Of a stretch of DNA of 47,294 nt, positions 1-47,294 are shown in pieces. Within the stretch, counting starts at the first letter, position 1; each line of letters starts with the position of its first letter. The notes beneath the pieces were generated by a model that was not told where the DNA came from, ran no database searches, and saw nothing but the letters and a program-made list of their open reading frames with translations. This DNA comes from Kiritimatiellales bacterium (GTDB lineage Bacteria > Verrucomicrobiota > Kiritimatiellia > Kiritimatiellales > Pontiellaceae). The DNA is taken from positions 1 to 47,294 of the forward strand of contig QIHI01000058.1 in assembly GCA_003230915.1 (NCBI GenBank). The letters are read 5' to 3'. The translations under genes and the position numbers were made by a program.

Positions 1-314
1 TTCAAGTCGGAAAGGATAAATTTTATATGTAACAACTTCATTTTAGGTGCTTTGCATCAATAATTTTCTTAAACGTTGGGACAGTAGTGACTTAACGTAT
101 GTTTTATTTGACCTATGTCTATTTTAGATATTTAGCCTTATCCAACCAGAAGGTGGTTGTAATGAAGGAATGTCTCGGACACCCTGCATGACTTCAGAGT
201 CACGAATCCTTGACGCGGCAAACGGGTTTCCCTAACTTCCTCTTTTTACTGAGCCCTCTATATGAAAGCGGGCTTTTTGTGTGTTCACCAATTTTAACAA
301 ACAGGTTTGCAAGA
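1..314. other. AT-rich, hairpin-rich non-coding region upstream of purA
   Basis: I see no convincing gene in these 314 bases. The first 140 are AT-rich. From 143 onward there are short perfect stem-loops in series: CAACCA/TGGTTG (143-159), TGTC/GACA (171-181), TGACT/AGTCA (189-202) and GGG/CCC (224-232), followed by a terminator-like hairpin. This looks like a small structured RNA or a purA leader, but I do not recognise a known riboswitch class. A tRNA was considered and rejected because no 7-base anticodon loop or T-arm is present. An in-frame 35-codon extension of purA back to 210 has no protein-family support. Confidence 0.4.
252..278 (+). terminator. Terminator-like hairpin before purA
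   Basis: AGCCC (252-256) pairs with GGGCT (270-274) across a 13-base loop and runs into five Ts. It could end an upstream transcript or act as an attenuator in the purA leader. The stem is short, so the call is weak. Confidence 0.4.
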
Positions 315-1592
315 ATGGCAAAAACAGTACTGATTGGGTCGCAGTGGGGCGACGAGGGTAAAGGCAAAATTATCGACGTACTTACCGCGAATGCGGACTG
401 GGTGGTACGCTATCAGGGCGGTAATAATGCCGGACATACCGTGGAAGTCGGCGACCAGAAATATGTACTCCACCTCACCCCGTCCGGCATCCTACGCGAA
501 ACGTGTAAATGTGTGATCGGCAACGGTCTGGTAGTCGATCTGGTTGGCCTAATGGGCGAACTGAAAGCCCTCGTCGAGCGTGGCATTAGCCTCGATAATC
601 GGTTGTTCATCTCCGACCGCGCCCACATGGTTCTCCAATACCACAAAGAACTCGACGGCGCGAGGGAAAGCAACCGCGAGGAAAGCGAAAAGATCGGTAC
701 CACCAAACGGGGCATTGGCCCGGCTTATTGCGACAAGGCGGATCGCACCGGCCTACGCCTCGGCGATATTCTCGAAACCGACTTCCTCGATATGGTCAAA
801 ACTCAAGCCAAAGTCAAAAATAAAATCCTCACAGGCATGGGTGCTGATCCACTCGACATCGACCAGTTGCTCGAGCAGGTCAAAGAAGCCGCCGATTATC
901 TGCGCCCATTCATCTGCGATACCATTCCACTACTGCACAAAGCCGTACAGAACGACGACGATATCCTCTTTGAAGGCGCACAGGGCGTGATGCTCGATAT
1001 CGACTTCGGCTCCTACCCCTACGTCACCTCGTCCAGCACAGGCGCAGGCGGCGCGCCAGCCGGTTCCGGAATTCCGCCGAATGCGATCGACCGTGTGGTC
1101 GGCATCGTGAAGGCCTACACCACCCGCGTCGGCGAAGGCCCCTTCCCGACGGAGTTGCGCGATGGCATGGGCGCACACATTGCCAAGGTTGGCAACGAAT
1201 TCGGTGCCACCACCGGACGTCCACGCCGTTGCGGCTGGTTCGACGGCGTGGTGGCTCGCTACGCAGTCATGGTTGGCGGAATCAACGAATGGGCACTGAT
1301 GAAGCTCGACGTACTCGACGCCGTTGAAACCATCAAGGTCTGTGTGGCCTATGAATGTGATGGAGAGCGCATTGAAACCGTTCCGGCCAGCATCCGGAAA
1401 CTGGGGCGCTGTACCCCGATCTACGAAGAGCTCAAGGGATGGAACACCCCGACCACCGAATGCACCACCTGGGACGAACTTCCTGAACAGGCGCAAAAAT
1501 ACATCGAATATCTGGAAAAGCTGACCGGAGTGAAGATCCATATTCTCTCCGTCGGGCCGAGGCGATCCAGTACGTTGCTGTTGGAGCGCTAG
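315..1592 (+). CDS. purA: Adenylosuccinate synthetase
   Basis: PurA joins IMP and aspartate using GTP to make adenylosuccinate, the first committed step from IMP to AMP in the cytoplasm. The 425-residue product has the N-terminal GTP-binding signature QWGDEGKGK at residues 10-18, the NNAGHT block near 38-43, the IMP-site motif GTTKRGIGPAY near residue 133 and the usual C-terminal SVGPRRSST block. Length fits the family (about 425-430). The ATG at 315 begins MAKTVLIGSQWGDEG, exactly where homologues start, so the longer frame from 210 is not used. It is followed after 9 bases by uppS, which suggests co-transcription with the lipid carrier genes. Confidence 0.97.
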   Translation: MAKTVLIGSQWGDEGKGKIIDVLTANADWVVRYQGGNNAGHTVEVGDQKYVLHLTPSGILRETCKCVIGNGLVVDLVGLMGELKALVERGISLDNRLFISDRAHMVLQYHKELDGARESNREESEKIGTTKRGIGPAYCDKADRTGLRLGDILETDFLDMVKTQAKVKNKILTGMGADPLDIDQLLEQVKEAADYLRPFICDTIPLLHKAVQNDDDILFEGAQGVMLDIDFGSYPYVTSSSTGAGGAPAGSGIPPNAIDRVVGIVKAYTTRVGEGPFPTELRDGMGAHIAKVGNEFGATTGRPRRCGWFDGVVARYAVMVGGINEWALMKLDVLDAVETIKVCVAYECDGERIETVPASIRKLGRCTPIYEELKGWNTPTTECTTWDELPEQAQKYIEYLEKLTGVKIHILSVGPRRSSTLLLER

Positions 1593-1601
1593 CCCAAGCC
1601 T

Positions 1602-2336
1602 ATGAGCTTCGACCCCCAGTCTCTGGAAAAAATACCAAGGCACGTTGCCCTCATCATGGACGGCAACGGGCGCTGGGCGCAGGAGCGCGGGTTGCCGCGG
1701 ATCGAAGGTCATAAGGAAGGCGCGCAGTCGGTGCGCGCCGTGTTGCGTGCGGCGGCGCAGGCTGGGGTTGAATTCATCACGGTCTACGCCTTCAGCACCG
1801 AAAACTGGAAGCGGCCGGCTCGAGAGGTTGACGGCCTGATGAAGTTACTCATCAGCTCACTGAACGCCTATGAGCAGGAGTTACACGATAACCACATCCG
1901 GCTGCGTGTGATGGGTCAGTTCGACCGGCTTCCCTTACTGGTTCGCAAGCGCCTGAAAAAGACACTCGATGCCACGGCACACTATACCGACCACACCTTC
2001 ATCATTGCGCTCAGCTATGGCTCCCGAATGGAAATCGCCGATGCCTCCCGACAGATTGCCGAGAAGGTGAAATCGGGAGAACTCCAAGCCAAAGAGATTG
2101 ATGAGCAGATGATTTCCGACCACCTTTACCTGCCGGATGTGCCCGACCCTGAATTGATGGTCCGCACCAGCGGCGAGCTACGGCTGAGTAATTTTTTATT
2201 GTGGCAGCTCTCCTATTCCGAGTTCCACATCACCGATACCTATTGGCCGGACTTCCGCGAGGAACAGTTTTTCCAAGCATTGGAAGCTTACAACGCGCGT
2301 GATCGCCGCTATGGTGGAGTTAAGAAATCGAGATAG
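1602..2336 (+). CDS. uppS: Isoprenyl transferase (undecaprenyl diphosphate synthase)
   Basis: UppS condenses isopentenyl diphosphate units onto farnesyl diphosphate in cis to make the C55 carrier lipid for peptidoglycan and other envelope polymers. The 244-residue protein carries the family motif HVALIMDGNGRWA at residues 14-26, with catalytic Asp20. The C-terminal substrate-binding block (ELMVRTSGELRLSNFLLWQ, then SEFHITDTYWPDF) is also intact. It sits between purA and cdsA, with a 5-base gap to cdsA, and uppS-cdsA is a widely conserved pair. The ribosome binding site is weak and overlaps the purA 3' end, which points to translational coupling. Confidence 0.96.
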   Translation: MSFDPQSLEKIPRHVALIMDGNGRWAQERGLPRIEGHKEGAQSVRAVLRAAAQAGVEFITVYAFSTENWKRPAREVDGLMKLLISSLNAYEQELHDNHIRLRVMGQFDRLPLLVRKRLKKTLDATAHYTDHTFIIALSYGSRMEIADASRQIAEKVKSGELQAKEIDEQMISDHLYLPDVPDPELMVRTSGELRLSNFLLWQLSYSEFHITDTYWPDFREEQFFQALEAYNARDRRYGGVKKSR

Positions 2337-2341
2337 AACTC

Positions 2342-3187
2342 ATGGACAAAAAACGAATCATCATCGCACTCAGCATTGCGGCGGTACTCATTCCGATCTT
2401 TAGCTTGGTTCCCTGTCGCTGGCTCATCGGCCTGATTGGGATGCTGTTTTTCGCCGGAGTCGGCACGTGGGAGTTCTACGGGTTGCTGGAAGCGGGCGGC
2501 TTGCCTACCTCCAAAAAGTGGGGCATTACCAGTGGACTCATCTTTGTGACGGCCACCTGGTTCCATATGATCGGCTCGGTTTCCAATAACCTGCTCTGGA
2601 GTATTCTGCTGCTAGTGATTGCCTCTAATTTTTTCCGCATCTTGGCCTACCCAGACCTGCGCAAGGGACTTGAAAGCTGCATGGGAACCATCCTCGGCCT
2701 CGTCTATGTTCCTCTGCTCTGGAGCTTCGTGGTGCGCCTGTTCCTCAGCGGAGATTTATCCCAACCCGGTTGGGCTGCATTCTACGTTATCCTCTGCATG
2801 AAGATGGCCGATTCAGGCGGCTACTTCTTTGGCACGCGCTTCGGGAAACACAAGCTTGCCCCGATCATTTCACCGAAAAAGAGCTGGGAAGGTCTGGCAG
2901 GCGGCATCGTCTTCTGCCTGATCGTCAACCTCGCCTGGCTGATTATTTCCCAAGGCCGCATCAACAGTTCCATTCCACTGACGTTGGGTCATGCGCTCGT
3001 GCTCGGATTTCTGTTCCCCATCGTCGGAACGCTCGGCGACCTCGTCGAATCCATGTTTAAACGCGCGGTCGACGTCAAGGATTCCAACACCATGGTCTAC
3101 GGCCTCGGCGGCATCCTCGACATGATCGACAGCATCCTCTTCGCCGCACCCATGTTTTACATCTACATCGAACTTTTCCTCAAATAA
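2342..3187 (+). CDS. cdsA: Phosphatidate cytidylyltransferase
   Basis: CdsA makes CDP-diacylglycerol from phosphatidic acid and CTP, the branch point of phospholipid synthesis at the inner membrane. The 281-residue protein is almost entirely hydrophobic helices. It ends with the CDP-alcohol cytidylyltransferase signature region LGDLVESMFKRAVDVKD followed by YGLGGILDMIDS near residues 255-270. The usual form of that last block is P-x-HGG-(2)-DR-x-DS, so here the His and Arg positions read Leu and Met. The acidic residues that bind metal remain, so activity is likely. It follows uppS in the operon. Confidence 0.94.
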   Translation: MDKKRIIIALSIAAVLIPIFSLVPCRWLIGLIGMLFFAGVGTWEFYGLLEAGGLPTSKKWGITSGLIFVTATWFHMIGSVSNNLLWSILLLVIASNFFRILAYPDLRKGLESCMGTILGLVYVPLLWSFVVRLFLSGDLSQPGWAAFYVILCMKMADSGGYFFGTRFGKHKLAPIISPKKSWEGLAGGIVFCLIVNLAWLIISQGRINSSIPLTLGHALVLGFLFPIVGTLGDLVESMFKRAVDVKDSNTMVYGLGGILDMIDSILFAAPMFYIYIELFLK

Positions 3188-3205
3188 CCCCTCAAGGATT
3201 CTCCC

Positions 3206-4615
3206 ATGCTCGAAATCATCTATATTATTTTCATGATGCTATTCCTTTTCGGAATCACCATTTTCGTCCATGAATGGGGGCACTTCATTGTCGCCAAAAA
3301 ATGCGGTTTGGTGATTGAAGCCTTCTCCATCGGCATGGGGCCTGCCCTCTGGAAAAAGGAGATTGATGGCATTGTCTACAAGATCGGCGCCTTTCCTATC
3401 GGCGGCTACGTCTCCCTTCCCCAGCTCGATCCTTCTGGCATGGAAAAGGTTCAAGGCGACAACAACGAGGGCGACCGTACAACCATGCCCGATATCTCGC
3501 CGTGGAAAAAGATCGCCGTCGCCGTCGCCGGCCCCTTCTGCAACATTGTTTTTGCCCTGTTCCTCGCTACGATCATCACCCTCTCTCCGGATGATGGATT
3601 TGCTGAAGAAAACGGTGTGTTTGTGGCTCAGGTCGAGACAGATAGTGAAGCGTATGCCGCAGGATTGCGCGATGGAGATAAAATCAAGGCCGTTAATGGA
3701 AACTCTGTCTTGAGCTGGTACGAAACCCGAGTGGAGTGCCTTCTCGGTGGAGGGGATGCGCAGGAGGTTGAGCTGAGCGTCTACAATGCTACCGATGGCG
3801 AACGTTTGATAACGGTCCCGGTGAACCATCCTGATAAATCTGACGATTTAATGAATGGAGTCTATCCAGCCTCTCCCTGCCAAGTACTGCAGGTTATTGC
3901 GGGAAGTCCTGCCGATAAATCCGGACTTTCCCCCGATGATATACTCATCAGCTTCGATGGAATCATGATCCAGGGAACATCACATTTCGTTGATCTGGTT
4001 CAAGCCAACCCCGACACAGAATCTCCCCTTATCGTCGAGCGCGACGGAGAAGCCTTTACTCTGATGGTCACTCCGGAATATGACGAAGCCAACGACAAGG
4101 TTATGATTGGCATCCAGTTTGGCGGGGCGCTTTCCCTGCCTTGGACACTGACCGGAAACCCTATAGCACAGATTAACAGCGATGCCTCCTCCATCTTCCG
4201 ATTACTCAAAGCCCTCACCACACCGGGTGAATCCAAACAAGCTGCAAGCGGCCTTGGTGGACCAGTAGCCATCTTTACAATGATCTGGATCTCTCTAAAA
4301 ATGAGCCTCCTTACGGCCATCGGGCTTATCCGCTTCATCAATATTAACCTCGCGGTGCTCAACCTTTTGCCGCTACCGGTGCTCGATGGCGGGCACATCT
4401 GCTTCGCACTCTGGGAAGGTATCACCCGCCGCAAGGTGCATCCGCAGGTGGTCACTTCGCTGGTCAGCGTCTTCGCCATCCTACTTATCTCCGCCATGCT
4501 CTTCCTCTCTTGGCGCGATCTCGACCGCAACTGGAACGTCAGCCGCTTCTTCAAGAAAGCAATGCCAACAGAACCGATAACGATTCCCGCTAGCGAACCG
4601 CAGAATCCCGAATAA
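3206..4615 (+). CDS. rseP: RIP zinc metalloprotease RseP (site-2 protease)
   Basis: This intramembrane protease cleaves anti-sigma factors and leftover signal peptides within the inner membrane. The 469-residue protein has HEWGH at residues 22-26 in the first membrane helix. Two PDZ-like regions follow (about 130-200 and 225-300), and the second metal-ligand motif NLLPLPVLDGGH lies near residues 385-397. It lies directly after cdsA; in many bacteria dxr lies between these two, but here it is absent. The last codons (SEPQNPE and stop) fall inside a heptad repeat element that begins at 4595, so the C-terminal tail may have been acquired from that repeat. Confidence 0.95.
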   Translation: MLEIIYIIFMMLFLFGITIFVHEWGHFIVAKKCGLVIEAFSIGMGPALWKKEIDGIVYKIGAFPIGGYVSLPQLDPSGMEKVQGDNNEGDRTTMPDISPWKKIAVAVAGPFCNIVFALFLATIITLSPDDGFAEENGVFVAQVETDSEAYAAGLRDGDKIKAVNGNSVLSWYETRVECLLGGGDAQEVELSVYNATDGERLITVPVNHPDKSDDLMNGVYPASPCQVLQVIAGSPADKSGLSPDDILISFDGIMIQGTSHFVDLVQANPDTESPLIVERDGEAFTLMVTPEYDEANDKVMIGIQFGGALSLPWTLTGNPIAQINSDASSIFRLLKALTTPGESKQAASGLGGPVAIFTMIWISLKMSLLTAIGLIRFININLAVLNLLPLPVLDGGHICFALWEGITRRKVHPQVVTSLVSVFAILLISAMLFLSWRDLDRNWNVSRFFKKAMPTEPITIPASEPQNPE

Positions 4616-4682
4616 CGAAAATCGAACCGCGGGAGGAAGCCCTCTTCTTCAATCGACATTCCCTTTTTGATATTCGATATTC
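4595..4682 (+). repeat. Degenerate heptad element, GAAnnnn array then nnnnTTC array (copy A)
   Basis: The element opens with the octamer GAACCGCA (4595-4602). GAATCCC, GAATAAC, GAAAATC and GAACCGC then follow in strict 7-base steps (4603-4630). After a middle segment, the inverted word nnnnTTC appears at 4655-4661, 4669-4675 and 4676-4682 on a 7-base grid. The direct and inverted arrays make the element roughly palindromic. It overlaps the rseP stop codon (4613-4615) and ends 5 bases before the next gene. The 7-base period rules out codon bias as the cause. See also 43766-43849, 34857-34891, 14326-14377 and 22647-22692. Confidence 0.75.
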
Positions 4683-4687
4683 GCTTT

Positions 4688-5056
4688 ATGAAGCGTAACT
4701 ACAAAAAGAAGTTTCAGTTCGACACCAAGAAGATCGGAATGGGGCTGTTTACGTTTTTTGTTGTTTTTGTGGCCTTCCGAATCATGACGCCACCGAGTAC
4801 CGAGATGGCGGTGATCGAGTCGCCGGACGGGAGCAAGAGTGCGCGGCTGCGGAAATTTTACTATATCTCCCAGCCTTCCTATAAAGTCTACTACCGTGAG
4901 TCTGGAAAAAATATTTGGCTCAATCTGCTCTACCTGCAAAGCTACACCAACGTACCGCACCAAACCGCTGTGGAATCCATCGAATGGAGTCCCGACTCGG
5001 AAGAACTTTATTTCAAAATCAATGGTACCTCCATCTGGTCGCACGTCTTTGAGTAG
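4688..5056 (+). CDS. Membrane-anchored hypothetical protein with propeller-like strand motif
   Basis: I do not recognise a named family. The 122-residue product starts with a basic stretch (MKRNYKKKF) and has one hydrophobic segment at about residues 18-35, consistent with a type II membrane anchor. The rest is a soluble domain containing ESPDGSKSARL and WSPDSEELYFKING, which resemble single blades of TolB-type or WD40-like beta-propellers. One or two blades cannot form a closed propeller, so it may be a fragment or a small strand-rich fold. I chose the ATG at 4688 over an in-frame TTG at 4667 that lies inside the repeat. It is downstream of rseP and may be read through from that operon. Confidence 0.7.
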   Translation: MKRNYKKKFQFDTKKIGMGLFTFFVVFVAFRIMTPPSTEMAVIESPDGSKSARLRKFYYISQPSYKVYYRESGKNIWLNLLYLQSYTNVPHQTAVESIEWSPDSEELYFKINGTSIWSHVFE

Positions 5057-5215
5057 GCTGGTGAGACGATCTCTGTATCGTTCCAACGGTAGAACGGCTC
5101 TGCCCGGATAGGGCGGGACGGAGTCCATCCCTTCTTAAAAATACCTTCTCCAAAATAAAAACCACACTCTGTCGTTATATGCGCAGATGGGAAATCAACC
5201 AACAGGAGGCATCAA

Positions 5216-5683
5216 ATGAATGCACGGATCACAACCATCGCACTAACGATACTCGCAGGAACCATCACCGCCAGCGCACAGCAACGACAGCAAAGGTCGC
5301 AACACCGCCAAAAATGTCCGGCGTGTAGCGCAAAGCGCGACGGCCAGCAACGGCAACAGTTCAACCAAGGTCGCCGCCCTACCCAGCGGACTGCAAATAA
5401 ACAGCAATACCGCCATCAGGGTCGCAGGCCGCAAAATCCCCGATTAGCACAGCAGCAGCAACAGCAAATCCACGGCCACAAGCAGCACACTCCAGATCAG
5501 TTCGCTCCGCAACAACGCCAGCGATTTCGCCAACAAGCATTGGAACGCTTTGATCACGATGGTGACGGTCAGTTGTCAAAATTAGAAAGGAAACACATGA
5601 AACAGTCGATCCAACAACGACGGCGGAGCGGTAACCGCCACAAGAGACCCGAGTCGGCCAGACAGGCTGTTGGCGAAGAATAG
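5216..5683 (+). CDS. Secreted Gln-rich basic protein with one EF-hand
   Basis: The 155-residue product begins with a signal peptide (MNARITTIALTILAGTITASA). A long low-complexity stretch rich in Gln, Arg and His follows and includes runs of Gln near residues 80-85. A CPAC motif lies near residue 36. At residues 113-124 there is a canonical EF-hand loop, DHDGDGQLSKLE, with Asp at positions 1, 3 and 5 and Glu at 12, so calcium binding is likely. The ATG at 5216 has a strong ribosome binding site (AGGAGG). A terminator follows directly, so it appears to be its own unit. The function is unknown. It resembles small periplasmic EF-hand proteins common in Planctomycetes and Verrucomicrobia-related genomes. 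Confidence 0.75.
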   Translation: MNARITTIALTILAGTITASAQQRQQRSQHRQKCPACSAKRDGQQRQQFNQGRRPTQRTANKQQYRHQGRRPQNPRLAQQQQQQIHGHKQHTPDQFAPQQRQRFRQQALERFDHDGDGQLSKLERKHMKQSIQQRRRSGNRHKRPESARQAVGEE

Positions 5684-5708
5684 CGAAGCTCCGATCATCA
5701 TGATAACG

Positions 5709-5744
5709 GCGCAAGGTTTCCTCATCTTGCGCGGTTTCTTTTTT
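5709..5744 (+). terminator. Intrinsic terminator after the EF-hand protein gene
   Basis: GCGCAAG (5709-5715) pairs with CTTGCGC (5726-5732) over a 10-base loop and is followed by GGTTTCTTTTTT. It separates the EF-hand gene from metH. Confidence 0.85.
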
Positions 5745-5825
5745 ATATCCTCGGTGGATTGCTCTTCCAAACTGCATGAAAAACTGTAGAACAAGCCTGT
5801 TTTAAAGGGATTCAGTTTTATATTG

Positions 5826-5849
5826 ATATATCCGGATAAGCGGATATAT
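5826..5849 (+). promoter_or_regulatory. Perfect 9-bp inverted repeat upstream of metH
   Basis: ATATATCCG (5826-5834) and CGGATATAT (5841-5849) flank a 6-base spacer, about 35 bases before the metH ATG. The arms and spacing suit either a dimeric repressor operator or an RNA hairpin in the leader. ArsR-type and other regulators of methionine genes bind palindromes in other bacteria, but no regulator gene lies nearby, so the role is inferred. Confidence 0.5.
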
Positions 5850-5882
5850 ATTCCCTACCACTTGAAGACGGATGGCTTGGCT

Positions 5883-8800
5883 ATGAACGAAAAAAATACC
5901 TTTTTCCCAGAATACACCACCCCGCGCGGTCAGCAGTTTGCCGAGTTGCTTGAAAGCCAAATGCTGATGCTCGATGGCGCGATGGGCACCATGATCCAGA
6001 AGCACAAACTGGAGGAGGCCGATTTCCGCGGCGAACGCTTTGCCGACCATGCCTCCGACCTCAAAGGTAACAACGACCTTCTCGTGATCACCAAGCCGGA
6101 TTTAATCGAAGAAATCCACGTCGAATTTCTCGAAGCAGGTGCGGACATTATTGAAACCAACACCTTCAGCTCGACCACTATCTCCCAGGCCGATTATGCC
6201 CTCGAAAGCCTTGTTCGCGAACTGAATATTGAATCGGTAAGACTCGCCCGCTGCGCCATCGATCGGGTGCTGAAAAAAGACCCAACCCGCACTCTTTTTG
6301 TAGCGGGATCCATCGGCCCGACCAATCGCACAGCCTCGCTTTCACCCGATGTAAACGACCCTGGATTCCGTGCCGTAACATTCGATGATCTGGTTGAAGC
6401 CTACACCGAACAGACTGAAGCGCTGATCGATGGTGGCGTTGATCTTATACTGGTCGAAACCATCTTCGACACGCTCAATGCTAAGGCCGCGCTATATGCG
6501 GTCGACACAGTTTTTGACCAGACCGGCGTACGCCTGCCCGTCATGATTTCTGTGACCATCACCGACAAATCTGGCCGTACCCTTTCCGGCCAAACCCCGA
6601 CCGCATTTTGGTATAGCATCGAGCATGCAAAGCCGATTTCGGTGGGTATCAACTGCGCGCTCGGTGCCGAGGATATGCGCCCCTATATCGAAGAGCTTGC
6701 CGAAGTTGCGCCGTGCTATATCAGTATCTACGCTAATGCCGGACTACCCAACGCTTTTGGCGGCTACGACGATACCCCGAGCGACATGGCCAAAATCTAC
6801 GACGACTTTGCCGAACACCAACTCTCCAACATCTGGGGCGGTTGCTGCGGCACCACGCCCGACCACATCCGTGCCATGGCCGAAGTAGTGAAAAAATATA
6901 CACCCCGTACCCCCCCGCCCCCCGATACGCATTCCCGCTATAGCGGGCTGGAGCCGCTTCATATTACACCGGAAATGAACCTAGTGATGGTCGGCGAACG
7001 AGCGAATATTACCGGCTCACCCAAATTCGCCCGGCTCATTCGTGAAGGCGATCTCGAAGCAGCATTGCAGATCGCTCGCCAGCAGGTGGAAAATGGAGCT
7101 AACCTGATCGACATCAACATGGACGAAGGTTTGATCGACTCCGAGGCGATGATGGTCAAGTTCCTCAACCTCGTCGCGTCCGAACCGGATATCTCGCGCG
7201 TGCCGATCATGATCGATTCGTCGAAATGGGAAGTCATCGAAGCCGGACTGAAGTGTATTCAAGGTAAAGGCATCGTCAACTCCATCAGCATGAAAGAAGG
7301 CGAAGACGCCTTCCGCGAACATGCCCAAAAGGTCAAACGCTACGGCGCAGGCATGGTCGTGATGGCCTTCGATGAAAACGGTCAGGCCGATACCACCGCC
7401 CGGCGGATCGAGATCTGCACCCGTGCCTACCATATTTTGGTAGACGAAGTAGGGTTTGACCCCTCCAATATTATTTTTGACCCAAATGTCTTCCCGGTTG
7501 GTACCGGCATGGAAGAACACCGCATCAACGCGACCTCTTTCTTTGAAGCCGCCAAAGTCATCCGCGACACCCTGCCGGGCGCAATGGTCAGCGGCGGCAT
7601 TAGTAACGTATCCTTCTCGTTCCGCGGCAACAATCGCGTACGCGAAGCCATTCACGCCGCCTTCCTCTACCACGGCATGAAAGCCGGATTGAACATGGGC
7701 ATCGTGAATCCCGGAATGCTCGAAGTATACGACAAAGTTCCGGCCGATCTAATGAAGGCGGTCGAGGATGTGGTGCTTAACCGCAACGAAGAAGCCACCG
7801 AACGCCTGATCGACTTTGCCGAACGCGTCAAGGCCGAAGGCGGCGATGCTAAAAAAGAAGTGGAAATTAAACGGTGGCGTGAAAGCACAGTTGAGAAGCG
7901 CTTATCCCATGCCTTGGTCAAAGGAATCGTCGACCATATTGATGAAGATGTGGAAGAGGCACGGCAAAAATACAGCCGGCCGATTAAGGTGATTGAAGGG
8001 CCATTGATGGATGGCATGGGGATTGTCGGCGACCTGTTTGGCTCCGGAAAAATGTTTCTGCCGCAGGTGGTTAAAAGCGCACGCGTCATGAAGAAGGCCG
8101 TTGCTTACCTACTCCCCTTCATGGATGCCGAAAAAGAAGGCCAGATCACTTCCAGCGCAGGGAAAATTCTGATGGCCACGGTCAAGGGCGATGTCCACGA
8201 CATTGGCAAGAACATTGTCGGTGTGGTGCTTGCCTGCAACAACTATGAGATAAAAGATATCGGCGTCATGGTGCCTTGGCAGACCATTCTTCAGGAGGCT
8301 AAGGACTGGGGTGCGGACATTATTGGACTCTCCGGACTCATCACGCCCTCGCTCGATGAAATGGTGCATGTGGCCAAGGAGATGGAGCGGGAAGGCATAA
8401 AACTTCCGCTACTGATTGGCGGCGCAACGACGAGCAAGAAGCACACCGCCGTAAAGATTGAACCCGAATACAGCGCCCCGGTGGTTCACGTACTCGATGC
8501 GTCGCGAGCGGTGACCGTTGTGCAATCGTTGCTCAGCCAAGACATCGTCTATCGCCGAAGTCTCAAGGCCGAATACAAAACAATTCGTGAATCCCACGCA
8601 GCCTCGCAGGAAGCGCGCGAGTTCCTAAGCCTGGAGAAAGCCCGCGCCAACGCCTTCCCCACCGACTGGACTTCATACACCCCTCCGAAACCGATCTTCA
8701 CCGGAATACGGGTGGTGGATCAAATCAAAGCCGAAGAGGTGGTTCCATATATCGACTGGCTTCCCTTTTTCTGGACGTGGGAACTACAGGGCCGTTATCC

Positions 8801-9602
8801 CGAAATCCTCGAAAACGAAGGTGAGCTCGGTGTGCGCGCCCGCGAGGTATTCGACGATGCTCAGACCCTGTTGAAACAGATTATTGATGAAGAGTTGTTT
8901 AATTTCAGTGGGGTCTATGGATTCTTCCCGGCCAACCGCGCGGGCGACGATATCGAAGTATATACCGACGAGACCCGCAAAGAGGTAAAGACCACGTTCC
9001 ATTTCCTGCGCCAGCAAATGATTAAAAAAGATGAAACGCCCAACCGCAGCCTCGCCGATTTCATCGCGTCCAAAGAAACCGGTATTGCCGACTATATCGG
9101 CGGTTTTGCCGTTACCTCCGGCCACGGCGTCGGTGAACTCGCCCAGAAATACCGTGAAGATCACGACGACTATAACTGCATTCTCGTTCAATCACTCGGC
9201 GATCGACTAGCCGAAGCCTTTGCTGAATATCTGCACGAAAAGTCGCGGATTGACTGGGGATTTGGATCGGTCGAAAAATTAACCTACCACCAATTGATTA
9301 AAGAAAAGTATCGTGGAATCCGTCCCGCCCCCGGCTATCCCGCCTGCCCCGACCACACCGAAAAGCGTGTCCTCTTCGATCTGCTAGAAGTTGAAAAAAA
9401 CACCGAAATCGAACTGACCGAAAGCATGGCCATGAATCCACCGAGCGCGGTCTCCGGCCATTACTTCTCGCATCCCAACTCACGCTACTTCCCGCTCGGC
9501 CGCATCGATCGTGAACACGTGGCCGACTACGCCCGGCGCAAAGAATGGACCGTTGAACAAGTCGAGAAATGGTTGGGACCGAATTTGGGGTATGATGCGT
9601 AA
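5883..9602 (+). CDS. metH: Cobalamin-dependent methionine synthase
   Basis: MetH moves a methyl group from 5-methyltetrahydrofolate to homocysteine through enzyme-bound cobalamin. The 1239-residue protein has all four modules. The homocysteine-binding domain has DGAMGTMIQ near 36 and zinc-site cysteines in GINCALG and [10 protein letters not shown]. The pterin-binding domain starts at [12 protein letters not shown] near residue 368. The cobalamin domain has [11 protein letters not shown] near 770, whose His is the lower axial cobalt ligand. The C-terminal AdoMet activation domain includes [12 protein letters not shown]. Length matches the family (about 1230). The ATG at 5883 is preferred to a TTG at 5823 that lies before the palindrome. 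A methyltransferase-MTHFR fusion at 10604 could supply its methylfolate. Confidence 0.97.
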
Positions 9603-9631
9603 AAATATGTAAGTCGATACTTGAATTCCTA

Positions 9632-9657
9632 AACCGAAAAGGTTACACCTAAAAGGG
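9632..9657 (+). promoter_or_regulatory. Possible HigA operator upstream of higB
   Basis: AACC (9632-9635) and GGTT (9641-9644) form a small inverted repeat. The words AAAAGGTTA and AAAAGGGTA then repeat 14 bases apart. HigA-type antitoxins usually repress their own operon by binding such sites near the promoter. The match here is positional only. Confidence 0.3.
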
Positions 9658-9674
9658 TAAGTTAAAGGATTTGA

Positions 9675-9953
9675 ATGATTGTTTCTTTCAAAGACAAACG
9701 TACACGGAATATCTGGGAGGGTAAAAACTTGCGGCTTGACCCCGCTGTGCAACGCAAGGCTCAGCTTAAATTGCGTTACATCCATTTGGCACATGAAGTG
9801 GCTGATTTGTATTCACCCCCAGGGAATCGATTGGAAAAACTGAGTGGAGATCGAAAGGGACAGTATTCAATTCGTGTGAATCAGCAGTATCGTATCTGCT
9901 TTCGGTGGGAATCCGATGGAGCTAAAGAGGTTGAGTTTGTCGACTATCATTAA
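9675..9953 (+). CDS. higB: HigB-type toxin (RelE/ParE superfamily)
   Basis: HigB toxins are ribosome-dependent mRNA endonucleases that are neutralised by HigA. The 92-residue protein matches the family from MIVSFKDKRTRNIWEG through the LEKLSGDRKGQYSIRVNQQYRICFRW core to the short VEFVDYH end. The conserved basic and aromatic residues of the active region are present, so it looks intact. A ribosome binding site (AAAGGA) precedes the ATG by 6 bases. The toxin-first order with the antitoxin 15 bases downstream is typical of higBA. It is inserted between two methionine genes and followed by a decayed KilA-N gene, which suggests acquired DNA. Confidence 0.92.
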   Translation: MIVSFKDKRTRNIWEGKNLRLDPAVQRKAQLKLRYIHLAHEVADLYSPPGNRLEKLSGDRKGQYSIRVNQQYRICFRWESDGAKEVEFVDYH

Positions 9954-9968
9954 AAGAAGGAGCACCCC

Positions 9969-10253
9969 ATGAATCCAATAAATGTACATCCCGGCGAAGC
10001 GCTGAATGAGTTTTTAGAGGACTATGGGCTGAGCCAAAGTCAATTGGCACGGGAACTGCGCGTCCCAGTACGCCGAATCAACACCATCGTTCGTGGAGAA
10101 CGTAGCATCACGGCCGATACCGCCGTCCGACTCGCGCGCTATTTTGGAAACCGTGCCGATTTCTGGCTCGGCCTTCAGGAGCTATTCGACATCAATGAAA
10201 CAGAAAAAAACCTAGCCAGTGAACTCCAAAAAATCCACCCCGTGGCAGTTTAG
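9969..10253 (+). CDS. higA: HigA-type antitoxin (XRE-family HTH)
   Basis: The 94-residue protein starts with NPINVHPGEALNEFLEDYGL, the typical opening of HigA. A helix-turn-helix follows at about residues 20-60 (LSQSQLARELRV, then RRINTIVRGERSITADTAVRLARYFG), and the conserved block ADFWLGLQELFDI comes next. It should bind HigB and repress the higBA promoter. A strong ribosome binding site (AAGGAG) precedes the ATG. It appears complete, so the pair may still be functional. Confidence 0.93.
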   Translation: MNPINVHPGEALNEFLEDYGLSQSQLARELRVPVRRINTIVRGERSITADTAVRLARYFGNRADFWLGLQELFDINETEKNLASELQKIHPVAV

Positions 10254-10295
10254 GCAAATATTGAGAAAATCTTATGCCCGCGACTCCTGATCAAG

Positions 10296-10586
10296 ATGAA
10301 AATCAGACTAGCATTGAATCCTCGGAGGCCGACCTCCATGCGAATAGCATTGTTCGGAATAACGGCAAAACAATGGCGAGAAAGTCATCCTGAGGATAAG
10401 GGGAATATCCGTGATTATGCAAATGTTTCACAACTGGTCTGTCTTTCGAATCTTGAAAATCTGAATGCTCTTTTTATTCAGGAAGGGACTTCCCAGTCTG
10501 AACGTCTGAAAAAATTCAACCAAATTTCCATCCAGCAAATGCACCTGCTTACAGATGAGGTAAATCTGCTTGAACAAAAAACTTAA
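10296..10586 (+). pseudogene. KilA-N domain protein, C-terminal remnant
   Basis: The frame from about 10344 (IALFGITAKQWRES, KGNIRDYA, QLVCLSNLENLNALFIQEG, QSERLKKFNQISIQQM) matches the conserved C-terminal part of KilA-N domain proteins from phages and mobile elements. Those proteins are about 270-300 residues, and the DNA-binding KilA-N domain is missing here. The first 16 codons of the open frame do not match the family. The ORF could still make a 96-residue peptide, but it is best read as a remnant. It lies directly after higBA, marking a patch of former mobile DNA. Confidence 0.7.
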
Positions 10587-10603
10587 TCACCCGGACCAGA
10601 CCC

Positions 10604-12433
10604 ATGAAAAATATAATTGAACGCATAACCGAACACCCGCTCATCTTTGACGGGGCGATGGGCACGATGATCTACTCGAAGGGCGTATTCATCAACACAT
10701 GCTACGAACATCTGTGCATCACCAATCCCAAGTTGATCTCGAGTATTCATCAGGAATATGCCGATGCCGGAGCGGATGTGATTGAAACCAACTCGTTCGG
10801 AGCCAACCGCCTCAAACTGCAGGGTCACGGTCTTGCCGATCAACTCGAAGCGATCAACCGTGCCGCGGTTCGGCTTGCTCGGGAAGCGGCAGGGGACGAG
10901 GCACTAGTGGCCGGATCGATCGGCCCGATTCTCAAGTCCGGGCAGGTATTCCTCGAAAACGAAAGTGACCCATTGGCCGAAACTTATCGCGAGCAAATGG
11001 CGGTTTTGGCCGATGAAGGCGTCGACTTTTTCATGCTTGAAACTTTTTCACATATCCAGGAGGCGCAGCTCGCCGCCCAAGTGGCCTCCGAATTCGGTGT
11101 ACCCATTTTTGTCTCTATGATTGTTGGGAAAGACGGCGAAACCCAAAAGGGTCGAAAGATCGAGCAGTTGATCCAGACGCTCGAAAATGACGATAATATC
11201 GATGGAATTGGCGTCAATTGTGGCGTCGGTCCGGCTGCCGCTTTCAGCAACGCCGAACGCGCCCTTGCGCTGACCTCCAAACCGTTCACCGTGATGGCCA
11301 ACGCAGGCGTTCCGCAAGAGGTCGACGGACGGTTAATCTATATGTCCACCCCCGAATATTTTACCGAGTATGCCAAGAACATGATCCAGATCGGCGTGCG
11401 CGGTGTTGGCGGTTGCTGCGGCACCACGCCGGATCACATTGCCATGATGGCTAAGAATATCAAATCGATGACCGGCGTGAAAAAGCATGTGGCTATCACC
11501 AGCCGTGTGCAGGAAAAAGCTCCAGAGGTCACCGTGGTTCCTATGGCCGAAAAGTGCAACTTCGCCGCCAAACTTGCACGCGATGAAAAAGTGACCAGCA
11601 TCGAAATCACCCCGCCCCGCTCCATCGACCTCAAGCCGATGCTCGACAAATGCCAAACGTGCAAAGATGCAGGGATCGATGCGATCAACATACCTGACGG
11701 GCCGCGCGCCAGCGCACGTATTTCACCGATGGTCGCCGCACTAGCTGTCGAACGCGAAGTCGGCATCGAAACCGTGCTACACTACTGTTGCCGCGACCGC
11801 AACCTGATCGGCATGCAATCCGATCTTCTCGGCGGCTATGCCGGGGGGCTTCGCAATTATCTCATCATTACTGGCGATCCGCCCAAACTTGGCGACTACC
11901 CCGACTCCACCCCCGTTTTCGATGTCGATGCCGTCGGCCTGACGCAGGTGGTGACCAATCTCAACCACGGCGTTGATGTGGGCGGCAATCCGATCAACCC
12001 GCCGACCGGCATCCTGGTCGGCGTCGGAGCCAATCCGTGTGCGGTAGATCATGAATATGAACTGAAGCACTACTTGAATAAGATCAATGCTGGAGCGGAG
12101 TATGCCATCACCCAGCCGATCTTTGATCCGGACGCTTTGCTGCGCTTTCTCGATGCGGCGGAAGCCCGAGGTGGATCCATCCCCGTTGTTGCCGGGGTCT
12201 GGCCACTGGTCTCCCTCCGCAACGCCGAGTTCCTCAATACCGAAGTCCCCGGCGTGGAGGTCCCCGCCGCTGTCCTCGAACGAATGGGCAAAACAAAGAC
12301 CAAGGAGGACGGCCGCAAGGTCGGCATTGAGATTGCCAGAGAAATCTGCGAGAGCATCACCGACCGCGTTGCAGGCTACCAAGTCAGCGCCCCCTTCGGC
12401 CTCATCGATCTTGCGCTACAGGTGCTCGAATAA
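10604..12433 (+). CDS. Bifunctional homocysteine S-methyltransferase / methylenetetrahydrofolate reductase
   Basis: The 609-residue protein fuses two activities. Residues 1 to about 295 form a homocysteine methyltransferase domain with [13 protein letters not shown] near 16. Its zinc-site cysteines lie in GVNCGVG and [10 protein letters not shown]. From about 315 to 605 there is a MetF-type flavin-dependent MTHFR domain, with SIEITPPRS, YAGGLRNYLIITGDPP, GVGANPCA and AEYAITQPIFD. The architecture matches B. subtilis YitJ. The reductase half makes 5-methyl-THF, the donor used by MetH; the other half can methylate homocysteine from another donor. Its N-terminal domain is paralogous to that of MetH 4.7 kb upstream. 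The gene follows the higBA/KilA-N patch. Confidence 0.95.
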   Translation: MKNIIERITEHPLIFDGAMGTMIYSKGVFINTCYEHLCITNPKLISSIHQEYADAGADVIETNSFGANRLKLQGHGLADQLEAINRAAVRLAREAAGDEALVAGSIGPILKSGQVFLENESDPLAETYREQMAVLADEGVDFFMLETFSHIQEAQLAAQVASEFGVPIFVSMIVGKDGETQKGRKIEQLIQTLENDDNIDGIGVNCGVGPAAAFSNAERALALTSKPFTVMANAGVPQEVDGRLIYMSTPEYFTEYAKNMIQIGVRGVGGCCGTTPDHIAMMAKNIKSMTGVKKHVAITSRVQEKAPEVTVVPMAEKCNFAAKLARDEKVTSIEITPPRSIDLKPMLDKCQTCKDAGIDAINIPDGPRASARISPMVAALAVEREVGIETVLHYCCRDRNLIGMQSDLLGGYAGGLRNYLIITGDPPKLGDYPDSTPVFDVDAVGLTQVVTNLNHGVDVGGNPINPPTGILVGVGANPCAVDHEYELKHYLNKINAGAEYAITQPIFDPDALLRFLDAAEARGGSIPVVAGVWPLVSLRNAEFLNTEVPGVEVPAAVLERMGKTKTKEDGRKVGIEIAREICESITDRVAGYQVSAPFGLIDLALQVLE

Positions 12434-12446
12434 ATTATTTTCAAAC

Positions 12447-12484
12447 GGCTGGAAGTTCCCCGTGCTAAATGCTCCAATCCAGCC
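12447..12484 (+). terminator. Hairpin between the MTHFR fusion gene and the globin gene
   Basis: GGCTGGA (12447-12453) pairs with TCCAGCC (12478-12484) over a 24-base loop. It lies in the 69-base gap and is followed by CTCATTTAGG rather than a clean T run. It may be a weak terminator or an mRNA processing or stability structure. Confidence 0.35.
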
Positions 12485-12502
12485 TCATTTAGGAGAACAC
12501 CC

Positions 12503-12922
12503 ATGTCAAATAAACTTGAAGAACTACACGAGCATTATCGCGAGGGCGACACCCAGTTCGAACTTGCGGGCGGGATTGAAGGCATCACTAAACTGGCCAA
12601 CGATTTTTATGATGTGATGGGAAAACGGCAAGAATCGCGGAAAATACTTCATATGCACCCGACCGATTTAACGGAGTCGCGCGAAAAGCTAGCGCGGTTC
12701 CTGTGTGGGTACATGAATGGCCCCGAGCTTTATGAAGAAAAATATGGCCCCCTGGCTCTCGGCCCTGCACATAGCCACTTGGCGATCGGAAATACGGAAA
12801 AAGAGGCATGGCTGCTCTGCATGAAAGATGCGCTGTCCATGCAGCCCTATTCTCAGGAGTTTAAGGATTTCATGTATATGCGCCTTTGTGTTCCGGCAGG
12901 CCGCATCCAAAATCGACCTTAA
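12503..12922 (+). CDS. Group II truncated hemoglobin
   Basis: The 139-residue protein matches bacterial group II truncated globins. It has GGIEGITKLANDFYDVM with the B10 Tyr, the HMHPTDLTESREKLARFL block, the GPELYEEKYGPLALGPAH block and IGNTEKEAWLLCMKDAL with the G8 Trp. By alignment from memory, the His in GPAHSHLAIG is the proximal heme ligand. Such globins bind O2 or NO and are linked to redox or nitrosative stress. The ATG at 12503 follows AGGAG. It lies downstream of the methionine genes and converges with gltX. Cobalamin-dependent methionine synthase is NO- and oxygen-sensitive, which offers a possible but unproven link. Confidence 0.88.
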   Translation: MSNKLEELHEHYREGDTQFELAGGIEGITKLANDFYDVMGKRQESRKILHMHPTDLTESREKLARFLCGYMNGPELYEEKYGPLALGPAHSHLAIGNTEKEAWLLCMKDALSMQPYSQEFKDFMYMRLCVPAGRIQNRP

Positions 12923-12996
12923 GGGTCCACTCAGTAATGACCTCGTCGAGCTCTTTATGGGATCGATTTCAGAATCATCACCATCCACTGCTACGG

Positions 12997-14304
12997 CTAT
13001 GATAAAAATAACGTAATGGTGCGCTCCATTCTTCCTACCACGCGGTCGCGACCCAAAATCTCAAGCATCGGGAATAGGTCGGGGCCGGACTGGATGCCGG
13101 AGACGGCCAGACGGAGCGGCGCCATTACCGCGCCAAAGTTAAGCCCTGAAATTTCGATAAAGTCATGGATGGCTTTGTCGGAACTCGCCTCATCGAAAAC
13201 GTCCAGCTCTTTGAAAATTGATTTTACTTTTTCCAGCATTTCGAGAACGCCGTCTTTCTGAAGTTTTTTGCGTACGGCCTTGGCATCGTATTCAAACTCT
13301 TCCGTGAAGAAATAGGCTACCATCGGCACGATGTCGGCCACCGTCTTTATGCGTTCGCGCACCTGTCCAAAAACCGCTCTGGCATAATCCGCATCCACGT
13401 CAATTCCGGCCTTTTCCACTGCCTGAAAACAGGTGGTTTCGAACTCTACAAACGGAAGCTTCAGCATATATTCGCCGTTCATCCATTGTAGTTTACGCAA
13501 ATCCACCTGCGCTGGCGACGACTGGCAACGAGAGAGATCAAAGGCCTCAACCATCTCGCCGCGTGTCATCACTTCACGGTCATCGCCGGGCGACCAGCCA
13601 AGTAGCGCGAGATAGTTGAATAGCGCATCGCCAAGGAATCCCTTGTCCCGGAAGTCACCCACGAAGGCATCCCCATCCCGTTTGGAATAGGGCTTGCCCT
13701 GCGCATTGATGATCATCGGAAGGTGCGCAAATTTTGGCACGTCGGCATCCAGCGCCTGATAGAGCGCCATGTGGCGGTAAGTATTTTCAATGTGATCGTC
13801 TCCTCGGATCACGTGGGTAATGCTCTGCTCGATATCATCGAGCACATTGGCCAGGTGGAAAACGGGGGTTCCGTTAGAACGGACGATGACGAAGTCCTGC
13901 ATGTTTTCCGCAGCCTTCGATAGCGTGCCCTTGATACCGTCCTCGAACGAGGTATCGGTTCCCGGCATTTTGAAGATTACGCACTCGCCCTGCCCTAAAC
14001 CGCCCTTGTCTTCCTTATAGGCCAACCCCTTCGAGAGCAATAGTTCCGCCGCTTCAAGGTGCGCCTCCATTCGGGTACTTTGGTAGAGCGGCTCTCCATC
14101 GGCATCCAACTTCAGCCACTCCATCGCATCCAGCAGTGTTTGAATCGCCTCCGGCGTGGAGCGTTCACGGTCGGTATCCTCGACACGCAGCAGGAATTCC
14201 CCGCCATTGTGGCGAGCAAACAGCCAGTTGTAGATCGCCGCACGCATATTACCGATGTGAACATGACCGGTTGGACTAGGTGCAAAACGTGTGCGTACTT
14301 TCAT
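12997..14304 (-). CDS. gltX: Glutamyl-tRNA synthetase
   Basis: GltX charges tRNA-Glu with glutamate. The 435-residue class I synthetase has the ATP-binding PTGHVHIGN block at residues 11-19 (HIGH motif). It also has FLLRVEDTDRERS, VIRGDDHIENT and the second nucleotide motif as YSKRDG near residue 210, a KMSKS-type loop. The C-terminal helical anticodon-binding region follows. It is slightly short for the family (about 470). The ATG at 14304 has an upstream GGAG and matches the usual N-terminus (MKVRTRFAPSPTG). It is divergent from hpt, with a heptad repeat element in the shared 145-base gap. Confidence 0.95.
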   Translation of the reverse strand: MKVRTRFAPSPTGHVHIGNMRAAIYNWLFARHNGGEFLLRVEDTDRERSTPEAIQTLLDAMEWLKLDADGEPLYQSTRMEAHLEAAELLLSKGLAYKEDKGGLGQGECVIFKMPGTDTSFEDGIKGTLSKAAENMQDFVIVRSNGTPVFHLANVLDDIEQSITHVIRGDDHIENTYRHMALYQALDADVPKFAHLPMIINAQGKPYSKRDGDAFVGDFRDKGFLGDALFNYLALLGWSPGDDREVMTRGEMVEAFDLSRCQSSPAQVDLRKLQWMNGEYMLKLPFVEFETTCFQAVEKAGIDVDADYARAVFGQVRERIKTVADIVPMVAYFFTEEFEYDAKAVRKKLQKDGVLEMLEKVKSIFKELDVFDEASSDKAIHDFIEISGLNFGAVMAPLRLAVSGIQSGPDLFPMLEILGRDRVVGRMERTITLFLS

Positions 14305-14325
14305 GGGTCAAAACTCCGTTTTGAC

Positions 14326-14377
14326 GTGACGAGTGATTCATGATTAAAAGTTCACGGCTCACGTTTCACGACTCACT
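14326..14377. repeat. Degenerate heptad element, GTGAnnn array then nnnTCAC array (copy D)
   Basis: GTGACGA (14326), GTGATTC (14333) and ATGATTA (14340) are followed by AAA. GTTCACG (14350), GCTCACG (14357), TTTCACG (14364) and ACTCACT (14371) come next, all on a 7-base grid. The second set is the reverse complement of the first word. The build is the same as the GAA/TTC elements but with a different core word. It lies in the divergent gltX-hpt gap. Confidence 0.7.
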
Positions 14378-14449
14378 TATTTATTCGCCTAAAATTATTT
14401 TGTCGGGCACTCAATTGTTCTACCTTCTCGAAAACGGGAAGGCTACCTC

Positions 14450-14992
14450 ATGCGAGTACACGATGTAAAAGAAATCCTGATTGATAAGCATGCCATCGCC
14501 GAACGCGTCGACCAACTGGTGGATGCCGTCGCCGACGGCTGTGGCGCGGATCATCTGATCGTCGTTGGCATCCTCAAGGGTAGCTTCATGTTTCTCGCCG
14601 ACTTGATGCGTAGCTTCCACCGCCACGATGTGCATCCACGGATCGACTTCCTCACCCTATCGAGCTATGGATCCGGAACCACTTCCTCCGGCGAGGTCGA
14701 GATCATCCACGATATCCGCGAGGATATCATCGGTGCCAACGTACTACTCGTCGACGATATTCTCGACACCGGCCGCACACTGGCCTCCACTAAAAAGTTA
14801 TTGATCGAACGCGGTGCAGAGTCTGTTTGCACCTGTGTGCTGCTCGATAAAAAGGCTCACCGAGCCGTCGAGTTCGAAGCTGACCATGTCGGCTTCCCCA
14901 TCGACGACCATTTTGTCGTCGGCTACGGCCTCGATTACGACAACTTCTACCGAGAACTCCCCCACATCGCCAAAGTCACCTTCCACGACTAA
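14450..14992 (+). CDS. hpt: Hypoxanthine phosphoribosyltransferase
   Basis: Hpt salvages hypoxanthine (and usually guanine) by transfer to PRPP, giving IMP or GMP. The 180-residue protein has the family hallmarks: VVGILKGSFMFLADL near 38-52 (pyrophosphate-binding loop), the flexible loop with SYGSGTTSSGEV near 72-83, the PRPP motif VLLVDDILDTGRT at residues 98-110, and the purine-recognition end VGYGLDYDNFYRELPHI. Length matches the family. It is transcribed divergently from gltX and converges with the aldolase gene, where its stop codon overlaps the aldolase terminator tract. Confidence 0.95.
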   Translation: MRVHDVKEILIDKHAIAERVDQLVDAVADGCGADHLIVVGILKGSFMFLADLMRSFHRHDVHPRIDFLTLSSYGSGTTSSGEVEIIHDIREDIIGANVLLVDDILDTGRTLASTKKLLIERGAESVCTCVLLDKKAHRAVEFEADHVGFPIDDHFVVGYGLDYDNFYRELPHIAKVTFHD

Positions 14993-15017
14993 AAAAAAGG
15001 CCGCCCTGCTGGACGGC
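14991..15017 (-). terminator. Intrinsic terminator of the aldolase gene
   Basis: On the minus strand GCCGTCC (15017-15011) pairs with GGGCGGC (15006-15000) over a 4-base loop. It runs through two Cs into eight Ts (14998-14991). The T run overlaps the hpt stop codon. Confidence 0.85.
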
Positions 15018-15043
15018 TTCTGCCATGTAACCCGGATATCCGG

Positions 15044-16111
15044 TTAATTAACATCGATGGCGTTGAGATCGGAAAAAGCCTGCTTAACACGTTCGACCAT
15101 GCTTTCCTGCGCCTTGCGCAACCATACGCGCGGATCGTAAGATTTCTTATTCGGCTTGTCTGCGCCTTCTGGATTTCCGAGCTGCCTCTGGAGGTAGTCT
15201 TCGTTAGCCTTGTAGAAGTTCAGGACCCCTTCCCAAGAGGCCCACTGCGTATCGGTATCGATGTTCATTTTGACCACGCCGTAGGAGATGGCCTCTTTGA
15301 TTTCTTCGGGAGAGGAGCCGGAACCGCCGTGGAATACGAAGTTTAGTGGTTGGGCTTCGGTGCCGAACTTTTTGGCAACGTATGCCTGGGAGTCGCGCAG
15401 GATGGTCGGGGTCAGCTTAACATTGCCCGGCTTGTAGACCCCGTGCACGTTTCCGAAGGAGGCCGCAACCGTGAAGTTCGGGCTGATGGTGCCGAGCTTT
15501 TCGTAGGCGTAGGCCACATCTTCGGGTTGGGTGTAGAGCTTGGACTCGTCCATGTCGGTATTGTCGACGCCGTCTTCCTCGCCGCCGGTACAGCCGAGCT
15601 CAATTTCCAGCGTCATGCCGATCTTGCTCATGCGCTCAAGATATTTAGCAGAAATTTCAATGTTTTCTTCGAGGGATTCCTCGGAGAGGTCGAGCATGTG
15701 AGAGCTGAATAGCGGGCGCCCTTTGGCTTCGAACCACTTTTCGCCTTCATCGAGCAAGCCGTCGATCCACGGTAGCAACTTCTTGGCGGCGTGGTCGGTG
15801 TGGAGGATGACGGGAACGCCATAGGCTTCGGCCATCATGTGGACGTGCTGGGCTCCGGAAATGGTGCCGAGAACGGCTCCGCCTTTAAGTCCCTTGCCAG
15901 CGGTGAATGCGCCTCCTCCATTGGAAAATTGGATGATGACTGGAGAGTTGACGGATGCAGCGGCTTCCAACACACCGTTGATGGAATCGGTCCCGACTAC
16001 ATTGACCGCAGGCAGGGCAAATTTATTTTCCTTTGCGATCTGGAAAACTTTCTGTACGTCGTCGCCATAGAGAACACCGGGCTTTACTACATCGAGAATC
16101 TTCGTTGACAT
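15044..16111 (-). CDS. fbaA: Class II fructose-bisphosphate aldolase
   Basis: This zinc enzyme interconverts fructose 1,6-bisphosphate with glyceraldehyde 3-phosphate and dihydroxyacetone phosphate. The 355-residue protein follows the E. coli FbaA (class IIA) pattern end to end. HTDH lies at residues 104-107 with the catalytic Asp and a zinc His. IELGCTGGEEDGVDN, SFGNVHGVYKPGN, FVFHGGSGS and MNIDTDTQWA follow, and it ends LNAIDVN. The E. coli HTDHCA sequence reads HTDHAA here. It has its own promoter just downstream of the HPr gene and a terminator at its 3' end, so it can act as a single-gene unit. Confidence 0.96.
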   Translation of the reverse strand: MSTKILDVVKPGVLYGDDVQKVFQIAKENKFALPAVNVVGTDSINGVLEAAASVNSPVIIQFSNGGGAFTAGKGLKGGAVLGTISGAQHVHMMAEAYGVPVILHTDHAAKKLLPWIDGLLDEGEKWFEAKGRPLFSSHMLDLSEESLEENIEISAKYLERMSKIGMTLEIELGCTGGEEDGVDNTDMDESKLYTQPEDVAYAYEKLGTISPNFTVAASFGNVHGVYKPGNVKLTPTILRDSQAYVAKKFGTEAQPLNFVFHGGSGSSPEEIKEAISYGVVKMNIDTDTQWASWEGVLNFYKANEDYLQRQLGNPEGADKPNKKSYDPRVWLRKAQESMVERVKQAFSDLNAIDVN

Positions 16112-16183
16112 GATGTTACCTTCCTCGTTTTGTGGGGTTGATCTTACTGATTTGTGCTAATGGTTTTGGCAAAATTCGCCGGA

Positions 16184-16211
16184 ACTATATCAAGATTGCC
16201 CCATCGGTCAA
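16184..16211 (-). promoter_or_regulatory. Sigma70-type promoter for fbaA
   Basis: On the minus strand TTGACC (16211-16206) is followed after 16 bases by TATAGT (16189-16184). It lies about 75 bases upstream of the fbaA start and just beyond the HPr stop codon. Confidence 0.7.
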
Positions 16212-16227
16212 CCCCATGAATGCTTGA

Positions 16228-16500
16228 TTACTTCGGCGGGAAGTCAAAGAGGGTCTCAAAAAGTCCGGCGAGCTTATTGCAAAAGGCCTCTTCGTCGGGG
16301 CCGGTCACCTGAATGGTCACAACGGTATTTTCCTCAAGCCCAAGTATAATTAGCTCGAGTGCAGAGGTAAGCGTGCAGGTTCCCGACTCCGCCGACACGA
16401 GGATCTCGCCGGGATAGGCACTGCCTTCTGTGACTAAAACGGCAGAAGGCCGGCAATGAATGCCGGCCTCATTTTTCACAACTGCTTTTGCTTCGAACAT
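16228..16500 (-). CDS. HPr-family phosphocarrier protein
   Basis: The 90-residue protein aligns with HPr. The phosphorylation-site region is AGIHCRPSA, with His15 and Arg17 in the standard positions. Ser46 also falls at the regulatory serine position (LTSALEL). HPr passes phosphate from PEP via enzyme I to sugar transporters, and HPr kinase acts on Ser46 in organisms that have it. No enzyme I, HprK or PTS permease lies in the window, so a regulatory role in a reduced phosphotransferase system is possible. It lies 15 bases downstream of a lipoprotein gene and upstream of fbaA. Confidence 0.88.
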   Translation of the reverse strand: MFEAKAVVKNEAGIHCRPSAVLVTEGSAYPGEILVSAESGTCTLTSALELIILGLEENTVVTIQVTGPDEEAFCNKLAGLFETLFDFPPK

Positions 16501-16515
16501 TATTCAGGAAACCGG

Positions 16516-16872
16516 CTACTTCGTGTCGTTATGAGCCTTGCGAATCATTTCCTCATAAACCGTCTTGTCATTGATGGCATAGATGTAGGACTTGGCGAAA
16601 ATTCCGTGAGTCTTGCGGTTTGCATCGCACATTTCAGTCGCAGCCTGGATGGCTTCCTTCAGCGTCGCTTTTCCAAAATCAACTCCATAGGCATAATCCC
16701 CGCTGGGATCGACGGCCAAGACAAAAACTTTATTGTTCGGTTGTTCGAAATAATCAAGAAGCTGAGCCTGAACCTTGGCTGGAACTCTGGGAACATAGAA
16801 GTTATTGCTGGCACAACCGGCAATTGCTACCAAGCCTATGGATATAACCAAAAATTTTGAAAACACTTTCAT
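16516..16872 (-). CDS. Small lipoprotein of unknown function
   Basis: The 118-residue product has a lipoprotein signal peptide (MKVFSKFLVISIGLVAIAGC) with the acylated Cys at residue 20. The mature part holds VFVLAVDPSGDYAYGVDFG followed by a helix (ATLKEAIQAATEMCDANRK), a pattern resembling small stress or DUF4189-like domains; I cannot name the family. The start has a strong ribosome binding site (AGGAGG). It probably anchors in an envelope membrane. The HPr gene follows 15 bases later, which may only reflect compact packing. Confidence 0.75.
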   Translation of the reverse strand: MKVFSKFLVISIGLVAIAGCASNNFYVPRVPAKVQAQLLDYFEQPNNKVFVLAVDPSGDYAYGVDFGKATLKEAIQAATEMCDANRKTHGIFAKSYIYAINDKTVYEEMIRKAHNDTK

Positions 16873-16918
16873 AACACCTCCTGATTAAATGTAAGAAGAC
16901 ACTTTATGCTTCGAACCC

Positions 16919-17770
16919 TTATTCGTCAACCCAGCAGGGAAAGGAAAACGCAATTTCGGAGAAAGGTTGGCCAAATAGCGCCTTGGTCCCCATTCCTTCG
17001 GCAGCGATAACCTCCCCCTTCGCAATCTCCAATCGCACTCCATTTTTCTCGACAACAAACTTGGGTGTGGCTCCATATTTCCAACTATCGCCTGACTGCT
17101 TTTCTGTGAATGATTCCAGCCGATCCTGATCGAGTTCATCCTCCGACCATCGCACAAGATCAGTTTTACCATAGCGGGACAGGAAGCTGTCCTGCAGGGC
17201 GGACGACACCTCCGACACGCCCAACCCAAGGTTTATTACCTTCGCTGGGGTCGAACGAATGGCATGGGTTTCGATCCGCGCGAATAGAGAACCCAAATAG
17301 TGGTTCAGTCGTTCCAGGTCGGTATTGAGTAGCAAAGTGCCGTGATGCAGTGCACGTCCCTTGCGGAAGCAAAAAGCATTTCCCGAAAACTTCAAGCCAT
17401 CCACGCTTAAATTGCTTTTTCCGGTTTTCTCCGCCCGGATACTAAAGCGGCTCAAGGCCTGAAAAACCATTTCATAGGCTCGTTCCTCGCGATACTTCGT
17501 GCGATCGACGATCACGCAATAGTTGAGGTTCCCGGCATCGTGGTAGACCGTACCGCCGCCTGAAATTCGCCGCGCCAGCGAAACGCCCTCCGCATGCATC
17601 CGATCCAATCGGCACTCACACCATGGATTCTGGTTCTTTCCCATCACCACCGCGCAATTGCTCCGCCACAGGAACAGCACCGAACTATGCTCCGTGGCAT
17701 GCTCCATCAGATACTCCTCGATCGCGAGATTGCGATAGATATCCAAACTCTGAGACTCAACAATCAACAT
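16919..17770 (-). CDS. Lipoate-protein ligase A family protein
   Basis: The 283-residue protein belongs to the BPL/LPL catalytic fold. It has RRISGGGTVYHD at residues 67-78, NLNYCVIVD, and the catalytic lysine block GLKFSGNAF with Lys127. HHGTLLLNTDLERL follows, then a C-terminal accessory domain from about residue 200. It should attach lipoate or octanoate to E2 and GcvH proteins using ATP, or move it between them. Without structural analysis I cannot separate ligase (LplA) from amidotransferase (LipL/LipM) activity. It is divergent from the adenosine deaminase gene. Confidence 0.9.
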   Translation of the reverse strand: MLIVESQSLDIYRNLAIEEYLMEHATEHSSVLFLWRSNCAVVMGKNQNPWCECRLDRMHAEGVSLARRISGGGTVYHDAGNLNYCVIVDRTKYREERAYEMVFQALSRFSIRAEKTGKSNLSVDGLKFSGNAFCFRKGRALHHGTLLLNTDLERLNHYLGSLFARIETHAIRSTPAKVINLGLGVSEVSSALQDSFLSRYGKTDLVRWSEDELDQDRLESFTEKQSGDSWKYGATPKFVVEKNGVRLEIAKGEVIAAEGMGTKALFGQPFSEIAFSFPCWVDE

Positions 17771-17819
17771 ACCGTTTTTCTTTTATCCAAATTCCTTAAA
17801 GGGGTAAAGTGCTGGTATT

Positions 17820-19052
17820 ATGTCAAATTTCACCAAACAGTTCATCCAGAAAATCCCCAAGACCGACTTGCACCTGCACCTTGACGGATCATTGCGCCTC
17901 CCGACCCTGATCGAAATGGCCAAGACTGGCGGTATTGAGCTACCCTCCTACGAGGAAGTTGGGCTGAACCAACTCGTCTTCAAACCGCGCTACGCCAACC
18001 TCAGAGAGTACCTCGCCGGATTCGCCTACACCACCGCCGTCCTCCAAAATACGGAAAACCTCGAACGCGCCGCCTTCGAACTGGCCGAGGATTCGCATAA
18101 AGAGGGTGTGCGCTATATCGAAGTGCGCCTCGCCCCGCAGCTACACGTCACCCACGCCACCGAGATCGGTGGCATCGTTCGTTCGGTTTTTCAGGGGCTG
18201 GAAACGGCAAAAAAGCAGTTTAATACCTCAGTAGGTGAAGACGATCTTCCATTTGAATATGGGATTATCGTCTGCGGCATGCGGCAGTTCAACCGGCAGA
18301 TGTCGCCTTACTACGAACGGCTGCTCAACCGCAGCGGCTCTGCCAGCCCTCGCTATTGCTACGCCCGCGCCTCGCTTGCGCTCGTCAGAGAGGCCCTCAA
18401 GCTGCGTGACGACGGCCTGCCCATCGTCGGATTCGACCTTGCCGGCGAAGAGGCCGGCTATCCCGCCATCCACCACAAGGCCGCCTTCCAGCTTGCCCAC
18501 CGCCATTTCCTGCGTAAGACCGTACACGCCGGCGAAGCCTACGGCCCCGAATCCATCTTCCAAGCCATCACCGAATGCCATGCCAACCGCATCGGGCACG
18601 GCACATTCCTCTTCTCCGAAGCCGCCATCAAGCTCAAGTCCATCAAAAATAAAAAGCGCTACATCGCCCAGCTCAGCGAATACATCGCCAACCAACGCAT
18701 CACCATCGAGGTTTGTCCCACGAGTAACTTGCAAACCATTCCCGAATTCAAAACATTGAAGGATCATCCTATCCAGAAAATGATCAACCACGGCCTCTCC
18801 GTCAGCATCGGCACCGACAACCGCCTTATCTCGCACACCACCGTGAGCAAGGAACTTCAACTCCTCACCGAGCACCTAACGCTCACTGAAAGCCAGTTCC
18901 GCGACCTCGTCCTTGCCGGGTTCAAACGTAGCTTTTTCCCCGCCCCGTATGGAGAGAAACGTGCCTATGTCCGTCGCGCAATCGCCCTCTACGACCGACT
19001 CACCACACAACATCTAGGAGCAGCCCATCAAACTGAGGTTACTTCAGTCTGA
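17820..19052 (+). CDS. add: Adenosine deaminase
   Basis: Adenosine deaminase hydrolyses adenosine to inosine and feeds purine salvage. The 410-residue amidohydrolase has H18-x-H20 in KTDLHLHLDGSL, the substrate-binding VRLAPQ block, and VGFDLAGEE. VHAGEAYGPESI near residue 235 supplies a zinc His and the catalytic Glu, and HRIGHGT-like NRIGHGTFLF follows. The catalytic Asp lies in SIGTDNRLISHTT near 330. It is longer than most family members (about 340), mainly through insertions near residues 135-200. It is divergent from the lipoate ligase and converges with the Nudix gene with a 14-base gap. Confidence 0.92.
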   Translation: MSNFTKQFIQKIPKTDLHLHLDGSLRLPTLIEMAKTGGIELPSYEEVGLNQLVFKPRYANLREYLAGFAYTTAVLQNTENLERAAFELAEDSHKEGVRYIEVRLAPQLHVTHATEIGGIVRSVFQGLETAKKQFNTSVGEDDLPFEYGIIVCGMRQFNRQMSPYYERLLNRSGSASPRYCYARASLALVREALKLRDDGLPIVGFDLAGEEAGYPAIHHKAAFQLAHRHFLRKTVHAGEAYGPESIFQAITECHANRIGHGTFLFSEAAIKLKSIKNKKRYIAQLSEYIANQRITIEVCPTSNLQTIPEFKTLKDHPIQKMINHGLSVSIGTDNRLISHTTVSKELQLLTEHLTLTESQFRDLVLAGFKRSFFPAPYGEKRAYVRRAIALYDRLTTQHLGAAHQTEVTSV

Positions 19053-19066
19053 CCCATCTGTATAAA

Positions 19067-19591
19067 TTACCGCTTCGCTTTGTAGAGCATCCAGGCGGCG
19101 AGGGTTTTGGCATCTGTAATTTGGTTGGTACGGATCATTTCGTCCATCTCGGATTCAGAGAGAATGACCGTTTCGATGTTTTCGTCTTCGTCGAATGCGG
19201 TGGCACCTTGCTCAGAAACTTCGGCGAAGAAGATATCGATACGCTCGGTGCAGTAACCAACGCTGGGAAAAATCGGGCCGAGCAGTTCCAGCGACTGGGA
19301 AATATAACCGGTTTCTTCCTGCAGTTCACGTGCAGCGGAAATCGCCTCCTCCTCGCCGGGGTCGCAATTTCCGGCCACCACCTCGAAACAGACCCGCTCC
19401 ATCGCCTTGCGAAATTGCCGTATGAACACAAACCGTCCGTCAGGCAACTGCGGAATAATCGCCACCGCCACGCCGTGCCTCACAATTTCGCGAACCGATC
19501 GTCGACCGTCCTCCAGTTCCACCTCCAGCACATCCACCTCCAGAATACGCCCTTCGAAAACAGTCTTCGTTGAAATGGTTTTTTCGTACAT
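19067..19591 (-). CDS. Nudix hydrolase, ADP-ribose pyrophosphatase type
   Basis: The 174-residue protein carries a full Nudix box at residues 74-96: G, five residues, E, seven residues, then RELQEETGY. The N-terminal strand-rich part (ILEVDVLEVELEDGRRSVREIVRHGVAV) and the downstream proline/tyrosine region (PSVGYCTERIDIFFAEV) fit the ADP-ribose pyrophosphatase group (NudF/YqkG-like). It would clear ADP-ribose or related nucleotide sugars. It has a good ribosome binding site and is divergent from the dGTPase gene with a 52-base gap. Confidence 0.92.
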   Translation of the reverse strand: MYEKTISTKTVFEGRILEVDVLEVELEDGRRSVREIVRHGVAVAIIPQLPDGRFVFIRQFRKAMERVCFEVVAGNCDPGEEEAISAARELQEETGYISQSLELLGPIFPSVGYCTERIDIFFAEVSEQGATAFDEDENIETVILSESEMDEMIRTNQITDAKTLAAWMLYKAKR

Positions 19592-19643
19592 TTCTCCCTC
19601 TCCGGTTTGATCTTAATAACAGCCTCCTTTATAGTTCCCCGTT

Positions 19644-20789
19644 ATGAGTCATGCGAGAAAAGAGTGGGAAGCCGCAGAGGAGAGCAATCTTGCCCCCTAT
19701 GCCATCCATAGTGCCGAAAGCTTTGGGCGATACCACCCGGAAAGCGACCACCCGCTACGCTCGTGTTTTGCGCGCGACCGCGACCGCATTCTGCACAGCA
19801 AATGCTTCCGGAGGCTAGAATACAAAACACAGGTGTTCGTGAATGGCATAGCCGACCACTATCGCACGCGCCTGACGCATACCATGGAAATGGCGGCCGT
19901 TGGCCGCACGCTCGCGCGTATCCTCAAGGTGAATGACGACCTAACCGAGTGCATCTGCCTCGCGCACGATATCGGCCACAGCCCATTCGGCCACGCCGGA
20001 GAGCATGCGCTTGACGACCTGATGCAGAACCACGGCGGGTTCGACCACAACCTGCAAAGCCTGCGCTGCATCGAGGTCGTCGAATCTCCCTACCCCGGTT
20101 TCCAGGGCCTAAACCTGACCTGGGAGGTGCGTGCCGGATTGCTCAAACACGAAGCACATGTAGAAAATGCCGAACTCGACGGCCATCCCATCGGCCCCTT
20201 CCAATCTATGGAGGCTCAAATTTCAGACATCGCAGACGACATGACCTACCACGCACACGATGTCGACGACGGCCTCGAAGCGGGGATTGTTACACACCAA
20301 CAACTGGAGCAGACCGAGTTCTGGCGCATGGCAACTTCGGCCACGAACGGGCGCTACTCAAATCTGAGCGAAGACCAGTTCCTGCGAGCCACCATCCGCA
20401 ACCTGCTTGAACTCCAGATGGTTGATGTCATCGAACACTCATTTCAGGCTCTGGAAAAACAGACTCCGGCCAATATGCATGAGGTGATGGCCTCCACCAG
20501 ACGCATTGTCGATTTCAGCCCCGGGATGAAGGAAGTCCTTTCCGAGTTCACTGCCTTCATGTTCGAGAATATGTATTTCCACCACGAGGTCGAAGATGCC
20601 ACGCAGAAATCTGTGGACATGATGCGCAAACTTTTTCTGCACTATGTCGAACACCCCGAAACCATGGGCAACAAGGCACGCACGCGCCTCGAACAAGAGG
20701 GGTTGTGGCGCACCGCCTGCGACTATGTTGCCGGCTGCACCGACCGCTATGCCATTGAGGAATTCAAACGGTTTGGATTGGAAAAATAA
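19644..20789 (+). CDS. dgt: Deoxyguanosinetriphosphate triphosphohydrolase-like protein
   Basis: The 381-residue HD-domain protein has the dGTPase hallmarks. The N-terminal block ESDHPLRSCFARDRDRILHSKCFRRLEYKTQVF is present. The HD metal residues follow in TRLTHTMEMAAVGR and in LAHDIGHSPFGHAGE near residues 110-124. ADDMTYHAHDVDDGL supplies the fourth ligand Asp. It is expected to split dNTPs into deoxynucleoside and triphosphate. The length fits the short bacterial type, which often acts on several dNTPs, so strict dGTP specificity is not certain. A shared terminator separates it from aspS. Confidence 0.92.
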   Translation: MSHARKEWEAAEESNLAPYAIHSAESFGRYHPESDHPLRSCFARDRDRILHSKCFRRLEYKTQVFVNGIADHYRTRLTHTMEMAAVGRTLARILKVNDDLTECICLAHDIGHSPFGHAGEHALDDLMQNHGGFDHNLQSLRCIEVVESPYPGFQGLNLTWEVRAGLLKHEAHVENAELDGHPIGPFQSMEAQISDIADDMTYHAHDVDDGLEAGIVTHQQLEQTEFWRMATSATNGRYSNLSEDQFLRATIRNLLELQMVDVIEHSFQALEKQTPANMHEVMASTRRIVDFSPGMKEVLSEFTAFMFENMYFHHEVEDATQKSVDMMRKLFLHYVEHPETMGNKARTRLEQEGLWRTACDYVAGCTDRYAIEEFKRFGLEK

Positions 20790-20791
20790 AA

Positions 20792-20813
20792 AGCCGCCCA
20801 GACGGACGGCTTT
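20792..20813. terminator. Bidirectional terminator between dgt and aspS
   Basis: AAAGCCG near 20790-20795 and CGGCTTT at 20807-20813 form an inverted repeat with a further CC/GG pairing inside. The minus side continues into a longer T run, so it should end aspS transcripts best; the plus side has TTTCC and could also stop dgt. Confidence 0.7.
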
Positions 20814-20831
20814 CCTCTGATTTAAAACCAA

Positions 20832-22631
20832 CTACTCCGCTTCGACGGTTTCCTCTTTTTCCGCTTTCTTTGGCAGGTTGAGCTTAAGGTGTAGATCACG
20901 GAGTTGGTTGTGTTCAACGTTTCCGGGTGCTCCCATAAGCAAGTCCTGCGCACGCTGGTTCATCGGGAAAGCAATGACCTCGCGAATATTCGGCTCGTCG
21001 GCCAACAGCATTACAATGCGGTCAACGCCGGGGGCGATGCCCGCATGCGGTGGAGCACCGTATTGGAAGGCACGGTGGAGCGCCGGGAATTTGGCTTCGA
21101 CGACCGACTGGTCGTAGCCAGCGATATCGAATGCCTTGACCATGAGTTCCGGGTTATGGTTCCGCACCGCACCGGAGGATAGCTCGGTTCCGTTGCAGAC
21201 GATGTCATATTGGAACGCGAGAATATCGAGCGGGGCTTTTTCTTCGATATCCTTCATACCACCCTGCGGCATAGAGAACGGATTGTGACTGAACTCCACC
21301 TTGCCTTCATCATCGAGTTCGTACATCGGGAAATCGACAATCCAACAAAACTTGAAAACATCGGGGTCGATGAGTTCGAGGCGCTGGCCGAGTTCGTCGC
21401 GAACGGCTGCTCCGATTTCGTTGGCACCCTTGAGTTTATCGGCGATGAAAAACATGACGTCGCCGTCACCCACTCCTCCTAACTCCTTGATCTGAGCGAG
21501 CGTTTCATCGGAAAGGAACTTGGCGATCGGGCTTTGCACCTCGCCGTCGATCCAGCGCAGATAGCCGAGTCCCTTGGCTCCTACGGACTGGGCAAACTTG
21601 ATCATGTCGTCAAAAAACTTGCGCGACTTTCCGGCGCACCCCTTGGCAGCGATGGTCTTGACGACGCCGCCGGAAGCAACAACACCGGCAAAAGCCTTGA
21701 AGTCGCAGTCGCGGAACAGCTCGGTAGCATCCTGCATAATGAGCGGGTTACGCAGGTCGGGCTTGTCGGAGCCATATTTTTCCATGGCTTCGAGGAAGGG
21801 AAGGCGCAGGAACGGCGGCTTATCAACCTGCTTATCGGAAAACTCGGTGAAGAGTTTGTAGAGTACTTCTTCATTCACCTCAAACACATCATCCTGCGTG
21901 GCAAAGGCCATTTCCATATCGAGCTGGTAAAACTCGCCCGGCGAACGGTCGGCGCGGGCGTCTTCGTCGCGGAAGCACGGGGCGATCTGGAAGTAGCGGT
22001 CGAAGCCGGAGGTCATGAGCAACTGTTTAAACTGCTGCGGAGCCTGCGGCAATGCATAGAATTTTCCGGGATGCACGCGGCTCGGCACCAGGTAGTCGCG
22101 CGCGCCTTCAGGCGAACTGTTGGTGAGAATCGGGGTCTGAATTTCCATAAAGCCCAATCCAGTCATCAGCTCACGCATGCGGGAAATAACCTTGGAGCGC
22201 AGGATGATATTGTTGTGCAAGCTCTGGCGGCGCAGGTCGAGGAAGCGGTATTCAAGGCGCAGCGTTTCGTTGCACTCTTCGTCTTTGGCCACCTGAAATG
22301 GAATGACGGCGGCTTCGCCGAGTAGCTCCATCTCCTCGGCCACGACTTCAATTTCGCCGGTGGCTAATTTCGAATTGACGGCTTCCGGAATACGGGAAAC
22401 GACTTTACCGATGAAGCAGACCGTACTTTCGACACGCCAGTGTTCGACGCCTTTGTAGAAGGGTTGCGAGGGGTCGATCACGATCTGAGTCAAACCATAG
22501 TGGTCGCGCAGGTCAATAAAGAGGATTCCACCGTGATCACGGACGCTGTTGATCCATCCGGAAATTTTGACGGTTTGGTCGATGTTCTCCTTTCCGAGTT
22601 CACCGCAAGTATGTGTTCTGTAACGATGCAT
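20832..22631 (-). CDS. aspS: Aspartyl-tRNA synthetase
   Basis: This class II synthetase charges tRNA-Asp. The 599-residue protein has the N-terminal OB-fold anticodon domain (VKISGWINSVRDHGGILFIDLRD is its core). Motif 2 lies around FRDEDARADRSPGEFYQLDME. The large bacterial GAD insertion lies at about residues 290-420, and motif 3 is in GIAPGVDRIVMLL. Length fits the bacterial type (about 590). The C-terminus carries a Lys/Glu-rich tail. It lies 49 bases downstream of hisS with a heptad repeat element in the gap. AspRS specificity (strict or also Asn) cannot be read with confidence. Confidence 0.96.
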   Translation of the reverse strand: MHRYRTHTCGELGKENIDQTVKISGWINSVRDHGGILFIDLRDHYGLTQIVIDPSQPFYKGVEHWRVESTVCFIGKVVSRIPEAVNSKLATGEIEVVAEEMELLGEAAVIPFQVAKDEECNETLRLEYRFLDLRRQSLHNNIILRSKVISRMRELMTGLGFMEIQTPILTNSSPEGARDYLVPSRVHPGKFYALPQAPQQFKQLLMTSGFDRYFQIAPCFRDEDARADRSPGEFYQLDMEMAFATQDDVFEVNEEVLYKLFTEFSDKQVDKPPFLRLPFLEAMEKYGSDKPDLRNPLIMQDATELFRDCDFKAFAGVVASGGVVKTIAAKGCAGKSRKFFDDMIKFAQSVGAKGLGYLRWIDGEVQSPIAKFLSDETLAQIKELGGVGDGDVMFFIADKLKGANEIGAAVRDELGQRLELIDPDVFKFCWIVDFPMYELDDEGKVEFSHNPFSMPQGGMKDIEEKAPLDILAFQYDIVCNGTELSSGAVRNHNPELMVKAFDIAGYDQSVVEAKFPALHRAFQYGAPPHAGIAPGVDRIVMLLADEPNIREVIAFPMNQRAQDLLMGAPGNVEHNQLRDLHLKLNLPKKAEKEETVEAE

Positions 22632-22646
22632 ATTCTTCTCCTAAAC

Positions 22647-22692
22647 TAATTCGTAATACGTAACGGGTAATGCGTAATCATTACGAATTACG
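22647..22692. repeat. Degenerate heptad element, TAATnCG array then nATTACG array (copy E)
   Basis: TAATTCG (22647), TAATACG (22654), TAACGGG (22661), TAATGCG (22668) and TAATCAT (22675) lie on a 7-base grid. The inverted words CATTACG (22679) and AATTACG (22686) follow. The element fills the hisS-aspS gap and runs into hisS. The last hisS residues (VRNS) and its TAA stop (22683-22681) are encoded by element words, as at rseP. Confidence 0.72.
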
Positions 22693-23925
22693 CACTATGT
22701 CTTCTAGGTTCATCTCTTCCTGCGAGCCTTCTTCCATATTCTTAACGATGACGGTTCCTTTTGTGAGTTCGTCTTCGCCGCGGATAATAACTTTTTCAGC
22801 GCCTTCGCGGTTGGCCTTTCGCATTTGCGCTTTCATGCTTTTGGCGGCCAACTCCATGCCGCAGCGAACGCCCTTGTTGCGTAGTTCGCGCGCGAGCTTC
22901 ATATTCTCGGCGAGCGCGGCTTCACCTAGCGAAATCAGCCAGGTTCCACCCTCCGGTACAAACTGGTCGGCGGTGATTCCACACGCTTCGAGCGCGGTGA
23001 TTACCCGTTCAATGCCCATGGCGAAACCGACGCCGGGAATGCCTTTTTTCCCGAGGGCGATTTCGTAGCGACCGCCGCCGGCGATGGCGTTCTGTGCCCC
23101 AAGCGCGCCGTGGGTGATTTCCCATACGGTGTGGACATAATAGTCCAGTCCACGTACGAGGCTACGGTCGTATTCAACCACCACACCCATTTTGGAGAGG
23201 GTTTCGATGACGGTATTTAGATAGTCCTGCGATTCCTTCGTCATGAACGAACGCATTTCCGGGAGTGTTGCCGCAATTTCTTTACACTTGGGATTCTTGC
23301 AGTCGATCACACGCAGTACATTTTCATCCATCCGCCGTTGGCAATCTTCACACAGACTAGAGCGTGAAGGTTCAAGTAGCCTTTGCAGATTTTCGGCGAT
23401 CAATTTTTGATCTTCTTTCGTGCCGCGACTGTTGATCTTGATCGTGGAATCGGTAAGCCCCCAGACTTCAAGTAGGTTTTGCTGCAGGGCGATGCATTCG
23501 GCATCGGCCAGCGGGTTCGGCTCGCCGGTGGCCTCGACACCGACCTGATGGAACTGCCGTTTGCGGCCTGCCTGCGGACGTTCGCAGCGAAACATCGGTG
23601 CCATGTAGAACACGCGAGCGTTCAAACCCTCTTCGCCGCGACCGGCCAAATGGCGAATCGTTCCAGCGGTACCTTCGGGGCGCAAGGCCAGCTCGCGGCC
23701 GCCACGATCCTTAAAAGCATACATCTCCTTTTGCACCACGTCGGTCGTGTCGCCGATCGAACGCTTGAAGACGGAGAGCTTTTCGAGCGACGGGGTACGA
23801 AGCTCCTCATAGCCATAGCTATTGAACAACGTGCGGGCGCGTTCTTCGATCATGCGCCAAAGGTAGATCTCCGGTGCATAGAGATCCGACATGCCTTGAA
23901 GGGATTGAAACTCGGTGGAAGCCAT
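22681..23925 (-). CDS. hisS: Histidyl-tRNA synthetase
   Basis: This class II synthetase charges tRNA-His. The 414-residue protein has motif 1 near the N-terminus, motif 2 in FRCERPQAGRKRQFHQVGVE, the histidine-specific block VRGLDYYVHTVWEI, and AGGRYE. The anticodon-binding domain with KSMKAQMRKANREGAEKVIIRGEDEL is at the C-terminus. Length is typical. It is in the run HU gene, hisS, aspS on the minus strand. The last few residues come from a heptad repeat element, so the natural C-terminus may once have been slightly different. Confidence 0.95.
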   Translation of the reverse strand: MASTEFQSLQGMSDLYAPEIYLWRMIEERARTLFNSYGYEELRTPSLEKLSVFKRSIGDTTDVVQKEMYAFKDRGGRELALRPEGTAGTIRHLAGRGEEGLNARVFYMAPMFRCERPQAGRKRQFHQVGVEATGEPNPLADAECIALQQNLLEVWGLTDSTIKINSRGTKEDQKLIAENLQRLLEPSRSSLCEDCQRRMDENVLRVIDCKNPKCKEIAATLPEMRSFMTKESQDYLNTVIETLSKMGVVVEYDRSLVRGLDYYVHTVWEITHGALGAQNAIAGGGRYEIALGKKGIPGVGFAMGIERVITALEACGITADQFVPEGGTWLISLGEAALAENMKLARELRNKGVRCGMELAAKSMKAQMRKANREGAEKVIIRGEDELTKGTVIVKNMEEGSQEEMNLEDIVRNS

Positions 23926-23981
23926 GGTGGTTTGTCGCTATTCAGGGTTTGGATTCAGGCTCTTTGCCTTCATCCGATAGG

Positions 23982-24263
23982 CTATTCCCCAGTAATCCGC
24001 TCGCGCATGACCTTTCCGGGCTTAAACTTGACCACTTTGCGCGCGGGAATGGTGACGACGTTTTCCGGTTTGTTGGGGTTGCGGCCAATACGCTGTTTGC
24101 GCTCGCGCACCTCGAATACGCCAAAATTGCGAAATTCCACGGTACTACCCTCTTCGAGGGCTTCAACAATGTAGTCGAGGCTCTTCTGGATAACGGCATG
24201 GACATCCTGCTGAATTAAGCCGGTTTCATCAGCAATTCGCATGACCAGATCTCTCTTCGTCAT
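23982..24263 (-). CDS. HU/IHF-family DNA-binding protein
   Basis: The 93-residue protein is a nucleoid protein of the HU/IHF family. It has an N-terminal helical dimerisation part (TKRDLVMRIADETGL) and GSTVEFRNFGVFEVRER. The DNA-inserting beta arm has IGRNPNKPENVVTIPARKVVKFKPGK, with the proline that kinks DNA within RNP. It may act as HU or as an IHF-like factor; the sequence alone does not decide. A clear promoter lies about 70 bases upstream and a strong ribosome binding site (AAGGAGAT) precedes the ATG. Confidence 0.93.
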   Translation of the reverse strand: MTKRDLVMRIADETGLIQQDVHAVIQKSLDYIVEALEEGSTVEFRNFGVFEVRERKQRIGRNPNKPENVVTIPARKVVKFKPGKVMRERITGE

Positions 24264-24331
24264 TTACATATCTCCTTGATTTTAAAGTGGTTCAACAAAT
24301 ATTTCACTCGTTGTCAAAAAATGATCCACGG

Positions 24332-24359
24332 ATAATAGTCCGCCGCTAAAAACGGTCAA
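24332..24359 (-). promoter_or_regulatory. Sigma70-type promoter for the HU-family gene
   Basis: On the minus strand TTGACC (24359-24354) is followed after 16 bases by TATTAT (24337-24332). It lies 69 bases upstream of the HU-family start and downstream of the HlyD-like gene. Confidence 0.65.
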
Positions 24360-24396
24360 GCTAATCCCATACTTATTAGTGGATTAGATGAATTTT

Positions 24397-25041
24397 CTAC
24401 TGCGCGAGGACGTGGATGCCGAGAAAAACCCAGAACGCGATGAAACTGAAAATCGCCAGGCTTTTGTTAAAGAGGTAGAAGTGATCCTTGGGATCGATCA
24501 TGATGACCGTCTCTCCCGCTGTAATCGGGCTGTGGGGAAGGATATAAACATCCGTTACATTCCCATTGCTCGGCGAACGCAACGTGGTCTGGTCGAGTTT
24601 TTTCCGGAGAAGGTTAACCTGCTCCAAAGCGGAGTCCAGCGTCCGTTGAGTCTCTATTCGAGTCTGCTTGAGTTCGGCAATACGCTCGGAACCAGCGTTC
24701 GACGTCACAGCGGTTTGAAGGGATTCATCCGCACGGGCATGTGCGGTCTTGACCTCGGAGTATGCTTTTTTCACTGCGGCGGACTGCTCTTGCATTCTCA
24801 CGCGGCGCAACTCGGCCAGAATTTGCTCTTCGACAACCGGGTCGCCTTTCTTCACATTCAATGTTCCCACAATGCCGTCTGTCTCGAAGGAAACGGCGAC
24901 TGCCAAGGGATGTTTCTTTAGCACTTTGGGCGAGGGATACCATGCATCTTTTATCGCCCATAGGCAGAGGAAAAAAAAGATTCCCGCCAGCACGATAAAA
25001 TCCTTGGTTCCCCTCGCATTGTACTTTCTCTTGCCTGGCAT
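24397..25041 (-). CDS. Minimal HlyD-like membrane protein
   Basis: The 214-residue product has a membrane segment near residues 13-30. Half of a biotinyl-lipoyl-like domain follows (FETDGIVGTLNVKKGDPVVEEQILAEL), then a coiled-coil hairpin at about residues 75-145. The second half of the lipoyl domain (LRSPSNGNVTDVYILPHSPITAGETVIMID) and a second membrane segment at the C-terminus complete it. This resembles periplasmic adaptor proteins of the HlyD/MacA type, but the beta-barrel and membrane-proximal domains are missing and the C-terminus is membrane-anchored. No transporter or outer-membrane channel is nearby. The start has a strong ribosome binding site (AGGAGG). Confidence 0.75.
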   Translation of the reverse strand: MPGKRKYNARGTKDFIVLAGIFFFLCLWAIKDAWYPSPKVLKKHPLAVAVSFETDGIVGTLNVKKGDPVVEEQILAELRRVRMQEQSAAVKKAYSEVKTAHARADESLQTAVTSNAGSERIAELKQTRIETQRTLDSALEQVNLLRKKLDQTTLRSPSNGNVTDVYILPHSPITAGETVIMIDPKDHFYLFNKSLAIFSFIAFWVFLGIHVLAQ

Positions 25042-25188
25042 GCGTTCCTCCTACGTTTTTGAAATATGATGAAGGTGGCAAAGATAGCACAGCGTGTCTA
25101 CCATCAAATCCGTCAGCCCATGGAGCGCGCTCCACTCGACTCCTCAGGTCTGTATTCTTCCTCAATCGTCATGGGTGAATTACTGTTT

Positions 25189-26073
25189 TTACTCGGTAAC
25201 AGGTTCTGCGGTACCGTCGGCTGACAGATCGACCGGCAACACAGAAGATAAGGTCGGAAGCTCTTCCGTTTCCCCCTCGGCTTCATGCTCCTTCTCGCGT
25301 TTGAGGAATTCCTTAGCGAGGTTCCGATAGGCGGCGGAGCCAACACAATGCCGATCATACTCAATGATGGGCTTTCCGTAACTTGGAGCCTCGCTCAGGC
25401 GCACATTGCGCGGGATGAGTGTTTCGAAGACGCGGTCGCTAAAATGCTTCACGACTTCCTGCACGACTTGCTGCGATAGATTGGTATTAACGTTATACAT
25501 CGTCATGAGAATGCCGCTGATGTGCAGCTTCGGATTGCCTGCATCACGGATCTGATTAACAATATCGACCATCACACCGAGACCTTCGAGCGCGAGATAT
25601 TCGCACTGGAGAGGAATGATGACCTCGTCGGCAATGTTCAGCGCGTTCATGAAAAGGATGCCGAGCGACGGAGGACAGTCCATCACGATAAAGTCATAGA
25701 CCCCGGATTCAATAATCGGATCCATGGCTTCTTTTAAACGATGCAAATAGTCATCGCGCCGAGCGATGGCGATCTCCGCCCCAGCGAGGTCGATCTCGGA
25801 TGGAATAATGTCGAGATTCTTAATGCCCGTTTCCTTAATCAAGCTCTGCCCATCGACCTCGCCCAGTAGCGCCGGGAAAATACTCGAACCAAAACCCTTT
25901 TCCAACCCCAGCCCACTGGTCGCATTCGCCTGTGGGTCGAGATCAACCAGAAGGATTTTCTTTTGCTTTTCCGCCAGACAGGCCGAAAAATTGATTGCGG
26001 TCGTGGTTTTTCCCACCCCGCCTTTCTGGTTTGCCAGAGCAACTACTTTTGTATCCATACCGTTCGTGTCCAT
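25189..26073 (-). CDS. parA: ParA/Soj-family partition ATPase
   Basis: The 294-residue protein has the deviant Walker A motif KGGVGKTTTAIN near residues 18-29 and LLVDLDPQANATSGLGL. MDCPPSLGILFMNAL is the Walker B region, and the standard QCEYLALEGLG and IPRNVRLSEAPSYGKPI blocks follow. It therefore belongs to chromosomal ParA/Soj proteins that position DNA with ParB. Two in-frame starts 15 bases apart are possible (26073 or 26058). No parB gene follows, although parA-parB is the usual pair; the next gene is the HlyD-like protein. The C-terminal 30 residues are Glu-rich and not conserved. Confidence 0.92.
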   Translation of the reverse strand: MDTNGMDTKVVALANQKGGVGKTTTAINFSACLAEKQKKILLVDLDPQANATSGLGLEKGFGSSIFPALLGEVDGQSLIKETGIKNLDIIPSEIDLAGAEIAIARRDDYLHRLKEAMDPIIESGVYDFIVMDCPPSLGILFMNALNIADEVIIPLQCEYLALEGLGVMVDIVNQIRDAGNPKLHISGILMTMYNVNTNLSQQVVQEVVKHFSDRVFETLIPRNVRLSEAPSYGKPIIEYDRHCVGSAAYRNLAKEFLKREKEHEAEGETEELPTLSSVLPVDLSADGTAEPVTE

Positions 26074-26094
26074 TTTGGTTCAAAATCGAAGAGG

Positions 26095-26808
26095 TCAGAG
26101 TAGCTCATAGGCGAGGACGCTTAAACCAAAAATCGCGGCGGTTTCGGTTCGTAGGATGCGATCGCCGAACGAGACCGGCACAGCACCTTCCGTCACCGCG
26201 GCCTCGACCTCTTCCGGTGTAAAATCGCCCTCAGGGCCAATAAGTAGCGCTACTTTTGTCTTTCCAGAGAACGACACTTCGCGAAAAGGCTTCGTCCCTT
26301 CGTAGAGCGAGCCAACCAGCACTAGGTCATAGTGTCCCAGGGATCGGAGAATCGAATCCAGATTTTCCAACGGCCGCAGAGTTGGAAGCCAGCGAACTTC
26401 ACACTGCTGAGCGGCGTTGAGAACGATTTTATGCCAGCGCGCCTGCTTCTTTTCATTAGGTTTAAATTCAGTGTGCTGCGTTAGAATAGGTTGGATATTC
26501 GAGGCACCCAACTCGACCGCCTTTTGCAAGACCAGCTCCCAACGATCCGGTTTGGGGACAGCCTGAAGAAGGTCGATCTGTACAGCGGGGGGCGGCACGC
26601 TCCATCGCTTGAATACCCGCACCTCGACCACAGACTTTCCGACGGATTCTATTACCGCTTCCGCCACGTTTCCTCGCCCATCGAACAATGTAATTTCCTG
26701 CCCAGGTTGAATACGCAACACCCGTGCGAGATGATGCGATTCTTCGGGGGAAAGAACAACAACGTCCTCCCCCAACTCTCCTGCATCAACTAACGAATTA
26801 ATACGCAT
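26095..26808 (-). CDS. rsmE: 16S rRNA (uracil-1498-N3)-methyltransferase
   Basis: RsmE methylates U1498 of 16S rRNA using S-adenosylmethionine. The 237-residue SPOUT-fold protein has the PUA-like N-terminal region (LSPEESHHLARVLRIQPGQEITLFDGRG). QAVPKPDRWELVLQKAVELGA follows, and the C-terminal knot has IGPEGDFTPEEVE and SFGDRILRTETAAIF. All of these are standard for the family. It sits between dnaJ and parA on the minus strand, and rsmE next to dnaJ is common in bacteria. Confidence 0.95.
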   Translation of the reverse strand: MRINSLVDAGELGEDVVVLSPEESHHLARVLRIQPGQEITLFDGRGNVAEAVIESVGKSVVEVRVFKRWSVPPPAVQIDLLQAVPKPDRWELVLQKAVELGASNIQPILTQHTEFKPNEKKQARWHKIVLNAAQQCEVRWLPTLRPLENLDSILRSLGHYDLVLVGSLYEGTKPFREVSFSGKTKVALLIGPEGDFTPEEVEAAVTEGAVPVSFGDRILRTETAAIFGLSVLAYELL

Positions 26809-26839
26809 TTTCTAGGGCAGAATATTTTTACCTACTCTC

Positions 26840-28000
26840 CTATAAATCAGCTTCAAGCTTCCGCTTGCGCTCATAGAATTTCTGAGCAGTCTTGTTCACC
26901 TTGGCGGTTAGCTCGAAATGATTGTCGTGCAGCTGGTCGCACAACTCCTTCATCGCTTTCTTCTCCTTGCCAGATAGATGGCTGGGCACCTCAATGCTGA
27001 CCATCACATTTTGGCTGCCTTTCCCGCCGCCGTGAGCAGCATCGATTACACCCTGACCGCGAAACCGGAAAATCTTACCGCTTTCGGTACCCGCCGGGAT
27101 TTTCAACTTGGCATCCCCATGCAGAGTCGGCACTTCGATTTCGCCACCGAGCATCGCAATATGGAACGGCAGGGGAACTTCGCAATAGACATCGAGGCCG
27201 TTGCGTTTGAAAAACTCATGGTCGCGCACATGGAAGACGATGAACAGGTCGCCGGCGGGGCCGCCGCGCAGGCCGGCCTCGCCCTTGCCGGGCAGTCGTT
27301 GGCGCGAGCCGGACTCGACTCCCGCTGGAATCCGCAGTTTAAGCTTTTGGCGCGTCTTCACACTGCCTACTCCATTGCACTCGGAGCAGGGGTTGGTAAT
27401 CATTTCACCCGCGCCACCGCAAGAGGGGCAGGTCTGCGAAAACTGAATAAATCCGCCTCCCGCATTCACCTGTCCGCGCCCACCGCAGGTTGGGCAGGTG
27501 CTTTTAGAGGTTCCCGGTTCCGCACCGCTTCCAGAGCAACGCCCACAGGATTCGCTGACCGGTAGCGTGATGGTGCGGTGCGAGCCGAGCGCGGCTTCCT
27601 CGAAATCGACATCCAAGTCGTAGCGGAGGTCTGAACCCCGCGCGGGACCATTACTGCGACGGCGACCGCCACCTCCGCCAAAGAGATCGTTAATGTTGAA
27701 TCCGCCGCCGAAAACCTGCTCAAAAATATCCCCCGCATCGTGGAATCCGCCGCCAAATCCGCCGCCACCCGGCGCGAAAGCTTGATGGCCAAACTGATCG
27801 TACTTTGCTTTTTTGTCGCCATCGCCCAAGACCTCATAGGCCTCTGAAGCCTCTTTGAAACTTTCTTCGGCAGCAGTATCGCCGGGGTTGCGGTCGGGGT
27901 GGTATTTCATGGCCACCTTGCGGTAGGCCTTTTTGATCTGCTCGTCCGAGGCTCCTTTGGCTACGCCCAGGATTTCGTAATAGTCGCGTTTATTCGCCAT
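26840..28000 (-). CDS. dnaJ: Chaperone protein DnaJ
   Basis: DnaJ delivers unfolded proteins to DnaK and stimulates its ATPase. The 386-residue protein has an N-terminal J domain with HPD at residues 34-36 and a Gly/Phe-rich linker at about 77-125. The zinc region has four CxxCxGxG-type repeats between about 148 and 212 ([32 protein letters not shown]). A C-terminal substrate-binding domain follows. It starts 3 bases after the grpE stop codon, so the two are co-transcribed. Confidence 0.97.
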
Positions 28001-28003
28001 CGG

Positions 28004-28567
28004 TTATTCCTCGCCTTCTTTGGCTTCGGCAGAGCCGCTGGAAACGACCACTTGTGCGGCGCGCAGGAGCTTGTCGCCGAACATATAACCACGGCGTACC
28101 TGATTCGAGCAGACCTCAGCAGGGTAGTCATTCGAGGGCATGTGCGTAAGCGCCTCGTGGTGGTGGGGATCAAATACTTCGCCCACGGCTTCGATTGGCT
28201 TAAGGTTGAATTTATTCAGCACATTCTGAAACTGATCCAAAACTAGTTTGAATCCATCGAGCACCGCCGGGTCGGCATCGTGCTGCTCCGCATTCTGCAA
28301 CCCCAATTCATAGTGATCCAACACAGGAAGAATTTCCAACAGTAGATCTTCATTGGCTCGTTGATAAAGTTCAATACGCTCGCGCTGCGTGCGGTTACGA
28401 AAATTGGCAAAGTCGGCCTGAAGGCGCACAAACTGATCGCGCAGTCCTTCCTCCTCTTCCTCAATCACCGGATTGATTTCCTCTTCAACGATTTCAGTAT
28501 CCGGAAGCGCCTCTTCGATAACCTCTTCCTTTAGATCCTTCTCATCCGTTTCATTCTTCTTACTCAT
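28004..28567 (-). CDS. grpE: Nucleotide exchange factor GrpE
   Basis: GrpE releases ADP from DnaK. The 187-residue protein has a highly acidic N-terminal tail, a long helix (LRDQFVRLQADFANFRNRTQRERIEL is its core), and the compact C-terminal domain ending with GYMFGDKLLRAAQVVVS. The ATG at 28567 has an AAAAGGA site at good spacing and is preferred to a TTG two codons upstream. A clear promoter lies directly upstream, and two related palindromes lie further upstream in the same gap. Confidence 0.95.
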   Translation of the reverse strand: MSKKNETDEKDLKEEVIEEALPDTEIVEEEINPVIEEEEEGLRDQFVRLQADFANFRNRTQRERIELYQRANEDLLLEILPVLDHYELGLQNAEQHDADPAVLDGFKLVLDQFQNVLNKFNLKPIEAVGEVFDPHHHEALTHMPSNDYPAEVCSNQVRRGYMFGDKLLRAAQVVVSSGSAEAKEGEE

Positions 28568-28598
28568 AATCAAAATCCTTTTGTTTCCAGAGCTTGGA

Positions 28599-28626
28599 AA
28601 AATACGCTAAACCGCGGGACTGTCAA
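28599..28626 (-). promoter_or_regulatory. Sigma70-type promoter for grpE-dnaJ
   Basis: On the minus strand TTGACA (28626-28621) is followed after 16 bases by TATTTT (28604-28599). It lies about 32 bases upstream of the grpE ATG. No CIRCE-type inverted repeat is seen here. Confidence 0.7.
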
Positions 28627-28691
28627 CAGGACATTGCACCGCCTTTTGGGTGAAAGATTCGCCACAGCAGATTTAACAGCGTGTAGATATT

Positions 28692-28761
28692 TATAGCGTA
28701 TACGCTATATTATAATCAATATAGGCCTTATTTATAGTAGTTTTATAGCAAATACACTATA
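28692..28761. repeat. Pair of related 18-bp palindromes upstream of grpE
   Basis: A perfect 18-bp palindrome, TATAGCGTATACGCTATA, occupies 28692-28709. A second 18-mer, TATAGCAAATACACTATA, occupies 28744-28761 and matches 15 of 18 positions. Their centres are 52 bases apart, close to five helical turns, so they would lie on the same DNA face. They sit between the MarC-type gene and the grpE promoter in a very AT-rich gap of 203 bases. They look like two operator sites for one dimeric regulator, possibly left from a lost toxin-antitoxin or mobile gene. Confidence 0.6.
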
Positions 28762-28776
28762 GGTATTGAACCCGAT

Positions 28777-29397
28777 TTAGTTTGCGTACGCCCCGACTAC
28801 ACCCAAAACCCCCTCAATGAGCATTTGAGTTCCTATAACCGCGAGGATCAATCCCATCAGCCGGGTCACGATATCCAATCCACTTTTTCCAAGTACGCCC
28901 ATAATTTTTTCGCTGTAGGCGAATGCAAAAAAGGTGATGAGGCAAAGCACTCCAAACATGGAGATGGTAATGGCCATGGCACTCCATCCGGCTCCGACCG
29001 AGTAGTTCATGGCCGTGGCAATGGATCCTGGGCCGGCCAATAGCGGAACGGCCAAGGGGGAGATTGCAATGCTCACATCGCCTTCTTCCGAGGGGCCGTG
29101 CATTTTTGAGCCTGAGCCTTGCAGCATGTGGTAGCCGATGAGGAACACAAGAATTCCGCCGGTGATTCGCAGTGCGGGCAATGTGATGCCAAACAGATTA
29201 AAGATCAGTTTTCCAAGAACCGAAAAGGCCACAATAATGCAGAAGGAGAGCAATAATGACTTTCGGGCAATTTTAACCCGAACGGGCTTTTCTTTATTCC
29301 CGACCAAACCGATAAAAACAGCGGTATTTGCAATCGGATTCATAATGGCAAAAAACCCAAAAAATACGGTCAGCATGTGTTGCAATAAATCGGTCAT
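28777..29397 (-). CDS. MarC-family membrane protein
   Basis: The 206-residue protein has six predicted hydrophobic segments and the MarC/UPF0056 pattern: FFAIMNPIANTAVFIGL near the N-terminus, LRITGGILVFLIGYHML in the middle, and AVPLLAGPGSIATAM. It ends with a helix containing TRLMGLILAVIGTQMLIEG. The biochemical role of the family is not settled; homologues are often annotated as multiple-antibiotic-resistance-related or as possible transporters. It has a strong ribosome binding site (AAGGAG) and sits alone at the end of a minus-strand run. Confidence 0.92.
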   Translation of the reverse strand: MTDLLQHMLTVFFGFFAIMNPIANTAVFIGLVGNKEKPVRVKIARKSLLLSFCIIVAFSVLGKLIFNLFGITLPALRITGGILVFLIGYHMLQGSGSKMHGPSEEGDVSIAISPLAVPLLAGPGSIATAMNYSVGAGWSAMAITISMFGVLCLITFFAFAYSEKIMGVLGKSGLDIVTRLMGLILAVIGTQMLIEGVLGVVGAYAN

Positions 29398-29433
29398 ATT
29401 CTTCTCCTTACACCGTAAGTTGATTTAGGAATT

Positions 29434-30762
29434 TTACCTGCGGCGGTTCATGACTAACAACACAATCGTCCAGATGGCCATGACTCCGAGGGCGATGCCG
29501 AGGATGGGCCAGCCCCCCCAGAGGGCGAGTAGCGGGATGGCCGCGCCGGTCCAAAGGCCGCCGCCCATGAAGGGTTCGTGTAGAAGCTGCTTGGCGGCGA
29601 AGGCTTCGGCGGCTTCGGTTTCGTAGTCGGGGTCGACCACGCGCAGGAGCAATAGGCCGGTGGCGGTGACGCCCATCGACTGCCCCATTTCCGCAATGCC
29701 GCGCTCAAACCAGGCGTCTTTAAAGGCGCGGCGTGCGAGAATGGTCAGGCAAAAGACGTTCCACAAAATGCCGCCGAGAATGAGAACCACGAGTGGAATC
29801 CATTGTTTGGCCACCACGTCGATTCGGATGGTGGCGATGGCGGCCACGACGAGAAAATCGAGCGCGCAGTTTTGGATGCGCAGCATCAGGTCATGATCCA
29901 TGTGGGCGTGTTGATCGAAGCGGTCGGCCAAAAATTGAACGATGACCCCGCCCAGCATGCAGAGCGGGAAGAGCGGGAAGCTAGCAAAAATTTGCGCGCC
30001 ATTTCCCGGCAGAAACTGCGCGCCCTGCAACAGACCTTGCTTCATCAGCCAACCGAGCAGAATGGCCGCGCCGACAAAAACGAGGTGCAACGAGAGCGAG
30101 TCGATGACATCGGAGGAGATGGTTAATTTCCCAGCCATTGGACGATCAGAGGCGGGGATGATACCGCTAAGATCTTCAATTTCGACATTCGGGGTGGATC
30201 GTTTTTCGACGTAGCCTTTACGTACCGCCCAATTGACCAGTCCCATGCCGACGATAATCGCGCCCATAATTCCACCGGTGGCGGCGGCGAGGGCATAATC
30301 CTTCATTTCGGGATAGCCAAGTTGATCGAAAATGGGTCCCATTCCACCGGCGGTTCCGTGGCCGCCTTCAAACCCGACGGGCATGATGCCGGCAAAAAGG
30401 TCGGGTAAACCAAAGAGCGGGCCGAGCAGAAGCAACACTAGAAAACAGCCGACGGCGTATTGCCCCCACGCCACGATTTGACCGTAGGCCAGTTGACGGC
30501 TTGAGCTTTTCCAAACCTTGGAAATGGGCGAAAGCGCGGTGCCGAGGAAAAGGCAGGCGAATACAATATTGATCAAGGTTCCGGGCAGTTTATTCCATCC
30601 GGCGGAGACTTCGGCGGGAACGTTCACGGTCTGAAAAAGCAAAAGCCCCAACAACCCAGCAATCACGCTAGCGGGTAGAAAAAGCCGTTGTAGTACCACC
30701 ACCTTGCGGCGAACCCAATAGCCGAATCCCAGCAATACGCACAAGCAACTAAACGAAAGCAT
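29434..30762 (-). CDS. Sodium/glutamate symporter-like carrier (ESS family)
   Basis: The 442-residue membrane protein has about ten to twelve hydrophobic helices. It carries the ESS-family motifs VGFEGGHGTAGGM near residue 130 and EMGQSMGVTATGLLLLRVVDPD near 360, the two inverted-repeat pore-loop regions of GltS-like carriers. It likely takes up glutamate or another organic acid with Na+. Its ATG overlaps the TGA of the preceding TPR gene by one base (TGATG), so translation is probably coupled. Substrate cannot be assigned from sequence alone. Confidence 0.88.
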   Translation of the reverse strand: MLSFSCLCVLLGFGYWVRRKVVVLQRLFLPASVIAGLLGLLLFQTVNVPAEVSAGWNKLPGTLINIVFACLFLGTALSPISKVWKSSSRQLAYGQIVAWGQYAVGCFLVLLLLGPLFGLPDLFAGIMPVGFEGGHGTAGGMGPIFDQLGYPEMKDYALAAATGGIMGAIIVGMGLVNWAVRKGYVEKRSTPNVEIEDLSGIIPASDRPMAGKLTISSDVIDSLSLHLVFVGAAILLGWLMKQGLLQGAQFLPGNGAQIFASFPLFPLCMLGGVIVQFLADRFDQHAHMDHDLMLRIQNCALDFLVVAAIATIRIDVVAKQWIPLVVLILGGILWNVFCLTILARRAFKDAWFERGIAEMGQSMGVTATGLLLLRVVDPDYETEAAEAFAAKQLLHEPFMGGGLWTGAAIPLLALWGGWPILGIALGVMAIWTIVLLVMNRRR

Positions 30763-32303
30763 CAGGGCATCTCCTTTAACTCTTCCGCCGCCTTTTTATA
30801 TTTCTCAAGCTTTTCATTCATCCTCTCAGGGATGAGATCACCGGGATACTTTTGCTGGAAAAATTCAATAATTCGTTCCTGCGCCTTCACAGCCTCGCCA
30901 TACTGTTCATTCTTGAAATAGGCCGCGGCCAACGTATCGAGGTTGTATTTATTTTCATCCAGTGCGATAGATCGCTTAGCCAATTCAATCGCGCGGGGAT
31001 AATCGTGCAGAGACGAATCTTCGCAGGATACTAAAAACCAGGCCAATGATTTCAATGCCCTAGAGTGATTGGGGTCAATTTTAACAGCCTCTTCAAAGTA
31101 TGTTTGCGCCTCGGCTACATTCTTCTCCACCCCAATTCCCTTGAAATAGAAATTTCCAAGTTTATAGCGAGCAAAGGCAGAATCGGTTTTGTCCGCACAA
31201 AGCCAATACAGTTCAAAAGTCTTCTTTTCATTTTTCTCCACCCCATGCCCAAATTCGTAGCACCAACCCAAATTGCTCAGTGCCCAGTCGTATCCAAGTT
31301 CAACGGCTCGTTGATACGCCTCGAACATTTCAATTTTATTTTCTTTTCCGAGACGTTCTAGGCCGTCGCCGAGATCTTTCCAGTAGTATTTTGACTTAGG
31401 TCGAAGTCGAGTAGCTTCGCGATACTTTTCTGTGGCTTCTTCGTATTTTCCAAGAGCAAAGAGGGCATCGCCCCAGCGATTGTGACAACGGGCATCCGTC
31501 CTCCTCATTTTTATCGCCTGTTTCCAGACGGGACAAGCCCACCGATATTTCCCCATCTTCGTCAGCGTATCGGCAAAACCTTCGAGAGTCCAGTTTTTGG
31601 CTTCCATGGAAACCGCTTTGATCCGATGCATCAACGCTCTGTCGTAGTCGCCCAGATCCTCCGTCAAGATGTTGGCGTAGGTGTGATGAGCCATGACTGG
31701 CCCAAGTTCAAAGTGCTTGAAAAGTAATTCGTAGCGTATTCGACCTAGCTCTGCCACCTCTTGTTTCAGGCGTATTTCGAGGTTACTTCCTACTTTCGTT
31801 TGTTCTCTACATTGGATGGCACCTAGCCAAAGAAGATAGATGTCGTCTGGATTTTCGTCAGAAAGGCGGATCAGCTCATCCAGATTTTCACCTCCCGATT
31901 TTTTTTGATCCAGTTGAATCGATAGCCACGCCGCACGGGAAAGAGCCTCGTTTCCGTCGGCCTTTCTAGTCAGGGCAAACCAAACCTGCCCGGCATCCTT
32001 ACTCCAGCGAGAGCGCTCAAGAACTCCCTTGGCGAATAGGATGCGAATGTCGTCTCGGTGAGTCTTCACGGCAGACTTAATCAAATCTTCTGCATCGGCC
32101 TGTCGCCCATCGCTCAGCAGTTCGATGGAACGCATAAGCGCATCGTCTGCTGAGAGCGTACAGTCGGGCGCTCCCTTGACATCCTGCTGTTCTATGAACG
32201 TCGCGGCAGCTGATCGAATCATGTCTCCTAAAAACGAAGCCTTGGCCACTCCTGCGAGAGAAAGTAACACCAAGCCTGTCGCTACACATTTTTTCGGGTG
32301 CAT
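30762..32303 (-). CDS. Exported TPR/Sel1-repeat protein
   Basis: The 513-residue product has an N-terminal signal peptide (KKCVATGLVLLSLAGVAKAS). A series of tetratricopeptide-like helices covers about residues 50-310, including ARCHNRWGDALFALGKYEEATEKYREA. Two Sel1-like repeats lie near 330-410 (LGWCYEFGHGVEKNEKKTFELY and LGNFYFKGIGVEKNVAEAQTYF), and TPR units continue to the end. Such solenoids bind other proteins, so a periplasmic scaffold is likely. It overlaps the start of the symporter-like gene by one base, an unusual pairing. It has a good ribosome binding site (AGGAG). Confidence 0.85.
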   Translation of the reverse strand: MHPKKCVATGLVLLSLAGVAKASFLGDMIRSAAATFIEQQDVKGAPDCTLSADDALMRSIELLSDGRQADAEDLIKSAVKTHRDDIRILFAKGVLERSRWSKDAGQVWFALTRKADGNEALSRAAWLSIQLDQKKSGGENLDELIRLSDENPDDIYLLWLGAIQCREQTKVGSNLEIRLKQEVAELGRIRYELLFKHFELGPVMAHHTYANILTEDLGDYDRALMHRIKAVSMEAKNWTLEGFADTLTKMGKYRWACPVWKQAIKMRRTDARCHNRWGDALFALGKYEEATEKYREATRLRPKSKYYWKDLGDGLERLGKENKIEMFEAYQRAVELGYDWALSNLGWCYEFGHGVEKNEKKTFELYWLCADKTDSAFARYKLGNFYFKGIGVEKNVAEAQTYFEEAVKIDPNHSRALKSLAWFLVSCEDSSLHDYPRAIELAKRSIALDENKYNLDTLAAAYFKNEQYGEAVKAQERIIEFFQQKYPGDLIPERMNEKLEKYKKAAEELKEMP

Positions 32304-32343
32304 CTTCTCTCCTAATTTGTTCCCCCAGAAGAGTGCCTTTTTT

Positions 32344-32360
32344 CCGCTTTAGCAAAGCGG
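32344..32360. other. Perfect 7-bp hairpin between the autotransporter and TPR genes
   Basis: CCGCTTT (32344-32350) pairs with AAAGCGG (32354-32360) across a 3-base loop. The minus strand continues into As and not Ts, so a simple intrinsic terminator is unlikely for the autotransporter transcript. It could be an mRNA 3'-end structure or an operator. Confidence 0.4.
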
Positions 32361-32372
32361 AGGTAAAACTTC

Positions 32373-34766
32373 TTAGAATCTAATATCGAGCATGATGGAG
32401 CCTATGTGCTCCTCATAGTTTTCGTTGAAGCGGCCGTCGTAGCCGAAGCCGACTTCGAGATAGTCGGTGCAGATCCACGAGAGGCCTATACCTGCGTTGA
32501 GCACACTTGCCGCCGGTGCGATGCGGGCAGTTCCCACCGAGAACGTTCCGTCGGAGAGGGAGGAGCCGATCTCGTCGTTGATGAAATCGTAGGCCCATTC
32601 GGCATAGCCGACGGTTTGGAAACGACCGGCCTGTATATCGAACCGGTTACGTAGTTTCAAACCTAACGCCGACTCGAGCGAGGCCACGTTTTGCCCATCC
32701 ACCGCAATCTCATTTCCGCCGGAGGTCTCGGTATAGGCATCCGATTGGATTCCGAGGTACCTCAGTCCGGCGTAAGGAGCAAATGCCCAGTTATTGCGGT
32801 GGAAATATTTTCCGCCCTCAATGTGTCCGCCAAAGTTGAACCCTTCAAATTTACCCTCGCCGGTGTAGCCCTCTTCGGTTCGTACGGTCTCATAGTCCGA
32901 CCAACCGAGCGCAAGCAACCCTTCCAGATAGTAGTCGTTCTTGAAAAACCATTCGCTGTAGAGACCCAGCCAATACGTTTCGGTATCCGACCGGTCACCG
33001 GTCGACGTTGAGGCCGCGCTGCGCGCGTAGGTGTAGTTGATGCCCAGCACCAGCGACTCACTCAACAACGTATCAAACCCAAAGCTTGTACCGTTATTGT
33101 TGAGGGTGAAGCCCTCCGTGGTGCTCATACCATCGTAGTCGCCCTGTCCGCTGAACTGCTCGGCCCAAAAGTGCATACCGAAGATCGTATTCTGGTCGCC
33201 CGGCCCCTGTGGCCCCGCAGGCCGGTCGTCGGTCTGCATCAGATAGGCCTCGTTCGAAATCGCATGGTCTGTTGCCACCGAGTTCCGCCGGAGCTGCTTG
33301 GTACGGACAAACGCCGCATTCTGCATTCCATAAAACCCCGCACGAACTCCTTGGATGCCACCATATTCCAGCGTCGCACCAATATCCCCGTCCTCGGCCG
33401 CCTCCGCCACCACCGACACCTCCATTCCATCGTCTGTCAGCGCAAAATCATACAGCAGGAATTGTTCGATAAAGTTGGTCGAGGCAAATCCACCCGTCAA
33501 CCCATTGGCCGATAGGATCACTTCATCGAACGCACTTGTAACCGTAGTATTTGTGATGCTCACCTCCGCCAGCAGGCCAGAAAGATCGAACGCCCCTCCA
33601 TCTGCCACAACCAGACGATCCGATCCTGCGGTCACCTGAAGGAGTGTACTACTGGGCACAAAATTCCCCTGTATGATCAGCTCTCCATCGGGAGCGATCC
33701 GGCCGCCGAATAGATTTACGTTTTGAAAGCTATCCACCGATCCCGCTCCTGCCAACAGGCTATTGGTTAGGCTCAATTGATCGAAGTTATTGAAGCGGGA
33801 GGAAAGCAATCCATCCACGATCAACTCGCTATCCGTGAATGCCACTCCACCGCCATTGCCCTCAAATAACACGTTGGTGGAAATCTGGCTCTGAGAGCCA
33901 TAAACGGAAAGTATACTTGCCCCCCCCGTTAACTCCACTCTACCGCTTCCGGCCACCGTAGCATTGCTCACGGTTATGTTTCCGGCAATCGAAACAAGGC
34001 CGGTTGATGCTAGTGAAAGGGTATTACTCGAATTAACGAACAGATCGCCGGTCAGGTTCCATTCCGATCCAGCGCCATCCACCAACACGGTATTGCCAAC
34101 GTCATTGCTCGAATTCCCGATGAAAGCTGATGCACTATCGACCATCCCGCCGTTCGTAATGGAAAGTGTGTTTCCGGTTCCCGTAATATTTAGGTTGGTC
34201 GCAGTCGTATCCCAAATGCCTCCAGTAGTGATCTCCAGTGTGAGATTAGAACCGTTGAGCGCATCCAACGTCAGGGCGCCACCCACGGAAAGGCTTCCGC
34301 CCGACTCCCAGTTAAATCCGACCCCAGGAGTTGCATCAAAATCACCGGTGATCACCAGCGTTCCATTGTTGTTTAGGTTAAAATCGTTTCCCGCAGCGAT
34401 AACCAAATTGCTGGCCACGACCACTCCGCCACTGGACACCGATGCCACATTGTTTGAGTTTCCAGCGGCTCCGACCTGTAACGCTCCCGTACTAATCCAC
34501 TCGGCACCGGCTCCCGAAACCGTCACCGTATTGTCCGATGCCCCGGCCTGCCTTCCCACATAGCCGTTGACATTGGTCAGCGACCCCCCCGAAACAATCG
34601 TGAGCGTATTGCTGGGTGTGGCATCCCCAACGATCATATCGCCGAGTGCATCCCAACCGTTCGTGATCGTTTGGCTGGCGCCATTTTCGAGCACATTGGT
34701 ATATTGGCCAAACGCCGCAGAGCCCCCCGCGAGCAACGCCATGCATAGTAAAAAAACCTGTCTCAT
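32373..34766 (-). CDS. Autotransporter with outer-membrane beta-barrel
   Basis: The 797-residue protein starts with a signal peptide (RQVFLLCMALLAGGSAAFG). A passenger to about residue 510 consists of short Gly/Ser/Thr/Asn-rich beta repeats such as NTVTVSGAGAEW and NTVLVDGAGSEWNLTGDL, consistent with a right-handed beta-helix. From about residue 525 to the end there is an autotransporter barrel (GMHFWAEQFSGQGDYDG to MLDIRF) with the C-terminal Phe used by the BAM complex. The ATG at 34766 has AGGGAG 11 bases upstream and directly begins the signal peptide, so a start 40 codons earlier is rejected. Function is probably surface adhesion or display. Confidence 0.9.
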   Translation of the reverse strand: MRQVFLLCMALLAGGSAAFGQYTNVLENGASQTITNGWDALGDMIVGDATPSNTLTIVSGGSLTNVNGYVGRQAGASDNTVTVSGAGAEWISTGALQVGAAGNSNNVASVSSGGVVVASNLVIAAGNDFNLNNNGTLVITGDFDATPGVGFNWESGGSLSVGGALTLDALNGSNLTLEITTGGIWDTTATNLNITGTGNTLSITNGGMVDSASAFIGNSSNDVGNTVLVDGAGSEWNLTGDLFVNSSNTLSLASTGLVSIAGNITVSNATVAGSGRVELTGGASILSVYGSQSQISTNVLFEGNGGGVAFTDSELIVDGLLSSRFNNFDQLSLTNSLLAGAGSVDSFQNVNLFGGRIAPDGELIIQGNFVPSSTLLQVTAGSDRLVVADGGAFDLSGLLAEVSITNTTVTSAFDEVILSANGLTGGFASTNFIEQFLLYDFALTDDGMEVSVVAEAAEDGDIGATLEYGGIQGVRAGFYGMQNAAFVRTKQLRRNSVATDHAISNEAYLMQTDDRPAGPQGPGDQNTIFGMHFWAEQFSGQGDYDGMSTTEGFTLNNNGTSFGFDTLLSESLVLGINYTYARSAASTSTGDRSDTETYWLGLYSEWFFKNDYYLEGLLALGWSDYETVRTEEGYTGEGKFEGFNFGGHIEGGKYFHRNNWAFAPYAGLRYLGIQSDAYTETSGGNEIAVDGQNVASLESALGLKLRNRFDIQAGRFQTVGYAEWAYDFINDEIGSSLSDGTFSVGTARIAPAASVLNAGIGLSWICTDYLEVGFGYDGRFNENYEEHIGSIMLDIRF

Positions 34767-34856
34767 TCCAAAACTCCCTATCCCGTTCCAAATCATTGAA
34801 AAATCAAGAGAGGAACATACAGAAGTAGAAGGCGGGTCTAAAGGGGATAATCGAGA

Positions 34857-34891
34857 GAACCGCAGAATGAGAAGCAAACCCTTCAATATTC
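34857..34891 (+). repeat. Short GAA/TTC heptad element with GAACCGCA end (copy C)
   Basis: GAACCGCA (34857-34864) and GAATGAG (34865-34871) are followed by a short middle, and AATATTC (34885-34891) closes the inverted side. It shares the GAACCGCAGAAT opening of copies A and B but is much shorter. It lies between the AddB-like gene and the autotransporter gene. Confidence 0.5.
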
Positions 34892-34935
34892 AACGTAGCG
34901 GTGCTTCTTAGAGGCACCCTCGCAAGCAAGTCATT

Positions 34936-37900
34936 TTAATCCAGTAGCTCTTCTCGTGCCACCGCCTCGGTGCGGCACACGGACTGGTAGTCCTTATAAG
35001 CCGCCACCAGCGGATCGACAGCAAAATCGCCTGTTTGTAAGCGGCGAATGTTTTCGCCTAGTGTATTCAAAAACTCTTCGAGCAATCCCGGTTCATCCAT
35101 TGGGATCAGGCTCTTCTTCAATGTCTTGCCGATCTCTTTGAAATCACGCTGATAGAAAAGGTAGCCCGCCTCCGTCATCGCATTGGCCACGGAGGTATTG
35201 CTTGCGCCCAAGAAATATTCCTGCGCGGCAAAAGCATAGATCGGAAGCTGGCAATCAAGATTACGGCGAATTTCATCCAGATAATCCTCGGTCTTGCTGC
35301 GCACCCGACTAGGCCCTTTATAATCCAACACCCGTACCCGTTTCAGCTCGCCGGTTTCCTTAAATACCAGATCCACTCGATCCATCTTTCCATGTACCGA
35401 CCGTGGATCCAGTTCATGTATTTTAATGTCGCTGAACTCCATTTCGAACTGTGCCGGGAAACGGTTCTCGGCGGCACAGGTCTCCACATCGTAGCGAACA
35501 AAGTTAAGTACCATTTCAAGGATCTTTTCCTTTTCCGCCGCCCAGACCCCCGGATGCCCCAACGCGTCCTGATTCATCCGACGTTCCGCAATTTTCTTGG
35601 CGAACACCACGTATTCACTTCCACGTTCTGGAACAAATGTCGCCAGCGGAATGGCCTTGGCACCACCCGCCATGCGCTTGACCCAACCCTTGGACATTTT
35701 AACCGCCCAATAGCGCGGCACATCAATCCCTGACTCGCCGTTAGCGAGGGTTGAATAGATCTCCTTCAGTATGGAATGGATCAATCCACCGCGCTCCATC
35801 GGATCGGGCGTATCGTCCGCCAATCGTGGATCTCGCAGACCAAATATCTGCTCTAACAAAAAGATGTAGCGACACTGCGCTAACGCCTCCAGTGCCGTGG
35901 GGCTGATTTCTTTCTTACTAGAAAACCATTCCTTAATCTTTTCCTGTAGCGCACCGATATGTCCACAATATTTCGATGGAGACCGGTTCTCGATAGGCGT
36001 TTCGAGAAATTCTTCCCGCTCCGCTTCGATCTTCAGCTTAGCTATCAATTGCAAAAGCATTGCTGGAGGATCTGATTCCACCCCGACTGATTCCGAAAGT
36101 ATCTCGGAGGAGGTAGAACTCGTCTCTCCCCACACAGCAGCCTGCAATGCCTCGTCCTTTGCGCGGCACAACGGCAAAGGAACAATCGGTAAAAACGACT
36201 CCCCCGGCATTGGAACCCGGTCTTCCGGCTCCGTCGCCTGTTGCGTTTTAAAGTGATTTGAAAAAACACCGTCCACGCCCAATTGCGCGATACGCCACTG
36301 GTCATAGGGGGTAAGATCAATTTCATCGCGGACACACCAACCGGCGAGATTCCAGAGTTTGCGGTAGTATTCACCTTCGCCCTTTTCATTGCCCTCCTGA
36401 TCGACCGCCTGGAAGGAGAGAACAAGCTGTTCGCGCGCCATGCCGAACGCGGAGAGGAACTGGATAGACTGCTGTTCGAAGACGGTCTCCGACGACGGCA
36501 ACGCGAGCTTGGGTAGATGCCTCCCCTGCTCTTCGAGACTCAAACGCAAAGAATGCCGCTCCTTGTCGCTAAGCAGGGCATCCTGTTGCGGCACACTAGG
36601 AAACTCACCTTCATTGAGGCCGGCAAACAGAACCAGATCAAAGTCGAGGTCAACGGCGTCATCGCGGGGGTTTAGAATCCAAACCCCTTGGTCGTGGCTA
36701 TTGCGCGGGCGCACGGTGGCATTCTCCAGCAGCTCTTCGAGCAGGTCGATCAGATCGTGCAGCGGCAACTGCTGTTCGCCGAACCCTTCAAGTGCATCGG
36801 CTACTGCAGCGAGGGCTTCGGTGTTGAAATGATCTTTCGGCGTAACGATGAGTTCGGTCAAGGTTTTCAGAGCATCTGCCCCGGAACAAACAGGTTTTCC
36901 GGCTTGCTCAGGATCGATACGAGGCGGCATTTTAAGCAGTTGCGCTACCGTCGCTTCGCGGTTGTCGAAGTGGATGGCTGGATTGCGAATAAGATCGATG
37001 AAGACATCACGCTCGGCACACAGCGGGAAGGCGAGCCAGGCAAAGAAGGCTTTGACGCAGGGAGATGAGAGTACCGGGCGACCTCGGCGGAAATAATACG
37101 GAACTTGAAAGCGGCTAAACACATGCGGGATGATGTCCTGCACGGTTCCAATGTTTGGAACCACCAGCGCAATTCGGTGAGCGGGTAGGGTTTTGAGGTT
37201 CCAGCAAATGCGGCGTGCGAGGTCTTCAATCTCTCCATAGGCTCCGGCGGAACGGGAAAAGGAGATACGGGCGGCATCGTCGAGCTGCAGCACATCGGGA
37301 CTATCGACTGCAAGCGCATCGCCCAGATCTTCCGTCCAAACGGCCCAGGGTTCGGCCATAATTTCAGAACGGATTTTCTGCCCGAGTTTATCGGCCGCCG
37401 CCTCCGCATGGGCGGGCGGCAGGGCGGATTCGATGCGTAGCTTTAGCTTTTGATTGAGCGCGATGACGCATGACTCTTCAAATGGATTAAACCAGCGTAC
37501 GGAACGAAAGGTTAGTTTTTTGGTATCGCGCAACAGTGGCGGCCAAAGTTCACGCTTGCCCTTTAACAGCCGAAGAACAGCGGTGTTCACATCAAGGGCA
37601 TCACAAAATCCTTCCTGCTGGAGGGTTGCGCGCCAAACGCTGAAAAGCATGCCTAGCTGATAGAGCTTGTGCTTTGGCGAGCGACTAAGCATCCAGTCGA
37701 TGATCCGGGCGATCTCTTCAGGCAGTGTGGCCAACTCGGCAACCAGCTTGTCCAGAACATCGGCCAGTGCGGCTTCGGAGAGTTCCCCCAGAGGGCCACC
37801 ATCGACAAAGTGGCCTCGCGCCACCTCAACCACTTGTTTGCGCAGGAGCAGTTCCTTGACCGCACCGAGGGGCCTGCCTTTCAGTTTAGCATAGGGAAGG

Positions 37901-38043
37901 CAGAGCTTTCGTAGCCGCGCAAAGGTGGTGTGTCCCGAGGCATCGACCCACCCCCGTTCTAGTGCCTGCTCTTGTTGGTAGCGCCGCAGCGATAGCTCGG
38001 TCGGGAAAACGATCAACTCGCGTTGGACATGAGTAGAGGGCAT
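34936..38043 (-). CDS. AddB-like PD-(D/E)XK nuclease family protein
   Basis: The 1035-residue protein resembles the AddB/RexB branch of helicase-like nuclease subunits. It has IALVVPNIGTVQDIIPHVFSRF near residue 290 and LVLFAGLNEGEFP near 470. A C-terminal RecB-type nuclease spans about 745-1000, with GLIHSILKEIY near 755 and the catalytic VLDYKG near 905, followed by the QLPIYAFAA block. No canonical Walker A is seen at the N-terminus, and the four-Cys iron-sulfur cluster of AddB is not evident. The ATG at 38043 overlaps the aminotransferase stop (TAATG), so a start 32 codons upstream is rejected. It probably acts in DNA end processing; an AddA partner is not in the window. Confidence 0.85.
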   Translation of the reverse strand: MPSTHVQRELIVFPTELSLRRYQQEQALERGWVDASGHTTFARLRKLCLPYAKLKGRPLGAVKELLLRKQVVEVARGHFVDGGPLGELSEAALADVLDKLVAELATLPEEIARIIDWMLSRSPKHKLYQLGMLFSVWRATLQQEGFCDALDVNTAVLRLLKGKRELWPPLLRDTKKLTFRSVRWFNPFEESCVIALNQKLKLRIESALPPAHAEAAADKLGQKIRSEIMAEPWAVWTEDLGDALAVDSPDVLQLDDAARISFSRSAGAYGEIEDLARRICWNLKTLPAHRIALVVPNIGTVQDIIPHVFSRFQVPYYFRRGRPVLSSPCVKAFFAWLAFPLCAERDVFIDLIRNPAIHFDNREATVAQLLKMPPRIDPEQAGKPVCSGADALKTLTELIVTPKDHFNTEALAAVADALEGFGEQQLPLHDLIDLLEELLENATVRPRNSHDQGVWILNPRDDAVDLDFDLVLFAGLNEGEFPSVPQQDALLSDKERHSLRLSLEEQGRHLPKLALPSSETVFEQQSIQFLSAFGMAREQLVLSFQAVDQEGNEKGEGEYYRKLWNLAGWCVRDEIDLTPYDQWRIAQLGVDGVFSNHFKTQQATEPEDRVPMPGESFLPIVPLPLCRAKDEALQAAVWGETSSTSSEILSESVGVESDPPAMLLQLIAKLKIEAEREEFLETPIENRSPSKYCGHIGALQEKIKEWFSSKKEISPTALEALAQCRYIFLLEQIFGLRDPRLADDTPDPMERGGLIHSILKEIYSTLANGESGIDVPRYWAVKMSKGWVKRMAGGAKAIPLATFVPERGSEYVVFAKKIAERRMNQDALGHPGVWAAEKEKILEMVLNFVRYDVETCAAENRFPAQFEMEFSDIKIHELDPRSVHGKMDRVDLVFKETGELKRVRVLDYKGPSRVRSKTEDYLDEIRRNLDCQLPIYAFAAQEYFLGASNTSVANAMTEAGYLFYQRDFKEIGKTLKKSLIPMDEPGLLEEFLNTLGENIRRLQTGDFAVDPLVAAYKDYQSVCRTEAVAREELLD

Positions 38044-39218
38044 TATAGCGTTTTGATGAAGCGGGCTATGCGGATCATGGCCTCTTTGATTTCGGCGAGC
38101 GAGGTGGCGTATGAACAGCGGATGAAGCCTTCGCCACATTTTCCAAAGGCAGTTCCGGGAACGCAGGCCACATTTTCGGCGTCGAGTAGCTTGAGAGCGA
38201 ACTCTTTAGCGGTCATGCCAAACCGACTGATATTGGCAAACGCGTAGAATGCGCCGTCGGGCCGGATGCAAGGAATGCCCATTTCTTCGAAGGAGGAGTA
38301 GATAAAGTTGCGGCGCTTTTTATATTCACCTTTCATGTAGGCAATATCGGCGTCCGCATTTTTCAGCGCCTCGATGGAGGCCTCCTGGCTAAGGACGGGG
38401 GCGCAAAGCATGGTGTACTGGTGGATCTTCATCATGGCCTCGGTCAGTTCCGGCGGCGCGCACGTGAACCCCATGCGGAAGCCGGTCATTGCCCACGCCT
38501 TGGAAAAGCCGTGCAGATAGATGGTGCGCTCGCGCATGCCGGGCACGGAGATGATGCTGAAGTGCTCGCGGTCGTAGGTGAGTTCGTCGTAGATTTCGTC
38601 GGTCAGCACAATGAGATCGTGTTCGATGGCGAAGGCGGCGATCTCCTCGACCCCCTCCTTCGACAAAGCGGCACCGGTCGGATTGTTAGGATAGTTGAGC
38701 AGTAGCACTTTGGTTTTGGGTGTGACTTTTTCTTCCAATTCGGCACGCGTTAGGCGAAATCCATTTTCCTTTTTAGTTTGGATGACAACTGGCTTTCCAT
38801 AGGAAAATTGGATGATCGGGTTGTAGGAGACATAGCCCGGTTCGTGGTAGAGCACTTCGTCGCCGGGATCGATGAGCGCACGAATGGCAATATCAAGCCC
38901 TTCGCTGACGCCGACGGTGACAAGTACTTCGTCCTTGGGATTGTAGACCACGCCGGTTTTTTTCTCGATATATTTGGAAATTCCACGACGCAGCGACAGT
39001 AACCCCATATTGGAGGTGTAGCTGGTGACGCCGCGGTCGAGAGCCAGCACAGCGGCCTCGCGGATATGCCAGGGCGTAACGAAGTCGGGTTCGCCGATGC
39101 CGAGACTGATCACGCCTTCGCGCGAGCTGACGATTTCGAAAAAGTCGCGGATGCCGGAACGAGGAATGTCGCGGACGGTTTTGGCAATACGACTATGGAG
39201 AGACTTTGAGTCGTTCAT
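38043..39218 (-). CDS. Pyridoxal-phosphate aminotransferase, class I/II
   Basis: The 391-residue protein has the fold-type I aminotransferase pattern: ISLGIGEPDFVTP near residue 40, NYPNNPTGAALSKE near 165, TDEIYDELTYD near 200 and the PLP lysine block HGFSKAWAMTGFRMGF near 230 (Lys in SKAW). FIRCSYATS near the C-terminus holds the substrate-carboxylate Arg. It could be an aspartate/aromatic or a PatA-like enzyme; the exact substrate is not clear. The ATG at 39218 follows GGAGGG and is preferred to an ORF start 10 codons upstream. It overlaps the Lrp/AsnC gene by 26 bases, so that regulator may control it. Confidence 0.93.
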   Translation of the reverse strand: MNDSKSLHSRIAKTVRDIPRSGIRDFFEIVSSREGVISLGIGEPDFVTPWHIREAAVLALDRGVTSYTSNMGLLSLRRGISKYIEKKTGVVYNPKDEVLVTVGVSEGLDIAIRALIDPGDEVLYHEPGYVSYNPIIQFSYGKPVVIQTKKENGFRLTRAELEEKVTPKTKVLLLNYPNNPTGAALSKEGVEEIAAFAIEHDLIVLTDEIYDELTYDREHFSIISVPGMRERTIYLHGFSKAWAMTGFRMGFTCAPPELTEAMMKIHQYTMLCAPVLSQEASIEALKNADADIAYMKGEYKKRRNFIYSSFEEMGIPCIRPDGAFYAFANISRFGMTAKEFALKLLDAENVACVPGTAFGKCGEGFIRCSYATSLAEIKEAMIRIARFIKTL

Positions 39219-39672
39219 CGCCCTCCTCCGTGTGCATAAGAATCCCATTTTGTTTGTAAATTTTCATCATGAAGTGCGTGGCGGTCGAGGTGATTCCTGA
39301 CAGGGTGGCCAGCTTTTCGCTCACGAATCCGGCGGCTTCGTGCATGGTGCGTCCTTTGATGAAGAGTAGCAGGTCGAAGGTGCCAGACATAAGATAGACC
39401 GATTCTACTTCCGGGAAACGGCTGATGCGGTCGGCAATGTGGTCGAAACCGCCGTTGCTTTCGGGTGTAACCTTCACTTCAATGACGGTGGTCACCAGAG
39501 AAGGGTCGAGTTTTTCCTCGTTCACAACCGCCTGATAAGCGCGGATAATACCCGTCTTTTCATACTCAGCGATCTGGGATTTTACTTCATCGACCGAGAT
39601 GCCCAATACTTTCGCGAGGGTTTCTGGCGATTCGAGTGCGTTTTGTTTCAGTAGATTCAGCAGTTCATTCAT
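39193..39672 (-). CDS. Lrp/AsnC-family transcriptional regulator
   Basis: The 159-residue protein has an N-terminal winged helix-turn-helix (SPETLAKVLGISVDEVKSQIAEYEKTGII at about residues 16-44). A RAM/AsnC ligand-binding domain follows, with TTVIEVKVTPESNGGFDHIADRI and VESVYLMSGTFDLLLFIKG. Such proteins sense amino acids and often regulate adjacent genes. It overlaps the aminotransferase gene by 26 bases, which suggests linked expression. Two in-frame ATGs (39675 and 39672) are possible; AGGTGA is better spaced from the second. Confidence 0.9.
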   Translation of the reverse strand: MNELLNLLKQNALESPETLAKVLGISVDEVKSQIAEYEKTGIIRAYQAVVNEEKLDPSLVTTVIEVKVTPESNGGFDHIADRISRFPEVESVYLMSGTFDLLLFIKGRTMHEAAGFVSEKLATLSGITSTATHFMMKIYKQNGILMHTEEGDERLKVSP

Positions 39673-39731
39673 CATATCACCTGAGGTTAAAGTTACCGGA
39701 ATCTAGCGCCTTCCGGTGATTCGACCCATCC

Positions 39732-39762
39732 AAAAAAAAACGCCCCGTCATGCGGGGCGTTT
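39732..39762 (-). terminator. Strong terminator of the porin gene
   Basis: On the minus strand AAACGCCCCG (39762-39753) pairs with CGGGGCGTTT (39747-39738) over a 5-base loop and runs into T residues to 39732. It ends the outer-membrane protein transcript just before the Lrp/AsnC gene. Confidence 0.9.
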
Positions 39763-39783
39763 GCATTCGGTGTTTAGAATCAA

Positions 39784-40596
39784 TTAAAAGTCGTATGCAA
39801 TGTTTACGCCACCGTAGAATTTTTCATTGGCTTCGTAGGGATTAGTCGAAATGGAGCCACCTTCAACCAAGGTATAGGTCAGGTTCAGCGCCGCCGTCAC
39901 ATTTTCCATGATTTCATAACTGGCCGTGCCATAGAAATTATAATCGTTCCAGCCTTCATCGTGGATACCGACCCAGTAGTAGTCGTTGTAGGAGGTGTTT
40001 CCCCAACCGGCGGAAATTCCGCCCTCAACCCACAGATAGTCGCTCACTTGATAGGGAGCAACAACATCAAATAGAATATAGACTCCATTGGCTTCATCAA
40101 CATCGCCAAACATGGTTACAGATGGAATAATATAGTCCTTAATGCTGAGTATCGTGGCTTTGGCAAAAAGCTCCGTAGTGGACTGCTTGTTTATTCCAAG
40201 ACCGCCTGCACCAGTACCATTTGCTGGGTAGTGGTAACCGATTACTCCGATATCGATAGCGATGTCGTTGATATCCAACGGAAGGGTGTAGGCCAGTGAG
40301 AGGTTAAATTCGGAAAAGTCGCTACTCACTCCGATCCAGTTTTTTCCAAGATCATAGTTACCCCAGAGATTCAGGCTCACACCATACTGCTCAACCGTCA
40401 ACTGCGGCTGAATTACAAAATCGTTGTTGAGGACTTGCCCACGCCATACATGGGAAGAAACCAAAGCCGCCTCTACGGTCACCTGAACCTCGGAAGCATC
40501 GGAACCTCCCTGTCCAACCATAACCATGTCATCCTGAGCACTCGCAACTCCAGCTACCCATACAGCCACCATTCCAAAAATCATTGCTTTTTTCAT
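39784..40596 (-). CDS. TorF-family putative outer-membrane porin
   Basis: The 270-residue product has a signal peptide (MKKAMIFGMVAVWVAGVASA). It continues with EVQVTVEAALVSSHVWRGQVLNND, the VSSHVWRG pattern of TorF/Gcw_chp proteins. Alternating hydrophobic beta strands run to the C-terminus, and the last strand ends in Phe (FYGGVNIAYDF), as recognised by the BAM complex. It probably forms a small outer-membrane barrel; substrate unknown. A strong ribosome binding site (GAAGGAAGG) and a strong terminator mark a single-gene unit. Confidence 0.85.
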   Translation of the reverse strand: MKKAMIFGMVAVWVAGVASAQDDMVMVGQGGSDASEVQVTVEAALVSSHVWRGQVLNNDFVIQPQLTVEQYGVSLNLWGNYDLGKNWIGVSSDFSEFNLSLAYTLPLDINDIAIDIGVIGYHYPANGTGAGGLGINKQSTTELFAKATILSIKDYIIPSVTMFGDVDEANGVYILFDVVAPYQVSDYLWVEGGISAGWGNTSYNDYYWVGIHDEGWNDYNFYGTASYEIMENVTAALNLTYTLVEGGSISTNPYEANEKFYGGVNIAYDF

Positions 40597-40731
40597 TTCA
40601 AAGCCTTCCTTCAGTTAATTCCGTTCCCTAAACCCAACTTGCCGCGCCAGTCGCGGTAGCTGCCTAAAACGAACTGGCAATCTTGCACTTGCCCCATCCT
40701 CTTGCAACCCATTTTTCCAGCAATCTACAGA

Positions 40732-41223
40732 TTAGCGCTGGTTATGGCTGCGCATGGCGCGTTGAGAGTCGCGGTCGGCTTCGCGTTTTTTGATGGTATC
40801 GCGCTTATCGACCACATTCTTGCCCTTGGCTAGACCAATCTTCAGCTTCACCTTACCGCGCACAAGATAGATTTTCAGGGGAACAATCGTCAGCCCTTTC
40901 TCCCTGATTTTCCCATAGAGTCGTTCGATTTCCTTGTGATGTAGCAAAAGTTTACGTTCGCGAGTCTGGTTGTGGTTAAAAACATTGCCGTGGTCGTAGG
41001 GCTGGATGGTGCTACCCACCAGCCAGGCCTCCATGCGGTCATCGATGTGGACATAACCCTCTTGGATGCTGACATGTCCCTGCTTGATGGATTTCACCTC
41101 AGTACCTGTCAAAACGATCCCCGCCTCGATCTTTTCCAAAATATGGAAATCGCGATGCGCCTTGCGATTGCTAGCCAATACGCCTGCGCCGGGGTCTTTT
41201 TTCTTTTTGTTGTTTCCAGACAC
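40732..41223 (-). CDS. smpB: SsrA-binding protein SmpB
   Basis: SmpB binds tmRNA and brings it to stalled ribosomes. The 163-residue protein starts with a GTG. It has NRKAHRDFHILEKIEAGIVLTGTEVKSIK, the EGYVHI region, HHKEIERLYGKIREKG and LKIYLVRGKVKLKIGLAKGKNVVDKRDTIKKREADR. The Lys/Arg-rich C-terminal tail probes the ribosomal A site. It is typical in length. I did not find ssrA (tmRNA) in the window. Confidence 0.96.
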   Translation of the reverse strand: MSGNNKKKKDPGAGVLASNRKAHRDFHILEKIEAGIVLTGTEVKSIKQGHVSIQEGYVHIDDRMEAWLVGSTIQPYDHGNVFNHNQTRERKLLLHHKEIERLYGKIREKGLTIVPLKIYLVRGKVKLKIGLAKGKNVVDKRDTIKKREADRDSQRAMRSHNQR

Positions 41224-41280
41224 TGTGGGTTAAATCCTACTAAAAAAGGTACTAAATTCTAAATAATAGCCCATGCAAAA

Positions 41281-41311
41281 AGGAAAAGCTCAAAACCAGA
41301 GGGGTTTGAGC
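41281..41311 (-). terminator. Intrinsic terminator of rpoZ
   Basis: On the minus strand GCTCAAACC (41311-41303) pairs with GGTTTTGAGC (41297-41288) and is followed by TTTTCCT. It lies in the 120-base gap between rpoZ and smpB. Confidence 0.75.
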
Positions 41312-41343
41312 CTTTCGAGATTCGTATGTAGGCGAGATTTTCC

Positions 41344-41598
41344 CTACAGAAGAATCGAGGTATCGAAGTCGAGATTTGAAACCTCGGCCTCTTCCTGAGA
41401 GAAGGCCATTTCGACGGTTAGGGCGTCTTCAATAATCTCCTTGAGCACGATGTCGTGGTTATCCTGCTCAGGATGGTCTTTCTTGACCATCGGGCGGGCA
41501 CCTGCGTTGAGCTGGCGGGTACGGCAGGAAATCAGATTAACCAGCAACGGAACGTTGGTGATTTTTTCCTGCGCCTTATCCATATATTCCATATTCAT
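41344..41598 (-). CDS. rpoZ: DNA-directed RNA polymerase omega subunit
   Basis: The omega subunit helps fold and hold beta' in RNA polymerase. The 84-residue protein has the family core KITNVPLLVNLISCRTRQLNAGARPMVKKD near residues 11-40. HDIVLKEIIEDALTVE follows, then an acidic C-terminal tail. The start ATG at 41598 follows a strong GAAGGAGG. A promoter with an inverted repeat around its -10 lies upstream and a terminator follows, so it is a single-gene unit. Confidence 0.9.
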   Translation of the reverse strand: MNMEYMDKAQEKITNVPLLVNLISCRTRQLNAGARPMVKKDHPEQDNHDIVLKEIIEDALTVEMAFSQEEAEVSNLDFDTSILL

Positions 41599-41629
41599 AA
41601 TATTTTCCCTCCTTCAAGGGGTAAAAAAA

Positions 41630-41664
41630 CGGGGGCAGTATAGCACCCCGATTTTAGGCGTCAA
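41630..41664 (-). promoter_or_regulatory. rpoZ promoter with inverted repeat around the -10
   Basis: On the minus strand TTGACG (41664-41659) is followed after 16 bases by TATACT (41642-41637). CGGGG (41650-41646) and CCCCG (41634-41630) flank the -10 symmetrically and are followed by seven Ts. The repeat could be an operator that occludes RNA polymerase; if the true start lies further upstream it could be an attenuator hairpin. Confidence 0.6.
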
Positions 41665-41720
41665 ATGCCCTTTAAGACAAATTTGGAGACCCCTTTCATG
41701 GGATGGATCAAGGGAATAAA

Positions 41721-41767
41721 GGATTTTTGGATGAATGAGATGCAAATCTCCATCCATCCAAAAATCC
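41721..41767 (-). terminator. Long hairpin terminator of groL
   Basis: A perfect 13-bp stem (GGATTTTTGGATG at 41721-41733 with CATCCAAAAATCC at 41755-41767) encloses a small internal loop and a second 5-bp stem. The tip is GCAA on the plus strand and TTGC on the transcribed minus strand. On the minus strand it is followed by TTTATT. It lies 18 bases after the groL stop codon. Confidence 0.75.
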
Positions 41768-41784
41768 ACCCTTGCTCCGGCTCT

Positions 41785-43437
<1,653 letters not shown>

Positions 43438-43442
43438 TTAGG

Positions 43443-43730
43443 TTAGCCAATTACTGCGAGGATATCGTCTTCGCGCATGATCTGGTATTCCTTGCCGTCC
43501 ACCTTTACTTCGGTTCCGCCATATTTCGGCATCAGCACGATATCATCCTTCTTGACGTTGAACGGAATCTTCTTCCCGTTATCGTCCAGTTTGCCCGTGC
43601 CTACCGCAATGACTTTACCTTCCTGCGGCTTTTCTTTTGCTGAGTCCGGAATAATGATTCCGCCTTTATTGACTTCACCCTCTGACAGCGGCTCAACCAG
43701 TACACGTTCACCCAATGGTTTAATCTTCAT
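43443..43730 (-). CDS. groS: Co-chaperonin GroES
   Basis: GroES caps GroEL. The 95-residue protein has [25 protein letters not shown], with the mobile loop in [38 protein letters not shown] is at the end. The ATG at 43730 follows AAGGAGAG and matches the known N-terminus, so the frame from 43778 is not used. No CIRCE element is visible upstream. The 118-base gap to dnaK is mainly filled by a heptad repeat element. Confidence 0.96.
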
Positions 43731-43765
43731 GGATATGTCTCTCCTTTGTTTGGTTACACTCTGTT

Positions 43766-43849
43766 GAATTACGAACATTGAACAAGGAATGCCGAATGAT
43801 GAAGGTTCTCTTCAGAATCCATTATTCCCTGTTCGTTATTCTGCGGTTC
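43766..43849. repeat. Degenerate heptad element, GAAnnnn array then nnnnTTC array (copy B)
   Basis: Six words GAATTAC, GAACATT, GAACAAG, GAATGCC, GAATGAT and GAAGGTT run in 7-base steps from 43766 to 43807. After 13 bases the inverted words ATTATTC, CCTGTTC and GTTATTC follow at 43821-43841. The octamer TGCGGTTC (43842-43849) then closes the element. Read on the minus strand the element starts GAACCGCAGAAT, as copy A does, and abuts the dnaK stop codon (TAG shares its G). It fills the dnaK-groS gap. Confidence 0.78.
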
Positions 43850-45777
43850 TACTTCTTATCTTCGTCGACCATTTCAAAATCGGCTTCCTCGACGTCACTG
43901 GCCTGCTTTTCGCCACCACCGGCTCCGGCCTCCGCTCCCATATCTGGAGCACCCTCTGCACCCGGCTGAGCCTGCGCATACATTTCCGTCGCGGCGGCCT
44001 GCATTTTTTCGTTCAAAATGTCGAGCGTCGTCTTCATCGCATCGTAGTCCTCGGCTTCGACCGCCTTTTTAACAGGCTCGATTGCAGCTTCGACCTCGGC
44101 CTTCTGTTCGGCGGAAACCTTGTCCTCGTTTTCCTTCAGGAATTTTTCCGTCTGGAACACGGTGGAGTCCGCCTGGTTTTTCAGGTCGACCTTCTCGCGT
44201 AGTTTTTCATCTTCGGCCGCATGAGACTCGGCGTCTTTCACCATCCGATCCACTTCCTCATCGGACAAGCCGCTCGAATCTGTGATGGTAATATGTTGCG
44301 ATTTCCCCGTCCCCAGATCCTTCGCGCTGACCTTGACGATGCCGTTGGCATCGATGTCGAACGTTACTTCAATCTGCGGCGTACCGCGCGGAGCCTGCGG
44401 AATACCATCGAGGTTAAAACGATCAAGCGTTTTGTTGGCTGCAGCCATCTTGCGCTCACCCTGCAACACGTGGATTTCCACGGCGGGCTGATTGTCGGCG
44501 GCGGTCGAGAAGATCTCGTTCTTCTTGGCTGGAATGGTGGTGTTGCGTTCAATCAGCGGAGTGAATACGCCCCCCATGGTTTCAATACCCAGCGTCAGCG
44601 GAGTCACATCGAGAAGAAGAACATCCTTCACTTCACCTTTAAGAACCCCGCCCTGGATCGAAGCACCGATCGAAACCACTTCATCCGGGTTCACACCCTT
44701 GTGCGGCTCCTGACCAAAGATTTCCTTCACGGAATCCTGCACTTTCGGCATACGGGTGGAACCCCCCACCAAGATCACTTCATTGATTTCCGAAGCACTC
44801 AGGCCAGAGTCGGTCAAACAAGTACGTACCGGCGCAATGGCCTTGGTGATCAGGTCGTCGCAGAGTTCCTCAAGCTTGGCGCGACTGAGCGTCATGTTCA
44901 AGTGTTTCGGCCCGCTGGCATCCGCCGTGATGAACGGCAGATTGATCTCGGTCGACTGCGAGCTGGAAAGCTCGCACTTTGCTTTTTCGCCCGCTTCCTT
45001 CAGGCGTTGAAGTACCATCGGATCGGCGGAAAGGTCTACGCCCTGATCTTGTTTGAACTCGCTCACGAGCCAATCGATAATTTTTTGGTCGAAGTCGTCA
45101 CCGCCAAGATGGCCGTCACCGCTCGTTGCGGTTACTTCGAAAACGCCGTCGCCGATGTCGAGGATCGACACGTCAAACGTGCCGCCGCCAAGGTCGTAGA
45201 TCGCAATCTTCTCTTCCGACTTCTTGTCGAGGCCATACGCCAGCGACGCCGCAGTCGGCTCATTGATGATACGCAGTACTTCAAGGCCGGCAATCTTGCC
45301 TGCGTCCTTCGTAGCCTGACGCTGAGAATCGTTAAAGTAGGCCGGCACCGTGATGACCACCTGCGAAACCGTCTCGCCGAGATAAGCCTCTGCGTCCGTC
45401 TTCATCTTCTGGAGAATCATCGCCGAGATTTCCGGCGGAGAATACACCTTATCATCGATCTTAACGTGGGCGTCGCCATTCTTGGCCTTCACCACGTTGT
45501 AGGGAACCAGATGGATCTCGTGCTCCACCTCGTCAAACTTACGGCCCATGAAACGTTTGATCGAGAAAACCGTGTGTTGCGGGTTGGTTACCGCCTGACG
45601 CTTCGCCGCAGTACCGACCAAACGTTCGCCACTCTTCGTGAATGCCACAATCGATGGCGTGGTGCGTCCACCTTCCGCGTTCGGGATAACGGTTGGCTCG
45701 CCGCCTTCCATCACAGCCATGCATGAATTCGTGGTACCGAGGTCGATACCCAATACTTTAGATCCTGCTGTACTCAT
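43849..45777 (-). CDS. dnaK: Chaperone protein DnaK (Hsp70)
   Basis: DnaK binds exposed hydrophobic peptides in an ATP cycle driven by DnaJ and GrpE. The 642-residue protein has [18 protein letters not shown] at the N-terminus, [20 protein letters not shown]-like [31 protein letters not shown], and [14 protein letters not shown]. The substrate-binding domain contains [15 protein letters not shown], and an acidic C-terminal tail ends EMVDEDKK. Length matches the family. It has a good ribosome binding site (AGGAG). It lies upstream of groS-groL on the same strand, away from grpE-dnaJ. Confidence 0.98.
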
Positions 45778-46086
45778 AATCGCTCTCCTAATCTATTTTT
45801 AAATTTGTGTCATTGGCGTCGACCGCCCTAAAGCAACAGGTGTGCCAGCGGACGTGAGGAGTAAGACATAATCCGTAATGCACTGCAAACAAGGGAAATA
45901 CTCCAAAATATTGGATTATGGACCTTCAAACACGATCTCCAAAAACTGTGCCACTTAGCCACATTACGGCGCAATTCACGTCACATCTGCGCCATCGTGT
46001 CACACCTGCATTTACACTTCCTCATCAGATTCTCTATGTTCTCCAGCGATCTCCGTGGTAAACCATCCGCATTCACGGAGATTTTA
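45778..46086. other. Divergent intergenic region between dnaK and the Rdx gene
   Basis: No gene is seen in these 309 bases; an in-frame GTG extension of the Rdx gene from 45997 has no family support. A weak dnaK promoter may be present on the minus strand, TTGTTT (45892-45887), 16 bases, TATGTC (45870-45865). An 11-base direct repeat GTCACAYCTGC occurs at 45980-45990 and 45999-46009, 19 bases apart, and could be an operator or a chance duplication. No CIRCE repeat is present. Confidence 0.35.
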
Positions 46087-46377
46087 ATGAGACAGGAAAA
46101 CAAGCTAACGATTGAATACTGCTCGAAGTGCAAGTTTATGATGCGCTCGGCGTGGATTGCCCAGGAGCTGTTGCAGACCTTTGAGGGCGATCTGGATGAA
46201 GCCGCACTGCGCCCTAGTTTGGTGCCGGGGATTTGGCAGATTTTGGCCAACGGTCAGCTGGTGTGGAATCGTAAGACGGAACGGGGACTTCCTGAATTGA
46301 AAGATCTAAAACGCCGCGTCCGCGATATCATCGCGCCGGGCAAAGACCTCGGCCACGCCGAGACGGTGGAACCATGA
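46087..46377 (+). CDS. SelW/SelT/SelH-like Rdx-family thioredoxin-fold protein
   Basis: The 96-residue protein has the Rdx pattern. KLTIEYCSKCKFMMRSAWIAQELLQTF carries a redox CxxC at Cys12 and Cys15 (selenoproteins of this family have CxxU). LRPSLVPGIWQILANGQLVWNRKTERGLPELKDLKRRVRDIIAPGKDLGH follows as several conserved blocks. It is probably a thiol oxidoreductase in the cytoplasm; partners are unknown. The ATG at 46087 follows GGAG by 6 bases. It overlaps the next gene by 4 bases (ATGA), so the two are coupled. Confidence 0.88.
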   Translation: MRQENKLTIEYCSKCKFMMRSAWIAQELLQTFEGDLDEAALRPSLVPGIWQILANGQLVWNRKTERGLPELKDLKRRVRDIIAPGKDLGHAETVEP

Positions 46378-46640
46378 GTTCTTCCACGGTCATGTTGATC
46401 GGTCTGGGTGTCGTACTGACTGGGCACTACCTCAGCCAAAAGCTCTTGCTCGCCAAGGGCTGGAAGGCGGATGATGCCAAGCCGTATATTAAGCGGCTGA
46501 ACATCAACGGTGGCGCATTGCTTGCCCTCGCGATCGTGGCTCTTGCGACGGCCGAGTTTCCCTATGGGCTGATCGGCATCCTGCTCTTCGTCGAAGGTGC
46601 CGTTTGCCTCGCTTTCGCCAAAAAACTGCGAAACAAGTAG
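46374..46640 (+). CDS. Small membrane protein of unknown function
   Basis: I do not recognise the family. The 88-residue product has a hydrophobic N-terminal helix (residues 5-20). A charged stretch (AKGWKADDAKPYIKRLN) follows, then two hydrophobic helices near 45-60 and 62-80 with a charged end (AKKLRNK). This suggests a small inner-membrane protein with two or three helices. Its ATG overlaps the Rdx gene stop codon (ATGA), so translation is likely coupled and the two may share a redox or membrane-linked role. Confidence 0.75.
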   Translation: MSSSTVMLIGLGVVLTGHYLSQKLLLAKGWKADDAKPYIKRLNINGGALLALAIVALATAEFPYGLIGILLFVEGAVCLAFAKKLRNK

Positions 46641-46752
46641 CCCAACAACAAATCTTTGCCAAGGCGAAGAGTGCATTGTTCCATCTTTGTATCCGCAAAA
46701 CACCTCTCTCTTTTTATCTCCCTATCCTTCCGTACACCGTTACAATCGCCGG

Positions 46753-47294
46753 ATGAATTTTGACCTTATCATCACCCATGGACGGGTCTTTGATGGCTCT
46801 GGGAAAAGTGAAACTCGGCTTGATATCGGCCTCACTGGAAATACCATCTCCGCTATCGGCGACCTCTCCGCCGCTACAGCCAGAAACACTATCGATGCCA
46901 CCGGTAGCATCGTCTGCCCTGGTTTCATCGATGCCCACTCGCACTCCGACACCTATCTATTGCTAGAACCCTCCGCCGCCTCTAAAATCTACCAAGGCAT
47001 CACCACCGAAATCTGCGGCAACTGTGGTGCCTCTGCCGCTCCTCTTCACGGCGACTACAAAATGCCGTCCGACTGGCTCGACAAAGATTATGCAAAACCC
47101 TGGAGTACCGTGGCCGACTACCGCGAGCGTTTCTCCGAAGCACAACCTGCCATCAACGTCGCCCTGCTCGTGGGCCACAACACCCTGCACGCCGGAATCT
47201 GTGGCTATGAACCGCGCGCCGCCACACCGGACGAAATGAAAGCGATGCTCCAGGCTCTGGAACAGGCGCTCGACGAAGGAGCCATCGGACTGAG
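46753..47294 (+). CDS. D-aminoacylase-like amidohydrolase (partial, runs off the end)
   Basis: The open frame from the ATG at 46753 runs past the window edge, giving at least 180 residues. It starts MNFDLIITHGRVFDGSG, typical of cyclic amidohydrolases. The metal-binding FIDAHSHSD lies at residues 58-66 (His62 and His64), and EICGNCG at 86-92 resembles the cysteine metal-ligand region of N-acyl-D-amino-acid deacylases. GHNTLHAGICGYEPRAATPDEM and ALDEGAIGL continue the family pattern. It probably hydrolyses N-acyl-D-amino acids or related amides. The ribosome binding site is weak. Confidence 0.88.
   Translation, partial: MNFDLIITHGRVFDGSGKSETRLDIGLTGNTISAIGDLSAATARNTIDATGSIVCPGFIDAHSHSDTYLLLEPSAASKIYQGITTEICGNCGASAAPLHGDYKMPSDWLDKDYAKPWSTVADYRERFSEAQPAINVALLVGHNTLHAGICGYEPRAATPDEMKAMLQALEQALDEGAIGL

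Follow-up and report, generated by a model that had tools for sequence, protein, structure and literature searches.

Short palindromic repeats between the genes of operons are known in bacteria as REP or BIME elements, and the csR4-type heptamer repeats of Nostoc we take to count among the STRRs. The Nostoc repeat csR4 (attgcgaattg) overlaps as ATTGCGAATTGCGAATTG (PMC2408588), and cyanobacterial STRR heptamers serve as fingerprints (PMC5088731). The Beggiatoaceae carry TAACTGA repeats, direct and in 169 sets, one of them indirect (PMC4679880). Both kinds consist of 7-bp tandem units between genes, and neither is linked to a protein gene in the passages available of the two sources (PMC2408588, PMC4679880). 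In Coxiella, tandem heptamers (GACAGAT) lie ahead of the start codon of S23p in a number that varies between strains, and the S23p reading frame was judged expendable and probably not expressed (PMC4990558). One relative of the four-helix protein is a homopentamer (PMC4990558). DGR retrohoming requires the protein Avd, to which the family PF05635 bears a resemblance (PMC10053308).

The window (the whole stretch of 47,294 nucleotides analysed here, from a Kiritimatiellales bacterium) contains two elements with heptad arms and no gene. They and their surroundings are as follows:

3206..4615, plus strand: rseP, with its final codons and stop inside the left arm of the first element.
4595..4682, plus strand: gene-less heptad-arm element at the rseP 3' end (trimer grid, shuffles, RNA fold).
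4595..4630, plus strand: left arm, GAACCGC-A-GAATCCC-GAATAAC-GAAAATC-GAACCGC, which includes the rseP stop TAA (4613-4615).
4631..4642, no strand assigned: short loop region between the arms, no gene.
4643..4682, minus strand: right arm, decayed, reading GAATATC-GAATATC-(AAAAAGG)-GAATGTC-GATTGAA-GAAG on that strand.
4688..5056, plus strand: next co-directional ORF, with an ATG at 4688 and listed from a TTG at 4667.
43766..43849, minus strand: second gene-less element, in a better state of preservation, lying between dnaK and groES (pattern search, strict motif, RNA fold).

The original prediction had described GAA words in exact 7-base steps followed by TTC words on a 7-base grid. The GAA run exists, at 4603, 4610, 4617 and 4624, and so does an inverted half with TTC at 4645, 4659, 4673 and 4680 (steps of 14, 14 and 7), so that the direct-then-inverted build stands; the register, however, is imperfect, the first GAA (4595) being 8 bases ahead of 4603 and hence one base out, with a GAA at 4636 and a TTC at 4648 off the grid, and the right half is sparser than had been described. 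Only three of the seven unit positions recur at rseP, and when all 64 trimers were compared, GAA and TTC were the two with the most 7-step arrays in the window. The rseP stop codon and last residues do lie inside the element, as had been claimed, the stop being the TAA of GAATAAC in the left arm. The ATG of the following ORF is 5 bases past the right arm, and a similar ORF comes after rseP in many relatives. Other copies, too, have the left-arm word GAACCGCAGAA as their outer word. In our reading, what lies at the rseP end is a copy of a small mobile element, decayed and without a gene, one arm of which supplies the stop codon.

That the pattern at rseP is an artefact of chance or codon bias is a notion to which we give hardly any credence. 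The copy is degenerate, partly off the grid, and fails a strict two-arm motif (at most 3/19 mismatches per arm) that the copy at 43780-43834 passes. Against chance, GAANNNNGAANNNNGAANNNNGAA has 4 matches in the window (1 at rseP and 3 overlapping ones at 43766-43803) where 0.03 are expected, a count that 0 of 100 shuffles reached, and in the window's own genome (1.9 Mb, 143 contigs) the 4-unit GAA pattern matched 17 times, with overlaps, at 10 places, whereas its reversed control did not match at all. Arrays of five GAA units occur in 51 of 58 genomes, the own genome included, though the reversed control also matched in some relatives; for the GAA-heptad family as a whole, chance is already refuted. 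A search for at least 4 GAA in 6 units returned 11 matches in 379 kb of stretches plus the window, a figure that counts the two window elements on each strand and includes others that are coding or chance.

Across 26 loci, own included, the rseP site is polymorphic. By eye, several relatives (e.g. L074, L079, L080, L084, L091) have an empty junction between rseP and the gene that follows, GAA-heptad elements with cleaner right arms than the window copy follow rseP in L081, L082 and L083, and L093, L096 and L097 appear, again by eye, to have other heptad arrays there. In a tree of 25 RseP proteins, from which the short row L097 was left out, the four carriers are not one clade, and a single insertion followed by descent is not supported; one origin, repeated insertion and repeated loss are all possible. 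The words of its right arm argue for assigning the rseP copy to the GAA-heptad family, as do the cleaner copies that three relatives have at this site. The rseP tail past FFKKA is variable among relatives. It had been proposed that the element wrote the final residues SEPQNPE, a similar tail in homologues without the repeat counting against this. The arm does encode EPQNPE in the window and EPQNAE in L082, which has the element; yet L076 ends in EPQSAE with no element seen, and in L081 and L083 the element begins after the rseP stop, so that the contrary pattern was in part found and the element accounts for SEPQNPE no more than partly.

The second copy has its arms at 43766-43804 and 43810-43849, between dnaK and groES, both on the minus strand, and the stop TAG of dnaK has its G in common with the outer word GAACCGC. 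Both window copies sit between co-directional genes and fold better than shuffles on the operon sense strand, with z of -2.04 for 4593-4686 on the rseP sense strand (+0.51 on the opposite strand) and of -4.21 for 43758-43858 (-2.85 on the other strand). These properties would suit an RNA hairpin encoded by the host in a 3'-UTR or between cistrons (a REP-like stabiliser, an RNase III site or an attenuator) with a regulatory role at rseP and dnaK-groES, as would the similar right arm kept after rseP in three relatives; the four-helix gene described below would then be an occasional passenger. We nonetheless consider a host hairpin unlikely: presence at the rseP site is patchy, with other heptad words there by eye, arms of this kind enclose a conserved gene in more than one phylum, and at empty sites arms and gene are missing together. 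Nor does the structured 3'-end signal that had been suggested as an alternative gain from a search for terminator-like sites in 3200-5100, which found none, or from Rfam, which had no match anywhere in the window, even if the hairpins fold better than shuffles on the sense strand.

A mobile element accords with the distribution of the family. Copies with GAA heptads have GAACCGCAGAATnnnGAACAAGGAATnnnGAATnnnGAAG, whole or in part, in one arm and often its inverse in the opposite arm. The exact inner pattern GAACAAGGAATNNNGAATNNNGAAG occurs in at least 117 contig stretches; the matches listed come from Bacteroidota, Desulfobacterales, Brocadiaceae, Ignavibacteria, Kiritimatiellales, Planctomycetales and Pontiella sulfatireligans F21. 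When one mismatch is tolerated, 14 of the 146 genomes in the window's class have it, the own genome among them, and GAACAAGGAAT is common to several phyla. From this patchy presence and spread we infer that the GAA family is mobile. Three contig-scan matches (L131, L171, L206) were set aside as coincidences in coding sequence. One relative, G034 (L348-L367), has 48 matches of the GAACAAG arm pattern with up to 1 mismatch; the copies read are alike and mostly one-armed, many with a purine-rich GGAGAGGAGATG stretch ahead of them, and they may have been amplified recently. The class relatives G048 and G052 have long arrays of other GAA-heptad vocabularies, GAAACCTGAAACCGG and GAACATCGAACACC, and L204 has three similar array units close together in one contig.

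Several loci, read inward from their GAA arms, pass directly into a protein gene. The gene between the arms is of the family PF05635/TIGR02436 (four-helix-bundle, S23p or '23S rRNA-IVP', Avd-like); the PF05635 family was confirmed for the proteins of L178, L136 and L102, all from other phyla and with GAA-heptad arms, and the nearest solved chain to the L178 protein is 2rld. At L178 the gene has its start codon in GAATGTCGAAG and its stop in CTTCATAATTC. Closer to the window, open four-helix genes with their ATG in GAATGTCGAAG and their TAA in the opposite arm are found in its order, at L338 (G030) and L330 (G029); in its genus, L326 (G001) has an open gene with its ATG in one arm and its stop ahead of the other; and in its class, L321 is a GAA-heptad element with an open four-helix-bundle gene. 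The full-length forms read contain the PF05635 gene alone, with no transposase or reverse transcriptase inside, and no enzyme domain was recognised in the conserved protein. The gene is under purifying selection (median dN/dS 0.12 (0.08-0.19) over the 15 of 145 pairs with dS under 2). It is typically placed co-directionally: among 190 adjoining ORFs scored for 108 genes, 161 are on the same strand and 29 on the opposite one, and 66 of the 108 genes have same-strand ORFs on both sides.

Four-helix homology lies directly inside 11 of 133 GAACAAG-type arms, which make up 9 elements, and the three query proteins come from three of these elements' own loci. Three of the 9 are full length, five are truncated and one (L137) is cut by a contig end. 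The spacers between arms form a series of deletion derivatives, from 358-364 (full gene) through 202 and 112-116 (truncated gene) to 40-48 and 2-28 (no gene). An inverted partner arm with at most 3 mismatches was present on the inside for 61 of 133 arms and on the outside for 2 of 123. Two typeable arms are available in 15 of the 62 gene-less two-armed elements, and 14 of these 15 keep one 'start-side' and one 'stop-side' arm (7.7 in shuffles, with 14 reached by 11 of 10000), in a signed test that was defined after the gene-bearing copies had been seen; a simple test of inner-word polarity was weak, at 22/32 (425/10000) and 24/39 (1353/10000). One arm of each side in gene-less copies is as expected of internal deletion. 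The suggestion that the rseP feature might belong to a family of non-autonomous elements has proved largely right.

Arrays and genes also occur together at the level of genomes. Among 58 genomes, own included, 50 have both GAA arrays and PF05635 genes, 6 have neither and 2 are discordant, one each way (Fisher p 1.2e-6, or 0.006 after dropping four small genomes); G057 has PF05635 genes without 5-unit GAA arrays. The own genome (92.7% complete) yielded no PF05635 gene, so its copies are orphans and a former gene in the window copies is unproven. PF05635 genes are carried by 15 of 16 genomes chosen from other phyla, the one without being G071, the genome of L131.

The association extends beyond GAA words. 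In the relatives, many PF05635 genes are flanked by 7-bp arrays of other words, among them TAGTGAC, GTTGATn, TTAGGTn, CCAAACT, GGACTAT and GGAAGAC. Their flanks had a mean best lag-7 score of 0.52 on the upstream side and 0.53 on the downstream side, while other lags gave 0.34-0.45 (72 upstream and 71 downstream flanks of 120 bp from 73 genes, flanks under 100 bases being dropped); control genes taken from these loci scored 0.36/0.36 (48/32 flanks) and control flanks of the own genome 0.365/0.361 (298/294). In other phyla the score was 0.56/0.56 over 31 and 30 flanks, a set in which L302 and L316 have the same flanks and L290 duplicates L223: G065 (Pontiella sulfatireligans F21, the genome of L180) and G021, of the window's genus, agree in their PF05635 coordinates and look like a single genome. 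A secondary signal at lag 8 upstream (0.446) suggests occasional 8-bp units. At the plasmid loci (16 of 58 matches listed, from mostly cyanobacterial plasmid records) it reached 0.71/0.70, against at most 0.44 at the other lags from 3 to 12, the arms being near-perfect heptads such as AATTCGC, TAATTCG, GGGAGTA and GGGAACA. Scores above a cut of 18/35 were obtained for 45 of 72 upstream and 39 of 71 downstream flanks in the relatives and for 15/16 and 14/16 on plasmids; for genes of loci picked for holding an array the figures were 56/384 and 87/358. With 200 shuffles per flank, 70 distinct PF05635 genes had p at or below 0.01 upstream in 36 cases, downstream in 32, on both sides in 21 and on either in 47; neither flank was significant at 0.01 for 23 of the 70, in part because some automatic start codons were called too late, which lowers the flank signal. 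Beside the majority of the PF05635 genes examined, whether from relatives, from other phyla or from cyanobacterial plasmids, lie period-7 arrays with a locus-specific word, in keeping with the early claim that the period, more than the word, is the signal.

The two sides of these arrays tend toward inverted copies of each other, with a cognate alignment score of 15.9, compared with 8.4 for non-cognate arms and 9.2 for direct alignment. The period is kept while the word changes in parallel: ten loci that share a site ahead of a gltD-like gene differ in word by species, by eye in both arms together, and word similarity tracks that of the proteins (Mantel rho 0.177, against at most 0.082 in 500 permutations). 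At L221 and L230 two PF05635 genes lie near each other, with different or repeated heptad arrays around them. Four-helix genes also stand beside or inside defence loci in 7 of 16 cyanobacterial and Chlorohelix plasmid loci (L368-L371, L374, L376, L383), the placements being cas2-cas1 (twice), cas6-cas4, drmD-pglX, helicase-N6-methylase, before cas1, and DUF1156-Swt1-HEPN.

Plasmids of Nostocales offer filled and empty versions of the same sites, with flanks up to 98% identical, and here the inserted unit is arm, gene and arm, between two operon genes. The filled sites of Trichormus/Scytonema (L379, L397) have 98% flank identity to the empty site of Nostoc linckia (L394): the former read AAAAA-GTAAT-[element]-GTAAT-TAAC and the latter AAAAAGTAATTAAC. 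The left arms of L379 and L397 differ by exactly 14 bp, that is, two units, and L395 is a derivative without the right arm at the same place. Likewise, Nostoc pNsp_a and pC052_D (L380, L388) are filled and pNsp_b, pC052_A and pC052_B (L389-L391) are empty; L380 reads TTCTA-[element]-TTCTA, and in L388 the second copy is TTCTG. A 5-bp direct duplication is clean in 2 of 5 filled/empty plasmid comparisons; L377/L384 against L385/L386 and L378 against L396 are filled/empty pairs with no clean duplication, and L373 gave no usable junction. For L375 and L369 no empty site was found. At a TraM-linked Nostoc plasmid site (L387), heptad arms occupy a 260-bp intergenic stretch with no annotated four-helix gene. 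At the clean sites, which have other heptad words and are from another phylum than the window, either the whole block of arms and gene is present or all of it is absent. As had been supposed for rseP, an arm can supply the last letters of the gene upstream of it: this is seen in the TAA of rseP, in the TAG of dnaK and in pNsp_a, where the arm converts the neighbour's stop from TAG to TAA.

Heptanucleotide arrays could also arise by slippage alone, as STRR-like repeats and no mobile element, the four-helix genes merely sharing the intergenic space. Arms change by whole units, as between L379 and L397, GAA-type arrays also occur as long tandem runs, and 72 of 133 arms have no partner (at most 3 mismatches) within 700 bp. 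We regard slippage alone as very improbable, however: control flanks of the own genome mostly lack the signal (13/298 and 14/294 above the cut), the arms are inverted around the gene, GAACAAGGAAT recurs in several phyla, and arms and gene are both missing from a site whose flanks are 98% identical.

We therefore favour, with a probability of roughly 0.78, the reading that the rseP feature is a decayed, gene-less copy of an element whose parent form consists of a 7-bp array, a PF05635/TIGR02436 gene and an inverted array, and which would be moved via an enzyme acting in trans. The transcribed arms would pair into an imperfect hairpin of short helices, with mismatches about once per 7-bp unit. 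Complementarity between the variable bases of the two arms was considered and rejected (101 matches, 127 expected), which argues against a plain stem. The four-helix protein may bind the hairpin or its DNA and recruit an enzyme in trans, either a transposase or a reverse transcriptase, by which the unit would be inserted at operon junctions. The arms hold start and often stop codons (e.g. TAATGAATG), which would allow the upstream gene to end and the element's gene to start by translational coupling, so that insertion between operon genes would do little harm; the placement at stop codons fits insertion between co-directional operon genes. Gene-less forms would arise by internal deletion and then be moved in trans or persist as relics that decay in place, as presumably at rseP, and turnover of units by slippage could keep the period while the word drifts.

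Set against the systems described above, the elements share features with each. The 23S rRNA IVSs of Coxiella and Leptospira, which are inserted in 23S rRNA helices and cut out of the RNA by RNase III, are likewise small elements with inverted repeats and an optional single S23p gene (PF05635 family). Inverted ends around such an optional gene are found in the present family too, the window copies having the ends without the gene. In contrast to the IVSs, however, the present elements lie between protein genes (in the window, at rseP and between dnaK and groES) and not in rRNA helices, each side has a period-7 array as its arm, the word being specific to the locus, and, unlike in Coxiella, their protein is under purifying selection. 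MITEs resemble them in having inverted ends and non-coding deletion derivatives of a gene-bearing form, but here the gene-bearing form holds a four-helix gene alone and no transposase. Of the target duplication of MITEs, 5 bp were seen at two Nostocales sites and none at three others, and at rseP the relatives are too diverged for such a comparison. An interior of roughly 360 bp is too small for the reverse transcriptase and the template and variable repeats of a DGR, and the fixed palindrome of REP/BIME is replaced by period-7 words. As for STRRs, the word is not exactly repeated at rseP, whereas several arms on cyanobacterial plasmids are near-exact, and L372 has the csR4 word ATTGCGA, read from the opposite strand, in its arms. 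It may be that the STRR heptamers of cyanobacteria are arms of elements of this kind. The distinction originally drawn between the rseP element and STRR-type degenerate heptads is not a clear one, the two now looking like one phenomenon, arms of a four-helix-gene element.

More speculatively, and in our estimate with rather less than an even chance of being correct, these would be a class of mobile elements in many phyla with ends set by a 7-bp period rather than by a sequence; an Avd-like pentamer would read one unit per subunit and recruit a reverse transcriptase or transposase in trans, and STRRs, other bacterial heptamer arrays and 23S rRNA IVSs would be its insertions or relics. In those parts of the literature that were available to us, no explanation for the origin of STRR heptamers was found, and in the accessible open-licence texts nothing beyond the Coxiella IVS paper ties heptad arrays to PF05635 genes. 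To our knowledge, PF05635/TIGR02436 'four helix bundle protein' genes have no settled role outside rRNA IVSs and DGRs. Now that heptamer repeats and PF05635 genes are seen to go together, and empty sites and a conserved protein are at hand, both questions can be put to the test in culturable Nostocales. A rule for odd C-termini follows as well: an inserted arm may have written the gene's last codons.

Follow-up and report, generated by a model that had tools for sequence, protein, structure and literature searches.

A palindrome of seven-nucleotide units writes the end of hisS in a Kiritimatiellales bacterium and may have changed its word in place among related species

What is maintained in an array of 7-nt units that runs over the end of a gene? 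This question is raised by the hisS-aspS junction in a stretch of 47,294 nucleotides (contig QIHI01000058.1; referred to here as the window), where the original prediction placed a heptad element with the word TAATnCG and proposed that the period and the symmetry, not a base sequence, are maintained. We know of no settled reason for the period of seven in bacterial heptanucleotide repeats. The source genome (G000) is a 1.9-Mb draft. In the collection that was searched, the nearest relatives with a name are Pontiella and Kiritimatiellales MAGs, and therefore the organism is treated as belonging to Pontiella or to a genus close to it.

Family models confirm aspS (aspartate--tRNA ligase; 20832-22631) and hisS (histidine--tRNA ligase; 22684-23925, or 22681-23925 including the stop codon), both on the minus strand. 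At 22647-22697, 7-nt units form an imperfect palindrome, TAATTCG TAATACG TAACGGG TAATGCG TAAT / ATTACGAATTACGC. On the plus strand from 22647, four heptads are followed by TAATCAT and then by TACGAATTACGCAC, which is the inverted arm with the same word. The element extends to about 22697, slightly past the originally given end at 22692. The aspS-side arm (22647-22678), which was reported by TRF as a period-7 array, corresponds to the 3' arm of a predicted mRNA hairpin and contains the signature GTAACGGGTAATGCGTAAT. The inverted hisS-side arm (22679-22697; ATTACGAATTACGCAC...) corresponds to the 5' arm and overlaps the final hisS codons. Seen from hisS, the units carry the word GTAATnC, in which a single letter is free. 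The last hisS codons, gtg cgt aat tcg TAA (22681-22695, minus strand), fall in this arm. This means that the residues VRNS and the stop codon are written by the element, as had been claimed. The aspS ribosome-binding site, AGGAG (22638-22642, minus strand), comes immediately after the element.

The heptad pattern at this junction was confirmed to exceed chance. When the window was simulated 200 times with a second-order Markov model, its top lag-7 score, 23/35, was matched twice, and a 4-mer at four successive 7-nt steps occurred twice in the window versus once in 200 simulated windows. In tests of fixed length, since a threshold scaled to the period would be unfair, a 3-mer repeated five times at fixed spacing gave five cases for period 7 in 415 kb of G000, six in the relative G021 and one in the relative G005; the same three sequences gave none for periods 5, 8, 10, 11, 13, 14 and 16, and one for period 17. 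Thus 7-nt units are in excess over other periods, as in the heptanucleotide SSR/STRR class, with G000's own units being degenerate.

The element is also predicted to fold in the message. On the mRNA-sense strand, the segment 22630-22710 gave -20.8 kcal/mol with a z of -4.25, which was equalled by none of 200 shuffles; the plus strand folded with DNA parameters did less well (z of -2.6). The predicted hairpin (22654-22697, minus strand) consists of two stems with a 2x2 internal loop. Together with the sequence, the TRF array and the simulations, this fold indicates that the predicted heptad element over the hisS 3' end is real. Two identities were rejected for the hairpin. An intrinsic terminator of hisS (a GC-rich stem followed by a T run) had no match on the gene strand, the only match being antisense, on the plus strand, in a number as by chance. 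A known RNA family was ruled out by an Rfam search, which gave three chance-level matches, all far below the cut-offs, and no T-box.

In addition, hisS and its downstream DNA were compared in same-genus genomes and one outgroup family. The word at the junction is GTAATnC in G000, G010, G009 and G005, GTATTnC in G012 and G006, and GTGAnnC in G021, G001 and G016; G004 and G023 have more decayed forms of the last, and the elements of G020 and G018 are degenerate. The words differ between species by about one base per unit, and as a rule both arms are alike. The element is absent in G008, G007, G024, G019 and the outgroup family, and the hisS-aspS distance is 8-12 nt in the first three of these. 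These four same-genus genomes have complete junctions and other hisS C-termini; none of the four had the same C-terminus without heptads. In all 12 aligned element-bearing species, the hisS stop codon is at the identical nucleotide and the hisS-side units are in a common register. The stop codon is TAA with GTAATnC, TAG with GTATTnC and TGA with GTGAnnC in the 11 classable species. As the stop codon lies inside a unit, this match restates the change of word, and the word can also be read from the other arm alone. It should be mentioned that in G021, G001 and G016 (L052, L054, L058) the GTGA arms surround a second palindrome, TTCCAA...TTGGAA. The TTTCCAACCATTGGAAA found after rseP in G001 (L196) resembles this inner palindrome, and thus the palindromes nest.

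How, then, did one site come to carry three words? Placing the words on the hisS protein tree, in which support is weak for several branches, requires at least five changes; when presence is counted together with the word, the minimum is eight. The GTATT elements of G012 and G006, which are not sister species, have details in common, and this is also true of the GTAAT elements in G000 and G010. Conversion, transfer or re-insertion therefore fit these elements as well as independent drift does. The patchy distribution of words on the tree and the likeness of G012 and G006 favour the main rival to rewriting in place, namely that the gap is a hot spot or a tolerant landing site, where REP/MITE-like palindromes of several word families insert, vanish and get replaced. 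At hisS, the single register and the fixed position of the stop codon in 12 species speak against such repeated insertion, as do the words being only about one base per unit apart and the existence of mixed arrays; in the loci read, a target duplication or a mobilising gene was not identified. We consider repeated insertion rather unlikely on balance. As to an association with the 23S rRNA intervening-sequence protein, its profile PF05635 was unmatched in this genome and likewise in the control genomes, so that the lack of a match carries no weight.

The relatives also bear on a role of the hairpin itself. A hairpin is predicted with each of the three words, and a z of -3 or lower was obtained in 8 of 10 species, with that of G016 being weaker. 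In the hisS element of G005 the left arm is lost, and because of this the hairpin is not predicted (z of -0.2); this means that the hairpin is not indispensable. In a consensus fold across the species 16 pairs were retained and 9 were changed on both sides, which is supportive and no test, since the alignment was a plain MAFFT one in which related sequences are counted repeatedly. These compensatory changes and the placement of the hairpin, which follows one gene's stop codon and precedes the ribosome-binding site of the next gene, would agree with a selected RNA device that separates the translation of hisS and aspS or sets mRNA decay, the words drifting because only the pairing matters. Several species are without the element and one without an arm, and neither a known family nor a gene-strand terminator was matched. 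Furthermore, selection for pairing alone would leave the 7-nt period and the identical cores in each unit unexplained. Such a device therefore seems improbable as the main explanation.

Elements of the same architecture with other words are found at three further sites in the window, in agreement with the likeness to GAA elements that had been noted: a GAAnnnC / TTCGATA heptad element over the rseP stop codon (4594-4692), a GTGAnnC element upstream of gltX (14330-14375), and GAA heptads with GAACAAGGAAT between dnaK and groES (43764-43856). When word classes were assigned by eye at these junctions in the relatives, the gltX junction had the same three words as hisS, the rseP junction had GAATATC or AATCCA words or nothing, and the dnaK-groES gap had several unrelated words or cores. 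Thus the rseP 3' end, to which that of hisS had been likened, behaves like the latter in that its words differ between species. The words of hisS and gltX agree in 6 of the 8 species having both (permutation p 0.054), which hints at genome-wide word preferences. The unrelated words or cores in one dnaK-groES gap among related species are, in turn, a point in favour of repeated insertion. In that gap (L221-L242), some species have GAACAAGGAAT-type GAA heptads, and in others GATTTTTG/GATTGCC arms flank a core, GGAACNCNGTCGCCG, that is conserved. When 195 genomes were sampled from the phylum, the signature GAACANGGAATNNCGAA of the same gap was also present in 12.

The words of the hisS site recur genome-wide as dispersed inverted-repeat families, and the conserved signatures of these families again favour repeated insertion. 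The signature heptad GTRACGR, which covers the GTAAT and GTGA families, was found at 22 distinct loci versus none for a reversed-pattern control. Inverted symmetry of GTAATGC was seen in 16 of 38 cases versus 0 of 38 in both the reversed and the direct controls; the complement control is not independent, because this word is nearly its own reversal. Dispersed copies with a common consensus and inverted symmetry, as expected of REP/REPIN or MITE elements, are thus present. Whole-genome counts of overlapping units, which are not numbers of elements, were 52 GTATT and 1 GTAAT in G041, 17 GTATT and 71 GTAAT in G005, and 0 of either in G023 and G013. Heptads of like shape with other words (GTATCCC, GTGTCGC, GTGAATC) occur elsewhere in the class. 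Many phage or provirus contigs (L345-L384) carry GTGAnnC heptad arrays, which in the examples examined were mostly direct and often situated after one stop codon and ahead of the following start.

Within a unit, 5-6 of the 7 letters are fixed and 1-2 are free. A fixed core with free letters might be expected if a protein recognised 7-nt-spaced cores on DNA or RNA, and opposite-strand paired repeat arrays of Geobacter are annotated as putative global-regulator sites (PMC2700814). A sequence-specific binder should not tolerate a word that varies by species at one site and by site in one genome, and the genes adjoining the arrays have no common function. This possibility is considered very remote.

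Comparison of the arms points to how the units are copied. When the two arms are compared, the cores are alike in 195 of 223 cases, and since many of these loci were fetched via one arm, the second arm was not preselected. In the GTAAT family, the free letters agree in 44 of 49 comparisons between neighbours within an arm and in 18 of 92 between arms. Likeness within arms, not between arms, is as expected of slippage inside the arms. Arm-to-arm copying should carry the free letters along, and thus pure arm-to-arm template copying is disfavoured. In the GTGA family, the free letters agree in only 5 of 26 comparisons between neighbouring units, so that some arrays do not have the look of recent slippage. 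In relatives, perfect arrays reach about 20 units; one long array of G005 lies at C3:253499-253555. The elements of G005 typically have one short arm, in which the free letters are mixed and the signature GTAACGRGTAATnCGTAAT is found, the other arm being a long uniform array. This signature is also inside the hisS element of G000.

Arrays of mixed composition were also found: TTACGCA and then TCACGCA units in L336, and, in L328, units of GTATT, GTAAT and GTGA. In 4 of 22 elements the two arms differed in their words or word sets. Arm pairs with unlike words occur in L331, L338 and L339, with GTAAT standing against GTGA in L331 and L338. Mixed arrays and unlike arm pairs show the words changing unit by unit; in a comparison that covered one genome per species, the mixed arrays are indirect evidence of slippage. 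In G023 (C143:9605-9738; L342), about 20 perfect GTGAGCC units are followed by a GAGAGCC block, which is a change of word within one array.

These comparisons partly support the claim that period and symmetry are maintained and the base sequence is free. The first part stands in that, at the orthologous hisS-aspS junctions, the word differs between species but the period of 7 nt is retained, together with the inverted symmetry and the position of the stop codon; the symmetry is not absolute, considering the lost arm of G005 and the elements with unlike arms. The second part does not hold as worded: the site carries only a few related words, each of them recurring genome-wide and two with GTRACGR, and most letters of the unit are fixed. 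What is maintained is the period, the symmetry and a family core, and this core turns over in concert.

The reading that we slightly favour overall is that of a heptanucleotide-microsatellite palindrome (unit CGTRWnn), a member of a dispersed family, which would be resident at hisS-aspS and homogenised in place by slippage with its hairpin retained. An ancestral copy might have been inserted into the gap within the genus, overwriting the hisS C-terminus. A single-base change in one unit would then spread along the array in 7-nt steps by slipped-strand copying. The other arm might be brought into line if other copies converted it, if template switching took place at the hairpin, or if pairing was under selection. 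Such a change would rewrite the hisS stop codon, giving TAA, TAG or TGA in the GTAAT, GTATT and GTGA species. The hairpin might be kept as a separator or stabiliser of the hisS and aspS messages, or might be a mere leftover of the copying process; this step is the least certain. A stronger form, which we regard as tentative and on the doubtful side, is that the copying process acts on period and symmetry and not on sequence, so that a base change in one unit reaches every other unit in both arms, the free letters are unconstrained, and the adjoining repeat switches an essential gene among the stop codons TAA, TAG and TGA. An array of stop codons in all frames (7 = 1 modulo 3) was rejected as the reason for the 7-nt unit, since by inspection GTATTnC, GAATATC and GATTTCC hold no stop codon.

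Both heptanucleotide SSRs and REP/MITE-like palindromes are already known. The former have been described as the most abundant class of long SSRs in most surveyed genomes, with polymerase slippage as their supposed source (reviewed in PMC4679880). The present element shares with this SSR/STRR class the 7-nt unit, the multicopy and largely intergenic occurrence and slippage as the proposed source, but SSR/STRR are direct arrays of a preferred word, whereas here the arms are inverted, the units combine a fixed core and free letters, several words coexist and the word changes between species at one site. The element does not belong to the direct TAACTGA repeats known from Beggiatoaceae, cyanobacteria and Bacteroidetes (PMC4679880), because its word is GTAATnC and its arms are inverted. 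Like REP/REPIN, MITE-like elements and the Rickettsia palindromic elements, which are dispersed palindromes writing protein sequence (PMC2229807), it is a short dispersed hairpin-former in gene gaps that sometimes writes protein; unlike it, those elements have a family consensus and no tandem 7-nt make-up. In Geobacter metallireducens, multicopy heptamer arrays including Gmet_H4 and global-regulator sites are annotated (PMC2700814), and these resemble the present arrays in lying between and within genes, some paired on opposite strands, but they have other consensus words, and a change of word at orthologous sites is not described for them. In the literature searched, which covered few subscription papers, inverted heptad arrays in Pontiella or Kiritimatiellota are not described. 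Lineage-specific rewriting of all units in one resident hairpin, including a stop codon, was found nowhere in that literature.

The presence in one genus of an orthologous element with three words, of part-converted arrays elsewhere and of empty sites makes the turnover directly testable. Here an essential aminoacyl-tRNA synthetase has its C-terminus and its stop codon dictated by a repeat, and annotators should be warned that such C-terminal residues derive from the repeat.
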